Position numbers and translations under genes: made by a program. Shown here one piece after another: positions 1 through 64,000 of a stretch of DNA of 64,000 nucleotides (the first letter of the stretch is position 1; every line of letters starts with the position of its first letter). This DNA is from Fluviicoccus sp. Lineage in GTDB: Bacteria > Pseudomonadota > Gammaproteobacteria > Pseudomonadales > Moraxellaceae. The DNA lies in assembly GCF_030646115.1 (NCBI RefSeq), contig NZ_JAUSMX010000002.1:372001-436000 (forward strand), in the 5' to 3' direction. The notes under the pieces were generated by a model. That model saw only the letters and a list, made by a program, of their open reading frames with translations. It did no database searches and was not told the DNA's origin.

Positions 1-768
1 CAACTCGCCAAACAGGGCCACAAACTCCTCCGTCAGCTTGTGCTTGGGGTTGAGATGCACCAGCGGCAGGTTCCGTTGGTGGGACTCACGCATCAGCACC
101 GAGGATGACAAGTGTGTGTTCAGGATTGGCAGGCCTTCCGCTCTCAACTCGGCCACCAATTGCACCGGCAATGTGGCGCGCGGCTGGAACTGGTTGACGA
201 TAATCCCCTCCACCTCCAGCTCGGCATTATGGTCGGCGCGGGTCTCCCCCACATTCTCCAGCAACGTATACAGCGCACGCCGGGAGAAGGCGTCACAGTC
301 AAAAGGTATCAGGCAACGCTGGGCGGCAATCAGCGCCGACAGCGTATAAAAGTTGAAGGCCGGCGGTGTATCGATAAAGATATTGTCATACTGTCTGTGG
401 ATTTCTTTCAGCGCCCCGGCCAGCTTGAATATCTTGTGCTTGCTTTGCAGCAAATGCTCGATTTCCCCCAATTCGGAATTGGAAGGAATTACATGCAGAT
501 TATCAAAGCGGGTCGGATGCACGTATTCCGACAACGGCTTTTCACGACCGGTCAGCTTGAGCGTCTGTGCAAAAAACTGACCGATATTCGGCTGCAGTTC
601 CGCATCGCCGGCGGCGGTTTCCCCCAGCAGATATTGAGTGGCGTTACACTGCGGATCGAGATCGAGCACCAGGGTTTTATAGCCTTCACTGGCGCTGATG
701 GCGGCCAGGTTAACGGTAATGCTGGATTTTCCGACGCCGCCTTTCTGATTGAAAATAACCCGCCGCAT
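1..768 (-). CDS. ParA/MinD-family ATPase (3' end outside window)
   Basis: The reading frame runs leftwards from ATG at 768 and is still open at base 1, so only the first 256 residues are present. ParA-family ATPases dimerise on ATP and DNA and position chromosomes, plasmids or protein cargo. The deviant Walker A box KGGVGKSS is at residues 9-16, followed by LDLDPQCNATQ (Walker A' region) and an IDTPP motif (Walker B). No ParB or parS-like sequence is visible here, so it could be a chromosomal soj-type protein or a dedicated cargo-positioning ATPase. Family assignment is secure; the specific role is not. Confidence 0.85.
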   Translation of the reverse strand, partial: MRRVIFNQKGGVGKSSITVNLAAISASEGYKTLVLDLDPQCNATQYLLGETAAGDAELQPNIGQFFAQTLKLTGREKPLSEYVHPTRFDNLHVIPSNSELGEIEHLLQSKHKIFKLAGALKEIHRQYDNIFIDTPPAFNFYTLSALIAAQRCLIPFDCDAFSRRALYTLLENVGETRADHNAELEVEGIIVNQFQPRATLPVQLVAELRAEGLPILNTHLSSSVLMRESHQRNLPLVHLNPKHKLTEEFVALFGEL

Positions 769-870
769 GGCCTGCCTCGCTTGTATTGATCGGGATCACG
801 AAAGGGCAACATTCTAGCGGCGGAATGCCCTGAGGCAAAAGGCTTTTCACGGAATTGTTAAGCGGAGGTT

Positions 871-1320
871 TCAGTCCTGACTCCAGCGATCCAGTGCGGA
901 TTCATCGGAGACCTTGGCTTCAACCCAATGGCCTTGCCCGTCGACATATTCTTTTTTCCAGAATGGCGCCCGGGATTTCAGAAAATCCATAATGTACCCG
1001 GCCGCATCAAACGCCGCATGGCGATGGGCGCTGGAAACCACCACCAGCACAATCTGCTCACCAGCCGACAGATAACCGACCCGGTGGATCACCCGCACGC
1101 CCAACAGCGGCCAGCGGCTGCGGGCCTGTTCCACAATCGTTTCCAGCGAGCGCTGGGTCATGGCCGGGTAATGCTCCAGCTCAATCGCTGTCACGGCGCC
1201 ATGACTGGCCATATCCCGCACCAGACCGGTAAAGCTCACCACCGCACCGATTGACCCATGTCCCTGCAAGGCCCGTATCTCGGCGCCGGTATCAAAGTCC
1301 GCCGTCTGGATCGAAATCAT
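871..1320 (-). CDS. moaE: Molybdopterin synthase catalytic subunit MoaE
   Basis: 149 aa, normal length for MoaE. This is the large subunit of the molybdopterin synthase heterotetramer, which transfers sulfur from thiocarboxylated MoaD to precursor Z (cPMP) to make the dithiolene of molybdopterin. Conserved elements are FTGLVRD (R35, cPMP binding), SSAHRHAAF near residue 96, and KSRAPFWKKE with the active-site lysines at about 115 and 122. It is the last gene of a moaC-moaD-moaE run, 3 bases after the moaD stop. No moaA or moeA is in the window. Confidence 0.95.
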   Translation of the reverse strand: MISIQTADFDTGAEIRALQGHGSIGAVVSFTGLVRDMASHGAVTAIELEHYPAMTQRSLETIVEQARSRWPLLGVRVIHRVGYLSAGEQIVLVVVSSAHRHAAFDAAGYIMDFLKSRAPFWKKEYVDGQGHWVEAKVSDESALDRWSQD

Positions 1321-1323
1321 TGC

Positions 1324-1575
1324 CTAGCCTCCGGTAACCGGAGGAAACAACGCCACCTCATCGCCATCATGAATGGTGCTGTCCAGCGCAGCCATTTCCT
1401 GATTGATGGCCACCATAATGCCGCGCGGACAGTCAAAGACCTCTTGCCAGGCCCCTCCCCGCCCCGCCAGCAACGACATCAGCGCCGTCACGGTCATTGG
1501 CCCTTCCAGAGTCATGGATTCCTCGGCCGTGCCCAGTTTCTCGCGAAAGCGCGCAAAAAAACACAACTTGATCAT
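1324..1575 (-). CDS. moaD: Molybdopterin synthase sulfur carrier MoaD
   Basis: 83 aa, ubiquitin-like beta-grasp protein ending in the required Gly-Gly, whose C-terminal thiocarboxylate donates sulfur in molybdopterin synthesis. The start at 1575 ([12 protein letters not shown]) is preferred over an ATG three codons upstream because it makes an ATGA overlap with the moaC stop codon, typical of translational coupling, and begins the conserved beta strand directly. The motif [15 protein letters not shown] fits MoaD well. Its partner MoaE follows immediately. Confidence 0.93.
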
Positions 1576-2039
1576 GCCTGCCAAACTCCGGATTTGCCGC
1601 CTTCCTTGCGCAGCAGCCGCACCTGCTCAATGACCATGCCTTTATCCACCGCCTTGCACATGTCATACAATGTCAGCGCCGCCAATGATGCAGCCGTCAA
1701 CGCCTCCATTTCCACCCCGGTCTGACCGGTCAAGCGGCAAACCGTGGTAATCCTTACCGCGTCGTTTCCCTCTGCCGCCAATTCCACCTTCACCGAGGAC
1801 AAGGCCAGCGGGTGGCACAAGGGAATCAGCTCCCAAGTGCGCTTGGCGGCCTGAATCCCGGCAATACGGGCCACTGCAAAAACATCACCCTTCGCATGGC
1901 GTCCTTCGACAATCATGCTCAGGGTTTCGGGTTGCATGCGCACCAACGCCTCCGCCACCGCCTCACGAACGGTGTGCGCCTTGTCGCCCACATCCACCAT
2001 GCGGGCCGCGCCTTTTTCATCCAGATGGGTCAGTCCCAT
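1572..2039 (-). CDS. moaC: Cyclic pyranopterin monophosphate synthase MoaC
   Basis: 155 aa from the chosen ATG at 2039, the usual MoaC length, with AGGAT about 9 bases upstream; the frame is open further but the extra residues are not MoaC-like. MoaC converts 3',8-cyclo-7,8-dihydro-GTP, the MoaA product, to cPMP. Catalytic positions are visible: K50, H76 in LCHPL, E112 in [10 protein letters not shown]126 and K129 in [10 protein letters not shown]. First gene of the moaCDE operon; it is divergent from nudJ, with about 70 bases between them that must hold both promoters. Confidence 0.95.
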
Positions 2040-2110
2040 GAAAATATCCTGTTCGGGTTTTGGTGTAGAATACACCGCATTCACGATAATCGTCATTGAT
2101 GGAGTATCAA

Positions 2111-2608
2111 ATGGCCTGGCAGTCACGGGTTACAGTTGCTGTGGTAGTTGAACGTGAAGGCAGGTTCCTGCTGGTTGAAGAAGATATTGAAAGTTGGGAT
2201 GTCCCGGTCTTCAATCAGCCGGCCGGTCATGTCGAGAAGGGTGAAACCCTGATCGAAGCTGCCAAACGTGAGGCGCTGGAAGAAACCGGCTGGGAAGTCG
2301 AGATTACCGACTTGCTGGGTATCTACACCTACGCCCCGCACCAGTCGGTCAACGACTTCACTTATTACCGCTTCTGTTTTGTCGCCCAAGCCGTGCATCA
2401 CTACAACCAGCCACTGGACGAAGGCATCATTCGGGCGGTCTGGATGAGTCTGGATGAACTGGAAAGCGGTCATCACGCCCGCAGCCCGCTGGTTGCCCGC
2501 TGCATTCGCGATTATATGGCCGGTAAGCGCTATCCGCTGGACATGATCTACGAGCATCCGGCTGGTGCAGTCTGGACCGGCTCCAGTCCGGCCACCCCCT
2601 CTTTTTGA
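2111..2608 (+). CDS. nudJ: Nudix hydrolase, NudJ-type phosphatase
   Basis: 165 aa with a complete Nudix box at residues 39-61 (G, x5, E, x7, REALEETGW), which binds Mg2+ and hydrolyses nucleoside di- or triphosphates. E. coli NudJ releases phosphate from nucleotides and hydroxymethylpyrimidine diphosphate; substrate here is inferred. The ATG at 2111 is chosen over earlier in-frame starts because GGAG lies 7 bases upstream and the protein then begins at the first beta strand. Position next to mnmA and hflD matches the E. coli nudJ-mnmA-hflD order and supports the NudJ assignment. Confidence 0.88.
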
Positions 2609-2621
2609 CCTCCAGCAACAT

Positions 2622-2640
2622 GCCGGGTACTTCACCCGGC
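2622..2640 (+). other. Hairpin in the nudJ-mnmA gap
   Basis: Arms GCCGGGT and ACCCGGC pair perfectly around a 5-nt loop, ending 16 bases before the mnmA ATG. There is no T tract, so it is more likely an mRNA stability or processing element than a terminator. Confidence 0.4.
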
Positions 2641-2656
2641 CTACAACGGTTGATTT

Positions 2657-3757
2657 ATGTCTGAACGCCCCCGCAAAGTCATCGTCGGCATGTCCGGCGG
2701 TGTTGACTCCTCGGTTTCCGCTTACCTGCTGCTGCAACAGGGATATGAGGTGGAAGGCCTGTTCATGAAGAACTGGGAGGAAGACGACGGCACCGACTAT
2801 TGCACCGCCAAAGAAGACCTCGCGGATGCACAGGCCGTTTGCGACAAACTGGGTATCCGCCTGCATACCGCTAATTTTGCCGCCGAATACTGGGACCGGG
2901 TCTTCGAACACTTCCTGGCAGAATATCAGGCCGGACGCACTCCCAATCCCGACATCCTCTGCAATAAAGAAATCAAGTTCAAGGCCTTCCTGGACTACGC
3001 GGTGGTGCTGGGGGCCGACTTCATCGCTACCGGCCACTACACCCGGCGCAGCGCTGATACCGAATGTGCACAATTGCTGAAGGGCCTGGACCCCAATAAA
3101 GACCAGAGCTACTTCCTGCATGCCGTCAGCGGCCGCCAGATTGCCCGCACCTTGTTTCCGGTCGGCGAGTTGCCCAAGCCGGAAGTCCGGCGCATTGCCG
3201 CCGAACAGGATTTCATCAACCACGCCAAAAAAGACTCCACCGGCATTTGCTTCATCGGTGAGCGACGCTTCCGTGACTTCCTGCAACAATACCTGCCCGC
3301 CCGTCCCGGTGATATCGTCACCGATACCGGTGAGAAAATCGGTGAACACCTGGGCCTGATGTATTACACGCTGGGCCAGCGTCAGGGCATTGGTATCGGC
3401 GGCATCAAGCATGCGGCGGAGGCCCCCTGGTTCGTGGTGGACAAGGATCTGGAACATAACCGGCTGATCATCGGTCAGGGCCACGAACACCCGTTACTGA
3501 TGAGTCACCGTCTTTTTGCCGCAGCGCCGGATTGGGTTGCCGGTTCGGCCCCTACCCTGCCACTGCACTGCATGGCCAAGACCCGCTACCGCCAGCCCGA
3601 TCAGGCCTGTACCGTTTTTGACGCTGGCGAGGGTGCGGTTCGGGTTGAGTTTGAAGAGCCTCAGCGCGCCGTAACACCGGGCCAGTCCGTGGTGTTCTAT
3701 GACGGCAGTATCTGTCTGGGCGGCGGCGTTATAGAACGTACGGAGCGCTCGGTATGA
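2657..3757 (+). CDS. mnmA: tRNA-specific 2-thiouridylase MnmA
   Basis: 366 aa. MnmA adenylates U34 of tRNA-Lys, Glu and Gln and inserts sulfur at C2 from the IscS/Tus relay. The PP-loop SGGVDS is at residues 13-18. The two catalytic cysteines are C102 in [11 protein letters not shown] and C198 in [12 protein letters not shown] central tRNA-binding domain and a C-terminal beta barrel follow. The gene lies 48 bases after nudJ and overlaps hflD by ATGA, so the three genes are probably cotranscribed. Confidence 0.97.
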
Positions 3758-4401
3758 GCAACAACCATCGTGACAAGACCCTGGCGCTGGCTGCCGTCTT
3801 TCAGGCTGCGGCTGTCGCCGATGCGCTTGCCTGGAAGGGCCAGGCGGATTTCGAAAGTCGCAAGACCATGCTGCAAAGCCTGTTTGTGTTTGAGTCTGAT
3901 GACCCGGCCGTTATTTACACCAACCCGGCGCGCCTGCAAACCGGTTTGAAGGCGTTGGAGGAATGTCTGGTCGACACCGGTTCCGGCACGGGCGACAACC
4001 GGCAAGCCGACCGGTTGCGTTATGCCCTCGGCCTGATCCAGGCAGAGCGCAAGTTAGCCTCGAATCAGGAGTTATTGACGGTGTTGCGGCGACGGCTTGA
4101 GCAGGCGCAATCGCAATTACCGCATTTTGAAGAAGGGATTACCGGCAGCGGCATGACCCGTAACCTGGCCGCCATTTATGTCGACACCGTTGGCACGCTG
4201 CCCCGCCGCATCCAGATTCGCGGTAACGAGCAACGACTTAAGACCGACGGCATCCCGGAGCAGATTCGCGCCGTCCTGCTAAGCGGCGTCCGTGCGTCCT
4301 GGTTATGGCATCGTTTGGGCGGCCGCAGATGGCACATTATGTTTGGCCGTGGACAGATTCTGGGGGAAATCAGGCAGATTATCCGTGAAAACCGCGCATA
4401 A
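3754..4401 (+). CDS. hflD: HflD family protein (lysogenization regulator homologue)
   Basis: 215 aa, largely helical, matching HflD (YcfC) in length and in position after mnmA with an ATGA overlap. E. coli HflD is a peripheral inner-membrane protein that counteracts lambda CII; its ordinary cellular role is unclear. No catalytic motif is expected or seen. The family is essentially restricted to Gammaproteobacteria, which makes this gene a useful taxonomic marker. The usual next gene purB is absent: a strong terminator follows at once. Confidence 0.88.
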
Positions 4402-4429
4402 AAAAGCCCGTCATGATGACGGGCTTTTT
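4401..4429 (+). terminator. Rho-independent terminator after hflD
   Basis: A 13-bp stem (AAAAAGCCCGTCA with its complement) closes on a TGA loop and runs into a T tract. It overlaps the end of hflD. Because of its A/T flanks it could also act on the opposite strand, downstream of the tRNA-Ser gene. Confidence 0.9.
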
Positions 4430-4463
4430 TATGCTGTCTGGACAGGCGTCCAGAACTGCTATT

Positions 4464-4553
4464 TGGCGGAGGAGGTGGGATTTGAACCCACGGTAGACTT
4501 ACGCCTACGCCTGATTTCGAGTCAGGTACATTCAACCGCTCTGCCACCCCTCC
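4464..4553 (-). tRNA. tRNA-Ser (anticodon CGA)
   Basis: The minus strand folds into a 90-nt class II tRNA with CCA encoded. Acceptor arms GGAGGGG and CTCCTCC pair with one G-T; the anticodon stem CCTGA/TCAGG carries loop CTCGAAA, giving anticodon CGA. A long variable arm and the T arm GTGGG TTCAAAT CCCAC are present. It reads Ser UCG codons. Confidence 0.96.
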
Positions 4554-4634
4554 GGAAGGCCGCCAAGATACCCGTTTTAGCTGCGCTGATCAAGCCCTGT
4601 CAGCGGGTTCGCTCAAGGCTTGAACGACTGGCGC

Positions 4635-5348
4635 TCAATCAAAGTTGATACCGAGACGCTGACCGACTTCCTCATAAGCCTCGACCACATCACCCAGCCC
4701 TTGACGGAAGCGGTCCTTGTCCAGCTTCTTGCGGGTATCCTTGTCCCACAGGCGGCAACCGTCCGGGGAAAACTCATCGCCCAGCACCACCTCACCATGA
4801 AACAGACCGAATTCCAGCTTGAAGTCCACCAGTAGCATGTTGCCGGCCGCAAACAAGTCTTTCAGCACCGTGTTGACCTGGAATGACAACTCCTTCATCC
4901 GGGCCAGTTGCTCTTCCGTCGCCCAGCCGAAGGACTTCACGTGCGATTCGTTGACCATGGGGTCGCCCAGCGCATCGTTCTTCAGGAACAATTCAAAGGT
5001 CGGCGGCGTCAGTTCAAGCCCTTCCGTGACACCCAGGCGGCGCACCAGACTGCCTGCAGCGAAGTTACGCACTACGCACTCCACCGGAATCATGGTCATG
5101 CGCTTTACCAGCACTTCTGTCGGCGACAGCAAACGCTCAAAATGCGAGCTGATACCGGCTTCTGCCAGCTTGCCCATGATAAAGGCGTTGAAAATATTGT
5201 TGACCCGCCCCTTGCGGGCCAGTTGCTCAACCTTCTTGCCGTCAAAGGCGGAGGTATCGTCACGGAACACCATCACCAGAAAATCCGGGTGGTCGGTGGT
5301 ATAGACCGATTTGGCCTTGCCGGTGTACAGCAGTTCTCTTTTTTCCAT
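4635..5348 (-). CDS. purC: SAICAR synthase PurC
   Basis: 237 aa. PurC joins aspartate to CAIR with ATP hydrolysis, the eighth step of purine biosynthesis. The N-terminal [10 protein letters not shown] and the DDTSAFDG segment form the ATP site; [13 protein letters not shown], an early LVDFKLEFG and [13 protein letters not shown] are signature regions. It lies downstream of dapA-bamC in the same direction, an arrangement also found in Pseudomonas (dapA-bamC-like gene-purC). Confidence 0.97.
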
Positions 5349-5387
5349 GATGATGGTCTCGTCAGGAAGGGTTTGTTCTGGAGCGCC

Positions 5388-6014
5388 CTAGCCGGGCCAG
5401 CTTTCCAGAAGCTTGGCAAACAGTTGCCGCGCAACAGCGGTATCGGCAACGGTATCTTCATTCAATTGCAGGGAGAGGATGCTGGTCCCCGGCGTGCGCG
5501 TCACTTTCAACTGCAGTTCAGGAACCGAACCTGCAACCGGTTGCTTGAGGTAATACACACCCAAGCTCTGATTGCGGTCCTCAATCCGGAACTTGCCGGC
5601 TTCCAGTGCCCGGCCCAAAGCATCCCAAACCTGTTCTGGATCACCGTCCACTTGCAGCAACGGATAGCCATTACCATCGGTCACCCATCGGGGAGGTGAA
5701 ACGGAACCGGCGGCCGGGCCGGCCTTGCCGTCATCCGACACCTTACCCGGCCCGGCAGTCACCAGCGGTTCAGGTGCGGGGATCAGGAACTTCTCATGCT
5801 TACCGTCACGTTCGGTCAGCACCACCGTTGTACGCGCCGCCGCAATTTCCGGAATGGCGTACAAGGGCCGGGGAGTCCGCATGCCCTGCCCTTCCGGCAA
5901 CTTCAGCGCCGGCAAGTCCGGCGCCTGGCGGTAATCCAGGGAATGATCCGGCATCAGGCCACAAGCGGTCAGGCCGAACAGGGAAACCGCAACTAGAATC
6001 GGCAGGCGAGTCAT
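5388..6014 (-). CDS. bamC: BamC-like lipoprotein (NlpB/DapX)
   Basis: 208 aa. BamC is an outer-membrane lipoprotein accessory to the BamABCDE beta-barrel assembly machine. A signal peptide ends in lipobox LTAC with the lipidated cysteine at residue 18. The ATG at 6014 overlaps the dapA stop (TGATG), deciding the start. The middle carries the helix-grip-like segment LLQVDGDPEQVWDALGRALE typical of BamC domains. It is shorter than E. coli BamC (about 344 aa) and appears to hold the N-terminal region plus one folded domain. Position between dapA and purC supports the call. Confidence 0.8.
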   Translation of the reverse strand: MTRLPILVAVSLFGLTACGLMPDHSLDYRQAPDLPALKLPEGQGMRTPRPLYAIPEIAAARTTVVLTERDGKHEKFLIPAPEPLVTAGPGKVSDDGKAGPAAGSVSPPRWVTDGNGYPLLQVDGDPEQVWDALGRALEAGKFRIEDRNQSLGVYYLKQPVAGSVPELQLKVTRTPGTSILSLQLNEDTVADTAVARQLFAKLLESWPG

Positions 6015-6889
6015 CAAACCAGACCCGCCTGTTGCATGGCCGTTTTGACGACCGGCCCGGATTCTGTCGTCAGCCAGGTCAGCGGCAAACGGATACCGGT
6101 CTGGATGCGCCCCATCTGCTGCAAGGCCCATTTAACCGGGATCGGGTTGGACTCGATGAACAATTGCTTGTGCAGCCCCTCCAGCGGCTCATTCAGCTGA
6201 CGCGCCAGATCTGTCTTGCCGTCAAGAGCTGCTTCACATACCGCGCTCATCAGCCGGGGAGCCACATTCGCAGTCACGGAGATATTGCCGCGTGCGCCGG
6301 CCAGGATCAATTCCCAGGCAGTGGCGTCATCACCGGAATAGACCGCCATACGGTTGCCAACCAGTCCGATCAACTCCCTGCCTCGCTCCAGATTGCCGGT
6401 CGCATCCTTGATGCCGACAATGTTGGGCGTACCGGCCAGTCGGGCCACCGTAGCATTGCTCATGTCAACACCGGTGCGACCGGGAACATTGTACAAAATC
6501 TGCGGGATTTGGACGGCTTCGGCAATAGCGCGGTAATGACGGTACAAGCCTTCCTGAGTCGGCTTGTTGTAATAGGGAGTGACCAGCAGGCAGGCGTCAG
6601 CGCCAAGTTCCTTGGCGGAACGTGACAACTCGATGGCTTCGCGGGTGGAGTTCGCGCCGGTGCCGGCAATGACCGGAATGCGGCCACTGGCGGTTTCCAC
6701 CACGAATCGGATGACATCGCAATGCTCGTTGACATCCAGCGTGGCGGATTCACCGGTGGTGCCGACAGCCACAATGGCATGGGTGCCTTCTGCAATATGC
6801 CATTCCACCAAAGCCTTGAGAGCGGGCCAGTCAATCGCACCGTCCGGATGCATGGGAGTGACGAGCGCCACAAGACTGCCGGTAATCAT
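6014..6889 (-). CDS. dapA: 4-hydroxy-tetrahydrodipicolinate synthase DapA
   Basis: 291 aa TIM-barrel aldolase that condenses pyruvate with aspartate semialdehyde in the lysine/diaminopimelate pathway. The Schiff-base lysine K161 (VGIKDATGN) and the catalytic Y133 ([10 protein letters not shown]) are present, with the substrate loop [11 protein letters not shown] near residue 41. First gene of a dapA-bamC-purC transcription unit. Confidence 0.97.
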
Positions 6890-6919
6890 GCCGATTCTCC
6901 ACTATCACGAAAAGCGATA

Positions 6920-6949
6920 ATGGTAGCCGCAGGCTTGCCGTGATGACAA
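6920..6949 (-). promoter_or_regulatory. Candidate sigma-70 promoter of dapA
   Basis: On the minus strand TTGTCA (6944-6949) is followed after 18 bases by TACCAT (6920-6925), about 30 bases before the dapA ATG. It matches the consensus only moderately and is supported by position. Confidence 0.4.
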
Positions 6950-6992
6950 GACAAACAGCATGCCTCTCGCGCCGCGACTATAACTAAGCACC

Positions 6993-7023
6993 AAAAACAA
7001 AAAGCCGACTTAAAAGTCGGCTT
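6993..7023 (-). terminator. Terminator downstream of tRNA-Gly
   Basis: On the minus strand AGCCGACTT pairs with AGTCGGCT around a short A/T loop and runs into TTTTTG. It ends the tRNA transcript before the dapA promoter. Confidence 0.8.
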
Positions 7024-7032
7024 TCGAAAATC

Positions 7033-7108
<76 letters not shown>

Positions 7109-7158
7109 GTCATCAGGCGATCTATTCTAGACGTTTTTTCCGGGCCGTCAAGCCTGAT

Positions 7159-7746
7159 TCAGTCTGACTGCTTCAAATATGGCCAAGCCGCCTTCAGGTA
7201 AATGATCATGGACCACAGGGTCAGACCGACTGCGACATACAGCAGGATGTAGCCCGGCCAGTCCAGGCGCGGATCGCGCAGCAGCAATACGGTAATGGCC
7301 GCCATCTGGGCGGTGGTCTTCCATTTACCAATGGAGGATACCGCAACATTGGCGCGTTTGCCGATTTCCGCCATCCATTCACGCAAGGCGGAAATGGTGA
7401 TTTCCCGGGAAATAATGACTATGGCGGCGATTACCATGAAGACATTGGGATGCCACTGCACCAACACCACCAGAGCTGCGGCCACCATCAGCTTGTCCGC
7501 CACCGGGTCCAGAAAACGGCCAAAGGCTGAGGTCTGGTTCCAGGCCCGCGCCAGATAACCATCAAACCAGTCGGTAATGGCGGCGATCAGGAAGATACCG
7601 GCCACCAGCAGGTTCTGGAATCCGAAAGCCACCGGCCAATAGGCCAGCATCACCAGCACCGGAATTAGCGCCACCCGCGCCAGTGTCAGCAGATTGGGTA
7701 TATTCCACAGCGTCGGGGCAGGCAAGGCTTTGTCTCCGCCATCCAT
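7159..7746 (-). CDS. pgsA: CDP-diacylglycerol-glycerol-3-phosphate 3-phosphatidyltransferase PgsA
   Basis: 195 aa inner-membrane enzyme that makes phosphatidylglycerol phosphate, the committed step to PG and cardiolipin. The CDP-alcohol phosphotransferase motif is intact at residues 62-84: DG, AR, G76, D80 and D84 (FLDPVADK). Several hydrophobic segments fit the usual six membrane helices. It follows uvrC by 9 bases in a gacA-uvrC-pgsA-tRNA order conserved with E. coli and Pseudomonas. Confidence 0.95.
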   Translation of the reverse strand: MDGGDKALPAPTLWNIPNLLTLARVALIPVLVMLAYWPVAFGFQNLLVAGIFLIAAITDWFDGYLARAWNQTSAFGRFLDPVADKLMVAAALVVLVQWHPNVFMVIAAIVIISREITISALREWMAEIGKRANVAVSSIGKWKTTAQMAAITVLLLRDPRLDWPGYILLYVAVGLTLWSMIIYLKAAWPYLKQSD

Positions 7747-7755
7747 ATAGGGTTC

Positions 7756-9573
7756 CTAGTGTAATGCAGCGTAAATCGTTTCGGCCAGAGCTGTTCCTAT
7801 TCCCGGCACACCGGCCAGATCCTGGATACTGGCTTTTTCCATTTCCTGCAGCCCGCCAAAATGGTTCAGCAAGTCGCGACGGCGCTTCGGGCCCAGTCCG
7901 GGAATGGACTCCAGCGGGGATTCGCGCCGCTTCTTGTCACGCTTGGCGCGGTGGCGGGTAATCGCGAAACGATGCGCCTCATCCCGGATATGCTGGATTA
8001 CATGCAGTCCGGGATGATCCGCCGGCAAGTGCAAGGGCTCGCGGCCATCGACAAAATGCAGGGTTTCCAGGCCCGGCTTGCGGCCTTCCCCCTTGGCAAT
8101 GCCGACCAGCAGCACCGACCGGATGTCCAGCAGGTCCAGGACACGGATGGCTTGCGCCAGTTGTCCCTTGCCGCCATCAATAAACAGGATGTCCGGCAAG
8201 ACGGCATCGCTGCTGTTGCGGCCGAAGCGGCGGGTCAGCGCCTGCTCCATCGCAGCATAGTCATCGCCGGGAGTAATATCACGGATCAGATACTGCCGAT
8301 AGTCCCGCTTGCGCGGCCCTTCACTATCGAACACCACGCAGGAAGCCACGGTGGCCTCCCCCTGCGAATGACTGATATCAAAGCATTCCATGCGGGCAGG
8401 CAGTTGTTCCAGCGCCAGCGCTTCCTGCAGGGCCGCCATGCGCGCCGACAAATGAATGCGGTTCGCCAGTCGCGCCTTCAGTGATTCCGCCGCATTCAGC
8501 CGCGCCAGATCCACCCAGGCGGCCCGCGTTTCACGAACCCGGTGACGCACGGCAATCCGCTTGCCATAGCGTTGGTGGAACGCCTCAGCCAGCAAGTCGC
8601 CAGCCTCTTCCATGTCACGGTCCGCCAGAATTTCCTCGGGGAGATCCCGCTCCTGTTGCCAGTAAAAACCGGCCATGAACTCGGCGAGAATGACATCCGG
8701 ATCCTCCTCCGCCGATTCCGGAAAATAAGCCTTGCTGCCCAGCACCCGCCCGCCGCGCACAAACAGTACCGTCACGGCGACAATACCGGCTTGGGTGGCA
8801 AGAGCGAAGACATCAGCTTCGCCCTGCTCGCAGTAAACCGCCTGCCGGGCCTGAATCTGCTTCAAAGCCTGCAAACGATCACGGAACAGGGCGGCCTGTT
8901 CAAATTGCCAGTTGGCTGAAGCCTCCTCCATCCTGACTATTAACTGTTCCTGGATTTCCGGATTGCGGCCCTGCAGGAATCGCACGGTATTCTGCACATC
9001 TTCCGCATATGCCTCCGGGCTGACCAGCCCGACACAAGGTGCCCGGCAACGCTTGATCTGGAATTGGAGGCAGGGTCGGTCACGGTTACGGAAGGTGTTT
9101 TCATCACACTGGCGAACCTGAAATACTTTTTGCAGCAACTCCAGTGTTTCATAGACCGCCTTGGCGCCCGGATAAGGACCGAATACCTTGCCGCCCTTGG
9201 CCGACCTGCCGCGTTGCCAGCCCAGACGGGGAAACGGACTATCTCCGGACATGACAATATAGGGATAGGACTTGTCATCCCGCAGCAGGATATTGAAGGG
9301 CGGCTTGTGAGTTTTGATCAGGGTCTGCTCAAGCAGCAGAGCTTCAATTTCAGAAGACGTGACGGTCAGTTCAATATCGGTAATCCGCGCCACCAGCGCC
9401 AGGGTTTTGGGGTGCGTGATATTCTTCTGGAAATAGGAACTGACGCGGGACTTCAGGGTCTTGGCCTTACCAACATAGAGGATTTCTCCCTCCGCACCCA
9501 GCATACGGTAAACGCCGGGCTTCAGCGGCAGGGTGGCGAGTATGGCGGCGATGCGTTCGGCGGCCCCGGTCAT
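7756..9573 (-). CDS. uvrC: Excinuclease ABC subunit UvrC
   Basis: 605 aa. UvrC makes both incisions flanking a lesion in nucleotide excision repair after UvrB loads. The N-terminal GIY-YIG nuclease is seen as GVYRMLG and ILYVGKAKTLKSRV (residues 20-45). A UVR domain that binds UvrB lies near 200-235, the RNase H-like 5' nuclease domain near 380-540, and paired helix-hairpin-helix motifs (IPGLGPKRR, VPGIGTALA) at the C terminus. Length is normal. It lies between gacA and pgsA. Confidence 0.97.
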   Translation of the reverse strand: MTGAAERIAAILATLPLKPGVYRMLGAEGEILYVGKAKTLKSRVSSYFQKNITHPKTLALVARITDIELTVTSSEIEALLLEQTLIKTHKPPFNILLRDDKSYPYIVMSGDSPFPRLGWQRGRSAKGGKVFGPYPGAKAVYETLELLQKVFQVRQCDENTFRNRDRPCLQFQIKRCRAPCVGLVSPEAYAEDVQNTVRFLQGRNPEIQEQLIVRMEEASANWQFEQAALFRDRLQALKQIQARQAVYCEQGEADVFALATQAGIVAVTVLFVRGGRVLGSKAYFPESAEEDPDVILAEFMAGFYWQQERDLPEEILADRDMEEAGDLLAEAFHQRYGKRIAVRHRVRETRAAWVDLARLNAAESLKARLANRIHLSARMAALQEALALEQLPARMECFDISHSQGEATVASCVVFDSEGPRKRDYRQYLIRDITPGDDYAAMEQALTRRFGRNSSDAVLPDILFIDGGKGQLAQAIRVLDLLDIRSVLLVGIAKGEGRKPGLETLHFVDGREPLHLPADHPGLHVIQHIRDEAHRFAITRHRAKRDKKRRESPLESIPGLGPKRRRDLLNHFGGLQEMEKASIQDLAGVPGIGTALAETIYAALH

Positions 9574-9621
9574 TCCTTACGGCCTGAAACAGTGTCCGGC
9601 AGCGGATCCGGACGGCAAATG

Positions 9622-10260
9622 TTATTTATCATTCTGCAGCAGGCCATGACGCAAGGCCATCAGGGTCAGCTTGACATCACTGTCGATACGCAGTTTTTCA
9701 TAAATACGGGCGCGATAGGTACTGATGGTCTTGGGGCTGACATTCAACCGGTCGGCAATTTCCTGATTATTCTGGCAATTGACAATCATCAAGGCCACCT
9801 GCGCTTCCCGCTCGGAAAGGACATCAAACGGAGTTTCGGTTTTCTGCAGGGAATTGATTGCGATTTCCTGGGCCACATCGGAACTGAGATAAGGTTGCCC
9901 GACACTGACGCTGCGAATGGCCGCCAGCATATCGGGCAGCGGCGTACCCTTGGTGACATAGCCGGAAGCGCCGGCTTTCATTAACATGGAGGGCAAGGGT
10001 TCCTCGTTGCAGGCAGTCACTGCAAGGATATGGACATCCGGATGTGCCTGAAGTAACTTGCGGGTGGCTTCCAGCCCCCCGATACCCGGCATCTGGATAT
10101 CCATCAGCACCACATGCGGTTTCAGCTCGCGCACCATCCGCAGGGCGTCCTCACCGCTGCAGGCCTCCCCCACTACACTAATGTCACGGACATCGGCCAG
10201 CATGCGGGAAATCCCCATGCGTACAAGGTCATGATCGTCAACCACCAACACCTTGATCAA
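9622..10260 (-). CDS. gacA: Response regulator GacA/UvrY (LuxR-type)
   Basis: 212 aa. The receiver domain (1-120) has DD at 8-9, phospho-acceptor D54 in VVLMDIQMPG and the conserved K near 105. The LuxR helix-turn-helix domain spans about 145-205 (LSEREAQVALMIVNCQNNQEIADRLNVSPKTISTYR). GacA/UvrY answers the GacS/BarA kinase and drives small RNAs that titrate CsrA/RsmA. The start codon is TTG at 10260, with GGGTGAG upstream; translation from it aligns with E. coli UvrY residue 1. Linkage to uvrC is the classical GacA arrangement. Confidence 0.92.
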   Translation of the reverse strand: MIKVLVVDDHDLVRMGISRMLADVRDISVVGEACSGEDALRMVRELKPHVVLMDIQMPGIGGLEATRKLLQAHPDVHILAVTACNEEPLPSMLMKAGASGYVTKGTPLPDMLAAIRSVSVGQPYLSSDVAQEIAINSLQKTETPFDVLSEREAQVALMIVNCQNNQEIADRLNVSPKTISTYRARIYEKLRIDSDVKLTLMALRHGLLQNDK

Positions 10261-10602
10261 TGCTCACCCCGAAATCGGCTGGAAAAACGTGCGCCTTGTC
10301 GCAATTCGCACGCCTGTCATTACCATAATATACGAATTTACATTAAAACAGTCCTTTAGCGGCTGACTATCACACACAACCGGCCAAATAACTGCCAGAA
10401 ATTCAGGCGGTATTTGCCGCCCGCCGTTTATCAGAAACTTTGTTACAAAATCTTGTTTTGCGCTGTCATGCTCTTTGCATACAGGCAAAAGTGAGCCATG
10501 CTTGGAATCAGGATGTACATTCGTGCAACAGGCATGTCGCAAAGCCCGGAGACCGGAGGTCTGGTCGGGGTTTTTGTTATTTTGAAATTAAGGTGCTCAA
10601 CC
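10261..10602. promoter_or_regulatory. Divergent gacA/PBP7 intergenic region
   Basis: 342 bases without a protein gene. It is AT-rich at 10300-10450 and must contain the leftward gacA promoter and the rightward promoter of the PBP7-like gene. Its right part is a structured leader, listed separately. Confidence 0.6.
10478..10575 (+). promoter_or_regulatory. Structured 5' leader ending in a terminator-like hairpin
   Basis: A GGCAAA word near 10488 is followed by a long hairpin (CATGC with GCATG arms), then GTCGCAAAGCC at 10537-10547, then an imperfect stem at 10545-10569 (CCCG..GAGACC against GGTCT..CGGG) and five Ts at 10571-10575. The hairpin plus T run lies 28 bases before the next ATG and could act as an attenuator. 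The order of words recalls the c-di-GMP-I (GEMM) riboswitch core, but hairpin length and the 3' consensus differ. Confidence 0.35.
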
Positions 10603-11826
10603 ATGAAAGCACGTTCGACCCTGTGGCAAGCCGTCGTGACCGGCGTATTGGCCTTGACCTTGTCCTTTTCTGGACAAGCCGCCAGCGACAATCACGACAA
10701 AAACAAAAACCGCAAACAGGCCGCCAAAGTCGTCCAGAAAGACAAGAGCAGCAGCAAGAAGGCCGTTACCGCAAAAAAAAGCCGTGACGGCAAGAATGAC
10801 CGCGTGGTTTCCACCAAAAAGGCCAAGCCGGTTGTCGCCAAGAAACGCACCAAGGCTGATCGCGAACTGGCACGTCAGGAACGCAACAAGCAAAAACTGT
10901 CGCGTATTTCCCGCACCGGTAAGACTTCACGCGTTGCCAAGGCCTCCGGAAACCGCATCCCGGTCCGCAAACTAGCCACTTCAGGCCAGGTGCTGGCGCC
11001 CCGTGTCATCGCCGCTCCGCAGATTGCCCAGGCCGATGACGCCAAGACAGCCTTGAACCTGGAGTCCCGCGCCGCGCTGATCATGAATGCGGAAAACGGC
11101 CAGATTCTTTATGCCAAGAACACTAATCGCACCATGCCGATTGCCTCCATCACCAAACTGATGACGGCTATGGTGGTGCTGGACGCCAAACTGCCGCTGG
11201 ATGAGCCGATCACGATCTCCAGTGAAGACGTCGATCACCTGCGCAACACGACTTCGCGCCTGGCCGTAGGCACCGTGCTCTCCCGCGCCGAATTGCTGCT
11301 GCTGGCGCTGATGTCTTCCGAAAACCGGGCTGCCCATGCCCTCGCCCGCTCCTATCCCGGCGGCGTGCAAGCTGCAGTTGCTGCCATGAACCGCAAGGCC
11401 AAGGCTATCGGCATGGAAAATGCTCGCTTCGAAGACGGCACCGGCCTCAACAGCGCCAATGTCGCCTCCCCGATTGATCTGGTCAAAATGGTGCAGGCAT
11501 CCACGCGTTATCCCCTGATTCATCGTTTCAGCACCACAACCGAACACGCTGTCGCCATTCGCGGCCAGGTTCAACAGTTCCGCAACACCAATTCGTTGGT
11601 GAAAAACGATGACTGGGACATTGCCGTGTCCAAGACCGGCTTCATTAATGAAGCCGGTCGTTGTCTGGTGATGCAGGCCCGCATCAAGTCTCAACCGGTG
11701 GTGATTGTGCTGATGGACTCTTGGGGCAAATACACCCGCATCGGCGACGCCCAGCGGGTGAAGAAGTGGCTGGAGTCGGCTTTCTCCGCCAACCGCCCCA
11801 ATAAAAACCTGCCGCCGGTTGTCTGA
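10603..11826 (+). CDS. pbpG: D-Ala-D-Ala endopeptidase, PBP7-like
   Basis: 407 aa from ATG 10603 with AAGGTG 7 bases upstream. Signal peptide residues 1-27. Residues 28-130 are a very basic Lys/Arg/Ser linker, longer than in E. coli PBP7. The S11 peptidase domain follows with S182-ITK185, SEN (239-241) and KTG in SKTGFINEAGRC. PBP7 cleaves D-Ala-mDAP cross-links in peptidoglycan in the periplasm. No C-terminal amphipathic anchor is evident, which fits an endopeptidase rather than PBP5. The gene stands alone with its own leader and terminator. Confidence 0.88.
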   Translation: MKARSTLWQAVVTGVLALTLSFSGQAASDNHDKNKNRKQAAKVVQKDKSSSKKAVTAKKSRDGKNDRVVSTKKAKPVVAKKRTKADRELARQERNKQKLSRISRTGKTSRVAKASGNRIPVRKLATSGQVLAPRVIAAPQIAQADDAKTALNLESRAALIMNAENGQILYAKNTNRTMPIASITKLMTAMVVLDAKLPLDEPITISSEDVDHLRNTTSRLAVGTVLSRAELLLLALMSSENRAAHALARSYPGGVQAAVAAMNRKAKAIGMENARFEDGTGLNSANVASPIDLVKMVQASTRYPLIHRFSTTTEHAVAIRGQVQQFRNTNSLVKNDDWDIAVSKTGFINEAGRCLVMQARIKSQPVVIVLMDSWGKYTRIGDAQRVKKWLESAFSANRPNKNLPPVV

Positions 11827-11840
11827 ATTCCGGCATAATG

Positions 11841-11867
11841 AAAAGCCCCTCGCCGCAGGGGCTTTTT
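11841..11867 (+). terminator. Terminator after the PBP7-like gene
   Basis: AAAAGCCCCT pairs with AGGGGCTTTT around a CGCCGC loop, followed by T residues. Confidence 0.9.
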
Positions 11868-11886
11868 CTTTGGGAGACTCGCCAAC

Positions 11887-12432
11887 ATGCATGAACTCTA
11901 TGCCCTGCCGGAATCGGCCCTGGTCCGTCTGGAAGACTTTCTGGACGGCGACGACAATGAACACGGTCTGGATTTTTGTGGCACCCACGGCTTTCTGTGT
12001 GCGGTGACCGTCGGCCCGGTTCGTGAATCCAGTGAATGGCTGGACGTGCTGTTTGAGGGCGAAGTCCCGGCCGATCTGGTGGCCGACCTGCTGGCTTGGC
12101 AGAAGAGCTTGCATGCCTGCCTCTATCACGAACAACCCCTGGAGCTGCCCTGCACCCTGCAATTCTCCTCCACCAAGGATGGCAATGAACTGACCGACTG
12201 GTGCATCGGCTTCATGGAAGGCGTTTTCAGTCAGGAGGAAGCCTGGTATGTCCGTGATGAGGAACATGTGGCTGAATTGACCCTGCCGATGGTGACTGTC
12301 AGCGGCTTGGTGGAGGATCCCGAACTGGAGCAAATGCGTCGCCAGCCGAAACTGATGATGCAACTGGTGCGGCAGATTCCTGAAATCCTCAGCGAGATTT
12401 ACCTGCTGTTTCACGCTCCGCGCAATGTTTGA
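11887..12432 (+). CDS. YecA/UPF0149 family protein
   Basis: 181 aa, all-helical protein with the family hallmark GTHGFLCAVTVGP near residue 32 and the later DWCIGFMEGV segment near 107. UPF0149 proteins (YgfB/YecA) are of largely unknown function. No SEC-C zinc motif is present at the C terminus, so it is nearer the short YgfB type than long YecA. It begins 20 bases after the upstream terminator, so its promoter must overlap that hairpin region or it depends on read-through. Confidence 0.75.
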   Translation: MHELYALPESALVRLEDFLDGDDNEHGLDFCGTHGFLCAVTVGPVRESSEWLDVLFEGEVPADLVADLLAWQKSLHACLYHEQPLELPCTLQFSSTKDGNELTDWCIGFMEGVFSQEEAWYVRDEEHVAELTLPMVTVSGLVEDPELEQMRRQPKLMMQLVRQIPEILSEIYLLFHAPRNV

Positions 12433-12518
12433 GGCCCGCCTGTAGGGCGCATGTCCCCTGCCCCTGCGGCCGGACGCCCCCTACACTGCCGCAAAACCTC
12501 TGCAGACAAGGCCGGTTC

Positions 12519-13004
12519 ATGAAGGAAACCCGACGCTACAACACACCCTGTATCGGACAGTGCTCCACCGTCTTTGGTGACACGGTCTGCCGGGGCTGTC
12601 TGCGCTTTGTGCACGAGATCATTGACTGGAACCGTTACGGAGACGATGACAAATCCATCGTCTGGCAGCGCCTGGAACAACTGGTGTCGCAGATTGTGCC
12701 GCAATACGTGCAGGTGGAAGACGCGCAGGGTGTGGATAGCGCGGTACTCTACTATCGGTTGCCCTACCGTTCCGGGAATATCTGGCACAACATCTACAAC
12801 TTGTTGCGACATGCCGAACGGCGTCACCTCAGCCTCGATAATTGTGGTTTCAGGCTGCTGCCGGGTTACCGGATCATGGATATCCAGACCCATCTTTATT
12901 CCCTGGCCGATGCCTATTACGAGCGCGACTTCCTGCGAGCCACCCGCATGACCACACCGGAAGGCTCATCGGACCTGTTTTCAAAATTTCCCGACGCATC
13001 CTGA
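12519..13004 (+). CDS. DUF1289 domain protein with C-terminal extension
   Basis: 161 aa. The N-terminal 50 residues are a DUF1289 domain with four cysteines spaced C-x3-C-x8-C-x2-C (CIGQC, then CRGC), probably a metal or Fe-S site. Typical DUF1289 proteins are 60-90 aa; here about 100 more residues follow (VLYYRLPYRSGNIWHNIYNL and on) that I do not recognise. The ATG at 12519 is chosen since the upstream part is not DUF1289-like; its ribosome site is weak. Function unknown. Confidence 0.75.
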   Translation: MKETRRYNTPCIGQCSTVFGDTVCRGCLRFVHEIIDWNRYGDDDKSIVWQRLEQLVSQIVPQYVQVEDAQGVDSAVLYYRLPYRSGNIWHNIYNLLRHAERRHLSLDNCGFRLLPGYRIMDIQTHLYSLADAYYERDFLRATRMTTPEGSSDLFSKFPDAS

Positions 13005-13071
13005 GGCTGATTGCGTTTTACGGGTCAGCGGGGCAGTATAGACTTCAGACCTTTGACGGCACTTTTCCTCC

Positions 13072-14661
13072 ATGGCACTGCGCACTTACCTGCATGTTCC
13101 CTTTCCCGAGAAAGACCAGGCCAAGTCCCTGGGGGCGCGCTGGGACCCCATGGAACGCAAGTGGTATGTGCAAGTCGATGACCTTGGCCCCTTTCGACGC
13201 TGGATCATCACCGAACTGCATGCCGAGTCCACCGCACCTTCTGCCGCGCCGCTTGGCACTGCCGACAACCATGCCGGTTACCAGGTTGAACGAACACCCT
13301 CCAAAGGCATGAGCCTGCTGGACTTCATGCTACGCATGCAAGCCACGGTCGAAGCCGTGTACGCGCAACCAGTGTGGGTGCGGGTGGAAATCAACCAGGT
13401 CAAGCAAAGCCAGGGGCACTGGTTTCTGGAACTGGTGGAGCACGATGTCAATGGCGTCGTTGTCGCCTCCTCTTCCGGAACGCTGTGGCGGAACAACCAG
13501 TCCGTGCTGCAGAAATTCCAGCTGGAAACCGGCGTCGCCCTCAGTGAGGGCATCAAACTGCTGCTGGCCGTGCAGCCGCGCTTCAATCCCCGTTTCGGCC
13601 TCAAGCTGGATATCCTGGGCATCGACAGCGCCTTTACCCTGGGTGACATGGCCGCCAAGCTGAACCGAATCCGTGACATCCTGAAAGGCGAAGGAATTTT
13701 CCTCAACAACAAACGCCTGCTGCTGCCCGCTGACTTCCAGCATGTGGCCGTGATCAGCCCGTCCGGGGCAGCCAGTCTGGGAGATTTCCGCGCTGAGGCG
13801 GATCGTTTGCAACGACTGGGCATCTGCCGGTTCAGCTATTTTGAGACCACGTTTCAAGGGCCGTCCGCCGCTGCCGATATCCGGCATGCCATGGATAAGG
13901 CCTTGCGACTGCACGACAAGAATCCGCTGGATGCGTTGGTCATCATTCGCGGCGGCGGTTCGGCGGCAGACCTGTTCTGGCTGAATGACGAAGACCTGGC
14001 GCGTCAAATTTGCCGCTATCCGCTGCCTGTCATCACCGGTATTGGTCATGAACCCGACAACACCATTCTGGACGAAGTGGCGGCGCGACGTTGCGATACA
14101 CCCTCCAAGGTCGCGCAGTTGATCCTGACCACCATTGCTGACACCACCGGACAGGCCGAACACTGCATGCAGGCCATCCGCGAACACGCGGGGCATGTGC
14201 TGCAACATGCCGACCGCGATTGCCGCCGCCATCTGGACAACATCCGTTCACGGGCTTCGCTGCTGCTGGAACGACGCGAGTCACGGCTGGAACAGGACCA
14301 GCACGAAATCATCAGTATCGCCCGGCAATTGCTGGTGCGTCAGGAAGACCGCCTCGGTTATCTGATGCAGGGTTGCCGGGAGTCTGGCTTCCGCCATTTA
14401 CAGTCGGCCTCCTCCGGCTTGCAGCAACAATGGCGGGTGGTTCAAGAGCGCACTGCCTTACACCTGCAAGATGCAGAAACCCGTTGTGAACATCTGATTC
14501 ACGTGATTCTGGCCCTGGGGCCGGAGAAAACCCTGAAACGGGGCTACGGGATCCTGCGCACGGATGGGCGAGTCGTCACCACCCAAGGCCAAGTGGCGGT
14601 CGGGGCGGATTTTTCAGTACAGATGCAGGACGGCGTCCTGCACGCGCGGAGGACAACATGA
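13072..14661 (+). CDS. xseA: Exodeoxyribonuclease VII large subunit with N-terminal DUF5710 domain
   Basis: 529 aa against about 450 for a usual XseA. Residues 1-45 match DUF5710 (TYLHVPFPEKDQAKSLGARW, then WYVQ), a small module more often attached to primases, topoisomerase-like and plasmid proteins. After a linker, the OB-fold starts at M80 and the catalytic domain shows VISPSGAASLGDF, IIRGGGSAADLFW and GHEPDNTILDEVA, followed by the long coiled-coil that binds XseB. Exo VII degrades single-stranded DNA. Initiation at ATG 13309 would give a conventional XseA, so both forms may be made. Confidence 0.92.
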   Translation: MALRTYLHVPFPEKDQAKSLGARWDPMERKWYVQVDDLGPFRRWIITELHAESTAPSAAPLGTADNHAGYQVERTPSKGMSLLDFMLRMQATVEAVYAQPVWVRVEINQVKQSQGHWFLELVEHDVNGVVVASSSGTLWRNNQSVLQKFQLETGVALSEGIKLLLAVQPRFNPRFGLKLDILGIDSAFTLGDMAAKLNRIRDILKGEGIFLNNKRLLLPADFQHVAVISPSGAASLGDFRAEADRLQRLGICRFSYFETTFQGPSAAADIRHAMDKALRLHDKNPLDALVIIRGGGSAADLFWLNDEDLARQICRYPLPVITGIGHEPDNTILDEVAARRCDTPSKVAQLILTTIADTTGQAEHCMQAIREHAGHVLQHADRDCRRHLDNIRSRASLLLERRESRLEQDQHEIISIARQLLVRQEDRLGYLMQGCRESGFRHLQSASSGLQQQWRVVQERTALHLQDAETRCEHLIHVILALGPEKTLKRGYGILRTDGRVVTTQGQVAVGADFSVQMQDGVLHARRTT

Positions 14662-14894
14662 GCAAGCCCAAGACAGCGTCAACCAGTTTCAACGAGAATT
14701 TCCTGGTGCTGCAACGCAATGCTGAACGCTTGCGCGAAGAAAAGGACCTGGACATTGACAGTCTGGTGCCGCTGGTTGAGGAGTCGGCCAAAGCCTATCA
14801 GGTATGCAAGGCCCGGATCGAAGCCGTCAAACAGGCGCTGGAAGCCCATCTGCAAGGCGAATCGGACACGCACGACGCCGATTCCCCCCTGTAG
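14658..14894 (+). CDS. xseB: Exodeoxyribonuclease VII small subunit
   Basis: 78 aa, helical hairpin protein with the XseB signature FNENFLVLQRNAERLREEKDLDIDS and LVEESAKAYQVCKARIEAVK. Several copies decorate the XseA coiled-coil to form active Exo VII. It overlaps xseA by ATGA, giving coupled translation. Confidence 0.93.
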   Translation: MSKPKTASTSFNENFLVLQRNAERLREEKDLDIDSLVPLVEESAKAYQVCKARIEAVKQALEAHLQGESDTHDADSPL

Positions 14895-14961
14895 CCGCTG
14901 TCCCGGAGACCCTGAACGTCACAGGCTGTCGCCTCAAGCACAATCCTCCTTGTATGACCTG

Positions 14962-14986
14962 TTTGAATAGTGCAACACTGTTCAAA
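14962..14986. promoter_or_regulatory. Inverted repeat operator upstream of umuD
   Basis: Arms TTTGAATAGTG (14962-14972) and CACTGTTCAAA (14976-14986) are reverse complements with one mismatch, spaced by CAA. TTGAAT inside the left arm can serve as a -35 with a weak AATACA -10 at 14986 (17-base spacing), so a bound repressor would block the promoter. It starts 51 bases before the umuD ATG. There is no canonical CTGT-N8-ACAG LexA box here. Confidence 0.7.
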
Positions 14987-15012
14987 ATACATCCGGTCAT
15001 CGAGAACACATC

Positions 15013-15621
15013 ATGCCTAGCGGAGGAAAACGTCCCGGCGCCGGTCGCCCGACCGGACAAGGACCTTACGGGGAGAAAACCACCACCCTGCGCATCCCGC
15101 TCAGCGCCGTAGCGGATATCCGGAACTATCTGGAAACGCGTAAACCTGCTCCCGGTCTGGACTTGGCTCCTGCTCATGGCCTCCCGTCGGAGGTCATTGA
15201 TATCTTTCGGCCCGACTTGAACGCCATACCCTTGCTGCTGCCCCTCGCCGGTTCAAACGTGGTGGCCGGATTCCCCTCACCCGCCGACGATTACCTGGAA
15301 GATTATATTGACCTGAACCACCTGCTGATTTCCGAGCGGCAGAGTACCTTTCTGGTACGCGTCAAGGGGGAGTCCATGATCGATGCCGGCATCCAAACCG
15401 GCGACCTGCTGATTGTTGACCGCTCCCGGAATGCTCTGGACGGTGATGTCGTGATCGCCATTCTGGACGGCGAACTGACCGTCAAGCGGCTTGAAAAACG
15501 CGGCGCCCGCATCACCCTGATCCCTGAAAACCGCAAATTCCCTCCCATCACCATTCGCGAAGGACAGGATTTTCAGGTTTGGGGCATTGTCACGCACGCC
15601 ATTCACCGCTTTGTCCGCTAG
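15013..15621 (+). CDS. umuD: Extended UmuD-like S24 peptidase, probable SOS repressor/Pol V subunit
   Basis: 202 aa; E. coli UmuD is 139 aa. Residues 86-202 are canonical UmuD: cleavage site A85-G86 followed by FPSPADDYLEDYIDLN, catalytic S121 in GESMIDAG and K158 in ELTVKRLEK. Residues 1-60 are an added domain beginning GGKRPGAGRPTG and then TTTLRIPLSAVADIRNYL, which looks like an AT-hook-like tip plus a small DNA-binding helix pair. Length and catalytic spacing parallel Acinetobacter UmuDAb, as I recall it (A83-G84, S119, K156), a LexA-like repressor. umuC follows 11 bases later. Confidence 0.9.
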   Translation: MPSGGKRPGAGRPTGQGPYGEKTTTLRIPLSAVADIRNYLETRKPAPGLDLAPAHGLPSEVIDIFRPDLNAIPLLLPLAGSNVVAGFPSPADDYLEDYIDLNHLLISERQSTFLVRVKGESMIDAGIQTGDLLIVDRSRNALDGDVVIAILDGELTVKRLEKRGARITLIPENRKFPPITIREGQDFQVWGIVTHAIHRFVR

Positions 15622-15632
15622 GAGTCACCCTC

Positions 15633-16907
15633 ATGCAACCGTTGATGGCTTTGGTCGATTGCAACAATTTCTATGCCAGTTGTGAGCGCATCTTCCAACC
15701 GAAGCTGGAAGGCACCCCGATCGTGATTCTCAGCAACAACGACGGCTGCATTGTCTCACGCAGCAACGAGGCGAAGGCGCTGGGGATTCCCATGGGAGCG
15801 CCCTACCATGAATGGAAGCATGAACTGCAACGGCATCGGGTGGCGGTATTCAGTTCCAACTATGCGCTCTATGGCGACATGTCACGGCGGGTGATGAATA
15901 TCCTGTCTCGCTATGCTCCGCATCAAGAGATTTACAGCATTGACGAATGCTTTCTGGATTTCACCGGCATTGCCAACCCGGAAGCCCATGCCGCGACGCT
16001 GCGGGCGGATATCCGCAAGTGTACCGGCATTCCGGTAGCCGTCGGCCTGGGCGCTACCAAAACATTGGCCAAACTGGCGAATTACTGTGCCAAGAAGCGT
16101 TCGCCTTGGCTGAATACAGGCATCTGCAATTTGTCCGCACTGACACCGGATAGCTTGGGGTTGTTGCTTGACAGCATTCCCGTCAGTGAAATCTGGGGGG
16201 TTGGGCATCGCACCGCCCCCAAACTGGAAGCTCGCGGCATCCGCACCCTCAGGCAACTCGCCAAAGCTGACAGCAAAGGGCTCCGGAAAAGTTTCGGGGT
16301 GGTCATGGAACGCATCATTGCTGAACTGAACGGCACTCCTTGCCTGGAACTGGAGGAAGTGTGCCCGGACAAGCGGCAGATTCTTTCCAGCCGCAGCTTT
16401 GGAGAACTGATCAGCGATTTGCCAAACCTGGAAGCGGCCATTGCCAACCATGTCAGCCATGGAGTGGAAAAACTGCGTCATCAGCACAGCAAGGCCACCC
16501 TGATTACGGTATTTATCCGCACCAGCCCATTCCGCCGCCGCGATCCCCAGTACTCGGCGCATTCAACCGTAACACTAACTGTTCCTTCAAACGACATCGG
16601 GGTTTTCCAGAAAGCCGCCAATCAGGGCCTGCAGCGCATCTACAAACCTGGCTTCCGCTATCAGAAGGCAGGCGTCATCCTGCAAGCCATTGAGCCGGAA
16701 TTGATTCGACAGACTGATCTGTTTGCCGAACCTCCGGATGAGCGGCGTGAACAGTTGCTGAAGACGCTGGACCGGATTAACCGGCAATACGGACGGGAAA
16801 CCCTGAGGACAGCAACTGAGTTGCTGGGCACAAAATGGCACATGCGCCAGGCGTTGCGTTCACCGAGGTATACCACCTGTTGGGAGGAGTTGCCGTGGGT
16901 TGGATAA
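15633..16907 (+). CDS. umuC: DNA polymerase V catalytic subunit UmuC
   Basis: 424 aa Y-family polymerase. ATG 15633 with AGGAG upstream starts MQPLMALVDCNNFYASCER; catalytic acidic motif SIDECFLD and steric-gate region NNFYASCERIF are intact. The little-finger domain is complete and a beta-clamp peptide QTDLF lies at residues 360-364. It performs translesion synthesis with cleaved UmuD. Full length, unlike the truncated umuC loci linked to umuDAb in Acinetobacter, and clearly cotranscribed with the UmuD gene. Confidence 0.95.
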   Translation: MQPLMALVDCNNFYASCERIFQPKLEGTPIVILSNNDGCIVSRSNEAKALGIPMGAPYHEWKHELQRHRVAVFSSNYALYGDMSRRVMNILSRYAPHQEIYSIDECFLDFTGIANPEAHAATLRADIRKCTGIPVAVGLGATKTLAKLANYCAKKRSPWLNTGICNLSALTPDSLGLLLDSIPVSEIWGVGHRTAPKLEARGIRTLRQLAKADSKGLRKSFGVVMERIIAELNGTPCLELEEVCPDKRQILSSRSFGELISDLPNLEAAIANHVSHGVEKLRHQHSKATLITVFIRTSPFRRRDPQYSAHSTVTLTVPSNDIGVFQKAANQGLQRIYKPGFRYQKAGVILQAIEPELIRQTDLFAEPPDERREQLLKTLDRINRQYGRETLRTATELLGTKWHMRQALRSPRYTTCWEELPWVG

Positions 16908-16967
16908 CAGGTAGTTGCGCTGACGGCTGTCTGATAGTCTTGGCGCTCACCTCCAGGAACCTGAGCC

Positions 16968-17414
16968 ATGAATCTTTCAGCCCTTGATGACGTCTGGACT
17001 GTACACAGTCCCTATATCATTACCCTGCAAGTGGGACTTGAGCATCAGGATGAATATCAGCACACCAATAATGTGGCTTACCTGCAGTGGCTGGAAAAAG
17101 CCGCTTGGGCGCACTCCTGCCATTTGGGGCTGGACATGGCGGCATATCAACGGCTGGGGGTGGGCTGTGTGGTGCGGAAACATGAACTGGACTACTTGTT
17201 GCCCACCCATACCGGCGACCGCTTGCGGATAGGCACCTGGATCAGTTCAAATGACGGCAAGCTCAGCACCACTCGTGAGTACCAGATCGTACGCGAGCAA
17301 GATTGTAAAACCGTCTTGAGGGGAAAGACCCAGTTTGTCACGGTGGATTTGCAGACCGGAAAACCCAGGCGGATGCCCAGGGAATTTGTAGAGGCTTATC
17401 TGCCTGCCCAATGA
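16968..17414 (+). CDS. Acyl-CoA thioesterase, 4HBT/YbgC-type hotdog
   Basis: 148 aa single hotdog domain. The segment [21 protein letters not shown] holds the family's catalytic Asp/His-Asn region (D-x-x-x-H-x-N), near residue 27, and the long central helix. It probably hydrolyses acyl-CoA thioesters in the cytosol; the substrate cannot be told. It lies 60 bases after umuC and before tRNA-Pro, with no functional link evident. Confidence 0.85.
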
Positions 17415-17439
17415 TTGATCATCAATACACTGAAAACGC

Positions 17440-17467
17440 TGGACAATTACCGCTAATTCGCTATTAT
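17440..17467 (+). promoter_or_regulatory. Promoter of tRNA-Pro
   Basis: TGGACA (17440-17445) and TATTAT (17462-17467) are spaced by 16 bases, 12 bases before the mature tRNA 5' end. This is a good sigma-70 match in the right place. Confidence 0.7.
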
Positions 17468-17476
17468 AGCGGCCTG

Positions 17477-17555
<79 letters not shown>

Positions 17556-17564
17556 ACAGATTAA

Positions 17565-17600
17565 GCAAAAAGGCCAATCAGCAATGATTGGCCTTTTTGC
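17565..17600 (+). terminator. Terminator of tRNA-Pro
   Basis: AAAAAGGCCAATCA pairs with TGATTGGCCTTTTT around GCAA, ending in a T run. It is symmetrical enough to work on both strands. Confidence 0.9.
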
Positions 17601-17658
17601 TTTCCATGGTCGCTACCCTCTTTAATCCGCACAAATAGCTATCAAGACAGCTCGCGAT

Positions 17659-17683
17659 CAAAAAAACCGCCGTAATGGCGGTT
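17659..17683 (-). terminator. Terminator of the pheT-ihfA-merR transcript
   Basis: On the minus strand AACCGCC pairs with GGCGGTT around a 5-nt loop and is followed by seven Ts, 21 bases past the merR-family stop codon. Confidence 0.88.
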
Positions 17684-17703
17684 CTTCCTGAATCCAGGAC
17701 GGC

Positions 17704-18147
17704 TTATTGCTTCAGCAATAACGCCACCGCCTCCAGCTCACGTAACATATCCTTGATGACAATACTCAGCATGTTCTGGCTGATTTGAGCCTGATACGCC
17801 AGCAAGGCTTCCGCCGGTGACTGCAACGGCTCCGCCGGTGAAACCTCCACTTCCTCAGCATCCGCAAAAGCACGGGTGGGGAGATCATGCAATTGCAGTC
17901 GCGCGCCGCTGATCGTGTAGCCCTGCTCATACAACAGGCTGCGGATATTGCGGATAATCAGTACATCTTCATGCTGGTAATAGCGACGGTTGCCACGACG
18001 CTTCACCGGCTTGAGCTGGGGAAATTCCTGCTCCCAATAACGGAGCACATGCGGCTTCACCAGACACAAGTCACCGACTTCACCAATGGTGAAATAGCGC
18101 TTGCCGGGAATAGCCGGCAGTTCGGCGTTATGACTGGGTTCTAGCAT
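17704..18147 (-). CDS. MerR-family transcriptional regulator
   Basis: 147 aa. The winged-helix MerR domain spans residues 17-86: [27 protein letters not shown], then [19 protein letters not shown]. The C-terminal half is a short helical dimerisation region without effector-binding cysteines, so no metal sensing is implied. It overlaps ihfA by 20 bases and has GGAAG just upstream of its ATG. This ihfA-linked MerR protein is conserved in Pseudomonas and relatives, but its targets are unknown. Confidence 0.88.
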
Positions 18148-18436
18148 AAGCTTCCACTCGTTGTCTCAGTTTCTGTCCGGCCTTGAAAGTCACCACACGC
18201 CGCGCCGTAATCGGGATTTCCTCACCGGTCTTCGGATTACGGCCCGGACGCTGACGCTTTTCCCGCAAGTCAAAGTTCCCGAACCCGGACAGTTTGACAG
18301 GCTGACCATGCTCAAGGGCCAGCCGGATTTCTTCGAAGAAAATATCCACCAACTCCTTGGCTTCGCGCTTGTTCAGACCAAGCTCCTCAAAAAGATGCTC
18401 GGCCATCTCGGCCTTGGTCAGTGCAGTCATGCCCAC
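18128..18436 (-). CDS. ihfA: Integration host factor subunit alpha
   Basis: 102 aa HU/IHF-family protein with [28 protein letters not shown] and the DNA-intercalating arm [23 protein letters not shown] alpha pairs with the beta subunit (encoded at 52673-52972) to bend DNA sharply. It lies 13 bases downstream of pheT in the same transcription unit, as in E. coli and Pseudomonas. Confidence 0.96.
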
Positions 18437-18449
18437 CTCTTGTCGTTAA

Positions 18450-20825
18450 CTAGCGCAGGACTGCTCCAAAGTCTTTTTCCAGCGCCTCCAGGATACCCTG
18501 CACACCGGCTTTGACTTCTTCATCCTGCAAAGTACGGTCGTTGTGCTGCCATTGCGTGCCAATCGCCAGACTGCGCTTGCCGTCCGGGATGCCGGCGCCT
18601 TGGTAGACATCGAACAACCACACACTTTGTAACAATTCTCCGGCTGCCGCGCGCGCGGTTTTCAGGACTTCCGCGCTCTCGATCACAGCATCCAGCACAA
18701 TCGCCAGGTCGCGCCGCACGCCCGGGAAACGAGACAATTCCCGGAAGGATGGCACCCTGGCCGCCAGCAACGGGGCCAGCGACAACTCAAAAACAAAGAC
18801 CGACCCTTGCAAATCCAAGCGTTGCTGGACTTGCGGGTGCAATTTCCCCACCCAACCGATCACGTTTCCAGACAGGTCAACCACTTGCGCGGACTGTCCC
18901 GGATGCAAAGCGGGGTGAGAACCTGCTTTGAATTCAACTCTATCAGAAGTGGCCGTAAGTGCAAGAATTCCTTGAACATTTGACTTGATATCAAAGAAGT
19001 CGGTTTTGGCCTTGCCGTTGGCCCAGCCTTCCGGCAACAGACTATCGGTAATGACCCCGGCCAGCATGGTTTCCTGATGCAGCGAACCGTCCTCCCTGGG
19101 CAGGAAACGACTGCCGACTTCGAAGAGGCGGACACGGGTCTGCTGGCGGTTCTGGTTCCAGGCCACCGCCGTCAGCAAGCCCGCCCACAATGTGGTGCGC
19201 ATCACCGACAATTCACTGGACAAGGGATTGGCCAAGGGCAGCACGGCCTGCAGCGGGTCCAGAACCGCCTGAATCTTCGGATCGACAAAGCTGAAGGTAA
19301 TGGCTTCCTGGAAGCCCTGCCCCACCAGATAGTCCTGCAGGGCGGCTGTCGGGCATGCCTCAGCACGGGGAGCCAGATCCACACTGATGCGCGGAGCGCG
19401 TGTCGGCAGGTTGTCATAACCATGCACCCGCGCCAGTTCCTCAATCAAGTCCGCTTCGATGCTCATGTCAAAACGCCAGCCGGGCGGCGTCACCAGCCAG
19501 TCAGTGCCTTCGGCGATAACCGTCATACCCAAACGACGCAGGATATCTTCAATATCAGCTGCAGCCATGCTGAAACCCAGTAACCTCTCAATCCGGGCGG
19601 AACGCAGGCAAATCGGTGCCCGAACCGGCAAGGCTGAGGCATTGACGGCTTCCAGCACTTCACCGGCCACACCACCGGCCACATCCAGAATCAGGCGGGT
19701 GGCTCGTTCAACTGCCAGTCGCTGCAACTCAAAATCCACGCCGCGCTCAAAACGGTGCGAAGAATCAGTATGCAGGCCATAGCTGCGGGCCTTGCCAGCC
19801 AGCGCCAAAGGTTGGAAAAAGGCACTTTCCAGCAGGATGTCAGTCGTGCTGTCAGTGACAGATGAACCCTCGCCGCCCATGATCCCGGCCATGGCCAATG
19901 CCTTGCCATGATCGGCAATCACCAGCGTATCGGCGCGCAATTCCACAGACTGGCCGTTAAGCAGCGCTAGGCTTTCACCGGCCGTTGCCTTGCGCACCAC
20001 AATACCGCCATCAATTTTCGACAGATCAAAAGCATGCATGGGCTGGCCCAGTTCCACCAGCACATAGTTGGTGACATCAACCACCAAGCTCAACGGACGA
20101 ATACCGCAACGCTCCAGGCGACGCGCCATCCAGACTGGAGTCTGAGCCGCCGGGTTGATGCCGCGAATGATGCGGCCGACATAACGGGGACAACCCTCAT
20201 CTTCCAGACGAACAGACGGCACTTCAGGCGAAGTCGCGGCAACCGGCTCCATCGCCGGAACATTGACCGACAAACGGTTGAAGGTTGCAACTTCCCGCGC
20301 CAATCCGGCAATGCTCAGGCAGTCTCCGCGATTGGGGGTAATGCCCAGTTCAATCAGGTTGTCATCCAGATTAAGGTATTCACGGATGTTCATACCCACC
20401 GGCGCATCGACCGGCAGTTCCAGCAAGCCTTCGGTGGGAGGCTGCAAACCCAGCTCCTGCGAAGCGCAAAGCATGCCGAAGGACTCGACGCCGCGCAGCT
20501 TGGCCTTGCTGATTTCAAAACCACCGGGCAGTTTGGCGCCAATCGTGGCCACCATGGCTTTCAAGCCGACACGGACATTGGCCGCGCCGCAGACGATCTG
20601 CAATGGTTCGCCTTCACCGGTAGCGACGTGGGTAACGCGCAGGCGGTCGGCCTGGGGATGCGGTTCAACAGACAGCACTTCGCCCACGAACACGCGGTCA
20701 AAGGCAGGGGCGACAGGATTCAGGGCATCCACTTCCAGCCCGGCCATGGTCATTTGATGGCCCAAGTCTTGCGATGACAGGGAGGGATTCACCCACTCCC
20801 GCAGCCATTGTTCACTGATTTGCAT
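18450..20825 (-). CDS. pheT: Phenylalanyl-tRNA synthetase beta subunit
   Basis: 791 aa, the usual bacterial length. The N-terminal EMAP-like tRNA-binding domain (about 39-150, VGEVLSVEPHPQADRLRVTHVATG), the B3/4 editing domain, the B5 domain (about 400-475) and the C-terminal anticodon-binding FDX-ACB domain (about 697-790) appear in order. Together with PheS it forms the alpha2beta2 enzyme that charges tRNA-Phe and edits Tyr-tRNA-Phe. It is 71 bases downstream of pheS. Confidence 0.97.
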   Translation of the reverse strand: MQISEQWLREWVNPSLSSQDLGHQMTMAGLEVDALNPVAPAFDRVFVGEVLSVEPHPQADRLRVTHVATGEGEPLQIVCGAANVRVGLKAMVATIGAKLPGGFEISKAKLRGVESFGMLCASQELGLQPPTEGLLELPVDAPVGMNIREYLNLDDNLIELGITPNRGDCLSIAGLAREVATFNRLSVNVPAMEPVAATSPEVPSVRLEDEGCPRYVGRIIRGINPAAQTPVWMARRLERCGIRPLSLVVDVTNYVLVELGQPMHAFDLSKIDGGIVVRKATAGESLALLNGQSVELRADTLVIADHGKALAMAGIMGGEGSSVTDSTTDILLESAFFQPLALAGKARSYGLHTDSSHRFERGVDFELQRLAVERATRLILDVAGGVAGEVLEAVNASALPVRAPICLRSARIERLLGFSMAAADIEDILRRLGMTVIAEGTDWLVTPPGWRFDMSIEADLIEELARVHGYDNLPTRAPRISVDLAPRAEACPTAALQDYLVGQGFQEAITFSFVDPKIQAVLDPLQAVLPLANPLSSELSVMRTTLWAGLLTAVAWNQNRQQTRVRLFEVGSRFLPREDGSLHQETMLAGVITDSLLPEGWANGKAKTDFFDIKSNVQGILALTATSDRVEFKAGSHPALHPGQSAQVVDLSGNVIGWVGKLHPQVQQRLDLQGSVFVFELSLAPLLAARVPSFRELSRFPGVRRDLAIVLDAVIESAEVLKTARAAAGELLQSVWLFDVYQGAGIPDGKRSLAIGTQWQHNDRTLQDEEVKAGVQGILEALEKDFGAVLR

Positions 20826-20896
20826 GATATTTCCTGAATATCAAATCGTACTTTCGTGGCGACGCAGCGGTCGCCCCGTAATGAATGCCGACAGTT

Positions 20897-21958
<1,062 letters not shown>

Positions 21959-22002
21959 TCAATGAAATTCGAGGGTATTTCCGGGAAATCCCGTCCAACA
22001 AA

Positions 22003-22040
22003 TAAAAAAGGGGAAGCGGCCTGAAGCCCTTCCCCCTTTT
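22003..22040 (-). terminator. Terminator/attenuator between rplT and pheS
   Basis: On the minus strand GGGGAAG and CTTCCCC pair around a GC-rich loop and are followed by six Ts. It begins about 15 bases after the rplT stop and lies about 90 bases before the pheS start. Confidence 0.88.
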
Positions 22041-22054
22041 GACCCGCAGTGCGA

Positions 22055-22414
22055 TCAGGCGGCGAGAGCGGCTTTGGCTTTTTCGGCCAAGGCAGCAAAA
22101 GCACCTGCGTCATGCACGGCAATATCAGCCAGAACGCGACGGTCGATCTCGATCGCAGCCTTCTTCAGGCCGTTGATCAGACGGCTGTACGACAGGCCGT
22201 TCATGCGGGAAGCGGCGTTGATACGCGCAATCCACAGGGCACGGAACTGACGCTTTTTCTGGCGACGGTCACGATAGGCATACTGGCCGGCCTTGATGAC
22301 CGCCTGGAATGCTACGCGATAGACACGCGAACGGGCGCCGTAGTAGCCCTTTGCGCGATCCAGAATCTTTTTGTGACGACGATGTGCGATTACACCACGT
22401 TTTACACGAGCCAT
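22055..22414 (-). CDS. rplT: 50S ribosomal protein L20
   Basis: 119 aa, standard length and composition ([30 protein letters not shown]). L20 is an early 50S assembly protein and in E. coli represses translation of rpmI-rplT by binding the mRNA upstream. It follows rpmI by 18 bases. Confidence 0.98.
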
Positions 22415-22432
22415 TTATTTCTCCTCCAAGTG

Positions 22433-22630
22433 TCAGGTGTTCGGCAGCATGCGCTGTACGGACGGGACGTCGCAATCGGCAACCATGGTGCAGCCACGGA
22501 GTTGACGAATACGCTTGGCGGACTTTTTGGTCAGGATGTGACGTTTAAAGGCCTGTTTGCGCTTGAAGCCGTTCGCCGTTTTCTTGAAACGTTTGGCGGC
22601 GCCGCGCAAGGTCTTGATTTTCTGTGCCAT
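22433..22630 (-). CDS. rpmI: 50S ribosomal protein L35
   Basis: 65 aa, highly basic, with the L35 pattern [40 protein letters not shown]. It lies 85 bases after infC; that gap is where an L20-binding operator would be expected, but I could not confirm a pseudoknot by eye. Confidence 0.98.
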
Positions 22631-22715
22631 GTTAACCTCGATAGTAAATGAACCCTTTCAGCCCGGCAGCACACCTGGACTTGGGGGTAAGCCGTAATCA
22701 CCGATCCTTCAGCGC

Positions 22716-23264
<549 letters not shown>

Positions 23265-23266
23265 AC

Positions 23267-25192
23267 TTAATTCTCCACTGATGAACGACCGCGACGGGCA
23301 ATATCCGCGCGTAATAGGTCGGCAAAGGCATCGAGGCTCATACTGCCCAGATCCTTGCCTTCGCGGGTGCGAACGGCCACGGTGTTCTGTTCTACCTCAC
23401 GATCCCCGACCACCAACAGGTAGGGAATGCGCTCCAAGGTGCGTTCGCGAATCTTAAAGCCTATTTTCTCGTTTCTCAAGTCACCTTCGACACGGAATCC
23501 CATATCTCGCAAATTGTCGACGAATTGAGCAGTGGATTGTGCCTGATGATCGGTAATATTCATCACCACCGCTTGCACTGGCGCCAACCAAGGGGGCAGC
23601 AAGCCGGCATAGTGCTCAATGAGGATGCCGATGAAACGCTCGAATGAACCGAGAATGGCGCGGTGCAACATCACCGGCGCATGACGGGTGTTGTCTTCCG
23701 CCACATAACTGGCGTCCAGCCGGACCGGCATGTTGAAGTCGCACTGGATGGTGCCGCACTGCCAGACACGGCCGAGACAATCCTTCAGTGAAAACTCGAT
23801 TTTCGGACCGTAGAAAGCGCCCTCACCCGGCTGCAGTTCCCATTTCAGGCCGGCGGCGTCCAAGGAATCCGCCAAGGCCTTCTCAGCCAGATCCCACAGT
23901 GCGTCGTCACCCACCCGCTTCACGGGACGGGTGGACAACTTCATTTGCACATCATCGAAGCCGAAGTCGCGATAGACCTGTAATGTCAGCGCAATGAAGT
24001 CAGCCACTTCCGGGCCGATCTGCTCACGGGTGCAGAAAATGTGGGCATCATCCTGGGTGAAGCCACGAACGCGCATGATGCCGTGCAGCGAACCCGAGGG
24101 CTCGTTGCGATGGCAGGAGCCGAACTCGGCCAGACGCAGCGGCAGGTCGCGATAGGACTTCAGGCCCTGGTTGAAGACCTGCACGTGGCACGGGCAGTTC
24201 ATCGGCTTCACCGCGTAATGGCGATTTTCGGAATGCGTGGTGAACATGTTGTCGGCATAGTTGGCGGCATGCCCGGATTTTTCCCAGAGCGAAATGTCCA
24301 CCACCTGCGGCGTCTTGATTTCCTTGTAGCCGTTGGCCTGCTGGATCTTGCGCATGTACTGTTCCAGCACCTGATACACGGTCCAGCCGTTGGGATGCCA
24401 GAAGACCATGCCCGGCGCTTCATCCTGCACGTGGAACAGGCCCAGTTGCTTGCCGATACGACGATGATCACGCTTGGCGGCTTCTTCCAGCCGGGTCATG
24501 TACGCCTGCAAGTCTTTCTTGTTGGCCCAGCAGGTGCCGTAGATACGCTGCAACATGGCGTTGTTGCTGTCACCGCGCCAGTAGGCGCCAGCAACCTTGG
24601 TCAGCTTGAAGGCCTTGATCTTGCCGGTGGACGGCACGTGGGGGCCGCGGCAGAGGTCGATGAAATCGCCCTGGCTGTAAAAGGACAGGTCTTCCTCGCC
24701 GGGAATGCTGGCGATGATTTCGACCTTGTACTTCTCACCCTTCTCTTCAAACAGGCGAATGGCATCCGGACGCGACATCACGGTGCGGGTCACGGTGAAA
24801 TCCTTGGCGGCCAGCTCTTCCATCCGCGCCTCAATCTTGGCGAGGTCGTCGGTGGTGAACGGGCGCTCGAAGGCGAAGTCATAGAAGAAACCGTCTTCAA
24901 TGACCGGACCGATGGTGACTTGCGCAGTGGGGAAGATGTCCTGCACGGCCATGGCCAGCAAGTGGGCGCAGGAGTGACGGATCACTTCCAGGCCGTCAGC
25001 ATCCTTTTCAGTAATGATGCTGAGCGCGGTGTCTTCCGTAATCAAATAGGACGTGTCTACCAGCTGGTCTCCGATTTTGCCGGCCAAGGCCGCCTTGGCG
25101 AGTCCGGGACCGATGCTGAACGCAACATCAGCGACGCTGACGGGTTGTTCGAATTCTTTCTGGGCGCCGTTAGGCAGGGTGATGACGGGCAT
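23267..25192 (-). CDS. thrS: Threonyl-tRNA synthetase
   Basis: 641 aa from ATG 25192 with AAGGA 6 bases upstream. TGS domain at 1-61, editing domain with [12 protein letters not shown] around residue 72, class II catalytic core with [10 protein letters not shown] (zinc-binding Cys) and the His pair in core motifs, and a C-terminal anticodon-binding domain. It leads the thrS-infC-rpmI-rplT-pheST-ihfA cluster. The 258-base leader contains hairpins that may be a ThrRS-binding operator. Confidence 0.97.
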
Positions 25193-25268
25193 GATTATTC
25201 CTTCAGGCTGTCTTTTAGCAGTGGTGGCCGCTACCAATGGCCACGTAACCTCGAGAATCCACCATTCT
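25193..25268 (-). promoter_or_regulatory. thrS leader with two hairpins, candidate ThrRS operator
   Basis: On the minus strand a hairpin at 25224-25244 has a 6-bp stem (GTGGCC/GGCCAC) and loop ATTGGTAGC. A second, 9 bases upstream at 25254-25268, has stem AGAAT/ATTCT and loop GGTGG. The inner seven loop bases TTGGTAG differ by one from the TTGGTAA anticodon loop of E. coli tRNA-Thr(GGU). The first hairpin ends about 20 bases before the AAGGA ribosome site, as the anticodon-like domain does in the E. coli thrS operator. Confidence 0.5.
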
Positions 25269-25450
25269 GACTGTCCGGGGCTCCCTGCCACGCATACCGG
25301 TGCGCGGATTCGGGTCGAACAGTGCTGTCTGATGAGCGAAGCGCAGGATTTTACAGCATTTTCACCACAGAACAAGGGTTTACGCCGCTGGGCGTCTCCG
25401 GCTTTCAACCGCTCATCGCGCGGATGACCTTCCTGCCCCTATTGTTACGG

Positions 25451-26266
25451 TCAAACATCCGGCAATTGACCACGGCTGATGGCCAGTTCCATACGATGCA
25501 CCATCATTTTCAATCCTTCGGACACGGCCATCATGCCCATGGTTGCCGTCACCGCCACCGCTGAGCCATACCCGGCGCAATTCAGGTTGGCGTCACAGCT
25601 TGCCCCTTCGGGTGTCGTGACTGGCTCGTTGGAGTAAACGCAGGCAATGCCGAATTTTTCCTTGAGCTTGGTCGGGAACTTATAATCGTGACGCAATTGA
25701 CGACGGATCTTGGCGATCAGCGGGTCACGCTCGGTGTGGGCCAGATCGGACACGCGCAGTTGTGAGGTATCGGTCTTGCCACCGGCCGCACCGCAAACCA
25801 CCAAAGGAATGCGACGACGACGGCACCACAGGATCATGGAAAGCTTGGCCTGGACGTCATCAGTGCAGTCCAGCACTAGGTGCGGCGTGTCGGCCATCAG
25901 TTGCGGCAGGTTGTCCCAGGTCAGAAAATCGTCCACCATATGCAGATCCAGCCGGGGATTGATCGCCTTGGCGCGCTCACCAAGCACATCAATCTTGTTA
26001 CGGCCGAATGTGCCATCCAGTGCGGGCAGTTGCCGGTTGACGTTGGACGGAACCAGGACATCCATGTCGATCAGCGTCAGGCGGCCGATGCCGGTGCGCG
26101 CCAGAGCCTCGATGGCCCAGCTGCCGACACCCCCCGCCCCTGCGATAATGACATGAGCGCGCTCAAACAGGGTGAAGGTGCGCTCTCCGTAGAGGCGGCG
26201 GGTGCCGGCAAAGCGGCGGTCGTAGTCGTCGTCAGGGAGACTTGCGGGGGGGAGCGGATTATTCAT
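25451..26266 (-). CDS. tcdA: tRNA threonylcarbamoyladenosine dehydratase TcdA
   Basis: 271 aa, ThiF/E1-like. The nucleotide-binding GAGGVGSWAIEALARTG starts at about residue 43, followed by LIDMDVLVPSNVNRQLPAL; C-terminal Cys residues appear in EGASCDANLNCAGYGS. TcdA (CsdL/YgdL) uses ATP to cyclise t6A37 to ct6A37 in ANN-decoding tRNAs. It lies upstream of thrS in the same direction but 258 bases away, so is probably a separate transcript. Confidence 0.93.
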   Translation of the reverse strand: MNNPLPPASLPDDDYDRRFAGTRRLYGERTFTLFERAHVIIAGAGGVGSWAIEALARTGIGRLTLIDMDVLVPSNVNRQLPALDGTFGRNKIDVLGERAKAINPRLDLHMVDDFLTWDNLPQLMADTPHLVLDCTDDVQAKLSMILWCRRRRIPLVVCGAAGGKTDTSQLRVSDLAHTERDPLIAKIRRQLRHDYKFPTKLKEKFGIACVYSNEPVTTPEGASCDANLNCAGYGSAVAVTATMGMMAVSEGLKMMVHRMELAISRGQLPDV

Positions 26267-26369
26267 GGCGCAAATTATACGGATTATGCTGTCTCACTGA
26301 CGAGATGTGATTGCTTTAAATCCGTTTGTCATTACAATTGCGCCCTCTCTTCAAACCCGGAGCGATGCC

Positions 26370-26999
26370 GTGCTGACAGATTGTCCCATCCTGTTGGACG
26401 ACGCGCATCTTCTGGTCATCGGCAAGCCTGAAGGTTTGCTGTCCGTGCCCGGCAAGGGCCCTGAAAAACTCGACTCACTGTATCACCGGCTGCAACAGAT
26501 CTGGCCCGGCATCCGCATTGTGCATCGTCTTGACCGCGATACTTCCGGCTTGCTGGTGTTCGCACGCAGCCTGCCCGTGCAGCAAGACCTGAACCGGCAA
26601 TTTGCCGAACGCACCGTCAACAAGCGCTATGTCGCTCTGGTTTACGGGCACCCCGCCGACATGCGCGGTGAAGTAAACCTGCCCATTTGTTACGACCCGG
26701 AAAATCCGCCTTTGCATATCGTGGATACGGTCAATGGCAAGCCCTCGCAGACCTTCTGGTCGGTACTGGAGCGCAAACCCGGTCAAACCCGGCTGTTGCT
26801 GGAACCGGTGACCGGCCGCTCGCATCAATTGCGTGTGCACATGCTGGCCCTGGGCCATCCCATTCTGGGGGACACCCTGTATGCGCGGGACTTTGATACC
26901 GGCGCTTCCCCCCGTTTGTGCCTGCACGCTGAAACCCTGGAATTTACCCACCCGGTTACGGGCGAACGCCTGAACTTCACCCTGCCCGCCCCTTTTTAG
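26370..26999 (+). CDS. rluA: RluA-family pseudouridine synthase
   Basis: 209 aa from GTG at 26370, which has GGAG 7 bases upstream; an ATG at 26307 in the same frame lacks a ribosome site and adds non-family residues. The catalytic Asp lies in RIVHRLDRDTSGLLVFA, followed by KRYVALVYG and the C-terminal GRSHQLRVHMLALGHPILGD. Size and lack of an S4 domain fit RluA (23S U746 and tRNA U32) rather than RluC/D. It is divergent from tcdA and 18 bases before rapA. Confidence 0.88.
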   Translation: MLTDCPILLDDAHLLVIGKPEGLLSVPGKGPEKLDSLYHRLQQIWPGIRIVHRLDRDTSGLLVFARSLPVQQDLNRQFAERTVNKRYVALVYGHPADMRGEVNLPICYDPENPPLHIVDTVNGKPSQTFWSVLERKPGQTRLLLEPVTGRSHQLRVHMLALGHPILGDTLYARDFDTGASPRLCLHAETLEFTHPVTGERLNFTLPAPF

Positions 27000-27017
27000 A
27001 ACGATAGAAAACTGCCT

Positions 27018-29837
27018 ATGAGTACTCCCACCCCTGCAATTGGCCAGCGCTGGCTGTCAGACGCCGAAACGGAATTGGGCCTGGGCATGGTTATTGAGGT
27101 GAATCAGCGCACCATTACCATTCTGTTTCCCAAGAGCGAGGAAACCCGGGTTTATGCACGTCAGAATGCACCGCTGTCTCGCATCCGTTTCGCCCAGGGC
27201 GACAGCATTGTCGATACCGACGGCGCGGAGTGGACCGTGTCTTCGGTTGTGGAGCGCCAGTTTGTGCTGCGCTATGAGGTCATGAATGCCGACGGTCATA
27301 CCACCACCGTGGCCGAAACCAAGCTGTCGCCAAACATTCACTTGTCCCGTCCCTCCGAACGCTTGCTGGCCTGTCAGCTGGACAACAATGAATGGTATGA
27401 ATTGCGGGTCATGGCCCTGCGCGCCCGTGAGAAGCTGGCGCATAGTCCGGTCGCGGGGCTGGTGGGGCCGCGTGTCGGCCTGATTCCGCATCAGTTCTAC
27501 ATTGCCCACGAAGTCGCCCAACGCATGGCGCCGCGCGTCCTGCTGGCGGATGAAGTCGGTTTGGGCAAAACCATTGAAGCCGGTCTGATCATTCACCAGC
27601 AACTACTGACCGGCCGCGCGCAGCGGGTGCTGGTGCTGGTTCCGGACAGCCTGCAATACCAGTGGCTGGTGGAAATGCGCCGCCGCTTCAATATCGATTT
27701 TTCACTGTTCGATCTGGGCCGTACCGCCGCCATCCGCGAGCATGACGAAGTCCAGAATCCGTTCAGCACGGAACAGTGTGTGTTGTGCAGCATCGACTTG
27801 CTGATTGACCATCCTTATCTGGCTGACGAAGCCCTGGGGGCGACCTGGGACTTGCTGGTGGTGGATGAAGCCCACCATCTGGCCTGGGATGAAGAGTCAC
27901 CCAGCGAAGCCTATCAGCTGGTGGACCGGCTGGCGGCGCAAACTCCCGGGGTCCTGCTGTTGACAGCAACCCCGGAACAACTGGGCGTGGCAAGCCACTA
28001 TGCCCGCCTGAAACTGCTGGATCCGAACCGATTTCCCAGCCTGGAGCAGTTCCTGGTAGAGGAAGAAGCCTTCCTGCCCGTCGCGGCTGCCGCCCGTCAA
28101 TTGGCCGAGGGCGACGTCGACGCAGACACACTGTCAACCATTGGCGAATTCCTCGGCGCCGCACCGGATGTCAAAACGGCCGCCGGTCGCCAGGAAGCCT
28201 TGCGGCAACTGCTGGACCGTCACGGCACCGGCCGGGTGTTGTTCCGTAACACCCGCGACGCCATTCGCGGCTTTCCGCAGCGACTATGCCTGCCGGAACC
28301 GCTGACGCCTCCGGCTGACTGGCCGGTTACCGGCCCGGTGCGTTTTCAGTTGTGGCCGGAAGTGCAGAGCGAAGACGACGCCTGGATGGCCAATGACCCG
28401 CGCATTCCCTGGCTGATCAAACTGCTGAAGCAACTGAAGCAGCAGAAGGTGTTGCTGATCTGCCGCACCGCTCCGGTGGCCCAGGCGCTGGAAGAAAAGC
28501 TGCGGTTGAAGGAAGGTATCCGCACCACACTGTTTACCGAACACATGAGCCTGCTGGAACGCGACCGCGCTGCTGCGTACTTTGCGGAAGAAGGTTACGG
28601 TGCGCAAATCCTGCTGTGTTCAGAAATCGGATCGGAAGGCCGTAATTTCCAGTTTGCCCACCATATGGTGCTGTTCGATTTGCCCGCCAACCCGGACATC
28701 CTGGAACAACGTATCGGCCGTCTTGATCGCATCGGCCAGACCGACACCATCAACATCCACGTGCCATACATGGCCGGCACCGCTCAGGAACGGCTTTTCC
28801 GCTGGCACCATGAGGCGCTGGACGCCATTTCCCGCATTTCCCCCACCGCCCAGGTGGTGCAACAGTACCATCAGGACGCGCTGAAGGAATTACTGCAAGC
28901 ACCGACGGCCCACCACGACCGCTTTGAACAGCTGATTGAAGAGGCCCGCAGCGATCTTGAGCAACTGGAAGCGGAAATGCAGGCCGGTCGGGACTACTTG
29001 CTGGAACTGAATTCCTGCCGCCGCGAAGTCGCCCTGAACCTGGTGGAAACCGTTGCCGATCAGGATGATGACCTGATGCTGGAAGACTTCATGGGCCGCG
29101 TCTGGTCTGCCTTCGGACTGGAGCACGACGACCAGGGGGACGGCAGTCACATCCTGCATCCCGGCGATCACATGACCGTGGAAGCCTTCCCCGGTCTGGA
29201 TGCCGATGGCTTGTCCGTAACTCTGGACCGTGTCCAGGCGCTGAGCCGTGAAGAACTGCAGTTCCTGACCTGGGAACATCCGATGGTGCTGGGCGTGCTG
29301 GACTTGCTGACCCGTCAGCACTTCGGCAACGCCAATGTCGCGCTGATCCGCAACAAGGGCATCAAGCCCGGCACCCTGCTGGTTGAGTCATGGTTCCGGC
29401 TGGAGGTGGTGGCCCCCCGTTACCTCAACCTGCCGGCCACCTTGCCGCAATTGGTGATCCGCGTCCTGCTGGACGGTGAGGGTCGCGACCTGAGTGCCAA
29501 GGTGCTGCATGACAACCTGAACCGCCAGATTCTGCCGCTGGACCGCAATACCGCGCGGCAGGTGGTGAAGATGCAGGACGACATTATTGCAACCCGCACC
29601 CGGCAGGCCGAAAAAGTGGCAAATGAACAGTTGCCGGCATTGGCAGCGCAAGCCCGTGAAGTCTTTACGATAAATCTGACTCGGGAAATTGAGCGGTTGA
29701 AGGCGCTACAGGCCATTAATCCGGCGGTGCGCCCGCAGGAAATCGCGGCTCTGGAATTCCATCTGGAACAGGGGCTGAAGCACTTGCAGCACCTGCATCT
29801 GGTGAGCGATACCCTGCGGGTGATTGTGGCGGGCTGA
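27018..29837 (+). CDS. rapA: RNA polymerase-associated Swi2/Snf2 ATPase RapA
   Basis: 939 aa (E. coli 968). RapA binds core RNA polymerase and recycles it from stalled post-termination complexes using ATP. Two N-terminal Tudor-like subdomains occupy about 1-110, the Walker A ADEVGLGKTIEAGL residues 178-191, Walker B DEAHH near 280, and the second helicase lobe has LLCSEIGSEGRNFQFAHHM and QRIGRLDRIGQ. A long C-terminal region follows. The gene follows the RluA synthase with an 18-base gap, as rapA-rluA neighbours do in E. coli. Confidence 0.95.
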   Translation: MSTPTPAIGQRWLSDAETELGLGMVIEVNQRTITILFPKSEETRVYARQNAPLSRIRFAQGDSIVDTDGAEWTVSSVVERQFVLRYEVMNADGHTTTVAETKLSPNIHLSRPSERLLACQLDNNEWYELRVMALRAREKLAHSPVAGLVGPRVGLIPHQFYIAHEVAQRMAPRVLLADEVGLGKTIEAGLIIHQQLLTGRAQRVLVLVPDSLQYQWLVEMRRRFNIDFSLFDLGRTAAIREHDEVQNPFSTEQCVLCSIDLLIDHPYLADEALGATWDLLVVDEAHHLAWDEESPSEAYQLVDRLAAQTPGVLLLTATPEQLGVASHYARLKLLDPNRFPSLEQFLVEEEAFLPVAAAARQLAEGDVDADTLSTIGEFLGAAPDVKTAAGRQEALRQLLDRHGTGRVLFRNTRDAIRGFPQRLCLPEPLTPPADWPVTGPVRFQLWPEVQSEDDAWMANDPRIPWLIKLLKQLKQQKVLLICRTAPVAQALEEKLRLKEGIRTTLFTEHMSLLERDRAAAYFAEEGYGAQILLCSEIGSEGRNFQFAHHMVLFDLPANPDILEQRIGRLDRIGQTDTINIHVPYMAGTAQERLFRWHHEALDAISRISPTAQVVQQYHQDALKELLQAPTAHHDRFEQLIEEARSDLEQLEAEMQAGRDYLLELNSCRREVALNLVETVADQDDDLMLEDFMGRVWSAFGLEHDDQGDGSHILHPGDHMTVEAFPGLDADGLSVTLDRVQALSREELQFLTWEHPMVLGVLDLLTRQHFGNANVALIRNKGIKPGTLLVESWFRLEVVAPRYLNLPATLPQLVIRVLLDGEGRDLSAKVLHDNLNRQILPLDRNTARQVVKMQDDIIATRTRQAEKVANEQLPALAAQAREVFTINLTREIERLKALQAINPAVRPQEIAALEFHLEQGLKHLQHLHLVSDTLRVIVAG

Positions 29838-29846
29838 TGCGGACGA

Positions 29847-29871
29847 CTGCCTGCCCGTCAGCGGCAGGCAG
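29847..29871. terminator. Hairpin between convergent rapA and ccmE
   Basis: CTGCCTGCC and GGCAGGCAG pair perfectly (9 bp) around a 7-nt loop. There is no T tract on either strand, but its position in the 43-base gap between convergent genes suggests transcript end or 3' protection. Confidence 0.5.
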
Positions 29872-29880
29872 CCTGTTGGG

Positions 29881-30315
29881 TTACTTGACGGGATGCCCCG
29901 CTTCCTTGATGGCATCCTTGACCTGCGGCGGCATGTAGTTTTCGTCATGCTTGGCCAGGATTTCCTCCGCCTGTACCTTGCCGTTACTGAAGGTGCCTGT
30001 AGCCATGATGCCCTGCCCTTCCTTGAACAGATCCGGCAGGATTCCCGTATAGGAAACCGGCACTTGTTGTTTCAGGTCGCTGATCAGGAACTCCACCGCC
30101 AGTGAATCCGGCGAGCGCTTCAACGACCCCTGCACCACCAGTCCGCCCACCTGGATCTTTCGTCCTTCCGGCGCTTCCCCGTTCACCAGTTGGCTGGGGG
30201 AATAAAAGGCGCTGATGTTCTGGCGCAAGGCATAGGTCACCAGGCCGGTTGCCAATCCCAATCCGGCCACCAGGGCCAGAATCAACAGCAAAGTACGTTT
30301 ACGCTTCGGATGCAT
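29881..30315 (-). CDS. ccmE: Cytochrome c maturation heme chaperone CcmE
   Basis: 144 aa from ATG 30315. One N-terminal membrane anchor (residues 8-29) and a periplasmic OB-fold. The covalent heme-binding H123 and neighbouring Y127 lie in AKHDENYMPPQV. CcmE receives heme from CcmC and is released by CcmAB ATPase action. Its start overlaps ccmD by 17 bases. It is the last gene of the ccmABCDE set here. Confidence 0.96.
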   Translation of the reverse strand: MHPKRKRTLLLILALVAGLGLATGLVTYALRQNISAFYSPSQLVNGEAPEGRKIQVGGLVVQGSLKRSPDSLAVEFLISDLKQQVPVSYTGILPDLFKEGQGIMATGTFSNGKVQAEEILAKHDENYMPPQVKDAIKEAGHPVK

Positions 30316-30517
30316 CGTCACTTTCTCCGGAAACTGCAGGATTCTTGCGCGCATCCCGGCGCATCTGGGCCAATTGCTCACGCATGAAACGCTTGCGCTC
30401 GGCCCGGGCCTGCCACAGCAGACCAAACACCACCATAAAAGTCAGGCCGTAACACGTCCAAACATAGGGGCCATGCTTGCCCATGGCCAGGAAATCAGCC
30501 AACGATTCAAACGCCAT
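30299..30517 (-). CDS. ccmD: Heme exporter accessory protein CcmD
   Basis: 72 aa, single membrane helix after an MGKHGPYVWTCYG motif typical of CcmD, then a positively charged tail (ARAERKRFMREQLAQMRRD). CcmD helps release holo-CcmE from CcmABC. The ATG at 30517 overlaps ccmC by 11 bases. At 72 residues it is close to the usual 60-70. Confidence 0.92.
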   Translation of the reverse strand: MAFESLADFLAMGKHGPYVWTCYGLTFMVVFGLLWQARAERKRFMREQLAQMRRDARKNPAVSGESDDASEA

Positions 30518-31280
30518 GACGGCCTCCCTCGGCGCGGACAATTTCACGCACCCACTGGCTGCGGCGTTCACGCTGCAGAATGACATTGCGCGATTTCAAC
30601 ACCACCAACAAGGCAAACAGCGTGTAGAAGCCCAGGATCATCACCACCAGCGGCATCCACATTTCGGGCGGCATCTTCGGCTTCGCGGTCAGCGAAAAGG
30701 TTGCCCCCTGATGCAGCGTATTCCACCATTCCACCGAATACTTGATGATGGGCAGGTTGATGATGCCAACCACCGACAGGATCGCCGCCGCCTTTGCGCC
30801 GGTGGCGCTGCTCTCATAAGCGCCGTACAGGGCCACCACACCGACGTACAGGAACCACAAAATCAGCATCGAGGTCAGACGCGCATCCCATACCCAATAA
30901 GTTCCCCAGGTCGGCTTGCCCCACACCGCGCCGGTCACCAGCGCCAGAAAACAGAACCACGCGCCCAGCAAGGCAATGGCGCGCGCCACCATCTCGGCGG
31001 TCTTGACCTTCCACACCAGGCTGATGACGCCACACACCGCCAGGCCCAGATAACCGCTCATGGCGATGCTGGCGGCGGGCACATGGATGAAGATGATGCG
31101 GTAACTGTTGCCCTGATAGTAATCGGGCGGTGCGAATGCCAGGCCCCATACCGTGCCGATACCGATCAGCAGGCCGGAAATCACGGCCAGCCATGGAATG
31201 AAACGGCCGCTGATGAAATAGAAATGCTTGGGGCTGACGGTTTGCAGGAAAGTCTGCCAGACCCGGTTAAGCCAATTCAT
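30507..31280 (-). CDS. ccmC: Heme exporter protein CcmC
   Basis: 257 aa, six predicted membrane helices. The tryptophan-rich WWD heme-handling motif is at WGKPTWGTYWVWDARLTS, flanked by conserved histidines in FIHVPAAS and TLHQG. CcmC loads heme onto CcmE in the periplasm. It sits 7 bases after ccmB. Confidence 0.96.
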   Translation of the reverse strand: MNWLNRVWQTFLQTVSPKHFYFISGRFIPWLAVISGLLIGIGTVWGLAFAPPDYYQGNSYRIIFIHVPAASIAMSGYLGLAVCGVISLVWKVKTAEMVARAIALLGAWFCFLALVTGAVWGKPTWGTYWVWDARLTSMLILWFLYVGVVALYGAYESSATGAKAAAILSVVGIINLPIIKYSVEWWNTLHQGATFSLTAKPKMPPEMWMPLVVMILGFYTLFALLVVLKSRNVILQRERRSQWVREIVRAEGGRHGV

Positions 31281-31287
31281 GGATGCT

Positions 31288-31959
31288 TTATCCTCCAGTC
31301 GCCAGGCGTAAGGAAGCCGCTACGGCCAAGGGCGCCAGCGTCAAGGCCAGCACGAGAAACGCCGCCAGTATGGCCAGATAACCCACGGCAGGCAGACCGG
31401 CCATGGAGGCCTGCACCGCCGCCGTGGCGAATATGATGACCGGAATGTGCAATGGCAGGCTGAGCAGCGGCACCAGCACGCCCCCTCGCCTTAACGATAC
31501 CGTCAGCGCCGCGCCGATGGAACTGATCAAACTGAGGGTGGGCGTGCCCAACAGCAAGGTCAGGAACAAGGTGCCCATGGCTTCGGCGGGCAGGTTCAAG
31601 AGCAAGGCCGCCACCGGACTGAGCAAGGTCAGGCAGGCGCCGGTTTGCAGCCAGTGCGCCATCACCTTGGCCAGCACCACGACCGGCAAGGGCGATGGAC
31701 TCAGCGCCAGCTGTTCCAGACTGCCATCGTCATAGTCCTGCCGGAACAGGCTGTCCATGGACAGCAAGACCGACAGCAAAGCCGCAATCCAGACCACGCC
31801 CCCGGCCATGGCGGCCAGTTTGGTGGGCGTGGTGTTGATGGCCAGCGGGAACAGGGTGATAACCATGACGAAGAAGCTGAGCGGATTCAGCCAGTCGCCG
31901 CCTTGCCGCGCCGCCAATCGCACGTCGCGACGCAATACCGCCCACAAGGCCCGCTGCAT
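31288..31959 (-). CDS. ccmB: Heme exporter protein CcmB
   Basis: 223 aa, six hydrophobic segments, the permease partner of CcmA. The N-terminal LWAVLRRDVRLAARQGGDWLNPLSFF and the QDYDDGSLEQLALSP loop are family features. CcmA2B2 with CcmC and D releases heme-CcmE. Its ATG directly follows the ccmA stop codon with no gap. Confidence 0.95.
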   Translation of the reverse strand: MQRALWAVLRRDVRLAARQGGDWLNPLSFFVMVITLFPLAINTTPTKLAAMAGGVVWIAALLSVLLSMDSLFRQDYDDGSLEQLALSPSPLPVVVLAKVMAHWLQTGACLTLLSPVAALLLNLPAEAMGTLFLTLLLGTPTLSLISSIGAALTVSLRRGGVLVPLLSLPLHIPVIIFATAAVQASMAGLPAVGYLAILAAFLVLALTLAPLAVAASLRLATGG

Positions 31960-32592
31960 TCAGTGCGCCTCCGGGCAATAGTCCGAGAGATCCAGCCGCC
32001 TCAACGGGAACGTCCCCGGGAAAATATGATGCGTGGTCAGCACAATCATGCCGCCATTGCGGGCATGTTCCACCAACCAACCCTCCAGTGCGCGTACACC
32101 GGCCTGATCAATGGCGGTGAACGGTTCGTCCAGCACCCACAGCGGCGATTTTTCCAGAAACAGGCGGGCAATACCGACCCGGCGTTTCTGCCCGGCAGAC
32201 AAATGCGCCACCGGGACGTCTTCGTAACCGGCCAGACCCACCCGTTCCAAAGCCGACATCAACTCATCGACGCCAACCTCCAGGCCGCGCAGCCGGATCA
32301 GGAACGCCAGATTTTCCAAGGGTGTCAGCAAGGCCTTCAGGCCCAGATTATGGCCCAGATAGCTGAAGCGGCGGCGGAAGGCCACGGGGTCATCATTGAC
32401 GGGATGGTTGTCCCAGAGCACATCGCCTACATCAAACCCGCCCAGACCGACCAGACGGTTCAGCAGCGTCGTCTTGCCCGTGCCGTTGGGACCGGCAATC
32501 TGCAGGATGTCACCGGATTGCATGGCAAAGGACAGGCCGGTAAACAGCACACGGTCGTCACGGGCAGCCTGCAATCGGGATACGGCGAGCAA
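31960..32592 (-). CDS. ccmA: Heme exporter ATP-binding protein CcmA
   Basis: 210 aa. Walker A GPNGTGKTTLL, signature LSAGQKRRVGIARL and Walker B LWVLDEPFTAID are intact. I place the start at TTG 32592, with GGAG 9 bases upstream; the protein then aligns with residue 2 of E. coli CcmA. A TTG at 32619 in the same frame is also possible and no ATG fits. It heads ccmABCDE. ccmF, ccmG, ccmH and ccmI do not follow, so the ligation half of System I must be elsewhere. Confidence 0.93.
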   Translation of the reverse strand: MLAVSRLQAARDDRVLFTGLSFAMQSGDILQIAGPNGTGKTTLLNRLVGLGGFDVGDVLWDNHPVNDDPVAFRRRFSYLGHNLGLKALLTPLENLAFLIRLRGLEVGVDELMSALERVGLAGYEDVPVAHLSAGQKRRVGIARLFLEKSPLWVLDEPFTAIDQAGVRALEGWLVEHARNGGMIVLTTHHIFPGTFPLRRLDLSDYCPEAH

Positions 32593-32674
32593 ATCGGGAA
32601 ACTCCGGAAGCCAGAACAAGAGAAATGCATTCAGCCACGAATTATAACCTGATTCGCGAGAGGAAAAGGCAATG

Positions 32675-32702
32675 AAAAAAGCCGCCCCTTGGGGAGGCGG
32701 CT
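32675..32702 (-). terminator. Terminator of the lipase gene
   Basis: On the minus strand AGCCGCC and GGCGGCT pair and run into six Ts, 35 bases past the lipase stop and before ccmA. Confidence 0.88.
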
Positions 32703-32736
32703 ATTAACGGAGAGAACGCGGTTTTATAGAGGCTGA

Positions 32737-33651
32737 TTACAATCCGGCGGTCTTCAAGCGATTGGCATGCTCGCGGTACACCGACTTGGGATCGGTCGAG
32801 AAGATGTCGCGCAGACCGAACATCAGGTTCACTTCATCCAGATGATTCATGGAGTAGTTATCACGCAACACCACACCCAAATGACTGCTGCATTGCGACA
32901 CCAACCCGTCATTGGCGCCCGGAATGAAAAGGCCGGTAAGACCCAGCAGCGCATCCGTCGGGTCCAGGACATTGGTCAGGCGCTTGGTGCCGCCCCAGGA
33001 ATAGTACTTGATGCCATTGACGGTGGATGCACCGCTGCCGCAACTGGTGGTGGGTACACCGGCAGGATGACGGCTGGTGAAGGCCGCCGAGCCGGAGGTG
33101 GACAGCGCGGCTATGCTGTTCTTGGCGCTCTGGTTGAAACTGCCTGCCCCGTTGAACATTTCAATGATCCCGGCCAGTGCATTCAAGGCCCCATAGGCAA
33201 CCGGACTAAGCGGGCCGGTGCTGACCACCAGATCCGCCACCGGCGAACCCTTGACCGGACTACCGATGGCTGTCACTGACGCCACTTTGGTTGGAATCGC
33301 ATCCGCCACGTAACGGATGGAATGGCCGCCGTGACTGTGGCCCATCAGGTTGACCTTGGCTTTACCGCTGATCGCCAGAATGTCACGAACCTGTTTCAGC
33401 AATTGCTCGCCACGGACATCGGAACTTTCCAGAGCAGCCACCTGCGTCACATACACCGTTGCCCCGTTGGCGCGCAGATCACCGGGAATCTGGTACCAGT
33501 AGTCAATGGCGCCGCCCAGCAAGGACTTGAAGCCGAACATGCCGTGCGCCAGCACGATGGGATATTTGGTCTGGGAGTAGGTTCCGGCAGTCGCCATGGT
33601 GGAAACGGAGGCAGTAGCGGCAATAAGGGCCGTCAAGAGCAGCTTGCGCAT
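32737..33651 (-). CDS. Secreted triacylglycerol lipase, family I
   Basis: 304 aa with a signal peptide (residues 1-22, cleaved at ATA-GTYSQ). The alpha/beta hydrolase nucleophile S106 is in GHSHGG; the oxyanion region is YPIVLAHGMFGFKS; the acidic residue is in GANDGLVSQCSS and the His in NHLDEVN, with a calcium-binding Asp context. Two cysteines (TSCGSG and SQCSS) can form the usual disulfide. It resembles Pseudomonas family I.1/I.2 lipases, usually secreted by type II secretion with a dedicated foldase (Lif). No lif gene is adjacent. Confidence 0.9.
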   Translation of the reverse strand: MRKLLLTALIAATASVSTMATAGTYSQTKYPIVLAHGMFGFKSLLGGAIDYWYQIPGDLRANGATVYVTQVAALESSDVRGEQLLKQVRDILAISGKAKVNLMGHSHGGHSIRYVADAIPTKVASVTAIGSPVKGSPVADLVVSTGPLSPVAYGALNALAGIIEMFNGAGSFNQSAKNSIAALSTSGSAAFTSRHPAGVPTTSCGSGASTVNGIKYYSWGGTKRLTNVLDPTDALLGLTGLFIPGANDGLVSQCSSHLGVVLRDNYSMNHLDEVNLMFGLRDIFSTDPKSVYREHANRLKTAGL

Positions 33652-34168
33652 TGGGTTTGTCCTTTGGTCAGTTTTTGTTTTTGCAGTTGACTTCTACGAG
33701 TCACTGCTTTGTTAGTTGCTTGCCGACTCAATCCTGTGTGTGAGCGACAAATGCATACTATCTGACCAACTTGCCGACGAATAGCACCAAAAGCCGGATA
33801 AACGGTGTTTTCCGACGAATGGCAAGCATAAACCCGCTTTCCGTCTTGAAGGAAAACGACTGCTTTTTGATATTTGACGCCTCTGAAAAAGGCGGTTTTA
33901 CACGTAATATCGGGGACTTACCCCCGGATCAAGGCTATACATCACTCCGGAAACGCCGCTTACAACAGGTAAACGGTCTTCTACGCGCTCATAATATGCA
34001 CACCCGTATATTTGAGGAATATCAATAACGGCCAGATTCTTTGCCAATTCGGCCATAACTTCTCCCTGCCGGTGGCCAATTACGGTTTTCCCACCATTGG
34101 AGCATGGCTTGAGCGGGAGCTAATTTGCTAGCATCAAGCCCCTTTCCCCGTACAGCAACTTCACCGCC
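33652..34168. other. 517-base region without a recognisable gene
   Basis: It must hold the lipase promoter (leftward) and that of the DedA gene (rightward). It is richer in A/T than its neighbours and contains a near-repeat of CCGACGAAT at about 33774 and 33813. A short open frame there starts with TTG, lacks a ribosome site and matches no family I know. I see nothing else in it. Confidence 0.6.
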
Positions 34169-34801
34169 ATGTTCATCATCGATTTCATTCTGCACATTGA
34201 CCAGCATCTGGCGGAATTTGTCGCCAATTACGGTTTGTGGGTGTACGCCATCCTGTTCCTGATTGTGTTTACCGAAACCGGGGTGGTGGTGATGCCGCTG
34301 CTGCCGGGCGACAGCCTGCTGTTTGCCGCCGGGGCGCTGGCCGCCATCGGCTCCATGAACCCGTGGCTGGTGGGTCTGGTGCTGTGCGCCGCCGCCATCA
34401 GCGGCGACTCCTGCAATTACTGGATTGGCAACAGGCTGGGAAGGCGGCTGATTACCAACACAAAGCTGATCCGCATGGACCATCTGCACAAGACCGAAGC
34501 CTATTTTGCCGAGCATGGCGGCAAGACGGTGATTTTCGCGCGTTTCGTGCCGATTGTGCGCACCTTTGCCCCCTTCGTAGCGGGTATGGGCGCCATGGTC
34601 TACCGCCGCTTCCTGAGCTTCAGTGTCTTCGGTACGCTATGCTGGGTCAGCCTGTTTGTGGGCTTGGGCTATTTCTTCGGCAACCTGCCGGTGGTGCGCA
34701 AGAACTTCACGCTGGTGATCTTTGCCATTATCGGCATCAGTTTCCTGCCGATGGTGGTGCAGATGGTAAAAGGGAAAATGGCCGCTAAAGAAGCGAAATG
34801 A
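34169..34801 (+). CDS. DedA-family membrane protein
   Basis: 210 aa, DedA/SNARE-associated family. Re-entrant motifs FTETGVVVMPLLPGDSLLFAAGALAA (E35, PGD) and FARFVPIVRTFAPFVAGMGAM (R near 126-132) are present, with several membrane helices. DedA proteins include undecaprenyl-phosphate and phospholipid flippases that maintain membrane potential and envelope integrity. Which lipid it carries cannot be told. It stands alone, facing a convergent terminator. Confidence 0.92.
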   Translation: MFIIDFILHIDQHLAEFVANYGLWVYAILFLIVFTETGVVVMPLLPGDSLLFAAGALAAIGSMNPWLVGLVLCAAAISGDSCNYWIGNRLGRRLITNTKLIRMDHLHKTEAYFAEHGGKTVIFARFVPIVRTFAPFVAGMGAMVYRRFLSFSVFGTLCWVSLFVGLGYFFGNLPVVRKNFTLVIFAIIGISFLPMVVQMVKGKMAAKEAK

Positions 34802-34817
34802 CTCTTTCGACCACTAA

Positions 34818-34842
34818 TAAAAAGGCCTCCTATGTGGAGGCC
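34818..34842 (-). terminator. Terminator of the greB-GST transcript
   Basis: On the minus strand GGCCTCC and GGAGGCC pair around a short loop and are followed by TTTTTA, just past the end of the GST-like gene. Confidence 0.85.
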
Positions 34843-34862
34843 AGTTTATCGGCGAAGCATAC

Positions 34863-35630
34863 TTAGCCCGGAAACTGGTACGTCCTTTCCAGATAGGCCA
34901 AAATGTCCTTCGACTCGAACATCTCCACGCCATGATTGGGGTCAATCAGGAACGGCACCTGCACCCGCCCCTTTTCGGCCAGCATGTGCGAACGTTTGGT
35001 ATCGGGTAAAGGTTTGTATTCTCCGAAGTGCAAACGCTGTTTGGCCGGGCCGACATCAGCCAGTTGCTGCTTGCCGAGATTGATCAGAGTATAAGGCAAT
35101 TCCAGTTCGCACAGCTTCTCACGCACGGGGCGGGAATAAGGGCTGGATTCAAAACTGTACAGGGTCAACGGCAGTTCCGGCGTTACCGAGGGCTGGGCCA
35201 GTATGCGGCGGCCGCGGACGGTTCCGGCCAAACGCGAAGTCAGCAGATTCCATTCATTGATATTCAAATGACGCGGCGCAGGCTTTTGGCGGTACTGTCG
35301 GAACAGATATTCGACAATGGCCTGCGCCCCGCCATGACGCTCACCGCTATTGGGGTCCATCAGGTACGGAACACTGCCCTGCCCGCCGGACAGTTCATTT
35401 AGTTTGCTCTTGAAACGATTACCGGACAACGGGCAAGGATAAATCATCACATCCAGGTTCAACTCGGTCAGCGCCTCGCGCACCAGACGGCATTCGGCGT
35501 CATCCTCGCGGTCGAACAGGATGGGCCGTTGCGACGGTTGCACAACCTGTTTGCTGCCTGCACTGCCATGCCAGCCGCGCAATGTGGAGCTGACAACGGA
35601 GGATACGATGTTAAGTAAATGATTTTTCAT
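34863..35630 (-). CDS. Tandem glutathione S-transferase N-terminal-fold protein
   Basis: 255 aa containing two thioredoxin-like GST_N domains and no GST_C helical domain. The first (about 36-112) has [19 protein letters not shown] and SVPYLMDP; the second (about 155-250) has [26 protein letters not shown] and [23 protein letters not shown]. The second has an SPYS start rather than a CxxC. The N terminus may be a short amphipathic or signal segment. The ATG overlaps the greB stop (ATGA), so it is translated with greB. Function not established. Confidence 0.85.
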
Positions 35631-36145
35631 GCCTTTTCCTGACTTTCAGAGTAACGGACGTCCAATACCAGAAACACGGCCTTCCCTGCGGGCCGCTCGA
35701 CCGGCACTTCATCATCAATTGCCTTTTTTAGCAAGGCTCTGGCCATGGGGGCATCGATGCTGATCCAGTTGCGCTTGGGGTCGATTTCGTCGGGGCCGAC
35801 TATCCGCACCCGTAACTCCTCGCCGGTTTCCAGATCTTCCAGTTCCACGGTTGCCCCGAAGTAGATACGGGCGGGGTCGGAGGGATGTTCCCGCACCACA
35901 CGCAATTCCGGCAGGCGTTTTTCCAGAAAGCGGACACGACGGTCGATTTCGCGTAGCAGTTTCTTGCCGTAGATGTATTCGGCGTTTTCCGAGCGGTCGC
36001 CCTGGGCGGCGGCTTCACTGACGGAACGGGTGACTTCGGGGCGTTTGACCCGCCACAGGTAGTCCAGTTCGTCGACCAGCACCTGATAGCCTTCGGGAGT
36101 GATCAGCGGGGTTTTGGGTGGCGCCGGTGGACGGTAGTGGGACAT
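35627..36145 (-). CDS. greB: Transcription elongation factor GreB
   Basis: 172 aa from ATG 36145. The N-terminal coiled-coil ([40 protein letters not shown]) has the acidic tip D/E pair near residues 49-52 that reaches the RNA polymerase active site; the C-terminal FKBP-like domain follows. GreB stimulates cleavage of backtracked RNA. YIYGKK at the tip region distinguishes GreB from GreA. Confidence 0.95.
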
Positions 36146-36274
36146 CAGGCTGGTATCGTGATTTGGGTGGGGGGGATAGTAACGGGTTGGGGGGTGTGGG
36201 AAAACCCCGCAGGTATTTGCCCAGCTTGGGCTATTCTTCGCGCCAGACGTACTCGTTGCCATACTACCCAGTTT

Positions 36275-36357
36275 CAGCGGCTAATCGGTGTCCTTCATTT
36301 TACTTGTTTGCCGTGACACCGACTTTGTAATACTTGATTTCCCCTGCAGCGGCTAAT
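36275..36357. repeat. 11-bp direct repeat at the left edge of the AraC block
   Basis: CAGCGGCTAAT occurs at 36275-36285 and at 36347-36357, the second copy covering the AraC stop codon. The copies mark the junction between greB and the lower-GC block and could be a remnant of insertion, or chance. Confidence 0.45.
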
Positions 36358-37330
36358 GCACAAGCCTTTGTGAATCACGTCGCCATTGACCGGGAGTGAC
36401 ACCAAACTGCTTCCTGAAGGCGAGCTGGAACGCGCTTTGTTCAGAGTAACCCAGCAGCATGGATACGGCTACAAGCGGCATGCTTTTATCACAGAGATAC
36501 TCCTTGGCCAAATGCATTCGCACTCTCCCGATCGCACCGCGCAGCCCATCCGGAATGGCAGATAACCTCCGCTGGACCGTTCTTGGCGACATGACAAGTT
36601 TTTCTGCAACCAATGCCAGGTTTGCCTCCCTTTGCGGAAGCGCGGCCGTAATCACGTAGTAGAGTCTTGACGTCAGCTCTGCATCATTGATTTCGGGAAA
36701 CAGTCTTCTCAACAAAGCAGAACGATCACTTTTGTTAGTGCACACATGGACTTCTCTGCCAAGGAATTCCCTGCGAACGGTGACTCCCAGAACTTGGCCA
36801 AAGACGATTGTGTTGCAATGAAGAATTTCAGCATAAACACCGGCTGCGGATTCATCATTAAACGGGAGGGAAACGGCAGCCATACACTCCGCCGGAATAC
36901 CGGAACGCCTCACTACGTTAACCACGCTGCTGATGGAAAAGCAGGCAAATTTCCTGTATTCATCGCGCGTATTCCAGTACAGGGTCAAGCTTCCCGGGTC
37001 ACGCTGGAGGTTGGCTATATTCGATCCATAAAAAAGAGCCTCGTAATAGACGTAGCTGTTCAGCAGGTCTTCCAGCGTTTGAGCATTGGAGAGCATGTGG
37101 CCCAAGGCGCCCAGATTTGACCAGCTACTCTGTTGCCCGATCCGCAATGCGGCATCTGGATCGCCTGTGAGCAATGAAGCTTCGTTAAGCAGGCCTTCGG
37201 CCTCGTCGAGCATTACAGATTCGTTGGAGCTAATGCGTCGAATGCGTGCGCATAGCAAAGTTGAACCATAGCCACATAGCTGCAACCAGTCGGCTATGGC
37301 GGATAGAAATGCACCCGGTACACGAAACAT
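36353..37330 (-). CDS. AraC-family regulator (arabinose-binding-like N domain)
   Basis: 325 aa. The N-terminal 200 residues resemble the Arabinose_bd domain (PF12625) found in OruR/ArgR-like regulators (ALRIGQQSSWSNLGALGHMLSNAQTLEDLL). The C-terminal AraC double helix-turn-helix spans about 228-322, with the second helix pair in VAVSMLLGYSEQSAFQLAFRKQFGVTPGQWRR. Divergent from the di-iron protein gene with 113 bases between, a standard activator-target layout. Codon and base composition look more A/T-rich than flanking genes, suggesting acquisition. Confidence 0.9.
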   Translation of the reverse strand: MFRVPGAFLSAIADWLQLCGYGSTLLCARIRRISSNESVMLDEAEGLLNEASLLTGDPDAALRIGQQSSWSNLGALGHMLSNAQTLEDLLNSYVYYEALFYGSNIANLQRDPGSLTLYWNTRDEYRKFACFSISSVVNVVRRSGIPAECMAAVSLPFNDESAAGVYAEILHCNTIVFGQVLGVTVRREFLGREVHVCTNKSDRSALLRRLFPEINDAELTSRLYYVITAALPQREANLALVAEKLVMSPRTVQRRLSAIPDGLRGAIGRVRMHLAKEYLCDKSMPLVAVSMLLGYSEQSAFQLAFRKQFGVTPGQWRRDSQRLVH

Positions 37331-37351
37331 CTGGCTGACCCCTCATGCAAA

Positions 37352-37383
37352 TGGCGCATTATATTACATGGTTGGCGCATTTT
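37352..37383. promoter_or_regulatory. Direct repeats spaced 21 bp, candidate AraC-protein site
   Basis: TGGCGCATT at 37352-37360 recurs at 37373-37381, exactly 21 bp or two helix turns apart. A TATATT (37389-37394) lies just downstream without a good -35, as at activator-dependent promoters. AraC-type activators bind such in-phase direct half-sites overlapping the -35. Confidence 0.6.
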
Positions 37384-37443
37384 AATAATATATTGCCGAA
37401 CCGCCTGCATACGATACTCATATCCAAACAGGAGGAACCTACC

Positions 37444-38325
37444 ATGAACATGAACGCCAAACACACCAGAAGCACTCCAATTGCCCTTGAAGTGCGTAAA
37501 GAAACCCGTTTTGACTTCTCCACCGTACCAGCAATTCATACCGAAGATAACTTGTATATCAGCCATTTGTTCAATGCTCTTTCGCTGATAGCACCCATTA
37601 CGGAAGGAATGCTGATTCGAGCAATCCGGGACGCTCAACCGCTGTTGCAAGGGTCCGTTCTTGCGGCTGACGCTCAAGCATTCATTGGGCAGGAAGCAAT
37701 TCACACCCGCGAGCATCGAGAATTCAATCGCCGCCTTGGCGAACTCGGATTCAGTATTGAAAAAATGTCGGAGGTAATGGAATCCATAACCAAAAAGAAT
37801 GAGTCCACGATGAGTCTCAAACAAAGGCTTGCTGTGGTAGTAACGGGTGAGCATGTCATCTACTCACTCTCGCGGGCATTTCTGGCGGCGGATCTCAAGG
37901 GCTTCCAGCAACACCCGGAAGTAACCCGTCTTTTGAAGTGGCACGCACTTGAGGAAATGGAACACCAATCAGTTTGCCACGACATATACACACATCTGTA
38001 CGGTAACAGTGTGGCAAACCAGTTGGTGTATAATCTGACTTTTGTTGGTATCAATAGGTCGCTATACCAAGGCGTAGCACAACTAATGAAGGCGCTGCTC
38101 GCGCAGGACCGTGCACCACGTAAAGGCGAATTTCTTGCATTTTTGCGCTGGATGCTCCGTGACCCGGCCATCGGCAAAGATATTGCGCGTGAACTTCTGG
38201 CATATTTTTCACCGGTATTCATGCACTGGCGTCGCAGCAATGATGATCAACGACTGATTCGGGAAAACCTTGATTTTGTGTACCAAATGCCGCCCGAGTC
38301 TGCCCGGAACCTTTATGCTGTTTGA
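37444..38325 (+). CDS. Predicted metal-dependent hydrolase, ferritin-like di-iron fold (PF10118)
   Basis: 293 aa from ATG 37444 with AGGAGG upstream. Residues fit a four-helix di-iron carboxylate centre: E54, E84-x-x-H87 (QEAIHTREH), E136, E171-x-x-H174 (LEEMEHQSVCH). The Pfam family is called metal-dependent hydrolase, but the ligand pattern resembles di-iron oxygenases and ferritins. The first gene of a two-gene unit divergent from the AraC regulator. Substrate unknown; the neighbour suggests hydrophobic or lipid-like substrates only weakly. Confidence 0.82.
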   Translation: MNMNAKHTRSTPIALEVRKETRFDFSTVPAIHTEDNLYISHLFNALSLIAPITEGMLIRAIRDAQPLLQGSVLAADAQAFIGQEAIHTREHREFNRRLGELGFSIEKMSEVMESITKKNESTMSLKQRLAVVVTGEHVIYSLSRAFLAADLKGFQQHPEVTRLLKWHALEEMEHQSVCHDIYTHLYGNSVANQLVYNLTFVGINRSLYQGVAQLMKALLAQDRAPRKGEFLAFLRWMLRDPAIGKDIARELLAYFSPVFMHWRRSNDDQRLIRENLDFVYQMPPESARNLYAV

Positions 38326-38342
38326 ACGGAATAGAGGCCGAT

Positions 38343-39353
38343 ATGAATCTGATAATGCCCAAATCACTGACTAATGCCGTCGAGCGCTCGCTACGTCTCA
38401 ACGGCAACCCTTTCGATCCGGGCACATCGGTGGCTCCCCCACAGGGCCGATACACCTGTGTGCACTACGGCATCATGGTGCCCAACCTGCCACCACCGTA
38501 TAACTTTTTGAACCTGATTACGGTTATTGGTCAACCGAAAGTCAAACTTTTCCGCAACTCCCACCTGATCAAGACCACCGCCTTGGACACGGCCAATGTG
38601 TTGGTAGGCACCGCGATCGGCACACCTGATCACTTCAACGGCTACAGTGTGGCAAGGGATTGCGAACTCCGCCCTGATGGAAGCTACCTGCGCTTCGGGG
38701 ACGACTTGGTGATCGAAGGGAGGTATCCGAACTTCACCGCGCGGCGCAGTGGCAAGGCCTTCAATTTCGTGTTGGAGTTGCGGGCCACTAGCAAGATCGC
38801 TCATTTCGCCAAAATGCTTGGCGGAGTCTACGATCACTGGGCGCTGCTGTGTGAATATACAGGCCATATCGAGCATGATGGTTTGAAAACACCGCTGCAA
38901 GGACTGTGCACGTTCGAATATGCGCGAGTAATCAACTTGTCGCTGCCCCTACGCTTTTTCACTTACCAAATACTCAACATTGATGCGCGAACGCAGGTGC
39001 TGATGGTCGTGGTGCTTGGCCCGCTGAACGCGGAATTACAGCGTCGTGTTTATGTACGTTCGCTGGATGACCACGGCGGGACATACACACACGGCTTCGA
39101 TTTCATAGTTCATGAACATGAAGCCGAATCAGTGGTCACGCCAGATGGAACCGCCATGCGATTGCCTAAGAAATTCTCATGGCGTGTCGATGATGAGTCC
39201 GGCAATGAGTTGATTTCCATTGGCGGCTCCGCCAACGGAGACTTCAAGTACGGCATGGCGGGGGGTTATGCCGGTAGCTACGGCTATCGTGGTCGATTCA
39301 AGGGGCGTCCAATTGATGGCACTGGCTATATTGAGTACATCGACTGCAGGTAG
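38343..39353 (+). CDS. Uncharacterised protein, possibly DUF6670 / calycin-like
   Basis: 336 aa, 17 bases after the di-iron gene. No signal peptide or membrane helix is evident; beta-strand-rich, with a C-terminal GRPIDGTGYIEYIDCR that recalls the closing motif of AttH/CrtC-type lipocalin-like proteins. I think it belongs with DUF6670-type proteins of Moraxellaceae, but this is from memory. A TTG at 38322 overlapping the upstream stop is an alternative start without a better ribosome site. Probably acts with the upstream enzyme on the same substrate. Confidence 0.6.
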   Translation: MNLIMPKSLTNAVERSLRLNGNPFDPGTSVAPPQGRYTCVHYGIMVPNLPPPYNFLNLITVIGQPKVKLFRNSHLIKTTALDTANVLVGTAIGTPDHFNGYSVARDCELRPDGSYLRFGDDLVIEGRYPNFTARRSGKAFNFVLELRATSKIAHFAKMLGGVYDHWALLCEYTGHIEHDGLKTPLQGLCTFEYARVINLSLPLRFFTYQILNIDARTQVLMVVVLGPLNAELQRRVYVRSLDDHGGTYTHGFDFIVHEHEAESVVTPDGTAMRLPKKFSWRVDDESGNELISIGGSANGDFKYGMAGGYAGSYGYRGRFKGRPIDGTGYIEYIDCR

Positions 39354-39820
39354 TCGTCGGTTGATGCCCAGCGTTCAATAAGGATCCTCTTCAGTCAAAC
39401 CTTTTTCTCCACGTTTTCTCGCCGTATTCCCCGCAGTACCGGATGCAGGCTCGTCACGAATATCGATGCACGGCAGGTGCTTTACAGCACCACGTGCAGG
39501 CCCGGGGCGACATGACGAACAGCCTGCGTCCGCTTGACTGGCACCACAGTCAGTGGCGGGAAGTGAGTGTTTCTACTAAACGTCGCTATTTACTCAAACC
39601 AGAATTACAAGTTTTCAAGTCGATTGATAATCATCGGAATCCGTCTTGCATCTTGATGCAGTTGTGCAATTACACAGCCCCACGCACCTGTTTGTCCCCA
39701 ACCCATCCCCGCAACCAAAAAATGACTCATTACCCCTCAAAATAGACAGTGACAAGATACCACTCTTCTGCTATTAATTGGTCATCCGCCCAATTAATAC
39801 CGGACGATCCGCATCCAGTC
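39354..39820. other. 467-base intergenic region
   Basis: Separates the AraC block from the TetR-RND operon. Mixed composition, no convincing coding frame. It holds the TetR operator listed separately and a short TGTG-N6-CACA palindrome near 39664. I see no transposase fragment, att-like repeat or RNA gene. Confidence 0.5.
39772..39799. promoter_or_regulatory. Perfect inverted repeat, candidate TetR operator
   Basis: TATTAATTGG (39772-39781) and CCAATTAATA (39790-39799) are perfect reverse complements spaced by 8 bases, 21 bases before the TetR-family ATG. TetR regulators usually bind such palindromes to repress themselves and the downstream pump. Confidence 0.7.
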
Positions 39821-40492
39821 ATGACCACACCCCTCCGCCAGCGCGGCCGCCCCGCCCGCCAAGACAGCGCCATGACCCGCGAGCAAATAGTGCGGCGGGC
39901 CTTCAACGCCTTTGCCACGCAAGGCTTTGACGGAGTCTCGCTGCGCCAGCTGGCCACCCATTGCGGCGTCAGTGACAGCCTGCTTCACCATCACTTCGGC
40001 AGCAAGCAGGAGTTATGGCAGGAGGCCGCAGATCAAGTGATCGGCCCGCTGATGAACCGGCTCTACGCCACACTGGAAGACCTGGCGCGCGACCGTGATG
40101 CCGCCGCCACCATCCGCCATAACCTGCCGCAATCGCTGAAACTGGTGCTGGCCGAACCCCATGCCGTTGAATTCATGTTTCGCGAAGGCGAAGCCTCCAA
40201 CGAACGCGGCGAATACATGCGCAGCACCTACATGCGTCCCTACCTGCAACGTCTGGATGCCCTGTTCCAACAAGCGGTGCAGGAAGGTCATTTCAACCCC
40301 TTTCCCACGGTCTACCGGGATGTACTGGTGATGGGCTTCCTGCGCTCACTGGTGATTCCCGGCGTGCTGCAAACGGAACTTGCCCCCCATCTGGCCACCC
40401 CGGAAACCGTCTCCGCCTTTATCGACAATATGGTTGAGACACTGTTTACCGGATTCGCCCGTCGTCCCTTGTCCGTTGCTCCGGAGTCCTGA
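39821..40492 (+). CDS. TetR-family transcriptional repressor
   Basis: 223 aa from ATG 39821. The N-terminal helix-turn-helix is clear: MTREQIVRRAFNAFATQGFDGVSLRQLATHCGVSDSLLHHHFGSKQEL (about residues 17-64). The C-terminal ligand domain is helical. It precedes the RND membrane-fusion gene with 1 base between stop and ATG, so is the first gene of the efflux operon and most likely its autorepressor. Confidence 0.92.
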   Translation: MTTPLRQRGRPARQDSAMTREQIVRRAFNAFATQGFDGVSLRQLATHCGVSDSLLHHHFGSKQELWQEAADQVIGPLMNRLYATLEDLARDRDAAATIRHNLPQSLKLVLAEPHAVEFMFREGEASNERGEYMRSTYMRPYLQRLDALFQQAVQEGHFNPFPTVYRDVLVMGFLRSLVIPGVLQTELAPHLATPETVSAFIDNMVETLFTGFARRPLSVAPES

Positions 40493-40493
40493 C

Positions 40494-41579
40494 ATGCATC
40501 CCCATTTCCGTTATGCCGCCGCATCCCTGATGCTGGGCTCCGCCCTGACCCTGAGTGCTTGCAGTAAACCACCTGCACCCGTGGAAAAGCCCCGTCCGGT
40601 CAAACTGATGACCGTCACCGCCGGTTCCGTTCAGGGGCAGGTGGAACTGGCCGGCGAAGTGCGAGCCCGTGTGGAATCGCCCCTGGGTTTCCGGGTGGGC
40701 GGCAAGATTGTGTCGCGTCAGGTGGAAACCGGACAGCGCGTGAAGCGCGGCCAAGTACTGGCGCAACTGGACCCGCGAGATTTCACCCTGGCGAAGTCCG
40801 CCGCCGGGTCACAGGTTGCCGCCGCCAAGGCCGATCTGGATCTGACCCGCGCGGAATTCAAACGCTTTCAGGAATTGCGTACCCAGCAATTTGTCTCTGA
40901 TCTGGATCTGGACCGCAAGCGCGTCGCGGTCTCGGCGGCGGAGGCGCGGCTCTCCAGCCTGCAAAGCAGTTCCTCGCTGGAGTCCAACCGGTTGGAAGAC
41001 GCTGTGCTGCGGGCGGATGCGGATGGCGTCATTACTGCGTTGCAGGCCGATGTCGGTCAGGTGGTGGCGGCCGGTCAGCCGGTTGCCACCCTCGCCCAGG
41101 AAGGCCCGCGTGAAATTGCAGTCGAGTTTCCGGAAGATCGCCCCGCCCTTTCCAAACTGAACGGCGCCACCGTGACCCTGTGGGCGCAACCCGGCAAGCA
41201 CTACCCCGCCACGCTGCGTGAACTGTCCGCCTCCGCCGATCCCGCCACCCGCACCTTCCGCGCCCGCTACAGCGTGGAAGCCCCCGTTGGCGCTCTGGCG
41301 CTGGGTCAGTCCGCCACCTTGTCCATACCGCTGCCGGCCCAGCAAGGCGGCATCAAAGTGCCCACCACCGCGCTGGTGGGGGACCACAGCCAGACCAAGC
41401 TCTGGCAATTCGACGACAAGAGCGGTCAGGTGCATGGTATTCCGGTGCAGGTGCTGGGTATTGACGGTAATGAAGTGCTGGTCGGCGGCGTTCCGGACGG
41501 CGCGCGCATTGTGGTCGCCGGGGTGCATGTGTTGATCGAGGGCCAGAAAGTACGCCCGCTCGAAACCGCCGCGCCTTGA
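40494..41579 (+). CDS. RND efflux periplasmic adaptor lipoprotein
   Basis: 361 aa. Lipobox LSAC with Cys23 lipidated; then the HlyD/membrane-fusion fold: biotinyl-lipoyl half motifs (LGFRVGGKIVSRQVETGQRVKRGQVLAQLD and VITALQADVGQVVAAGQPVATLAQ) around a coiled-coil hairpin (about 100-165), and a beta-barrel domain. It links the RND pump to an outer-membrane channel. No outer-membrane factor gene follows, so a TolC/OprM-like protein from elsewhere must be used. Confidence 0.93.
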   Translation: MHPHFRYAAASLMLGSALTLSACSKPPAPVEKPRPVKLMTVTAGSVQGQVELAGEVRARVESPLGFRVGGKIVSRQVETGQRVKRGQVLAQLDPRDFTLAKSAAGSQVAAAKADLDLTRAEFKRFQELRTQQFVSDLDLDRKRVAVSAAEARLSSLQSSSSLESNRLEDAVLRADADGVITALQADVGQVVAAGQPVATLAQEGPREIAVEFPEDRPALSKLNGATVTLWAQPGKHYPATLRELSASADPATRTFRARYSVEAPVGALALGQSATLSIPLPAQQGGIKVPTTALVGDHSQTKLWQFDDKSGQVHGIPVQVLGIDGNEVLVGGVPDGARIVVAGVHVLIEGQKVRPLETAAP

Positions 41580-41603
41580 ACCCGACCAGAATCCGGAGCC
41601 ATC

Positions 41604-44600
41604 ATGACCAAGCCCAATCCTGACGAACGGTTCAACCTTTCGCGCATCGCCATCCAGAACCCGGCGATCACCACCTATCTGCTGATCGTGCTGACACTGG
41701 CCGGGATCGCATCCTACTTCCAATTGGGGCAGGACGAAGACCCGCCCTTTACCTTCCGCATGATGGTGGTCCGCGCCTTCTGGCCCGGCGCCACCGCCAT
41801 GCAGATGGCCGAACAGGTCACCGACCCGTTGGAACAAACGCTGCAGGAAGTCCCGAACACCTACCGCATCCGCAGCTATTCCAAGCCGGGCGAAACCACC
41901 ATCTTTGTCGAGGTCAAGGATTCGACTAAGCCGCAGGAAGTGTCCAACCTGTGGTACACCATCCGCAAAAAGACCGGTGACATGCGCGGCAAGCTGCCGC
42001 AAGGGGTGCAGGGACCGTTCTACAACGATGAGTTCGGTGATGTGTTCGGGGTGATTTATGCCCTTTCCGCCGACGGATTCTCTTATGCCGAACTGAAGGA
42101 CTACGCCGACCGTGTGCAGCAGGAAATGCTGCGGGTGCCGGGCGTGGCCAAGGTGGAGCAATATGGTGTGCAGCAGGAACGGATCTATGTAGAAGTTTCG
42201 CAGAAGAAGCTGGCCCGCATGGGTATCGATCTGCGGCAGGTAATCAACGCCCTGAACCAGCAGAATGCCGTGGAATTTGCCGGGGTGCTGCGCACACCCG
42301 GGGATGACATCCAGATCCGCATCAGCGGCCAGTTCGACAAGCTGGACGACCTGCGCGCCCTGCCGCTGCGCTTCAACAACCGCGCCTTCCGGTTGGGCGA
42401 TATCGCCACGGTACAGCGCGGCTATCAAGACCCGCCCGCCGCGAAAATGCGCTTCAACGGCCGTGAAGTCATCGGTCTGGGGGTGTCCATGGTGCGCGGC
42501 GGCGACATCATCGTCCTCGGCAAGCACCTGCAAACCGCCACCACACAGCTGCGCGGCACCCTGCCCGCCGGTATCGAACTGAGCCAGGTGCAGGACCAGC
42601 CGAAATCTGTCGCCTTCTCGGTGCGTGAGTTCCTGCGCGTGCTGGCGGAAGCGCTGGTCATTGTCCTGGGCGTCAGCTTCATGGCGTTGGGCATTCACAC
42701 CAAGCCGTTCCGTATCGACATGCGCCCCGGTCTGGTGGTGGCGCTGTCCATTCCGACCGTGCTGGCCATTACCTTCCTGGTCATGGAACGCTGGGGCATC
42801 GACCTGCACAAAATATCGCTGGGGTCGCTGATCATTGCGCTGGGCCTGCTGGTGGACGACGCCATCATCATCGTCGAGATGATGGTGCGCAAGCTGGAAG
42901 AGGGTTACGACCGGCTCAAGGCCAGCACATACGCCTACAGCAACACAGCCATGCCCATGCTGACCGGCACGCTGATCACGGCGGCGGGCTTCCTGCCCAT
43001 CGGCCTGGCCAACTCGGCTACCGGGGAATACACCTTTGCCATCTTTGCCGTCACCACCACGGCCCTGATCGTGTCTTGGTTCGTCTCGGTCTATTTCGTC
43101 CCGTTCCTGGGTTACCGCCTGCTGAAGGAGCATCCCCACAGCACGGGTGAAGTGCAGGAAGTTTTTGACTCCGGCTTTTATGTCATGGTGCGCAAGACCG
43201 TTAACTGGTGCGTGGGCCATCGCTGGATCACCCTGTTCGCCACGCTGGGAGCGCTGGGAGTGGGCATTGTCGGCATGCAACTGGTGGAAAAACAGTTCTT
43301 CCCCGACTCCAACCGCCCGGAAATCCTGGTGGATCTGTGGCTGCCGGAAGGCTCGTCAATCGCCAACAGTGAAACACTGGCGAAGCGGGTGGAAGCCGAG
43401 TTGCTGAAAATCCCGGATGCCGGCACCGTCACCACCTTTATCGGTCAGGGAGCTCCCCGTTTCTACCTCCCGCTGGACCAGATTTTGCCGCAGAACAACG
43501 TCTCGCAAATTGTACTGGTGACTCCGTCGCTGGAGGCCCGCGAACGCATGCGCAAGCAGCTGCCGGCCATGCTGCACCAGCAGTTCCCGGAAGCCCGCGT
43601 CCGCCTGCGTCTGCTGCCCAACGGCCCGCCCGTGCCCTATCCAGTGATGTTCCAGGTGATGGGTGAAGACCCAAGCAAACTGCGGGTGCTGGCGGACAAG
43701 GTGCGCGCCATCGTCCTCGCTGACAAGTCCACTACCGGCGTCAACGACAACTGGGCAGAACAGATCAAGGCGTTGCATCTGGACATTGACCAGAATCGCG
43801 CCCGCGCCCTCGGCGTCACCACGGAGACACTGGCTACCGCCGGTCAGACCATTCTCTCGGGCCTGCCGATCGGTCTGTACCGCGAGAACAATGACCAGAT
43901 CAGCATCATGCTGCGCCAGCCTCAGGAAGAGCGTGACACGATGACCGCGCTGACCAATGCCTACCTGCCCACCGCCAACGGCCAGTCCATCCCGATGTCG
44001 CAGATTGCACGGCCGGCCTTTGTCTGGGAGCCGGGCGTGGTGTGGCGGCAGAACCGTCAGTTCTCCATCACCGTGCAAGCGGATGTAGTGGAAGGCATTC
44101 AGGGCGCTACCGTAGCCTTGCGCCTTGACCAGCAACTGGAGAAGCTGCGCGCCGACCTGGAGCCGGGGTATCACATCGAACTGGCCGGTACTGTCGCCGA
44201 GTCGAAGAAGGGTTCCGACTCCATCGCCGCCAACGTGCCGTTGATGCTGTTCATCATCTTCACGCTGCTGATGCTGCAACTGCGCAGCTTCCCGCGCGCG
44301 CTGCTGGTGTTCCTGACCGGTCCGCTGGGCATTGTCGGCGCTTCAATGATGATGCTGATACTGGGACGACCGATGGGCTTCGTGGCGATGCTGGGCGTGA
44401 TTGCGCTCAACGGCATGATCATCCGCAACTCAGTGATCCTGATTGACCAGATTGAACAGGATATTGCCTTGGGTGTGGATCGATGGACGGCGGTTGTTGA
44501 AGCGGCGGTGCGCCGTTTCCGGCCGATCATCCTGACCGCCGCCGCCGCCGTACTGGCCATGATTCCGCTGCTGGAAAGCCCGTTCTGGGGCCCCATGGCC

Positions 44601-44708
44601 TGCGCCATCATGGGCGGGTTGATTGTGGCGACAGCGCTGACCTTGCTCAGCTTGCCAGCCATGTATGCGATTTTCTTCCGGGTGAAGAGGAACGAAGCGG
44701 CCATTTGA
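41604..44708 (+). CDS. RND multidrug efflux transporter
   Basis: 1034 aa, AcrB/TriC-like. Twelve membrane helices in two halves; the proton-relay Asp pair lies in GLLVDDAIIIVEMM of TM4, and the second-half repeat includes GPLGIVGASMMMLILGRP and IALNGMIIRNSVILIDQIEQD. Two large periplasmic loops are complete. The N terminus (FNLSRIAIQNPAITTYLLIVLTLAGIASY) groups it with triclosan/heavy-metal-like AcrB relatives. It exports drugs or lipophilic compounds by proton antiport with the upstream adaptor. Confidence 0.94.
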   Translation: MTKPNPDERFNLSRIAIQNPAITTYLLIVLTLAGIASYFQLGQDEDPPFTFRMMVVRAFWPGATAMQMAEQVTDPLEQTLQEVPNTYRIRSYSKPGETTIFVEVKDSTKPQEVSNLWYTIRKKTGDMRGKLPQGVQGPFYNDEFGDVFGVIYALSADGFSYAELKDYADRVQQEMLRVPGVAKVEQYGVQQERIYVEVSQKKLARMGIDLRQVINALNQQNAVEFAGVLRTPGDDIQIRISGQFDKLDDLRALPLRFNNRAFRLGDIATVQRGYQDPPAAKMRFNGREVIGLGVSMVRGGDIIVLGKHLQTATTQLRGTLPAGIELSQVQDQPKSVAFSVREFLRVLAEALVIVLGVSFMALGIHTKPFRIDMRPGLVVALSIPTVLAITFLVMERWGIDLHKISLGSLIIALGLLVDDAIIIVEMMVRKLEEGYDRLKASTYAYSNTAMPMLTGTLITAAGFLPIGLANSATGEYTFAIFAVTTTALIVSWFVSVYFVPFLGYRLLKEHPHSTGEVQEVFDSGFYVMVRKTVNWCVGHRWITLFATLGALGVGIVGMQLVEKQFFPDSNRPEILVDLWLPEGSSIANSETLAKRVEAELLKIPDAGTVTTFIGQGAPRFYLPLDQILPQNNVSQIVLVTPSLEARERMRKQLPAMLHQQFPEARVRLRLLPNGPPVPYPVMFQVMGEDPSKLRVLADKVRAIVLADKSTTGVNDNWAEQIKALHLDIDQNRARALGVTTETLATAGQTILSGLPIGLYRENNDQISIMLRQPQEERDTMTALTNAYLPTANGQSIPMSQIARPAFVWEPGVVWRQNRQFSITVQADVVEGIQGATVALRLDQQLEKLRADLEPGYHIELAGTVAESKKGSDSIAANVPLMLFIIFTLLMLQLRSFPRALLVFLTGPLGIVGASMMMLILGRPMGFVAMLGVIALNGMIIRNSVILIDQIEQDIALGVDRWTAVVEAAVRRFRPIILTAAAAVLAMIPLLESPFWGPMACAIMGGLIVATALTLLSLPAMYAIFFRVKRNEAAI

Positions 44709-44852
44709 GAGCATGAAAAGGACAGGGATGTCCCGTTTTGAGCTAACCAAGCATCGGATTGCTTGTCAGGCTGTCCCCGCCGTATCAAAATCCCCACCTC
44801 GAAACACCGACATTAGCCCGCCCCGGCGGCCGCACTGTCCCGGACTCTCACC

Positions 44853-45518
44853 ATGAAGCAACTCGAAGGCACCCTTTCGCAGTGGGACAACGCCAGCGGA
44901 ACCGGCATCATTACTCCGGTACACGGCGACCAACGCTACGCAGTCGCCCTCGCCGACTTTTCTTTGGGCAAAAGCAAACCTCAACTGGGCGAAGAATTGC
45001 TATTTGAAGCAGGCGTCGACGCCAACGGCCAACCCTGCGCCCGGTCAGTCACCCGGCCCGTCCATGCTCTGCCACCACCGCCGGACGAAATGCGAGACTA
45101 TATTCCGGCCCGGATATCCAGGCCTGCAAGCTCCAGTTCGGGCTTTCTTCCGCTGATTATCATGCTTGGGCTGGGCGCATACGGCTACCATGTTTTTTTT
45201 GAAAACACCCCGGATTCGTCACTCAGAAAACCCGACGATGTCATGTCAAAAGTTGAAAGCATGGCGCCCAAGGTGATGGAGAAACTGCGTACCACACTCA
45301 GTACATCCAGTTACAAATGTGACGGGCGAACTTATTGTTCGCAAATGACCTCATGCGAGGAAGCTCAGTACTTCCTGGAGAATTGCCCCAACGTCAATAT
45401 GGACGGCAATCAGGATGGTGTACCTTGTGAGAAGCAGTGGTGCGGTAATGACAGCGATAATAGTTTTACTTCGCACGATGACGATTCTCACGAATCCAGA
45501 ATGAAATCAAGAAGGTGA
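44853..45518 (+). CDS. Membrane protein with cold-shock-like domain and excalibur calcium domain
   Basis: 221 aa. Residues 1-68 form a cold-shock-like OB fold (GTLSQWDNASGTGIITPVHGDQRYAV), a Pro-rich linker follows, a membrane helix at about 98-115, then a helical spacer and a C-terminal excalibur domain at 154-197 with six cysteines and the calcium-loop-like NMDGNQDGVPCEKQWC. The helix would leave the OB domain in the cytoplasm and excalibur outside, or reverse. The His/Asp-rich tail is unusual. Function unknown; it is 4 bases before the GNAT gene. Confidence 0.8.
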   Translation: MKQLEGTLSQWDNASGTGIITPVHGDQRYAVALADFSLGKSKPQLGEELLFEAGVDANGQPCARSVTRPVHALPPPPDEMRDYIPARISRPASSSSGFLPLIIMLGLGAYGYHVFFENTPDSSLRKPDDVMSKVESMAPKVMEKLRTTLSTSSYKCDGRTYCSQMTSCEEAQYFLENCPNVNMDGNQDGVPCEKQWCGNDSDNSFTSHDDDSHESRMKSRR

Positions 45519-45522
45519 TGGC

Positions 45523-45978
45523 ATGATTGAAGTCGTGAACACGGAAATTTTCGAAGATTTATTACCCTTGATCCGGAAATATCAGGAGTTTTATCAGGTT
45601 GCCAATATCTCTGATGAACACAACCGCACTTTCTTCAGCCGTTTCTGCTCTGACAATCCTTTCGGCCGCCAGTTTCTCTTCCGCACAGCAGATGGCATCG
45701 CGGCAGGCTTTGCCACCGTCTATTTTTCATTTTCCTCAACATTGGCGGCCAAGGTGGGCGTGATGAACGACCTTTACACCTTGCCGGACTTTCGCGGCCG
45801 GGGCATCGGCAAAGCCCTGATTGAGCATTGCCTCGAATTCGCCAAACAGCAGGATGCGGTGCGACTCCAGTGGACCACCGCCACCGACAACCAGACCGCT
45901 CAACGGCTTTACAACTCGCTGAATACGGACCACAAGCCTTGGCTGATCTACACGTATCACGGCGGTACCCCGGCCTGA
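45523..45978 (+). CDS. GNAT-family N-acetyltransferase
   Basis: 151 aa. Acetyl-CoA binding motif A is LPDFRGRGIGKALIEHCLEFAK; preceding strand VGVMNDLYTLP and the C-terminal NQTAQRLYNSLN are typical. It acetylates an unidentified amine. Likely cotranscribed with the excalibur protein gene (4-base gap). Confidence 0.9.
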   Translation: MIEVVNTEIFEDLLPLIRKYQEFYQVANISDEHNRTFFSRFCSDNPFGRQFLFRTADGIAAGFATVYFSFSSTLAAKVGVMNDLYTLPDFRGRGIGKALIEHCLEFAKQQDAVRLQWTTATDNQTAQRLYNSLNTDHKPWLIYTYHGGTPA

Positions 45979-45990
45979 CACTCCAAAAGC

Positions 45991-46016
45991 AAAGGGCAGG
46001 TTTTACCCTGCCCTTT
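45991..46016. terminator. Bidirectional hairpin between GNAT gene and sodB
   Basis: AAAGGGCAGG and CCTGCCCTTT pair perfectly around TTTTAC between convergent genes; short T or A runs flank it on each strand. Confidence 0.7.
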
Positions 46017-46038
46017 GGCTTGTTCACAACCGTGGAGA

Positions 46039-46638
46039 TCAGCCCGCCAGATTGGCGTTCACGAAATCCCAGTTCACCAGGCTTTCCAGGAAAGTACCAA
46101 TGTACTTCGGGCGCAGGTTGCGGAAATCGATGTAGTAGGCATGTTCCCAGACATCGATAGTCAGCAGCGCTTTCTGGCCATGAGCCATCGGCAGGTCGGC
46201 GTTGGCGGTCTTGGTGACAGCCAGCTTGCCGTCAGCGCCCAGCACCAGCCAGGCCCAGCCGGAACCGAACTGGGTGGTGGCGGCGGCGGTGAACAGTTCA
46301 ACAAACTTTTCATAGCTGCCGAAATCGGCATTGATCTTGTCGGCAATAGCGCCGGTAGGCTTGCCGCCGCCGTTCGGCTTCATGCAGTGCCAGTAGAAGG
46401 TGTGGTTCCAGATCTGGGCGGCATTGTTGAAAATGCCAACCTTGGCGGCATCACCGGCGGAAGCCTTGATGACTTCTTCCAGCGACTTGTCAGCCAGGTC
46501 GCTGTCCTTGGTCAGGTTGTTCAGGTTGACCACATAGGCGTTGTGGTGCTTGCCATGGTGATAGTCAATGGTTTCGCCGGTAATGTGCGGCTCAAGGGCG
46601 GTACGGTCATACGGCAGGGCGGGCAATTCAAAGGCCAT
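46039..46638 (-). CDS. sodB: Superoxide dismutase [Fe], SodB-type
   Basis: 199 aa. Metal ligands lie in [10 protein letters not shown] (H27), [11 protein letters not shown] (His) and [11 protein letters not shown] (Asp and His). [11 protein letters not shown] and the FGSGWAWLV segment, with Gln-bearing [10 protein letters not shown], are the Fe-type pattern. It removes cytosolic superoxide. The gene is followed upstream by the peroxiredoxin gene in the same direction, an oxidative-stress pair. Confidence 0.94.
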
Positions 46639-46707
46639 GATGCAACTTCCAAAAATGAGAACTAAAAAGAACGGGAGCCGGGTGGAGGCCCGACCCCGGA
46701 TACGTCA

Positions 46708-47310
46708 TTACAGCTTGTCAGCGTTGGCGGTCAGGTAAGCAGCTACCCCTTCCGGAGAAGCAGTCATACCCTTGTCACCCTTCTTCCAGTTGGCCGGGCA
46801 CACTTCGCCATGCTCTTCGTTGAATTGCAGGGCGTCAACCAGACGCAGCAATTCTTCCATGTTGCGGCCCAGCGGCAGGTCATTGACGATCTGCGAGCGC
46901 ACGATGCCGTTGGTGTCGATGATGAACGCACCGCGGAAAGCGACGCCGCCGGCAGACTCCACGTCATAGGCCTGGCAGATTTCGTGCTTCAGGTCGGCGG
47001 CCAGGGTGTACTTGACGGGACCGATGCCGCCTTCGTTCACCGGGGTGTTGCGCCAGGCATTGTGGGTGAAGTGCGAGTCGATGGACACACCCACCACTTC
47101 CACATTGCGGGCCTGGAAGTCAGGAATGCGGTGGTCCAGGGCAATCAACTCGGACGGGCAGACAAAGGTGAAGTCCAGCGGGTAGAAAAACACCAGGGCG
47201 TATTTGCCCTTGATGGCGGAAGCGAAGTTATAGCTATCGACGATTTCGCCATTGCCAAGAACGGCGGGAACGGTGAAATCCGGGGCGGGTTTGCCAACGA
47301 GAACGGCCAT
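46708..47310 (-). CDS. Typical 2-Cys peroxiredoxin (AhpC/Tsa family)
   Basis: 200 aa from ATG 47310 with AAGGAG upstream. Peroxidatic C51 in DFTFVCPSE and resolving C171 in HGEVCPANW are present, with the usual Arg near 127 (FRGAFIIDTNG). It reduces hydrogen and organic peroxides with thioredoxin or AhpF; no ahpF is adjacent, favouring the thioredoxin-dependent Tsa/Prx type. 69 bases separate it from sodB downstream. Confidence 0.93.
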   Translation of the reverse strand: MAVLVGKPAPDFTVPAVLGNGEIVDSYNFASAIKGKYALVFFYPLDFTFVCPSELIALDHRIPDFQARNVEVVGVSIDSHFTHNAWRNTPVNEGGIGPVKYTLAADLKHEICQAYDVESAGGVAFRGAFIIDTNGIVRSQIVNDLPLGRNMEELLRLVDALQFNEEHGEVCPANWKKGDKGMTASPEGVAAYLTANADKL

Positions 47311-47460
47311 GTTGAACTCCTTTTGACGAGGGACAGGCGGCAGATGCACCTGAAGGTGTATGAAATCAGACAGAAACAGTAGGGTATCTGTTCGGCAGGG
47401 AAAAGATGAGGCTTTAGCACGAAGAATTCAAGGTATCAGAACGCTGGATTTCAGCCTTTC

Positions 47461-48168
47461 TTACATTTTTGGATGTCTTTTCCGGGCCAGCGCCCAGCCG
47501 GATATCGCGAGCATAATGACGCTGAGGCCCAGCGCATCTACTACCCACGGTCCATATCGACCGAACAGGCGTCCGGAATGCAGATCCTGCAGCAGGCGTT
47601 CACCGGTCAGGCCGGCTGGTGCGGCGACAGGCTGCGACCACAGCGCGTCGGGAACAATGATATCCGGCACCGGCTTCAGCGACCCGGCCAGCGTGTCCAG
47701 CTCCAGCACCGCACTCGTCGCGGACTGTCGCAGGAACACCCGTTGTTCCAGTCCTGCCATGGCGTTGAAAGGTCCGGGCAAACCGCGACCGGCATCAATC
47801 TGCTCAATCAGTTCACCTTGGGTGGTCAACAGCAGTATGCGGTTATCACAAGCCAGCACCTGGCTGTCTGCGGTTGGCATGACGCCTAGAAACAGCGCGC
47901 ATTCGCCCAGAAAATCGTTACCGGACATCAAGCCATGGGCGCTTAACAGGAAATCATGCTCTCCCACACGCAATTCCAGCGGCGCTGACACGCCGTAACG
48001 ATTCAGCCAGAACCGCCCTTCCAGAAATTGCTTGTCCAGCCCCAGGCCACCGGCATGATTCAGCAATATCCCGCTACCGGCCATCCATAGCAGATACAAG
48101 CCCAGCACCACCCCGATCCGGCGATGCCAGCGCAGCAGGAAGAACCGCCAGTGGGAACGTTTGCTCAT
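47461..48168 (-). CDS. PepSY-associated membrane protein
   Basis: 235 aa. N-terminal helix LRWHRRIGVVLGLYLLWMAGSGILLNHAG is the start of PepSY_TM-type proteins (WHRxxG motif), and a second helix lies at about 205-225 before a basic RKRH end. The periplasmic region between them is about 165 residues and beta-rich. Such proteins pass electrons across the membrane or anchor redox partners. It is the last gene of the porin-FMN-PepSY operon, 5 bases after the FMN-binding gene. Confidence 0.8.
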   Translation of the reverse strand: MSKRSHWRFFLLRWHRRIGVVLGLYLLWMAGSGILLNHAGGLGLDKQFLEGRFWLNRYGVSAPLELRVGEHDFLLSAHGLMSGNDFLGECALFLGVMPTADSQVLACDNRILLLTTQGELIEQIDAGRGLPGPFNAMAGLEQRVFLRQSATSAVLELDTLAGSLKPVPDIIVPDALWSQPVAAPAGLTGERLLQDLHSGRLFGRYGPWVVDALGLSVIMLAISGWALARKRHPKM

Positions 48169-48173
48169 CGGTT

Positions 48174-48671
48174 TCAGGTCGCCTTGGCGCTATCAAACAG
48201 GAGGGCCAGTCTCGCCATCCTTTCCATGGCCCGTACGGACAGCGTGGCGCCGGTAATGCCATCAACACGCCGGTTCAGGCTGTCTGCCGACGTCAATGCC
48301 GCTCCGCTGAATTGACGGGTGAAAAAAGCCTGCTGCACCTCCCCGCCCCGGCTTTCGCGGTAGGCCAGCACCTGTATATCCATGATCCTGCCCTGCTCCA
48401 CCAGAAATCCGGCTGTAATCGGCTGCTCCTTGCCGATTTCATCCAGCACCCAGACGCTGCGCCCTCCCTGTTGCCAATAGCGCACCCGAAGGCCTGCATA
48501 CGAGTGGCCCAATATCGCCTCGGCCCGCTGCTTCAACACCGGGGTCAGCCACAACACCCGCATTTCAGGAGCGGGGAAATGGCGTGCGATATAGCTGTCA
48601 ACCGGCGTCAATGCCGGCGCCTGCCCCGAGAGGCCAAAGAACAACACCAGAACAAAACAGAGATTTCTCAT
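48174..48671 (-). CDS. Periplasmic FMN-binding domain protein
   Basis: 165 aa with a signal peptide (about 1-20). FMN_bind domain at about 75-160, with flavinylation motif DGITGATLS at 137-145; in this family FMN is attached by ApbE through phosphoester to the last Ser/Thr of the motif, here Ser145. RGGEVQQAFFTRQF precedes it. It is probably an extracytosolic electron carrier working with the PepSY membrane protein encoded downstream. No apbE is in the window. Confidence 0.85.
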   Translation of the reverse strand: MRNLCFVLVLFFGLSGQAPALTPVDSYIARHFPAPEMRVLWLTPVLKQRAEAILGHSYAGLRVRYWQQGGRSVWVLDEIGKEQPITAGFLVEQGRIMDIQVLAYRESRGGEVQQAFFTRQFSGAALTSADSLNRRVDGITGATLSVRAMERMARLALLFDSAKAT

Positions 48672-48674
48672 GAA

Positions 48675-49913
48675 TCAGAACGAAAAACCAAGACCGACAT
48701 TGAAGCCATCCTGATCGGGATTAGCCGGATTGGGATCATCCCTGCGCTGCAGATCCGCCTTGAGCACGGCGCGCTCATGCAACCACCAATTGACGCCCAC
48801 CGAGCTTTCCTGCCATTCGGAATCGGCGGCATCTGCCGCCTCGTTATCCCAGACACTGTAGCGTGCAAAGATCCCGACTTCAGGCAGCACCTTGAAGGAC
48901 GGTTCGACATACCACCCCTTCTGCCCGCTGCGCTTGCGGTCGGCCGCCGCCATGGCCGCATCATTCAAATCCCATTCCGCATACAGGGCGCGCAGGCCGA
49001 ACGCGCCGCGCTTGAGGGCGACATGAGCCTCCGCCAGACTGGCATTCATATCCGTCCCGGCTACCTTCGCCCCCCCTTGCGACATATCGGCCTGCTGATG
49101 CCAGGTGACACCGAACTCTACACCCGGCAAGCCGGTGTACTTAAGCCGCGCCGTATATGCCAGATCACTGCCGTCGGCCTTGGAACCGCGTTGACGGCCA
49201 TCCTTGATCTTGCCTTCCGAAGACTTGAGGCCACTGGAAAACATGGCGTCGTACGACAGGCCGGGCGCGATGGATCCGGAGGCCATCACACCGGTCTCAT
49301 ACCAGGTGCCGGGCACAATCTCGCGTTCAACAGGCGCCCGGAACACCCCGTAAAAAGTATCCGGCTCATGCGTTTCGTTGAGAATACCAACCGGCACAAG
49401 CATTTGCCCGACTGCAGCGCGATGGTTTTCAGCATAGCGATATTCAAGGAACAACTGTTCCAGCGCGACATAGCCATTGGTCTTGGCGGTGGAAGCGCAG
49501 CTTAGCTCGGCGGCATCCACCACCCCATCCCCATCCTTGTCCGTAAAGGTACAGGTATTGCTGGTGTCCTGTACCAGGGCATGCTCCACTTCCAGTTCAC
49601 TCGCAAATCGCAGTTTGTCGCTGAACTGGTGCCCCACGAACAAAACCAGCCGATAGGCGTCGAATTCATCTTTACTGCCGTCAATGTGCTTGAAATAAGT
49701 CTCACCGTAGCCGCCCAGCGTGGTTTTACCTGCTGAAAGCCCAGTATTGCCGGATTGCTGCTTTTCGAGTGCTGTCGCCAAGGCATCAATCTGCTGCTGT
49801 TGCAGTTGAAGCTGCTGCCTCAGGGATTCCAGATCTGTCCCTTCCGCTTTCGAGACGGCAGGAAGCACCAGTGTAGACAAGATGGACAAAGCGATAAACG
49901 ACTTGCGAGACAT
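48675..49913 (-). CDS. Outer-membrane porin, OprO/OprP-like, with an EF-hand insertion
   Basis: 412 aa from ATG 49913. Signal peptide 1-23, a Gln-rich coiled coil at about 28-55 (trimer-forming, as in phosphate-selective porins), then a beta barrel ending in the outer-membrane signature GLGFSF. Residues 125-136 (DKDGDGVVDAAE) match an EF-hand calcium loop and are bracketed by C121 and C139, probably in a surface loop. First gene of a three-gene operon with the FMN-binding and PepSY genes, behind a Fur-box-like site. Confidence 0.82.
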   Translation of the reverse strand: MSRKSFIALSILSTLVLPAVSKAEGTDLESLRQQLQLQQQQIDALATALEKQQSGNTGLSAGKTTLGGYGETYFKHIDGSKDEFDAYRLVLFVGHQFSDKLRFASELEVEHALVQDTSNTCTFTDKDGDGVVDAAELSCASTAKTNGYVALEQLFLEYRYAENHRAAVGQMLVPVGILNETHEPDTFYGVFRAPVEREIVPGTWYETGVMASGSIAPGLSYDAMFSSGLKSSEGKIKDGRQRGSKADGSDLAYTARLKYTGLPGVEFGVTWHQQADMSQGGAKVAGTDMNASLAEAHVALKRGAFGLRALYAEWDLNDAAMAAADRKRSGQKGWYVEPSFKVLPEVGIFARYSVWDNEAADAADSEWQESSVGVNWWLHERAVLKADLQRRDDPNPANPDQDGFNVGLGFSF

Positions 49914-50248
49914 GAGACCCCCGGGACAAACAACATGAGTGGCATGACTCGTATCATACACAATCACATTTCGTAATGCAAACCATTCGCATTTGCTTTA
50001 CGGGTTCACTTGCCGTTTCCCAAGCTGGCGGATTCCTGAAGATCATCAAAACGGAGTGACATATCGTTTGGAAACAGCGGATACCTCCCTTTACTTTTGG
50101 CCAAATGCAGGTAGTCTTCTATGTTAAGCCGTACTACCGTCCTGTAATTTACCAGCAGAGTTCGGTTACAATGCACCAAAACAACACCGATGACGGCAAC
50201 AACTACAACAACGTATCCCGCTACAACCACGGATAACTGGGGTTAAAC
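49914..50248. promoter_or_regulatory. Divergent porin/FecR-protein intergenic region
   Basis: 335 bases between divergent genes. It contains the Fur-box-like site listed separately. A leftward GTG frame at 50006-50230 with a hydrophobic start lacks a ribosome site and I do not accept it. The rest, rich in CAACAAC-like sequence at 50160-50230, shows nothing recognisable. Confidence 0.5.
49975..49993 (-). promoter_or_regulatory. Fur-box-like site upstream of the porin operon
   Basis: The minus strand reads AATGCGAATGGTTTGCATT, matching 13 of 18 informative positions of the symmetrical Fur pattern AATGATAATNATTATCATT. It is 62 bases before the porin ATG, overlapping the likely promoter. Confidence 0.5.
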
Positions 50249-51541
50249 ATGCATGTTCCGGATTTTCTGGCCCGACCCAAAGCCCTGATAACCGCCATGG
50301 TCAGCTTCTGGCTGGCCGGTCTGGCCTATGGTGAAACGGCCGGACGGGTTAATTTCGTGTCCGGCGACGTGGTCGCCGTCAAGTCCGACAACACCCGCCG
50401 GACTCTGCATCGCGGCGATCTGGTCAACAGCGGTGAACGGCTGGAAACCGGCGATAAATCCCGGGTGCAGATCCGCTTCACCGATGGCAGTTTTCTGGCT
50501 TTGCAAGCCAAGACCGTCTTCAGCATCGATACCTATACCTATACACGTGACAAGCCGGAACAATCCTCGCTGGTCTTCAACTTCCTGCGCGGAAGCATGC
50601 GCACCATCAGCGGCGCCATCGGAAAGGCCAACCGTCAGGCTTACCAGATCAAGACTCCAACCGCCACCATCGGCATCCGTGGCACGGATTACGCCGGCGT
50701 GATGCTGGATAACGAATTGTTGCTGAAGGTATTGGGCGGCATCGTCAACCTGAGCAATGCCCTGGGCAATGCCGATGTCCTTAGCGGCCAGACCTTTAAT
50801 GTCCGTCTGGGCTCTGCCCCCGCCCCTTTCAACGGCAAGTTTCCCGCCGACGTGGATGCCATTGAACCGGATGTGGATGCAGCGACTGGTGAGAATGGCC
50901 TGACGAACGCGGCATCAGGCACCGGCGGCGAAGACATGCCTGAACGGCCACGGCTTGAAAATTACGATAATTACAATCAATTCCTGCAGGCGATGTACGC
51001 CTTCAAGAAAGCCGAAGCGGCGCGGGCTGCGCTGACGACCCCGGCAACCCCGGCGGCACCTTTGCTGGATCTGGAAAAATTCAAGAACATGGCGCCTATC
51101 GAGGCCGATATGGACACCGAAACCGTGGAGGCCGCATCAACGCCCTCTTTGGTCACGGAAGGTCCGGAAACTATTGATGAAGCCGTCGCCATGGCGGAGA
51201 AGTTGAAATTTCCCCGCTATACGCCCGGAGAAAACTATCATCGCTCTACTTTCAAGGATTTTCCCTTGATGCCGGTTGAGCAACCCACACTTGAAAACGC
51301 ATCCATCAACGACACCTTCAAGCTGGGGCAGACTACCAACAATATGCTGTTGAACGCAGCCGCCGTTCGCGAAGACGAAAACGGCAGCAATAATTTGTTC
51401 TCGAAGGCGGATCTGCTCAATAAGAAAATCACCCTGCAAATTGAGCGTGGCGATCATGTGCTGAGAATCTTCGGCAATGTTGTTCAAATTCAAGGACTGG
51501 ATGACATTTCAATCACCATCCTCGATCGCCGGAACAACTAA
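50249..51541 (+). CDS. Secreted FecR-domain protein
   Basis: 430 aa with a signal peptide (about 1-28). The FecR domain (PF04773) covers about 32-185: GDVVAVKSDNTRRTLHRGDLVNSGERLETG, then RVQIRFTDGSFLALQ and TPTATIGIRGTDYAG. The C-terminal 240 residues are acidic, Ala/Glu-rich and low in recognisable structure, ending in a short beta-rich part. Unlike true FecR it lacks the cytoplasmic N domain and has no FecI sigma factor next to it, so it is more likely a surface or periplasmic binding protein. Confidence 0.85.
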   Translation: MHVPDFLARPKALITAMVSFWLAGLAYGETAGRVNFVSGDVVAVKSDNTRRTLHRGDLVNSGERLETGDKSRVQIRFTDGSFLALQAKTVFSIDTYTYTRDKPEQSSLVFNFLRGSMRTISGAIGKANRQAYQIKTPTATIGIRGTDYAGVMLDNELLLKVLGGIVNLSNALGNADVLSGQTFNVRLGSAPAPFNGKFPADVDAIEPDVDAATGENGLTNAASGTGGEDMPERPRLENYDNYNQFLQAMYAFKKAEAARAALTTPATPAAPLLDLEKFKNMAPIEADMDTETVEAASTPSLVTEGPETIDEAVAMAEKLKFPRYTPGENYHRSTFKDFPLMPVEQPTLENASINDTFKLGQTTNNMLLNAAAVREDENGSNNLFSKADLLNKKITLQIERGDHVLRIFGNVVQIQGLDDISITILDRRNN

Positions 51542-51591
51542 CAGCCTCAGACGCATCTCCCATGTCCTTAGTCGCACCAGCTCCTGAGCCA

Positions 51592-52305
51592 TCAACCAGG
51601 AGCAGTTCCGCATAGCCCCGCCACGATTCCCTTTAAAGCCAGGACCGGGTCGGCTGCTTGCGTCACCGGCCTGCCAATCACCAAATAATCAACACCTGCA
51701 CTCATTGCCTGCGTGGGGGTCATAATCCGCTTCTGGTCATCCTTGGCGGCTCCTTCCGGACGAATACCAGGCGTAACCAGAGCAAATGGCGCCCTGTGCC
51801 TCTCACGCAATACCAGGGCTTCCTGAGCAGAACACACCACACCGTGCAAGCCACACTCTTCTGTCAAAGCCGCCAATCGCAATACCTGCTGGATAGGGTC
51901 GACATCAAGACCGATATCCGCCAGATCGTTCCTGTCCGAGCTGGTGAGCACCGTGACGGCGATCAGTAATGTCCCATAGCCTCCCTGCTCCAGTCGCTCC
52001 CGGGCAGCATTCATCATACGGCGGCCGCCACTGGCATGGACATTGACCATCCATACGCCCAAATCGGCTGCGGCCTGAACGGCTGAAGCTACTGTGTTGG
52101 GAATGTCATGGAATTTCAGATCCAGGAAAACATCAAAGCCTTGCTGTTGCAGCGAACGGACAACGGACGGACCTTCCCGGGTAAACAGCTCCTTACCCAC
52201 CTTCAGACGGCAAAGCGCTGGATCAAGCCCCGATGCCAACTCTAGGGCTGCACGGGCATCCGAATAATCAAGGGCGACAATGACGGGCGAGGAACAGGTA
52301 TTCAT
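51592..52305 (-). CDS. pyrF: Orotidine 5'-phosphate decarboxylase
   Basis: 237 aa TIM barrel. The catalytic D-x-K-x-x-D motif is [12 protein letters not shown], and phosphate-binding TPGIRPEG and VIGRPVTQA are intact. It makes UMP from OMP. It lies downstream of lapA in a direct ihfB-lapA-pyrF order. Confidence 0.97.
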
Positions 52306-52370
52306 GGGGGAAAGTCATCTCAATGGAAACTGGTTCCCATTGTAATGCATGAGTATCGCTGGATGACAGT

Positions 52371-52676
52371 TCAGTCGCCGCCGGGAGCCCGGCTTTGTTG
52401 TTGACGAAGAAGATCAAGCTCACGCCGGGAGCGCCGGAGTTGCAGATGCATGGGCAATACCCGGAATGCAATCAGGGAGGTGATGATCCCCGCCACTGCA
52501 CCCGCTGCAAAACTGAGCAGAGTGATAACCCCCACGCTGGCCCCGGTGAATTCAACAAACACCAGATTGAGCGTCACCTGATGCTGAGCATTAGCGACCA
52601 CAATCCAGACGCCGGCTATAAAGAAAGCCAGCAACACCAAGGTCAGGAAAATCTTGCGGACGCTTTTCAGCGTCAT
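52371..52676 (-). CDS. lapA: LapA-domain membrane protein (DUF1049)
   Basis: 101 aa, two membrane helices (about 9-29 and 45-70) and a short basic cytoplasmic coiled tail ([15 protein letters not shown]), the LapA/YciS layout. In E. coli LapA works with LapB to control LpxC turnover and LPS assembly. Its ATG overlaps the ihfB stop (ATGA). lapB, expected next, is missing: pyrF follows instead. Confidence 0.88.
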
Positions 52677-52972
52677 GATTTTTCGTCTTCATAGTTGACC
52701 CGGTCCTTGAGCTCCTTGCCGGGTTTGAAATGGGGGACATATTTCGGGCCGACCTCAACCGTTTCGCCAGTCTTGGGATTCCGACCGGTACGGGGAGGAC
52801 GAAAATGCAGACTAAAGCTCCCGAATCCACGGATTTCAACCCGTTCGCCCTGGGCCAGGGTTTCCACCATCTGTTCAACCAACGCTTTGACAGCCAGTTC
52901 AACGTCTTTTTCAGTCAATAATTGCTGACGGGCGGCGATACGACTGATCAGGGCGGACTTGGTAAGGGCCAT
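52673..52972 (-). CDS. ihfB: Integration host factor subunit beta
   Basis: 99 aa HU/IHF fold with [35 protein letters not shown] and the DNA-binding arm [31 protein letters not shown]. It partners IhfA. It is downstream of rpsA, from which it is separated by a strong terminator hairpin that must be read through or bypassed by a promoter in the 93-base gap. Confidence 0.96.
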
Positions 52973-53008
52973 AGTGTGATCCTCAAAATCTATGTTCCTG
53001 ATTTAGCA

Positions 53009-53046
53009 TAAAAAAACGGGAGAGGCAAAGCCTTCTCCCGTCTTTT
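53009..53046 (-). terminator. Terminator between rpsA and ihfB
   Basis: On the minus strand ACGGGAGA and TCTCCCGT pair around an AGGC-TTT-GCC inner stem and run into seven Ts, right after the rpsA stop. Confidence 0.9.
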
Positions 53047-53065
53047 TTACAACCGATTGCGTCGC

Positions 53066-54736
53066 TTACTTCATTTGCGCCTTGATCAGGTCGCCAATGG
53101 TGCGCGGACCGGCAGCCGTCGGCTCCTGCGGCGCATTGCGCAGGGTGCTGATGGCTTCACGCTCTTCGGCTTCATCCTTGGCCTTGATCGACAGGCTGAT
53201 GACACGCGACTTGCGGTCAATGCTGATGATCTTGGCTTCGACTTCCTGACCCACGGTCAGATGCTTGGAGGCATCTTCCACACGGTCACGGATGATTTCA
53301 GAGGCCTTCAGGGACGCTTCCACGCCGTCAGCCAGCTCAACGGTAGCGCCCTTGGCATCAACAGCCTTGACGATACCCTTCACAATCGCGCCCTTTTCAT
53401 TGACGGTCGTGTAATCGCTGAACGGGTCCTTCTGCAGCTGCTTGACGCCCAGGGAGATGCGGTTGCCTTCAGCGTCCACCGCCAGGATGACGGCCTCAAC
53501 CAGATCACCCTTGCGGAACTTGCGGATGGCTTCTTCACCCGGCTCGTTCCAAGCGATGTCGGACAGGTGAACCAGTCCGTCGATTCCACCGGGCAGACCG
53601 ATGAAGATACCGAAGTCGGTGATCGACTTGATGTTGCCGGAAACCTTCTGGCCCTTCTCGTGATGCTTGGCGAACTCTTCCCAGGGATTGGCCTTGCACT
53701 GCTTGATACCCAGGGAGATACGGCGACGCTCTTCGTCCACTTCCAGCACCATGACGTCCACTTCGTCACCGATCTGAACGACCTTGGACGGATGGATGTT
53801 TTTGTTGGTGTGATCCATTTCGGAGACGTGCACCAGACCTTCCACGCCTTCGGCGATTTCGGCAAAGCAGCCGTAATCGGTCAGGTTGGTGACGCGGGCG
53901 CGGGTGACGGTACCCTTCGGGTACTTGGACATGATAGCCAGCCACGGATCTTCGCCCAGTTGCTTCAGGCCCAGGGAGACACGGTTGCGTTCGCGGTCGA
54001 ACTTCAGCACCTTGACTTCCAGTTCCGTGCCCACTTCCACCACTTCGCTCGGATGCTTGACGCGCTTCCAGGCCATGTCGGTGATGTGCAGCAGACCGTC
54101 GATGCCGCCCAGGTCCACGAATGCACCATAGTCGGTCAGGTTCTTGATGACGCCCTTGACCACTTGGCCTTCTTGCAGCTGGCCCAGCAGCGCTTCGCGC
54201 TCGGCAGAGGATTCGGCTTCCATCACGGCGCGGCGGGACACCACGACATTGTTGCGCTTCGGATCCAGCTTGATGACCTTGAACTCGAGTTCCTTGCCTT
54301 CCAGGTGGGTCGTGTCGCGGATGGGGCGGGTGTCGACCAGGGAACCCGGCAGGAACGCGCGGACGGGGCCGATTTCGACGGTGAAGCCGCCCTTGACCTT
54401 GCCGGAGATGAGACCGCGAACGATTTCGGCATCGTTGAAGATCTTTTCCAGACGGGTCCAGGTTTCGGCGCGCTTGGCCTTCTCGCGGGACAGGACCGTT
54501 TGCCCCATGCCGTTGTCGAACGCATCGACGACCACTTCAACAGTGTCGCCAACCTGCACTTCCAGTTCGCGCTGGTCGTTCAGGAATTCTTCGCGGGGAA
54601 CAACCCCTTCGGATTTGAGACCGGTGTCCACAGTGACCCAATCGGAGTCAATGGCGACAACGATACCGGAAATGACAGCGCCGGACTCAAACTGAAGTTC
54701 GCTTTCGGCAAATAGGGAGGCAAATGATTCGCTCAT
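53066..54736 (-). CDS. rpsA: 30S ribosomal protein S1
   Basis: 556 aa from ATG 54736 ([13 protein letters not shown]). Six S1 OB-fold repeats are visible; repeats 3-6 carry the RNA-binding pattern [27 protein letters not shown]. S1 bridges mRNA to the 30S subunit. The order cmk-rpsA-ihfB is the conserved one. A large open frame on the other strand here is a codon-bias shadow. Confidence 0.98.
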
Positions 54737-54859
54737 GAATAAACCCTGGATGCAAATGCATCGTTTTTTTGGCCGCACACAACCAGCTTGTGGCGGGCAG
54801 ATAGATTAGACGCACGTTCCGGCCTTGCTGGTGACGCCGGAATGCCGCCTTTCCCAACA

Positions 54860-54887
54860 GCAAAAGCCGGTTGTACCCGGCTTTTGC
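54860..54887 (-). terminator. Hairpin between cmk and rpsA
   Basis: GCAAAAGCCGG and CCGGCTTTTGC pair perfectly (11 bp) around a 6-nt loop, about 20 bases past the cmk stop. There is little T tract after it; it may attenuate read-through into rpsA or protect the cmk mRNA. Confidence 0.65.
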
Positions 54888-54905
54888 GTCAAAATACTGT
54901 CTTGC

Positions 54906-55643
54906 TCAGGCGCCCAGTTGGGCCCTGAACGCTTTCAGTTGTTCCGCTTTTTGTGCAGCGGCGATAACCGCCTGCAGCACCGCTTCAATACCGAGCGCCG
55001 TGCTGTCGAGCACCAAGGCGTCGGCGGCAGGCTTCATCGGGGCCACGGTGCGCTGCGTGTCACGCAGGTCGCGGGCGCGGATGTCCTCTAAAATGGCGGC
55101 TAAATTAGCATCAAAGCCCTTCTGTAGCAACTGTTTGTATCGCCTTTCCGCCCGGGCTTCCGCCGAAGCGGTCAGGAAGATTTTTACACAGGCATCCGGG
55201 AAGACGATGGTGCCCATGTCCCTGCCGTCCGCCACCAGTCCCGGCAGTTCGCGGAAAGCATGCTGGCGTTGCAGCAGTGCGGCTCGGACACCCGGCAAGG
55301 CGGCGATCCGGGAAGCGGCGGCACCGACTTCTTCGGTACGGATGGTCTGGGTGACATCCTCTCCTTCAAGGATCAGCATCGATTCGCCCTGATTGTCCTC
55401 GAACTGGACATCCAGATAAGCTGCGAGAACTTCCAACCCCTTTTCATTATCCGTCTGCACACCGTGCTGTTGCGCAGCCTGCGCCAGCAAACGATATAAC
55501 GCGCCGGAGTCAAGGACGCGGAAACCCAGCTTCAGTGCCAAGCGGTGGGCAATAGTGCCCTTTCCTGATCCGCTGGGGCCATCGATGGTGATGACCGGCG
55601 GAATCTGCAATTCGCGGACGACGGGTTCAAGATCTGCACTCAT
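54906..55643 (-). CDS. cmk: Cytidylate kinase
   Basis: 245 aa from ATG 55643, with TGGAGG 5 bases upstream; an in-frame TTG 5 codons earlier is unlikely. P-loop [18 protein letters not shown]-binding [18 protein letters not shown] and the R-R dyad region are present. It phosphorylates CMP and dCMP. It is slightly long for Cmk owing to the N-terminal extension and C-terminal tail. It is separated from aroA by the inserted nuclease-like gene. Confidence 0.96.
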
Positions 55644-55808
55644 GCGTGCCTCCAGCAAAGTGATGACAGGTCTGCCTGGGATTCTGATTGTTATGGGGCA
55701 GGCGCGTGCTTTTTATAGAAGTCCGGACTGAAAAGCAACCGCCACCAGACACAAATTGCTTCTGAAGGCGTATTTGGCGGCTAACAGCAGCATTTCAGAT
55801 GAGTGGCG

Positions 55809-56747
55809 CTAGCGAAACAGGTCCTGCAACTCTTCGCTGGAAAAAATACGCTCGTACCATTCCTTACGGATTTCACGGCTCTGAATATCCGTCTTCACAC
55901 GCTTGATGAAGTCATGGAAGTCCTGATTGATGGTGGCCATCTTGTTGAGCACATCCCAATCCAGAGTTTCCGTCCGTGCGGCGGGGAAAATGATGCTGGA
56001 GGCGTCGGGTTCATTGGTGTTCAGTTCAATGATGCCGATGCCGAACGTGGCGGACAGCCGGCTGAGTTCAGCGATGAACTCTTCATCGTCGGAAATACGC
56101 GCCGCCACCAGATAACCTTCATTAGCCCAAGAGGAATTTGAAACTGCCTGGAAAAAGGTTTCACGAAGGTTGGCAAAATTCAGCTCGCGCTTTACTTCGA
56201 AGGAATAGAAACGAACGGCTGTATTACCCAGCGTAGAGTTCAACTCATAGACATCGGTCTGCCACTCCTCCATCGGAAAGTAGCAGCCGACCATGTCCGG
56301 ATGAAACCACTCGCCGTAATCCTTGTTGTCGGTCTGGCTTAGGCGGATGGTGCGGGAGTAAACACGCAGGTGCAGGGAAGCAAAATAACTGAGCAGCGGA
56401 TACAAATCCTTTTCCAGGAAATTGCCGCGCGCCACCGGCCGCTTGGTTCCCGGTTTGCTTTCTCCGGCCGCTTCCTGCAATAACGGCAAATCAAAGGGAA
56501 TCGGCAGGCTCTTCAGGAAGAACCGCACCGGGCGCGACCCGACCTTGCAGAACGGGCTGGCCACGTTGTCACGCATGTCGATATACAGCCGGGCGCCCAA
56601 GGTGCGCACCGGGGTCTTGCCCCGGGAACCCACCTGCTTGTCATAACCGGTTTGTTTTGCCAGCTCCCAGATTTCCTCGGAGGAAAGCGGACGTTTTTGC
56701 TCGGCCAGCAACTTCTTGGCCAATTCCAGAAAACCCAGTTTTTCCAT
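55809..56747 (-). CDS. HARE-HTH plus PD-(D/E)xK nuclease-like protein (HrgA/COG2958-like)
   Basis: 312 aa. Residues 2-78 form a HARE-HTH winged helix (FLELAKKLLAEQKRPLSSEEIWELA, later SPFCKVG and VRFFLK). The C-terminal half has a PD-(D/E)xK nuclease pattern: E112, PD at 150-151, E184-V-K186 and Q200. HARE-HTH domains attach to restriction enzymes and chromatin proteins. It starts 6 bases after the aroA stop; a TTG at 56753 is an alternative start. Such a gene is not usual between aroA and cmk. Nuclease activity is an inference. Confidence 0.72.
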   Translation of the reverse strand: MEKLGFLELAKKLLAEQKRPLSSEEIWELAKQTGYDKQVGSRGKTPVRTLGARLYIDMRDNVASPFCKVGSRPVRFFLKSLPIPFDLPLLQEAAGESKPGTKRPVARGNFLEKDLYPLLSYFASLHLRVYSRTIRLSQTDNKDYGEWFHPDMVGCYFPMEEWQTDVYELNSTLGNTAVRFYSFEVKRELNFANLRETFFQAVSNSSWANEGYLVAARISDDEEFIAELSRLSATFGIGIIELNTNEPDASSIIFPAARTETLDWDVLNKMATINQDFHDFIKRVKTDIQSREIRKEWYERIFSSEELQDLFR

Positions 56748-56753
56748 AGCCAA

Positions 56754-58961
56754 TTATTGTTCCACCACGCGGATATTCAGACCCGCGCCACGCGCCAGTT
56801 CCACAAAGCCGGGAAAGCTGGTGGCGACGTTGGCGCAATCGTTGATTTCAATAGGACCCAGGGCTCGCAAGGCGGCCATGGCGAAAGACATGGCAATGCG
56901 GTGATCGCCGTGACTGACCACCGAACCGCTGCCGATAGGACCGCCTTCGATGATCATGCCGTCAGGCGTCGGTGTGGCCTTGACGCCCAGGGCAATCAGG
57001 CCGTCCGCCATCACCTGGATGCGGTCGGATTCCTTGACCCGCAGTTCTTCAGCACCAGTCAGCACCGTGGTGCCTTCCGCGCAGGCGGCTGCAATGAACA
57101 GGGAGGGAAACTCATCAATGGCCAGCGGGACATCGGCTTCGTTGATGCGGATGCCCTTCAGCTTGGCGTAGCGGACACGGATATCAGCCACCGGCTCGCC
57201 ACCCACTTCCCGCTCGTTCATCAGGGTCAGATCACCGCCCATGTCGCGCAGGATGTTGATGATGCCGATACGGGTCGGGTTGATGCCGACATGCTCCAGC
57301 ACGATGTCGGCGCCGGGCGCGATGCTGGCGCCCACCATGAAGAAGGCAGACGAAGAAATATCGGCGGGCACGTCAATGTTGGTGGCCGTCAGTTTGCCGC
57401 CGCCACGGATACGAATGGTGGAGCCTTCCGTCTTAACATCGTAGCCGAAACCGCGCAGCATCCGTTCGCTATGGTCGCGGGTGGGTGCGGGCTCGGTAAT
57501 CACCGTCTCCCCTTCCGCCCACAGGCCTGCCAGCAGCACGCCCGACTTGACTTGGGCGCTGGCCACCGGCATGTCATAGACGATGCCCTTCAGCGATTGG
57601 CTGCCCTTGATGCTGACAGGCGGGGTACCCTTTTCGCCGGTGGTCTGGATCACGGCCCCCATGCTGCGCAAGGGCTTGGCGATACGCTCCATGGGCCGCT
57701 TGGTCAGTGAAGAATCGCCGGTCATCACGGTATCGAACTTCTGGGCGGCCAGGATGCCGGACAGCAGGCGCATTGAGGTGCCGGAGTTGCCGCAATAAAT
57801 GGCGTTGGGAGGGCTCTTCAGCCCGTGCAGGCCGACGCCGTGAATACGGACTTCCCCGTTTTTCGGGCCTTCAATGACCACACCCATGTCGCGGAATGCC
57901 TGCAGTGTGGCGAGCGCATCTTCCCCTTCCAGAAAACCGGTAACTTCGGTCACGCCCTCGGCGAGCGAGCCGAGCATGATGGAGCGGTGGGAAATGGACT
58001 TGTCGCCGGGAACGCGGATCTGACCGGTCAGGCTACCGCCGGCTTCTACGATAAATTGCAGGTTTTTCGGATTCATGGTCTTGGCATAGGCCGTACCGGC
58101 CAACATGTGGGTGAAATGGTGACGGGCGGCCTGGGCGCGGGTAAGGATTCCGAGCACAGCCTCGCTGTCATGGGCTACCACGGCGGCGCGTAAACGCTCT
58201 ACGCCCTGGCTGAAACCTTCGAGGGCGGCAAGGATACCACGCTCGTTGGCAAAAAAGATGTCATGCCACATCAAGGGGTCACTGCCGGCGATACGGGTGA
58301 AATCGCGGAAGCCCCCGGCGGCATAACGGAAAATATCGAGGTTTTGCGATTCACGTGCCAGTGAATCCACCAGCGAGAACGCCAGGAAATGCGGCAGGTG
58401 GCTGGTCTTGGCCAAGACTTCGTCATGGCGTTCAACGGTCATCTGCAACACTTCGGCGCCGGCGGCCTCCCACATCCGGCGGACCTTGGCCGTGGACTCG
58501 GGGGCCGTATGCGCCAGCGGTGTCAGAATCACCTTGTGGCGCTGGAACAGATCCACCTTACCTGCCAGCACCCCGCTCTGCTCGGAACCGGCAATGGGAT
58601 GCCCCGGCACAAAATGCACCGGCACCCGGCCAAACACCCGTGCGGCGGCTTCCACGACATTGCCCTTGGTGCTGCCGACATCGGTCAGGATCGTCTCCGG
58701 CCCCACCGCATCACGGATACTGTGCAGCACACTCTCCGTGGCGCAAACCGGCATAGCCAATACCACCAGATCCGCACCCATTACGGCGTCAGCCGCTTCC
58801 GCATAACCGGCATCAATCAAGCCAATGGATTGCGCCGTCTTCAACGTGCGCTCACTACGGCTGCTGGCGACAATGGTATCCGCCAGCTTTTCGGCACGCA
58901 GCACGCGCGCCAGGCTGGAACCGATCAGGCCAAGGCCGATAAAGGCAACACGGCTGAACAT
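56754..58961 (-). CDS. Bifunctional prephenate dehydrogenase / EPSP synthase
   Basis: 735 aa fusion known from Pseudomonas and Acinetobacter. TyrA domain 1-295: Rossmann GLGLIGSSLAR, DVGSTKG, and HPIAGSEQSG with the catalytic His. AroA domain from about 296: VPGDKSISHRS, NSGTSMRLLSG, RPMERIAKPL, SAQVKSGVLLAG, DEFPSLFIAAA. It catalyses prephenate to hydroxyphenylpyruvate and shikimate-3-phosphate plus PEP to EPSP. The RPM, SAQVK and NPTR motifs are those of class II EPSP synthases, which tend to tolerate glyphosate. hisC precedes it by 3 bases. Confidence 0.95.
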   Translation of the reverse strand: MFSRVAFIGLGLIGSSLARVLRAEKLADTIVASSRSERTLKTAQSIGLIDAGYAEAADAVMGADLVVLAMPVCATESVLHSIRDAVGPETILTDVGSTKGNVVEAAARVFGRVPVHFVPGHPIAGSEQSGVLAGKVDLFQRHKVILTPLAHTAPESTAKVRRMWEAAGAEVLQMTVERHDEVLAKTSHLPHFLAFSLVDSLARESQNLDIFRYAAGGFRDFTRIAGSDPLMWHDIFFANERGILAALEGFSQGVERLRAAVVAHDSEAVLGILTRAQAARHHFTHMLAGTAYAKTMNPKNLQFIVEAGGSLTGQIRVPGDKSISHRSIMLGSLAEGVTEVTGFLEGEDALATLQAFRDMGVVIEGPKNGEVRIHGVGLHGLKSPPNAIYCGNSGTSMRLLSGILAAQKFDTVMTGDSSLTKRPMERIAKPLRSMGAVIQTTGEKGTPPVSIKGSQSLKGIVYDMPVASAQVKSGVLLAGLWAEGETVITEPAPTRDHSERMLRGFGYDVKTEGSTIRIRGGGKLTATNIDVPADISSSAFFMVGASIAPGADIVLEHVGINPTRIGIINILRDMGGDLTLMNEREVGGEPVADIRVRYAKLKGIRINEADVPLAIDEFPSLFIAAACAEGTTVLTGAEELRVKESDRIQVMADGLIALGVKATPTPDGMIIEGGPIGSGSVVSHGDHRIAMSFAMAALRALGPIEINDCANVATSFPGFVELARGAGLNIRVVEQ

Positions 58962-58964
58962 GAT

Positions 58965-60065
58965 TCAGCCCAACACGTTGGTCAGGGCTTCGAGAAAGCG
59001 CGCATTCTCGCTCTCCAGCCCGATGCTCACCCGCACCCAGGTGGGCATGCCGTAGTTGGCGATGGGACGCACAATCACGCCCTCTTTCAACAGCGCCTGA
59101 AACACTTCCATGGCCGGACGCTTGGCATCAAAGGCAATGAAGTTGGCACGGGAGGGAATGAAATCCAGTCCGAGCGCTTTAAGCCCGGCTTCGATCTGGC
59201 GCATCCCGGCGGCATTCAATTCACGACTGGCGCTGACAAAGGCGTCGTCCCCCAGACTGGCGGTTGCAGCGGCCAGGCCAAAGCTGTTGACGTTGAACGG
59301 CTGGCGAACACGGTTGAGGATATTGGTCACATCGGGATGGGCAATCGCATAGCCGACGCGCAACGAAGCCAGGCCATAAGCCTTGGAAAAGGTGCGGCTG
59401 ACCAGCAGGTTCGGGTACTGATCCACGTAATCAAAGCCATTCATGAAACCGGCTTCCGTTACGTATTCCACATAGGCTTCGTCCAGCACCACCAGTACCT
59501 GCGCCGGAATCTTCGCCATAAAGGCCTCAAAGTCCGCGCTTTCAAACCAGGTGCCGGTCGGGTTGTTCGGATTGGCGATGAAAACGACCTTGGTGTTTGC
59601 GTTCACGGCGCGGGCCATGGCGTCCAGATCATGGCCATAATTCACGGCAGGCACTTCCACGCCCTTGCCGCTGGCGGCCAGTACGGCCAGCGGATACACC
59701 GCAAAGGCATGCTGGCTGTAGACCGCTTCCTCACCCGGATTGATGAAGGCGCGCGCCACCAACTCCAGAATGTCATTGGAACCGTTTCCCGGTGTGATGC
59801 GGTTATGCGCAAAGCCGAACTTCAGGCGAATGGCTTCTTTCAGGGCAAAGGCGTTACCGTCGGGATAACGACCGATCTGGGTCATTTCAGCCTGGATGGC
59901 GGACACGGCCAGTGGCGAGCAACCCAGCGGGTTTTCATTACTGGCCAGTTTGACGATATCGTCCAGTCCCAGCTCACGCTTCAGTTCATCAATCGGCTTG
60001 CCCGGCTGGTACGGGGTAATTTGCTGCACGCCCGGAGTGGCGCGGTTAAAAAAATCGCAGGACAT
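58965..60065 (-). CDS. hisC: Histidinol-phosphate / aromatic aminotransferase HisC
   Basis: 366 aa from ATG 60065 with AGGAAA 8 bases upstream. PLP-fold type I: SNENPLGCSP, ANPNNPTGTW, DEAYVEY and the lysine in SRTFSKAYGLASLRVGY. In this operon the HisC2-type enzyme can transaminate aromatic keto acids as well as histidinol phosphate, fitting its place between pheA and tyrA-aroA. Confidence 0.93.
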   Translation of the reverse strand: MSCDFFNRATPGVQQITPYQPGKPIDELKRELGLDDIVKLASNENPLGCSPLAVSAIQAEMTQIGRYPDGNAFALKEAIRLKFGFAHNRITPGNGSNDILELVARAFINPGEEAVYSQHAFAVYPLAVLAASGKGVEVPAVNYGHDLDAMARAVNANTKVVFIANPNNPTGTWFESADFEAFMAKIPAQVLVVLDEAYVEYVTEAGFMNGFDYVDQYPNLLVSRTFSKAYGLASLRVGYAIAHPDVTNILNRVRQPFNVNSFGLAAATASLGDDAFVSASRELNAAGMRQIEAGLKALGLDFIPSRANFIAFDAKRPAMEVFQALLKEGVIVRPIANYGMPTWVRVSIGLESENARFLEALTNVLG

Positions 60066-60084
60066 GGCTATGTTTCCTGTTGAA

Positions 60085-60117
60085 AGCCCCGCCACGGTCA
60101 ATCCGTTCAGCGGGGCT
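60085..60117 (-). other. Intercistronic hairpin between pheA and hisC
   Basis: AGCCCCGC and GCGGGGCT pair, with an inner ACGG/CCGT pairing, in the 61-base gap upstream of the hisC start. No T tract; probably tunes mRNA stability or partial termination. Confidence 0.5.
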
Positions 60118-60126
60118 ATGACCCCA

Positions 60127-61224
60127 TTAGATGACGGCTTTCGGATAAGAACCCAGGTTCTTCAGTTCACGCACGCGGTCGTGCAATTCGTCCAGCACCA
60201 GTTTCACCTGCGGCTGCAACTGATGACCTTCAAAATCGATAAAGAAGACGTAGGACCAGATATCCGACTGCGACGGGCGGGTTTCAATTCGCGTCAGCGA
60301 CAAACCGTTGCGGTAGAACGGCTCCAGGATACGGTACAGCGCCCCGGCTTCGTTGTGCGCAGCAACGATGATCGATGTCTTGTCGTCACCGCTGGACGGT
60401 GTGGTTTCCGTGCCTATGATCAGGAAGCGCGTGGTATTGCTGGGGTTGTCTTCGATGTTCTCGTGCAGTTTCTTCAAACCGTAGAGTTCGGCGGCGGTTT
60501 CCCCGGCAATGGCGGCGGAATGCCACTCGCCCTTCACCAGCCGCGCGGCCTCGGCATTGCTGGAAACGGCAATACGCTCCACTTTCGGGAAATGGGCATC
60601 CAGCCACTTGCGGCATTGCGCCAGCGACTGTTGGTGCGAGTACACCCGTGAAATGTTCTTGAGCTGCGTGCCTTCCGCCACCATCAGGTTGTGGTGGATA
60701 CGCAACTCCACCTCGCCGATGATCTTCAGCCCGGAATTGATGAAGCAATCCAGCGTATGGTTGACCACACCCTCGGAGGAATTCTCGACCGGCACCACGC
60801 CGTAATGGGCGCTGCCCGCCTCCACCTCACGGAACACTTCGTCAATGGTGGCCATTGGGCGCGTGATGGCGGCATGACCGAAATGCTTGAGCGCGGCGGC
60901 ATGAGTAAAAGTGCCGTTGGGACCGAGGAAGGCAATCTTCAGCGGTGATTCCAGCGCCAGGCAGGCCGACATGATTTCACGGAACAGCCGCGCCACGGTT
61001 TCCCCGGCCAGCGGCCCCAGGTTGCGCTGCATCACCATTTGCAGCACCTGCGCCTCGCGCTCGGGGCGGTAGAAGCTGGTGATGGTCGGATCTTCAGCCT
61101 TCTTGACCTCGGCGACCAGTTGCGCGCAATGCGCCCGCCGGTTGATCAGCTCGTGAATCTGCACATCAATGGCGTCAATCTGCTGGCGCAGTTCGGGCAG
61201 GGTCGGCAAACGGGAATCAGTCAT
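60127..61224 (-). CDS. pheA: Chorismate mutase / prephenate dehydratase (P-protein)
   Basis: 365 aa from ATG 61224. AroQ chorismate mutase 1-90 (LRQQIDAIDVQIHELINRRAHCAQLVAEVK), prephenate dehydratase about 95-275 (FLGPNGTFTHAAAL, PVENSSEGVVNHTLD, with NTTRFLIIG), and a C-terminal ACT domain for phenylalanine feedback (GALYRILEPFYRNGLSLTRIETRPS). The ribosome site is weak; a TTG 12 codons earlier is possible. Confidence 0.96.
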   Translation of the reverse strand: MTDSRLPTLPELRQQIDAIDVQIHELINRRAHCAQLVAEVKKAEDPTITSFYRPEREAQVLQMVMQRNLGPLAGETVARLFREIMSACLALESPLKIAFLGPNGTFTHAAALKHFGHAAITRPMATIDEVFREVEAGSAHYGVVPVENSSEGVVNHTLDCFINSGLKIIGEVELRIHHNLMVAEGTQLKNISRVYSHQQSLAQCRKWLDAHFPKVERIAVSSNAEAARLVKGEWHSAAIAGETAAELYGLKKLHENIEDNPSNTTRFLIIGTETTPSSGDDKTSIIVAAHNEAGALYRILEPFYRNGLSLTRIETRPSQSDIWSYVFFIDFEGHQLQPQVKLVLDELHDRVRELKNLGSYPKAVI

Positions 61225-61265
61225 AAGCGTGTGAGTCAGACAAAGGTTATGAACAGACAAGCATG

Positions 61266-62168
61266 CTAGCGCACCACGATGAGGCCAAAGCCCACGCGGG
61301 ACGGCTGCTTGCGATTGTAATCCAGAATGGTTTCACCGTAGCCATTGAAATACTGCAGATACAGGGAACCGTTCAGATTTCGTAACAAACCGCGAAACGG
61401 ATAGCTGGCATCCAGCCGGATGCTGCCATGATTTTTCATGCCTTGGCGAACCATGGCCGACCAGGCCCACGAGTCCTTCCGACTGACCTGAAACTCAAAG
61501 TCGCCATAACCCCGGTAGTCGGCAATATCGGGGTTATCGGACTTTTCCAGATAGCCGTAGACTTTGGGCGAGAAGCTCCATACCTGTCCATGATTGCCCA
61601 GCAAGCCGCTGAAAACCGGACGGACATAGGCAATATTGATGCTGCGTGAGTCCAGGCTCGCCTTGCCATTGGATTCATGCCCAAAACCCAGCCGCATGCC
61701 TTCAAAGGTCTTGAAGCGAGGGAAAATAACCACCGGCAATTGCTCCCAGAACACTTCTGGGCGATAGGCAGAGTCATGAAAAGGCGACGACTTGGTTGTC
61801 AAATCCATCAGCGAACTCTGGGTGTAGCCCAGATAAAAGCGCTCCCACCACACCGAATGGGCGGCATTGTCCGGATTCAGCAGGCGATACTTCAGGCTGA
61901 ACTGGAACTTGAGTCCGTAACTGCCCTTGCCCCGCCAGTTGCCGGAAAGCAAGGCATATACCGGCTCGTGACCGCTGATGCCGCGAACGGAGTCCGGGGT
62001 TTCTGTCATGGTGCTGAGCGCTTGCGGCTCAGCCGCCAAAAACGGTTGGCCGGTTGGCGCGGACGATAGCAAGGGCTGATTCTCGTCTTCCTCCGCCAAG
62101 GCATCCAGAGACGCCAGATTCCCCAGCAACAGGGCGCTGCTTGACCATGACGTCCATCCGCTGACCAT
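61266..62168 (-). CDS. pldA: Outer-membrane phospholipase A (OMPLA)
   Basis: 300 aa with a weak signal sequence (about 1-25). Family signatures are YTQSSLMDL and GFGHESNGK, giving the catalytic H164, S166 and an Asn in the barrel wall; the barrel strands fill residues 80-300. PldA is a calcium-dependent dimer that destroys mislocalised phospholipids in the outer leaflet. It sits between serC and pheA, where Pseudomonas has no such gene, with 37 and 41 bases to its neighbours. Confidence 0.9.
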   Translation of the reverse strand: MVSGWTSWSSSALLLGNLASLDALAEEDENQPLLSSAPTGQPFLAAEPQALSTMTETPDSVRGISGHEPVYALLSGNWRGKGSYGLKFQFSLKYRLLNPDNAAHSVWWERFYLGYTQSSLMDLTTKSSPFHDSAYRPEVFWEQLPVVIFPRFKTFEGMRLGFGHESNGKASLDSRSINIAYVRPVFSGLLGNHGQVWSFSPKVYGYLEKSDNPDIADYRGYGDFEFQVSRKDSWAWSAMVRQGMKNHGSIRLDASYPFRGLLRNLNGSLYLQYFNGYGETILDYNRKQPSRVGFGLIVVR

Positions 62169-62205
62169 CGCACTACCCCGTTGTTGACGCTTTTGCTGGA
62201 TGGAC

Positions 62206-63282
62206 TCAGCCGTTTCGACGGGAAAAATCCGTCATGAAGGCAATCAGGGCGTCCACACCCTCTTCCGGTACGGCATTGTAAATGCTGGCGCGCATGCCGC
62301 CCACCGAGCGGTGACCGGCCAGATTCAGCAGCCCGGCGGCTTCGGCTTCCTTGAGGAAGGTCTTTTCCAGTTCCGGCTTGGCCAGGGTGAACGGCACGTT
62401 CATCATCGAACGGTTGGGCAGCGCCACCGGGTTGCCATAGAACTCATTACCATCAATAGCGGCATAAAGCTTGGCAGCCTTGCGGCGGTTGATCTCGCCC
62501 ATCTTTTCCACGCCGCCCTGGGCCTTCAACCACTGGAATACCAAACCGGACAGGTACCAGGCATAGGTCGACGGCGTGTTGTACATGGAACCGTTGTCAG
62601 CTTGCACCTTGTAGTCAAGCATGGTCGGCGTACCGGGGATAACCTGCCCCAGCAGGTCTTCACGCACAATCACCACCACTAGACCGGCCGGGCCAATATT
62701 TTTCTGCGCACCGGCGTAGATCAGGCCGAACTTCGAAACATCCAGCGGCTCAGCCAGGATAATTGACGAATAGTCGGCCACCAGCGGCACATTGCTGTCG
62801 GGGATGAAGTCGAACTGCACACCGTGAATGGTTTCATTGGGCGTGTAATGCAGGTAGGCGGCATCCGGATTGACCTGCCAAGACGCGACGTCCGGCACCT
62901 TGCGGAAACCGTTGGCTTCGTCCGAGGCGACGACATTGACCTGGCAGAACTTCTTCGCTTCCTTGATCGCCTTGTCGGACCACATGCCGGTGTTGACGTA
63001 GTCCGCCGTGGTCTTGCCGCGCAGCAGGTTCATCGGGATCATCGCGAACTGTTGCGACGCGCCGCCCTGCAGGAACAAAACCTTGTAATTGGCGGGGATG
63101 TTCATCAGGTCGCGCAGGTCCTGCTCGGCCTGTTCAGCAATGGCGACGTAGTCGGCGCTGCGATGGCTCATTTCCATCACGGATAAACCCTTGCCGTGAT
63201 AGTCCAGCATCTCGGCCTGGGCTTGTTTCAGAACGGCTTCGGGCAGCGCGGCGGGGCCGGCGCAGAAATTGTAGGCTCGCAT
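62206..63282 (-). CDS. serC: Phosphoserine aminotransferase
   Basis: 358 aa from ATG 63282 with AGGAAA upstream. PLP lysine in YAGAQKNIGPAG; start RAYNFCAGPAALPEAVL and LQGGASQQF are signatures. It forms phosphoserine and is also used in pyridoxal phosphate synthesis. It follows gyrA in the conserved gyrA-serC-pheA-hisC-tyrA/aroA-cmk-rpsA order. Confidence 0.97.
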   Translation of the reverse strand: MRAYNFCAGPAALPEAVLKQAQAEMLDYHGKGLSVMEMSHRSADYVAIAEQAEQDLRDLMNIPANYKVLFLQGGASQQFAMIPMNLLRGKTTADYVNTGMWSDKAIKEAKKFCQVNVVASDEANGFRKVPDVASWQVNPDAAYLHYTPNETIHGVQFDFIPDSNVPLVADYSSIILAEPLDVSKFGLIYAGAQKNIGPAGLVVVIVREDLLGQVIPGTPTMLDYKVQADNGSMYNTPSTYAWYLSGLVFQWLKAQGGVEKMGEINRRKAAKLYAAIDGNEFYGNPVALPNRSMMNVPFTLAKPELEKTFLKEAEAAGLLNLAGHRSVGGMRASIYNAVPEEGVDALIAFMTDFSRRNG

Positions 63283-63312
63283 CTGGATTTCCTGCGGTTT
63301 CAAAGAAATAAG

Positions 63313-63356
63313 GGGGAAAACCCCGGCCCGATGGGCCGCCCCCTTTCCAAGGGGGC
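63313..63356. repeat. Three tandem perfect hairpins between gyrA and serC
   Basis: In 44 bases lie GGGG-AAAA-CCCC, GGCCC-GAT-GGGCC and GCCCCCTT-TCC-AAGGGGGC one after another. No strong T tract follows on the minus strand. It may be a compound terminator, a REP-like element or an mRNA-stabilising structure. Confidence 0.55.
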
Positions 63357-63366
63357 TATTAAGGGG

Positions 63367-64000
63367 TCAGGCTTCGTCAGGTGATTCGTCGCCGGCGCCG
63401 TCATCGGTTTCAGGCTCGTCAGCCGCGTCGTCAGCAACCGCTTCGGGTTCGTCGGCAGCGGAATCAGCCGCAGGCGCGGACACCGCCTCACCCGCCTCGC
63501 CAAGGAACTCGTCCTCTTCTTCGGGCTCATCCAGACAGACGACACCCACCAGCTTCTCTTCATCAGACAAGCGGATCAGCATCACGCCCTGGGTGTTGCG
63601 CGACATGGTCCGGATTTCGGAAACCCGGGTGCGCACCAGCGTGCCCAGATCGGAAATCAGCAGCAGTTCATTGCCGTCACGCACCACCACCGCACCGACC
63701 AGCTCGCCGTTACGCTCGCTGGTCTGTACGGCGATAACGCCCTGACCGCCGCGCAGGCGGTGCGGGTAGTCGCTGACCTTGCTGCGCTTGCCAAAACCGT
63801 TGGCGCAGGCAGTGAGGATATCGGCATCTTCCGGCGCCACGCACAACGACACGATACGGGCGGCGTCAGGAATACGCATGCCGCGCACGCCCATGGCGGA
63901 ACGTCCCACAACACGGACATCGGACTCGTGGAAGCGGATGGCCTTGCCTTCATTACTGAACAGCATGATGTCCTGATTACCGTCGGTAATCTCGACACCG
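63367..64000 (-). CDS. gyrA: DNA gyrase subunit A, C-terminal part (5' end outside window)
   Basis: The last 210 residues of GyrA. The beta-pinwheel repeats are clear (DIMLFSNEGKAIRFHESDV, RVVGRSAMGVRGMRI, FGKRSKVSDYPHRLRGGQGV, LLISDLGTLVRTRVSEI), each a GyrA-box-like blade for DNA wrapping. An acidic tail rich in Asp, Glu and Ala follows, ending GDESPDEA. The catalytic tyrosine region is beyond base 64000. Confidence 0.96.
   Translation of the reverse strand, partial: GVEITDGNQDIMLFSNEGKAIRFHESDVRVVGRSAMGVRGMRIPDAARIVSLCVAPEDADILTACANGFGKRSKVSDYPHRLRGGQGVIAVQTSERNGELVGAVVVRDGNELLLISDLGTLVRTRVSEIRTMSRNTQGVMLIRLSDEEKLVGVVCLDEPEEEDEFLGEAGEAVSAPAADSAADEPEAVADDAADEPETDDGAGDESPDEA

Follow-up and report, generated by a model that had tools for sequence, protein, structure and literature searches.

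An extended UmuD of the UmuDAb type in Fluviicoccus, a probable autorepressor and subunit of its own polymerase V

The analysed window (64,000 nucleotides of the Fluviicoccus sp. contig NZ_JAUSMX010000002.1) contains an extended umuD gene (15013..15621, + strand). We propose, with a probability of about 0.78, that its 202-amino-acid product is both an autorepressor of the UmuDAb type and the UmuD of its own DNA polymerase V (Pol V). Homology, catalytic residues, conservation of the operator and coupling of the N-terminal domain type to operator geometry were established by computation.

The extended umuD gene and the palindrome in front of it

The reading frame starts with ATG and encodes 202 amino acids, as a preliminary description of the window had stated, and its translation shows the N-terminal extension mentioned there, which includes RPGAGRPTG and TTTLRIPLSAVADI. 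Residues 78-193 match the Pfam family Peptidase_S24 (6e-33), and NCBIfam places the protein in the UmuD subfamily (159.9 bits, cut-off 110); the NCBIfam LexA model stays under its cut-off (106 against 110.95). Residues 86-198 align with Escherichia coli UmuD', starting at UmuD' residue 1, and the predicted model superposes on the UmuD' structure 1umu. UmuD', LexA and lambda-repressor C-terminal domains lead the best 50 of 302 Foldseek matches, and nothing among these 50 points to the N-terminal domain. The proposed cleavage site A85-G86 and catalytic pair S121/K158 agree with the alignments: all four residues were invariant among 53 sequences, and A85 was conserved at 90% or more in an alignment of 19 sequences. 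The predicted self-cleavage site is encoded at 15265..15270, with G86 aligned to residue 1 of UmuD' in 1umu, and the codons of S121 and K158 lie at 15373..15375 and 15484..15486 (all + strand). The positions stated for UmuDAb in the preliminary description (A83-G84, S119 and K156, each offset by two) match those given in the accessible part of PMC4807011. The protein thus has the S24/UmuD C-terminal domain, the A-G site and the Ser-Lys dyad of a UmuDAb-type protein, and, as for a Pol V subunit, its UmuD C-terminal domain is encoded beside a complete umuC.

This umuC gene (15633..16907, + strand) begins 11 bp downstream of the extended umuD and encodes a Y-family polymerase of 424 amino acids with IMS, IMS_C and DUF4113 domains (NF002955, 440.5 bits, cut-off 431). 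A complete umuC in the operon of umuD had been claimed before and was found; the contrast with Acinetobacter that was drawn from it does not hold, as umuDAb-umuC operons are known in that genus. Upstream lie two neighbours outside the system, both on the + strand: xseA (13072-14661; Exonuc_VII_L, 2e-65) and a 78-amino-acid reading frame without a Pfam match (14658-14894), which by its position is presumably xseB. The xseA product opens with a DUF5710 domain (window 13081-13206), which to our knowledge is not usual at the start of exonuclease VII. At this locus there is no ddrR-like divergent gene upstream of the extended umuD, xseB being there on the same strand. The ddrR co-repressor is a feature of the Acinetobacter system and was not counted as defining the wider family.

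The predicted operator is a 25-bp palindrome, TTTGAATAGTG-CAA-CACTGTTCAAA (14962..14986, without strand), with 11-nt arms that are 91% complementary. It is the sole inverted repeat in 14880-15030 and ends 26 bp before the ATG; no sigma-70 promoter was scored at 14850-15050. Its inner layout is TTGA (14963-14966), N5, a GCAAC core (14972-14976), N5 and TCAA (14982-14985). The UmuDAb operator consists of TTGA/TCAA arms and a GTnAC core, according to the accessible parts of PMC11332147 and PMC4807011. The palindrome agrees with it at 11 of 12 positions but deviates in having GCAAC instead of GTnAC as core and N5 instead of N4 as spacers. A palindrome as good was obtained in 10 of 1000 shuffles and in 37 of 1000 150-mers drawn at random from the window, so that it is not rare by itself. 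In a second genus of the family (g5), where the homologous protein is 65% identical, 22 of the 25 palindrome bases are kept, against 0-4 of 5 in the flanking blocks. Pattern searches of the genome gave 12 places against 7 in the reversed control, 11 rows against 6, and 4 rows against 0, the last being two places, the umuD promoter on C4 and C23:194063. Three of the 12 places (L007, L010 and L016) are inside reading frames or have no core, and the only convincing sites in the genome by these searches are two umuD promoters.

The N-terminal domain and its link to operator geometry

The UmuDAb-type assignment of the preliminary description is supported by the operator layout and by a related N-terminal domain. 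The Acinetobacter set, chosen through a locus of Acinetobacter lwoffii, comprised 21 genomes of its genus, with matches in 18; loci L270-L289 and L290-L294 were read, and L295-L298 were set aside. Among the 20 loci L270-L289, 19 encode extended UmuDs and all 19 of these have the operator by a looser pattern; the remaining locus is neither extended nor preceded by an operator. Three of them (L279-L281) encode proteins of 203 amino acids with E24, K40-N41 and a box TTGAAAATGTAACTTTTTCAA at -65/-66. From genus, length, residues and box layout, these are presumably the published A. baumannii UmuDAb. They align with the 202-amino-acid protein from residue 3 on, and the motif GGxRxxAGR...E.T...R.P is common to UmuDAb-like proteins and the protein studied here. 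The UmuDAb mutations E24K and K40P/R41P derepress (PMC4807011, accessible part), and the positions at which UmuDAb becomes defective in repression (E24; K40/N41) have their counterparts in E21 and R37/N38 of the 202-amino-acid protein.

Two parts of the N-terminal domain stand out. Residues 4-12 (GGKRPGAGR; 15022..15048, + strand) form a basic arm that we propose, from its conservation, as reader of the outer TTGA arms; among 53 sequences R7, G11 and R12 are invariant and G4, G5, G9 and A10 are conserved at 90% or more. Residues 21-43 (15073..15141, + strand) comprise the extended segment EKTTTLRIP and a single helix (30-43), proposed as core reader from AlphaFold and conservation; T23, R27 and P29 are invariant and E21 is conserved at 90% or more in the same sequences. 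In the AlphaFold monomer (53 sequences), the helix 30-43 is the only one in the N-terminus and follows the extended segment, and no part resembles a helix-turn-helix (HTH). Block mean pLDDT was 81 and 90 over residues 21-40 and weak over 1-20 and 41-60. The same arrangement, one helix after an extended segment, was modelled for a relative from a prophage whose N-terminus is UmuDAb-like (AlphaFold monomer, 42 sequences). The strand and helix may resemble a ribbon-helix-helix (RHH).

The preliminary description had given the N-terminus a LexA-like layout and had proposed structure prediction as a check; both models speak against that layout. The corresponding explanation, a LexA-like winged HTH repressor with a LexA HTH that has diverged as its N-terminal domain, agrees with published views of UmuDAb, for which three helices were predicted and I-TASSER models resembled LexA (PMC4807011), and for which AlphaFold and I-TASSER placed the helices like the LexA HTH (PMC11332147; both papers in their accessible parts). 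It is nevertheless very unlikely for the protein studied here. The LexA DNA-binding family PF01726, a winged HTH, does not match the protein, and neither AlphaFold model has an HTH; on these two grounds the candidate was judged unlikely. Legionella members such as L064 have only about 40 residues ahead of the C-terminal domain, which leaves little room for three helices. UmuDAb binds a TTGA...TCAA operator in published assays, and in gel shifts the operator core weighs more than the arms (PMC11332147, accessible part), unlike what two HTHs on two arms would give.

The N-terminal domain matched no Pfam family, DNA-binding ones included; among 33 members just three stray weak Pfam matches occurred, and there was no convincing PDB sequence match. 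PHROGs 21736 and 8312, whose function is not known, match 29/33 and 25/33 members, and a terminase small subunit family matches 7/33 weakly. From these searches and the two models, the domain is probably not an HTH.

Several observations connect the domain with the geometry of the operator. The residue count from GR to RxP falls in loop classes, and the class predicted the operator half-spacing in 64/65 cases. The nearest relative by C-terminal domain already predicts it in 61/65, so descent explains most of this rule. In one pair (L106 and L108) the C-terminal domains are 78% identical, the loops differ and the operators are 21 and 23 bp long. Two loops parsed as 16 residues (L270 and L068) are misparsed loops of 10, which leaves the predicted spacing unaffected. 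One surveyed genome encodes three stand-alone proteins of about 90 amino acids that have the N-terminal domain and no S24 part (L300:92-364; L301, on the - strand; L302:1229-1504), judged by length and sequence and, for one of them, by a Pfam scan. Each has two or three tandem operators. They resemble each other and break the loop rule (loop 11 but N5). We regard them as candidate small phage repressors. One of them adjoins a filamentous-phage replication gene, and small gene pairs that by eye are toxin-antitoxin-like occur nearby (L300:771-1309, L302:1707-2359). Three members without GGxR (the second UmuD of C4, L189 and L065) have GTTAC or GTAC centres and no TTGA arms, and two of the three have one identical 19-bp palindrome sequence. 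The automatic count for the GG arm gave a Fisher p of 0.08; L175 is wrongly counted there as lacking GG, and the site scored for the second C4 UmuD is due to chance, which makes this link an anecdote. Taken together, the loop classes, the stand-alone proteins and the members without GGxR suggest that it is the N-terminal domain that reads the operator.

Spread of extended UmuDs, their operator and the absence of LexA

Relatives came from viral contigs and genome contigs (the best 80 of more than 570 each) and from plasmid records (at least 40, among the 5000 records covered). Extended UmuDs were found in Legionella, Thioglobus, Halothiobacillus, Hydrogenovibrio, Nitrosomonas, Methylobacterium, Sulfuricella and Synechococcus, and also in MAGs labelled Actinomarina, Opitutia, Planctomycetia and Chloroflexi, names that can be wrong for MAGs. 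One further extended UmuD (L303, G088) has a C-terminal half that runs into unrelated sequence and is probably a frameshifted copy. Removal of near-duplicates and of rows with fewer than 120 bases upstream reduced 107 extended and 104 other rows to 63 and 73. Most of the 73 are ordinary UmuDs, some are LexAs (for instance L039, L042, L044 and L045), and one (L187) is misfiled and really extended.

Within 80 bp of the start, an operator with at least 11 of 12 positions precedes 48/63 extended UmuDs and 6/73 other S24 relatives (shuffles 0.3% and 0.1%); with at least 10 of 12 positions the counts are 54/63 and 7/73 (shuffles 4.2% and 2.3%), which leaves 9/63 extended UmuDs without a scored operator in this stretch. 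The starts of the 73 others are often uncertain, as the earliest ATG was taken, and a box could be missed; the count was therefore repeated for them on a longer stretch (median 165 bases, maximum 978). It gave 48/63 against 9/73 at 11 or more positions (shuffles 0.3% and 0.4%) and 55/63 against 13/73 at 10 or more (shuffles 4.9% and 6.0%). Presence of the operator follows the N-terminal domain, not UmuD as such, and the longer stretch does not change this direction. A fixed pattern with a GTnAC core (at least 10 of 12) was found before 32/63 extended UmuDs and 2/73 others, an undercount, as the core is GTAC in many members. The LexA box CTGT-N8-ACAG (7/8) occurs before 1/63 extended UmuDs, and before 19/73 others in the first count and 30/73 in the longer stretch, some of these others being LexA genes.

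These counts bear on the possibility that the protein is an ordinary UmuD with a non-regulatory tail and that the palindrome belongs to another regulator. A palindrome alone could indeed be due to chance and the N-terminal domain has no Pfam family, but the operator tracks this domain (48/63 against 6/73 or 9/73), also precedes stand-alone copies of it, and is of the kind that UmuDAb binds in assays (PMC11332147, accessible part). We consider this explanation very unlikely, and autorepression by an extended UmuD remains the preferred reading.

Six of the nine others with at least 11 of 12 positions can be explained. One is the extended L187, and five are plain umuD genes (L213, L078, L089, L095 and L107; one from Aquitalea, four on viral contigs), four of which score 12/12. 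All five have the 20-bp operator form that also precedes the extended umuD in Aquitalea and Vogesella (L223, L224). The other three are unexplained or due to chance. A perfect 20-bp operator also precedes plain umuD genes of Aquitalea magnusonii and Vogesella indigofera (L252 and L257), where no LexA was found, and three further plain umuD genes (L290, L291, L292) have the operator of extended UmuDs with 11 or 12 of 12 positions. A re-reading of 260 bases upstream included L258, L266 and L292, with L245, L250 and L256 left out. In Methylotuvimicrobium, which has LexA, no operator was found before the three plain umuD genes read out of five. The plain umuD genes with the operator are likely targets in trans, judging by their upstream sequences, and by analogy this looks like the control that UmuDAb exerts in A. 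baumannii.

LexA itself seems to be missing from the host. The preliminary description had asked whether the genome lacks lexA, and a search with PF01726, the LexA DNA-binding domain, gave no match in the genome, which is 97.7% complete. Among 38 genomes (own included), LexA is present in 13/13 from other families of the order and in 10/25 of the own family, one of these being weak (G009, E 1e-5, 485-amino-acid frame). In 370 genomes of the class, 34 have the N-terminal domain and 240 have LexA; LexA is missing in 25/34 genomes with the domain and in 105/336 without it (odds ratio 6.1, Fisher p 2e-6, phylogeny ignored), so that 9 of the 34 carry both. If three weak or stand-alone cases are taken out of the group with the domain, 23/31 lack LexA. 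In 14 of the 20 families concerned, no sampled genome with the domain has LexA. Of the genomes reached from named loci, 12/15 have no LexA and 3/15 have it, several of them being MAGs that may be incomplete; phylogeny is left out of account in all these LexA comparisons.

A dual role and comparison with known systems

The genome contains two more extended UmuDs besides the one at 15013-15621. They are encoded together in a second locus (L052, G000:C4:382000-396000) as umuD-umuD-umuC, and each has its own palindrome. This locus is flanked by a GmrSD-type restriction gene on one side and by DUF5131 and type ISP restriction-modification genes on the other, so the polymerase genes look as if they lie in a defence island. 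A PF00717 search of the genome gave five places at E up to 10, and the three over the cut-off are the three extended UmuDs. No plain UmuD was found by this search in the 97.7% complete genome, which has at least two umuC genes (15633-16907 and the C4 locus). This strengthens the idea of a repressor and Pol V subunit in one: with all three S24 proteins over the cut-off extended and two umuC genes present, the partner of UmuC would have to be an extended protein, barring a UmuD that escaped detection.

Alternatively, the protein could be a dedicated repressor that controls umuDC as UmuDAb does, while another protein serves UmuC. For A. baylyi UmuDAb, the data in the accessible part of PMC4807011 do not suggest a polymerase role or a need for the protein in polymerase activity, although one A. 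baumannii observation described there might suggest such a role. Furthermore, in 18/63 cases the gene next downstream of the extended umuD is not umuC, and one further extended umuD lies at a contig end. On the other hand, umuC follows 44/63 extended umuD genes, and this genome combines at least two umuC genes with three S24 proteins above the cut-off, each of them an extended UmuD. A purely regulatory function therefore seems unlikely, and the protein may well be repressor and Pol V subunit at once.

DNA binding, cleavage, repression and polymerase function, as we infer them for this protein, could be combined as follows. Without damage, dimers formed via the C-terminal UmuD/S24 domain would sit on the palindrome 14962-14986 and shut umuDC. 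The DNA reader would be the small N-terminal module, a GGxRxGAGR arm followed by a strand and one helix, perhaps RHH-like. An RHH-like ribbon on the core, with a basic GxR arm extending to each TTGA, would explain why the core matters more than the arms in UmuDAb. RecA filaments would stimulate the cut at A85-G86, which would remove the DNA reader and thereby derepress the operon. The remaining part, G86-R202, would be the counterpart of UmuD' and could join UmuC from its own operon. One cut would then give both outputs, derepressed umuDC and UmuD'.

UmuDAb, its operator and its co-repressor are already published. New here are the operator variant, a genome in which no plain UmuD was found, the breadth of the family and a domain that is probably not an HTH. 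Among the publications matched (titles and beginnings of abstracts, few subscription journals), none listed concerns UmuDAb-type proteins outside Acinetobacter. We think it somewhat likelier than its opposite that UmuDAb of Acinetobacter forms just one branch of an old and widespread family of extended UmuDs, and that this family commonly provides the polymerase switch in bacteria without LexA. Its members would have a very small DNA reader of a kind not yet described, a GxR arm with a strand and helix, and would follow the code TTGA-N4/5-GT(n)AC-N4/5-TCAA, in which the protein loop goes with the operator spacer. One self-cleavage would open the operon and make the active Pol V subunit, and plain umuD genes of the hosts would be controlled in trans. 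Control of mutagenic polymerases without LexA is known in few families only (PMC8565304, accessible part). If the proposal is true, one fusion of repressor and polymerase subunit would answer for many lineages how the polymerase is controlled without LexA, and a short motif would predict the targets. The picture of UmuDAb as carrying a LexA-like HTH would need revision, the greater weight of the core would be explained, and a repressor and polymerase subunit in one would become testable with a single operon.

UmuDAb (PMC4807011, PMC11332147, PMC7273328) is the closest known system. It has the same S24 C-terminal domain, A-G site and S/K dyad. Its N-terminal domain is related, at the E24 and K40-N41 positions as well, and it likewise has a TTGA...TCAA operator with a GTnAC-like core ahead of its own gene, a LexA-less host and, in some Acinetobacter species, a downstream umuC. 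The operator here differs in length and core (23 bp with GCAAC against 21 bp with GTAAC), a divergent ddrR-like gene is missing beside it, and no plain UmuD was found in the genome. With E. coli UmuD, the protein shares the operon with umuC, the fold and the part after G86 (residues 86-198), which aligns with UmuD'. E. coli UmuD has 24 residues before the cut, whereas 85 precede it here, and the protein in addition has an N-terminal domain and an operator of its own, in a host in which no LexA was found. LexA is similar in size, in its self-cleaving C-terminal domain and in its repressor logic, but the protein studied here has no LexA_DNA_bind domain, uses another operator and stays under the NCBIfam LexA cut-off. 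Lastly, HdiR of Streptococcaceae and the non-canonical LexA of Bacteroidetes also place a polymerase under S24 control without LexA (PMC8565304). In the accessible part of that paper (2021), earlier cases of non-LexA S24 control are given only for Streptococcaceae and Moraxellaceae, besides its own Bacteroidetes. HdiR and the Bacteroidetes protein are phage-repressor-like according to that paper and are not the UmuD of a polymerase.
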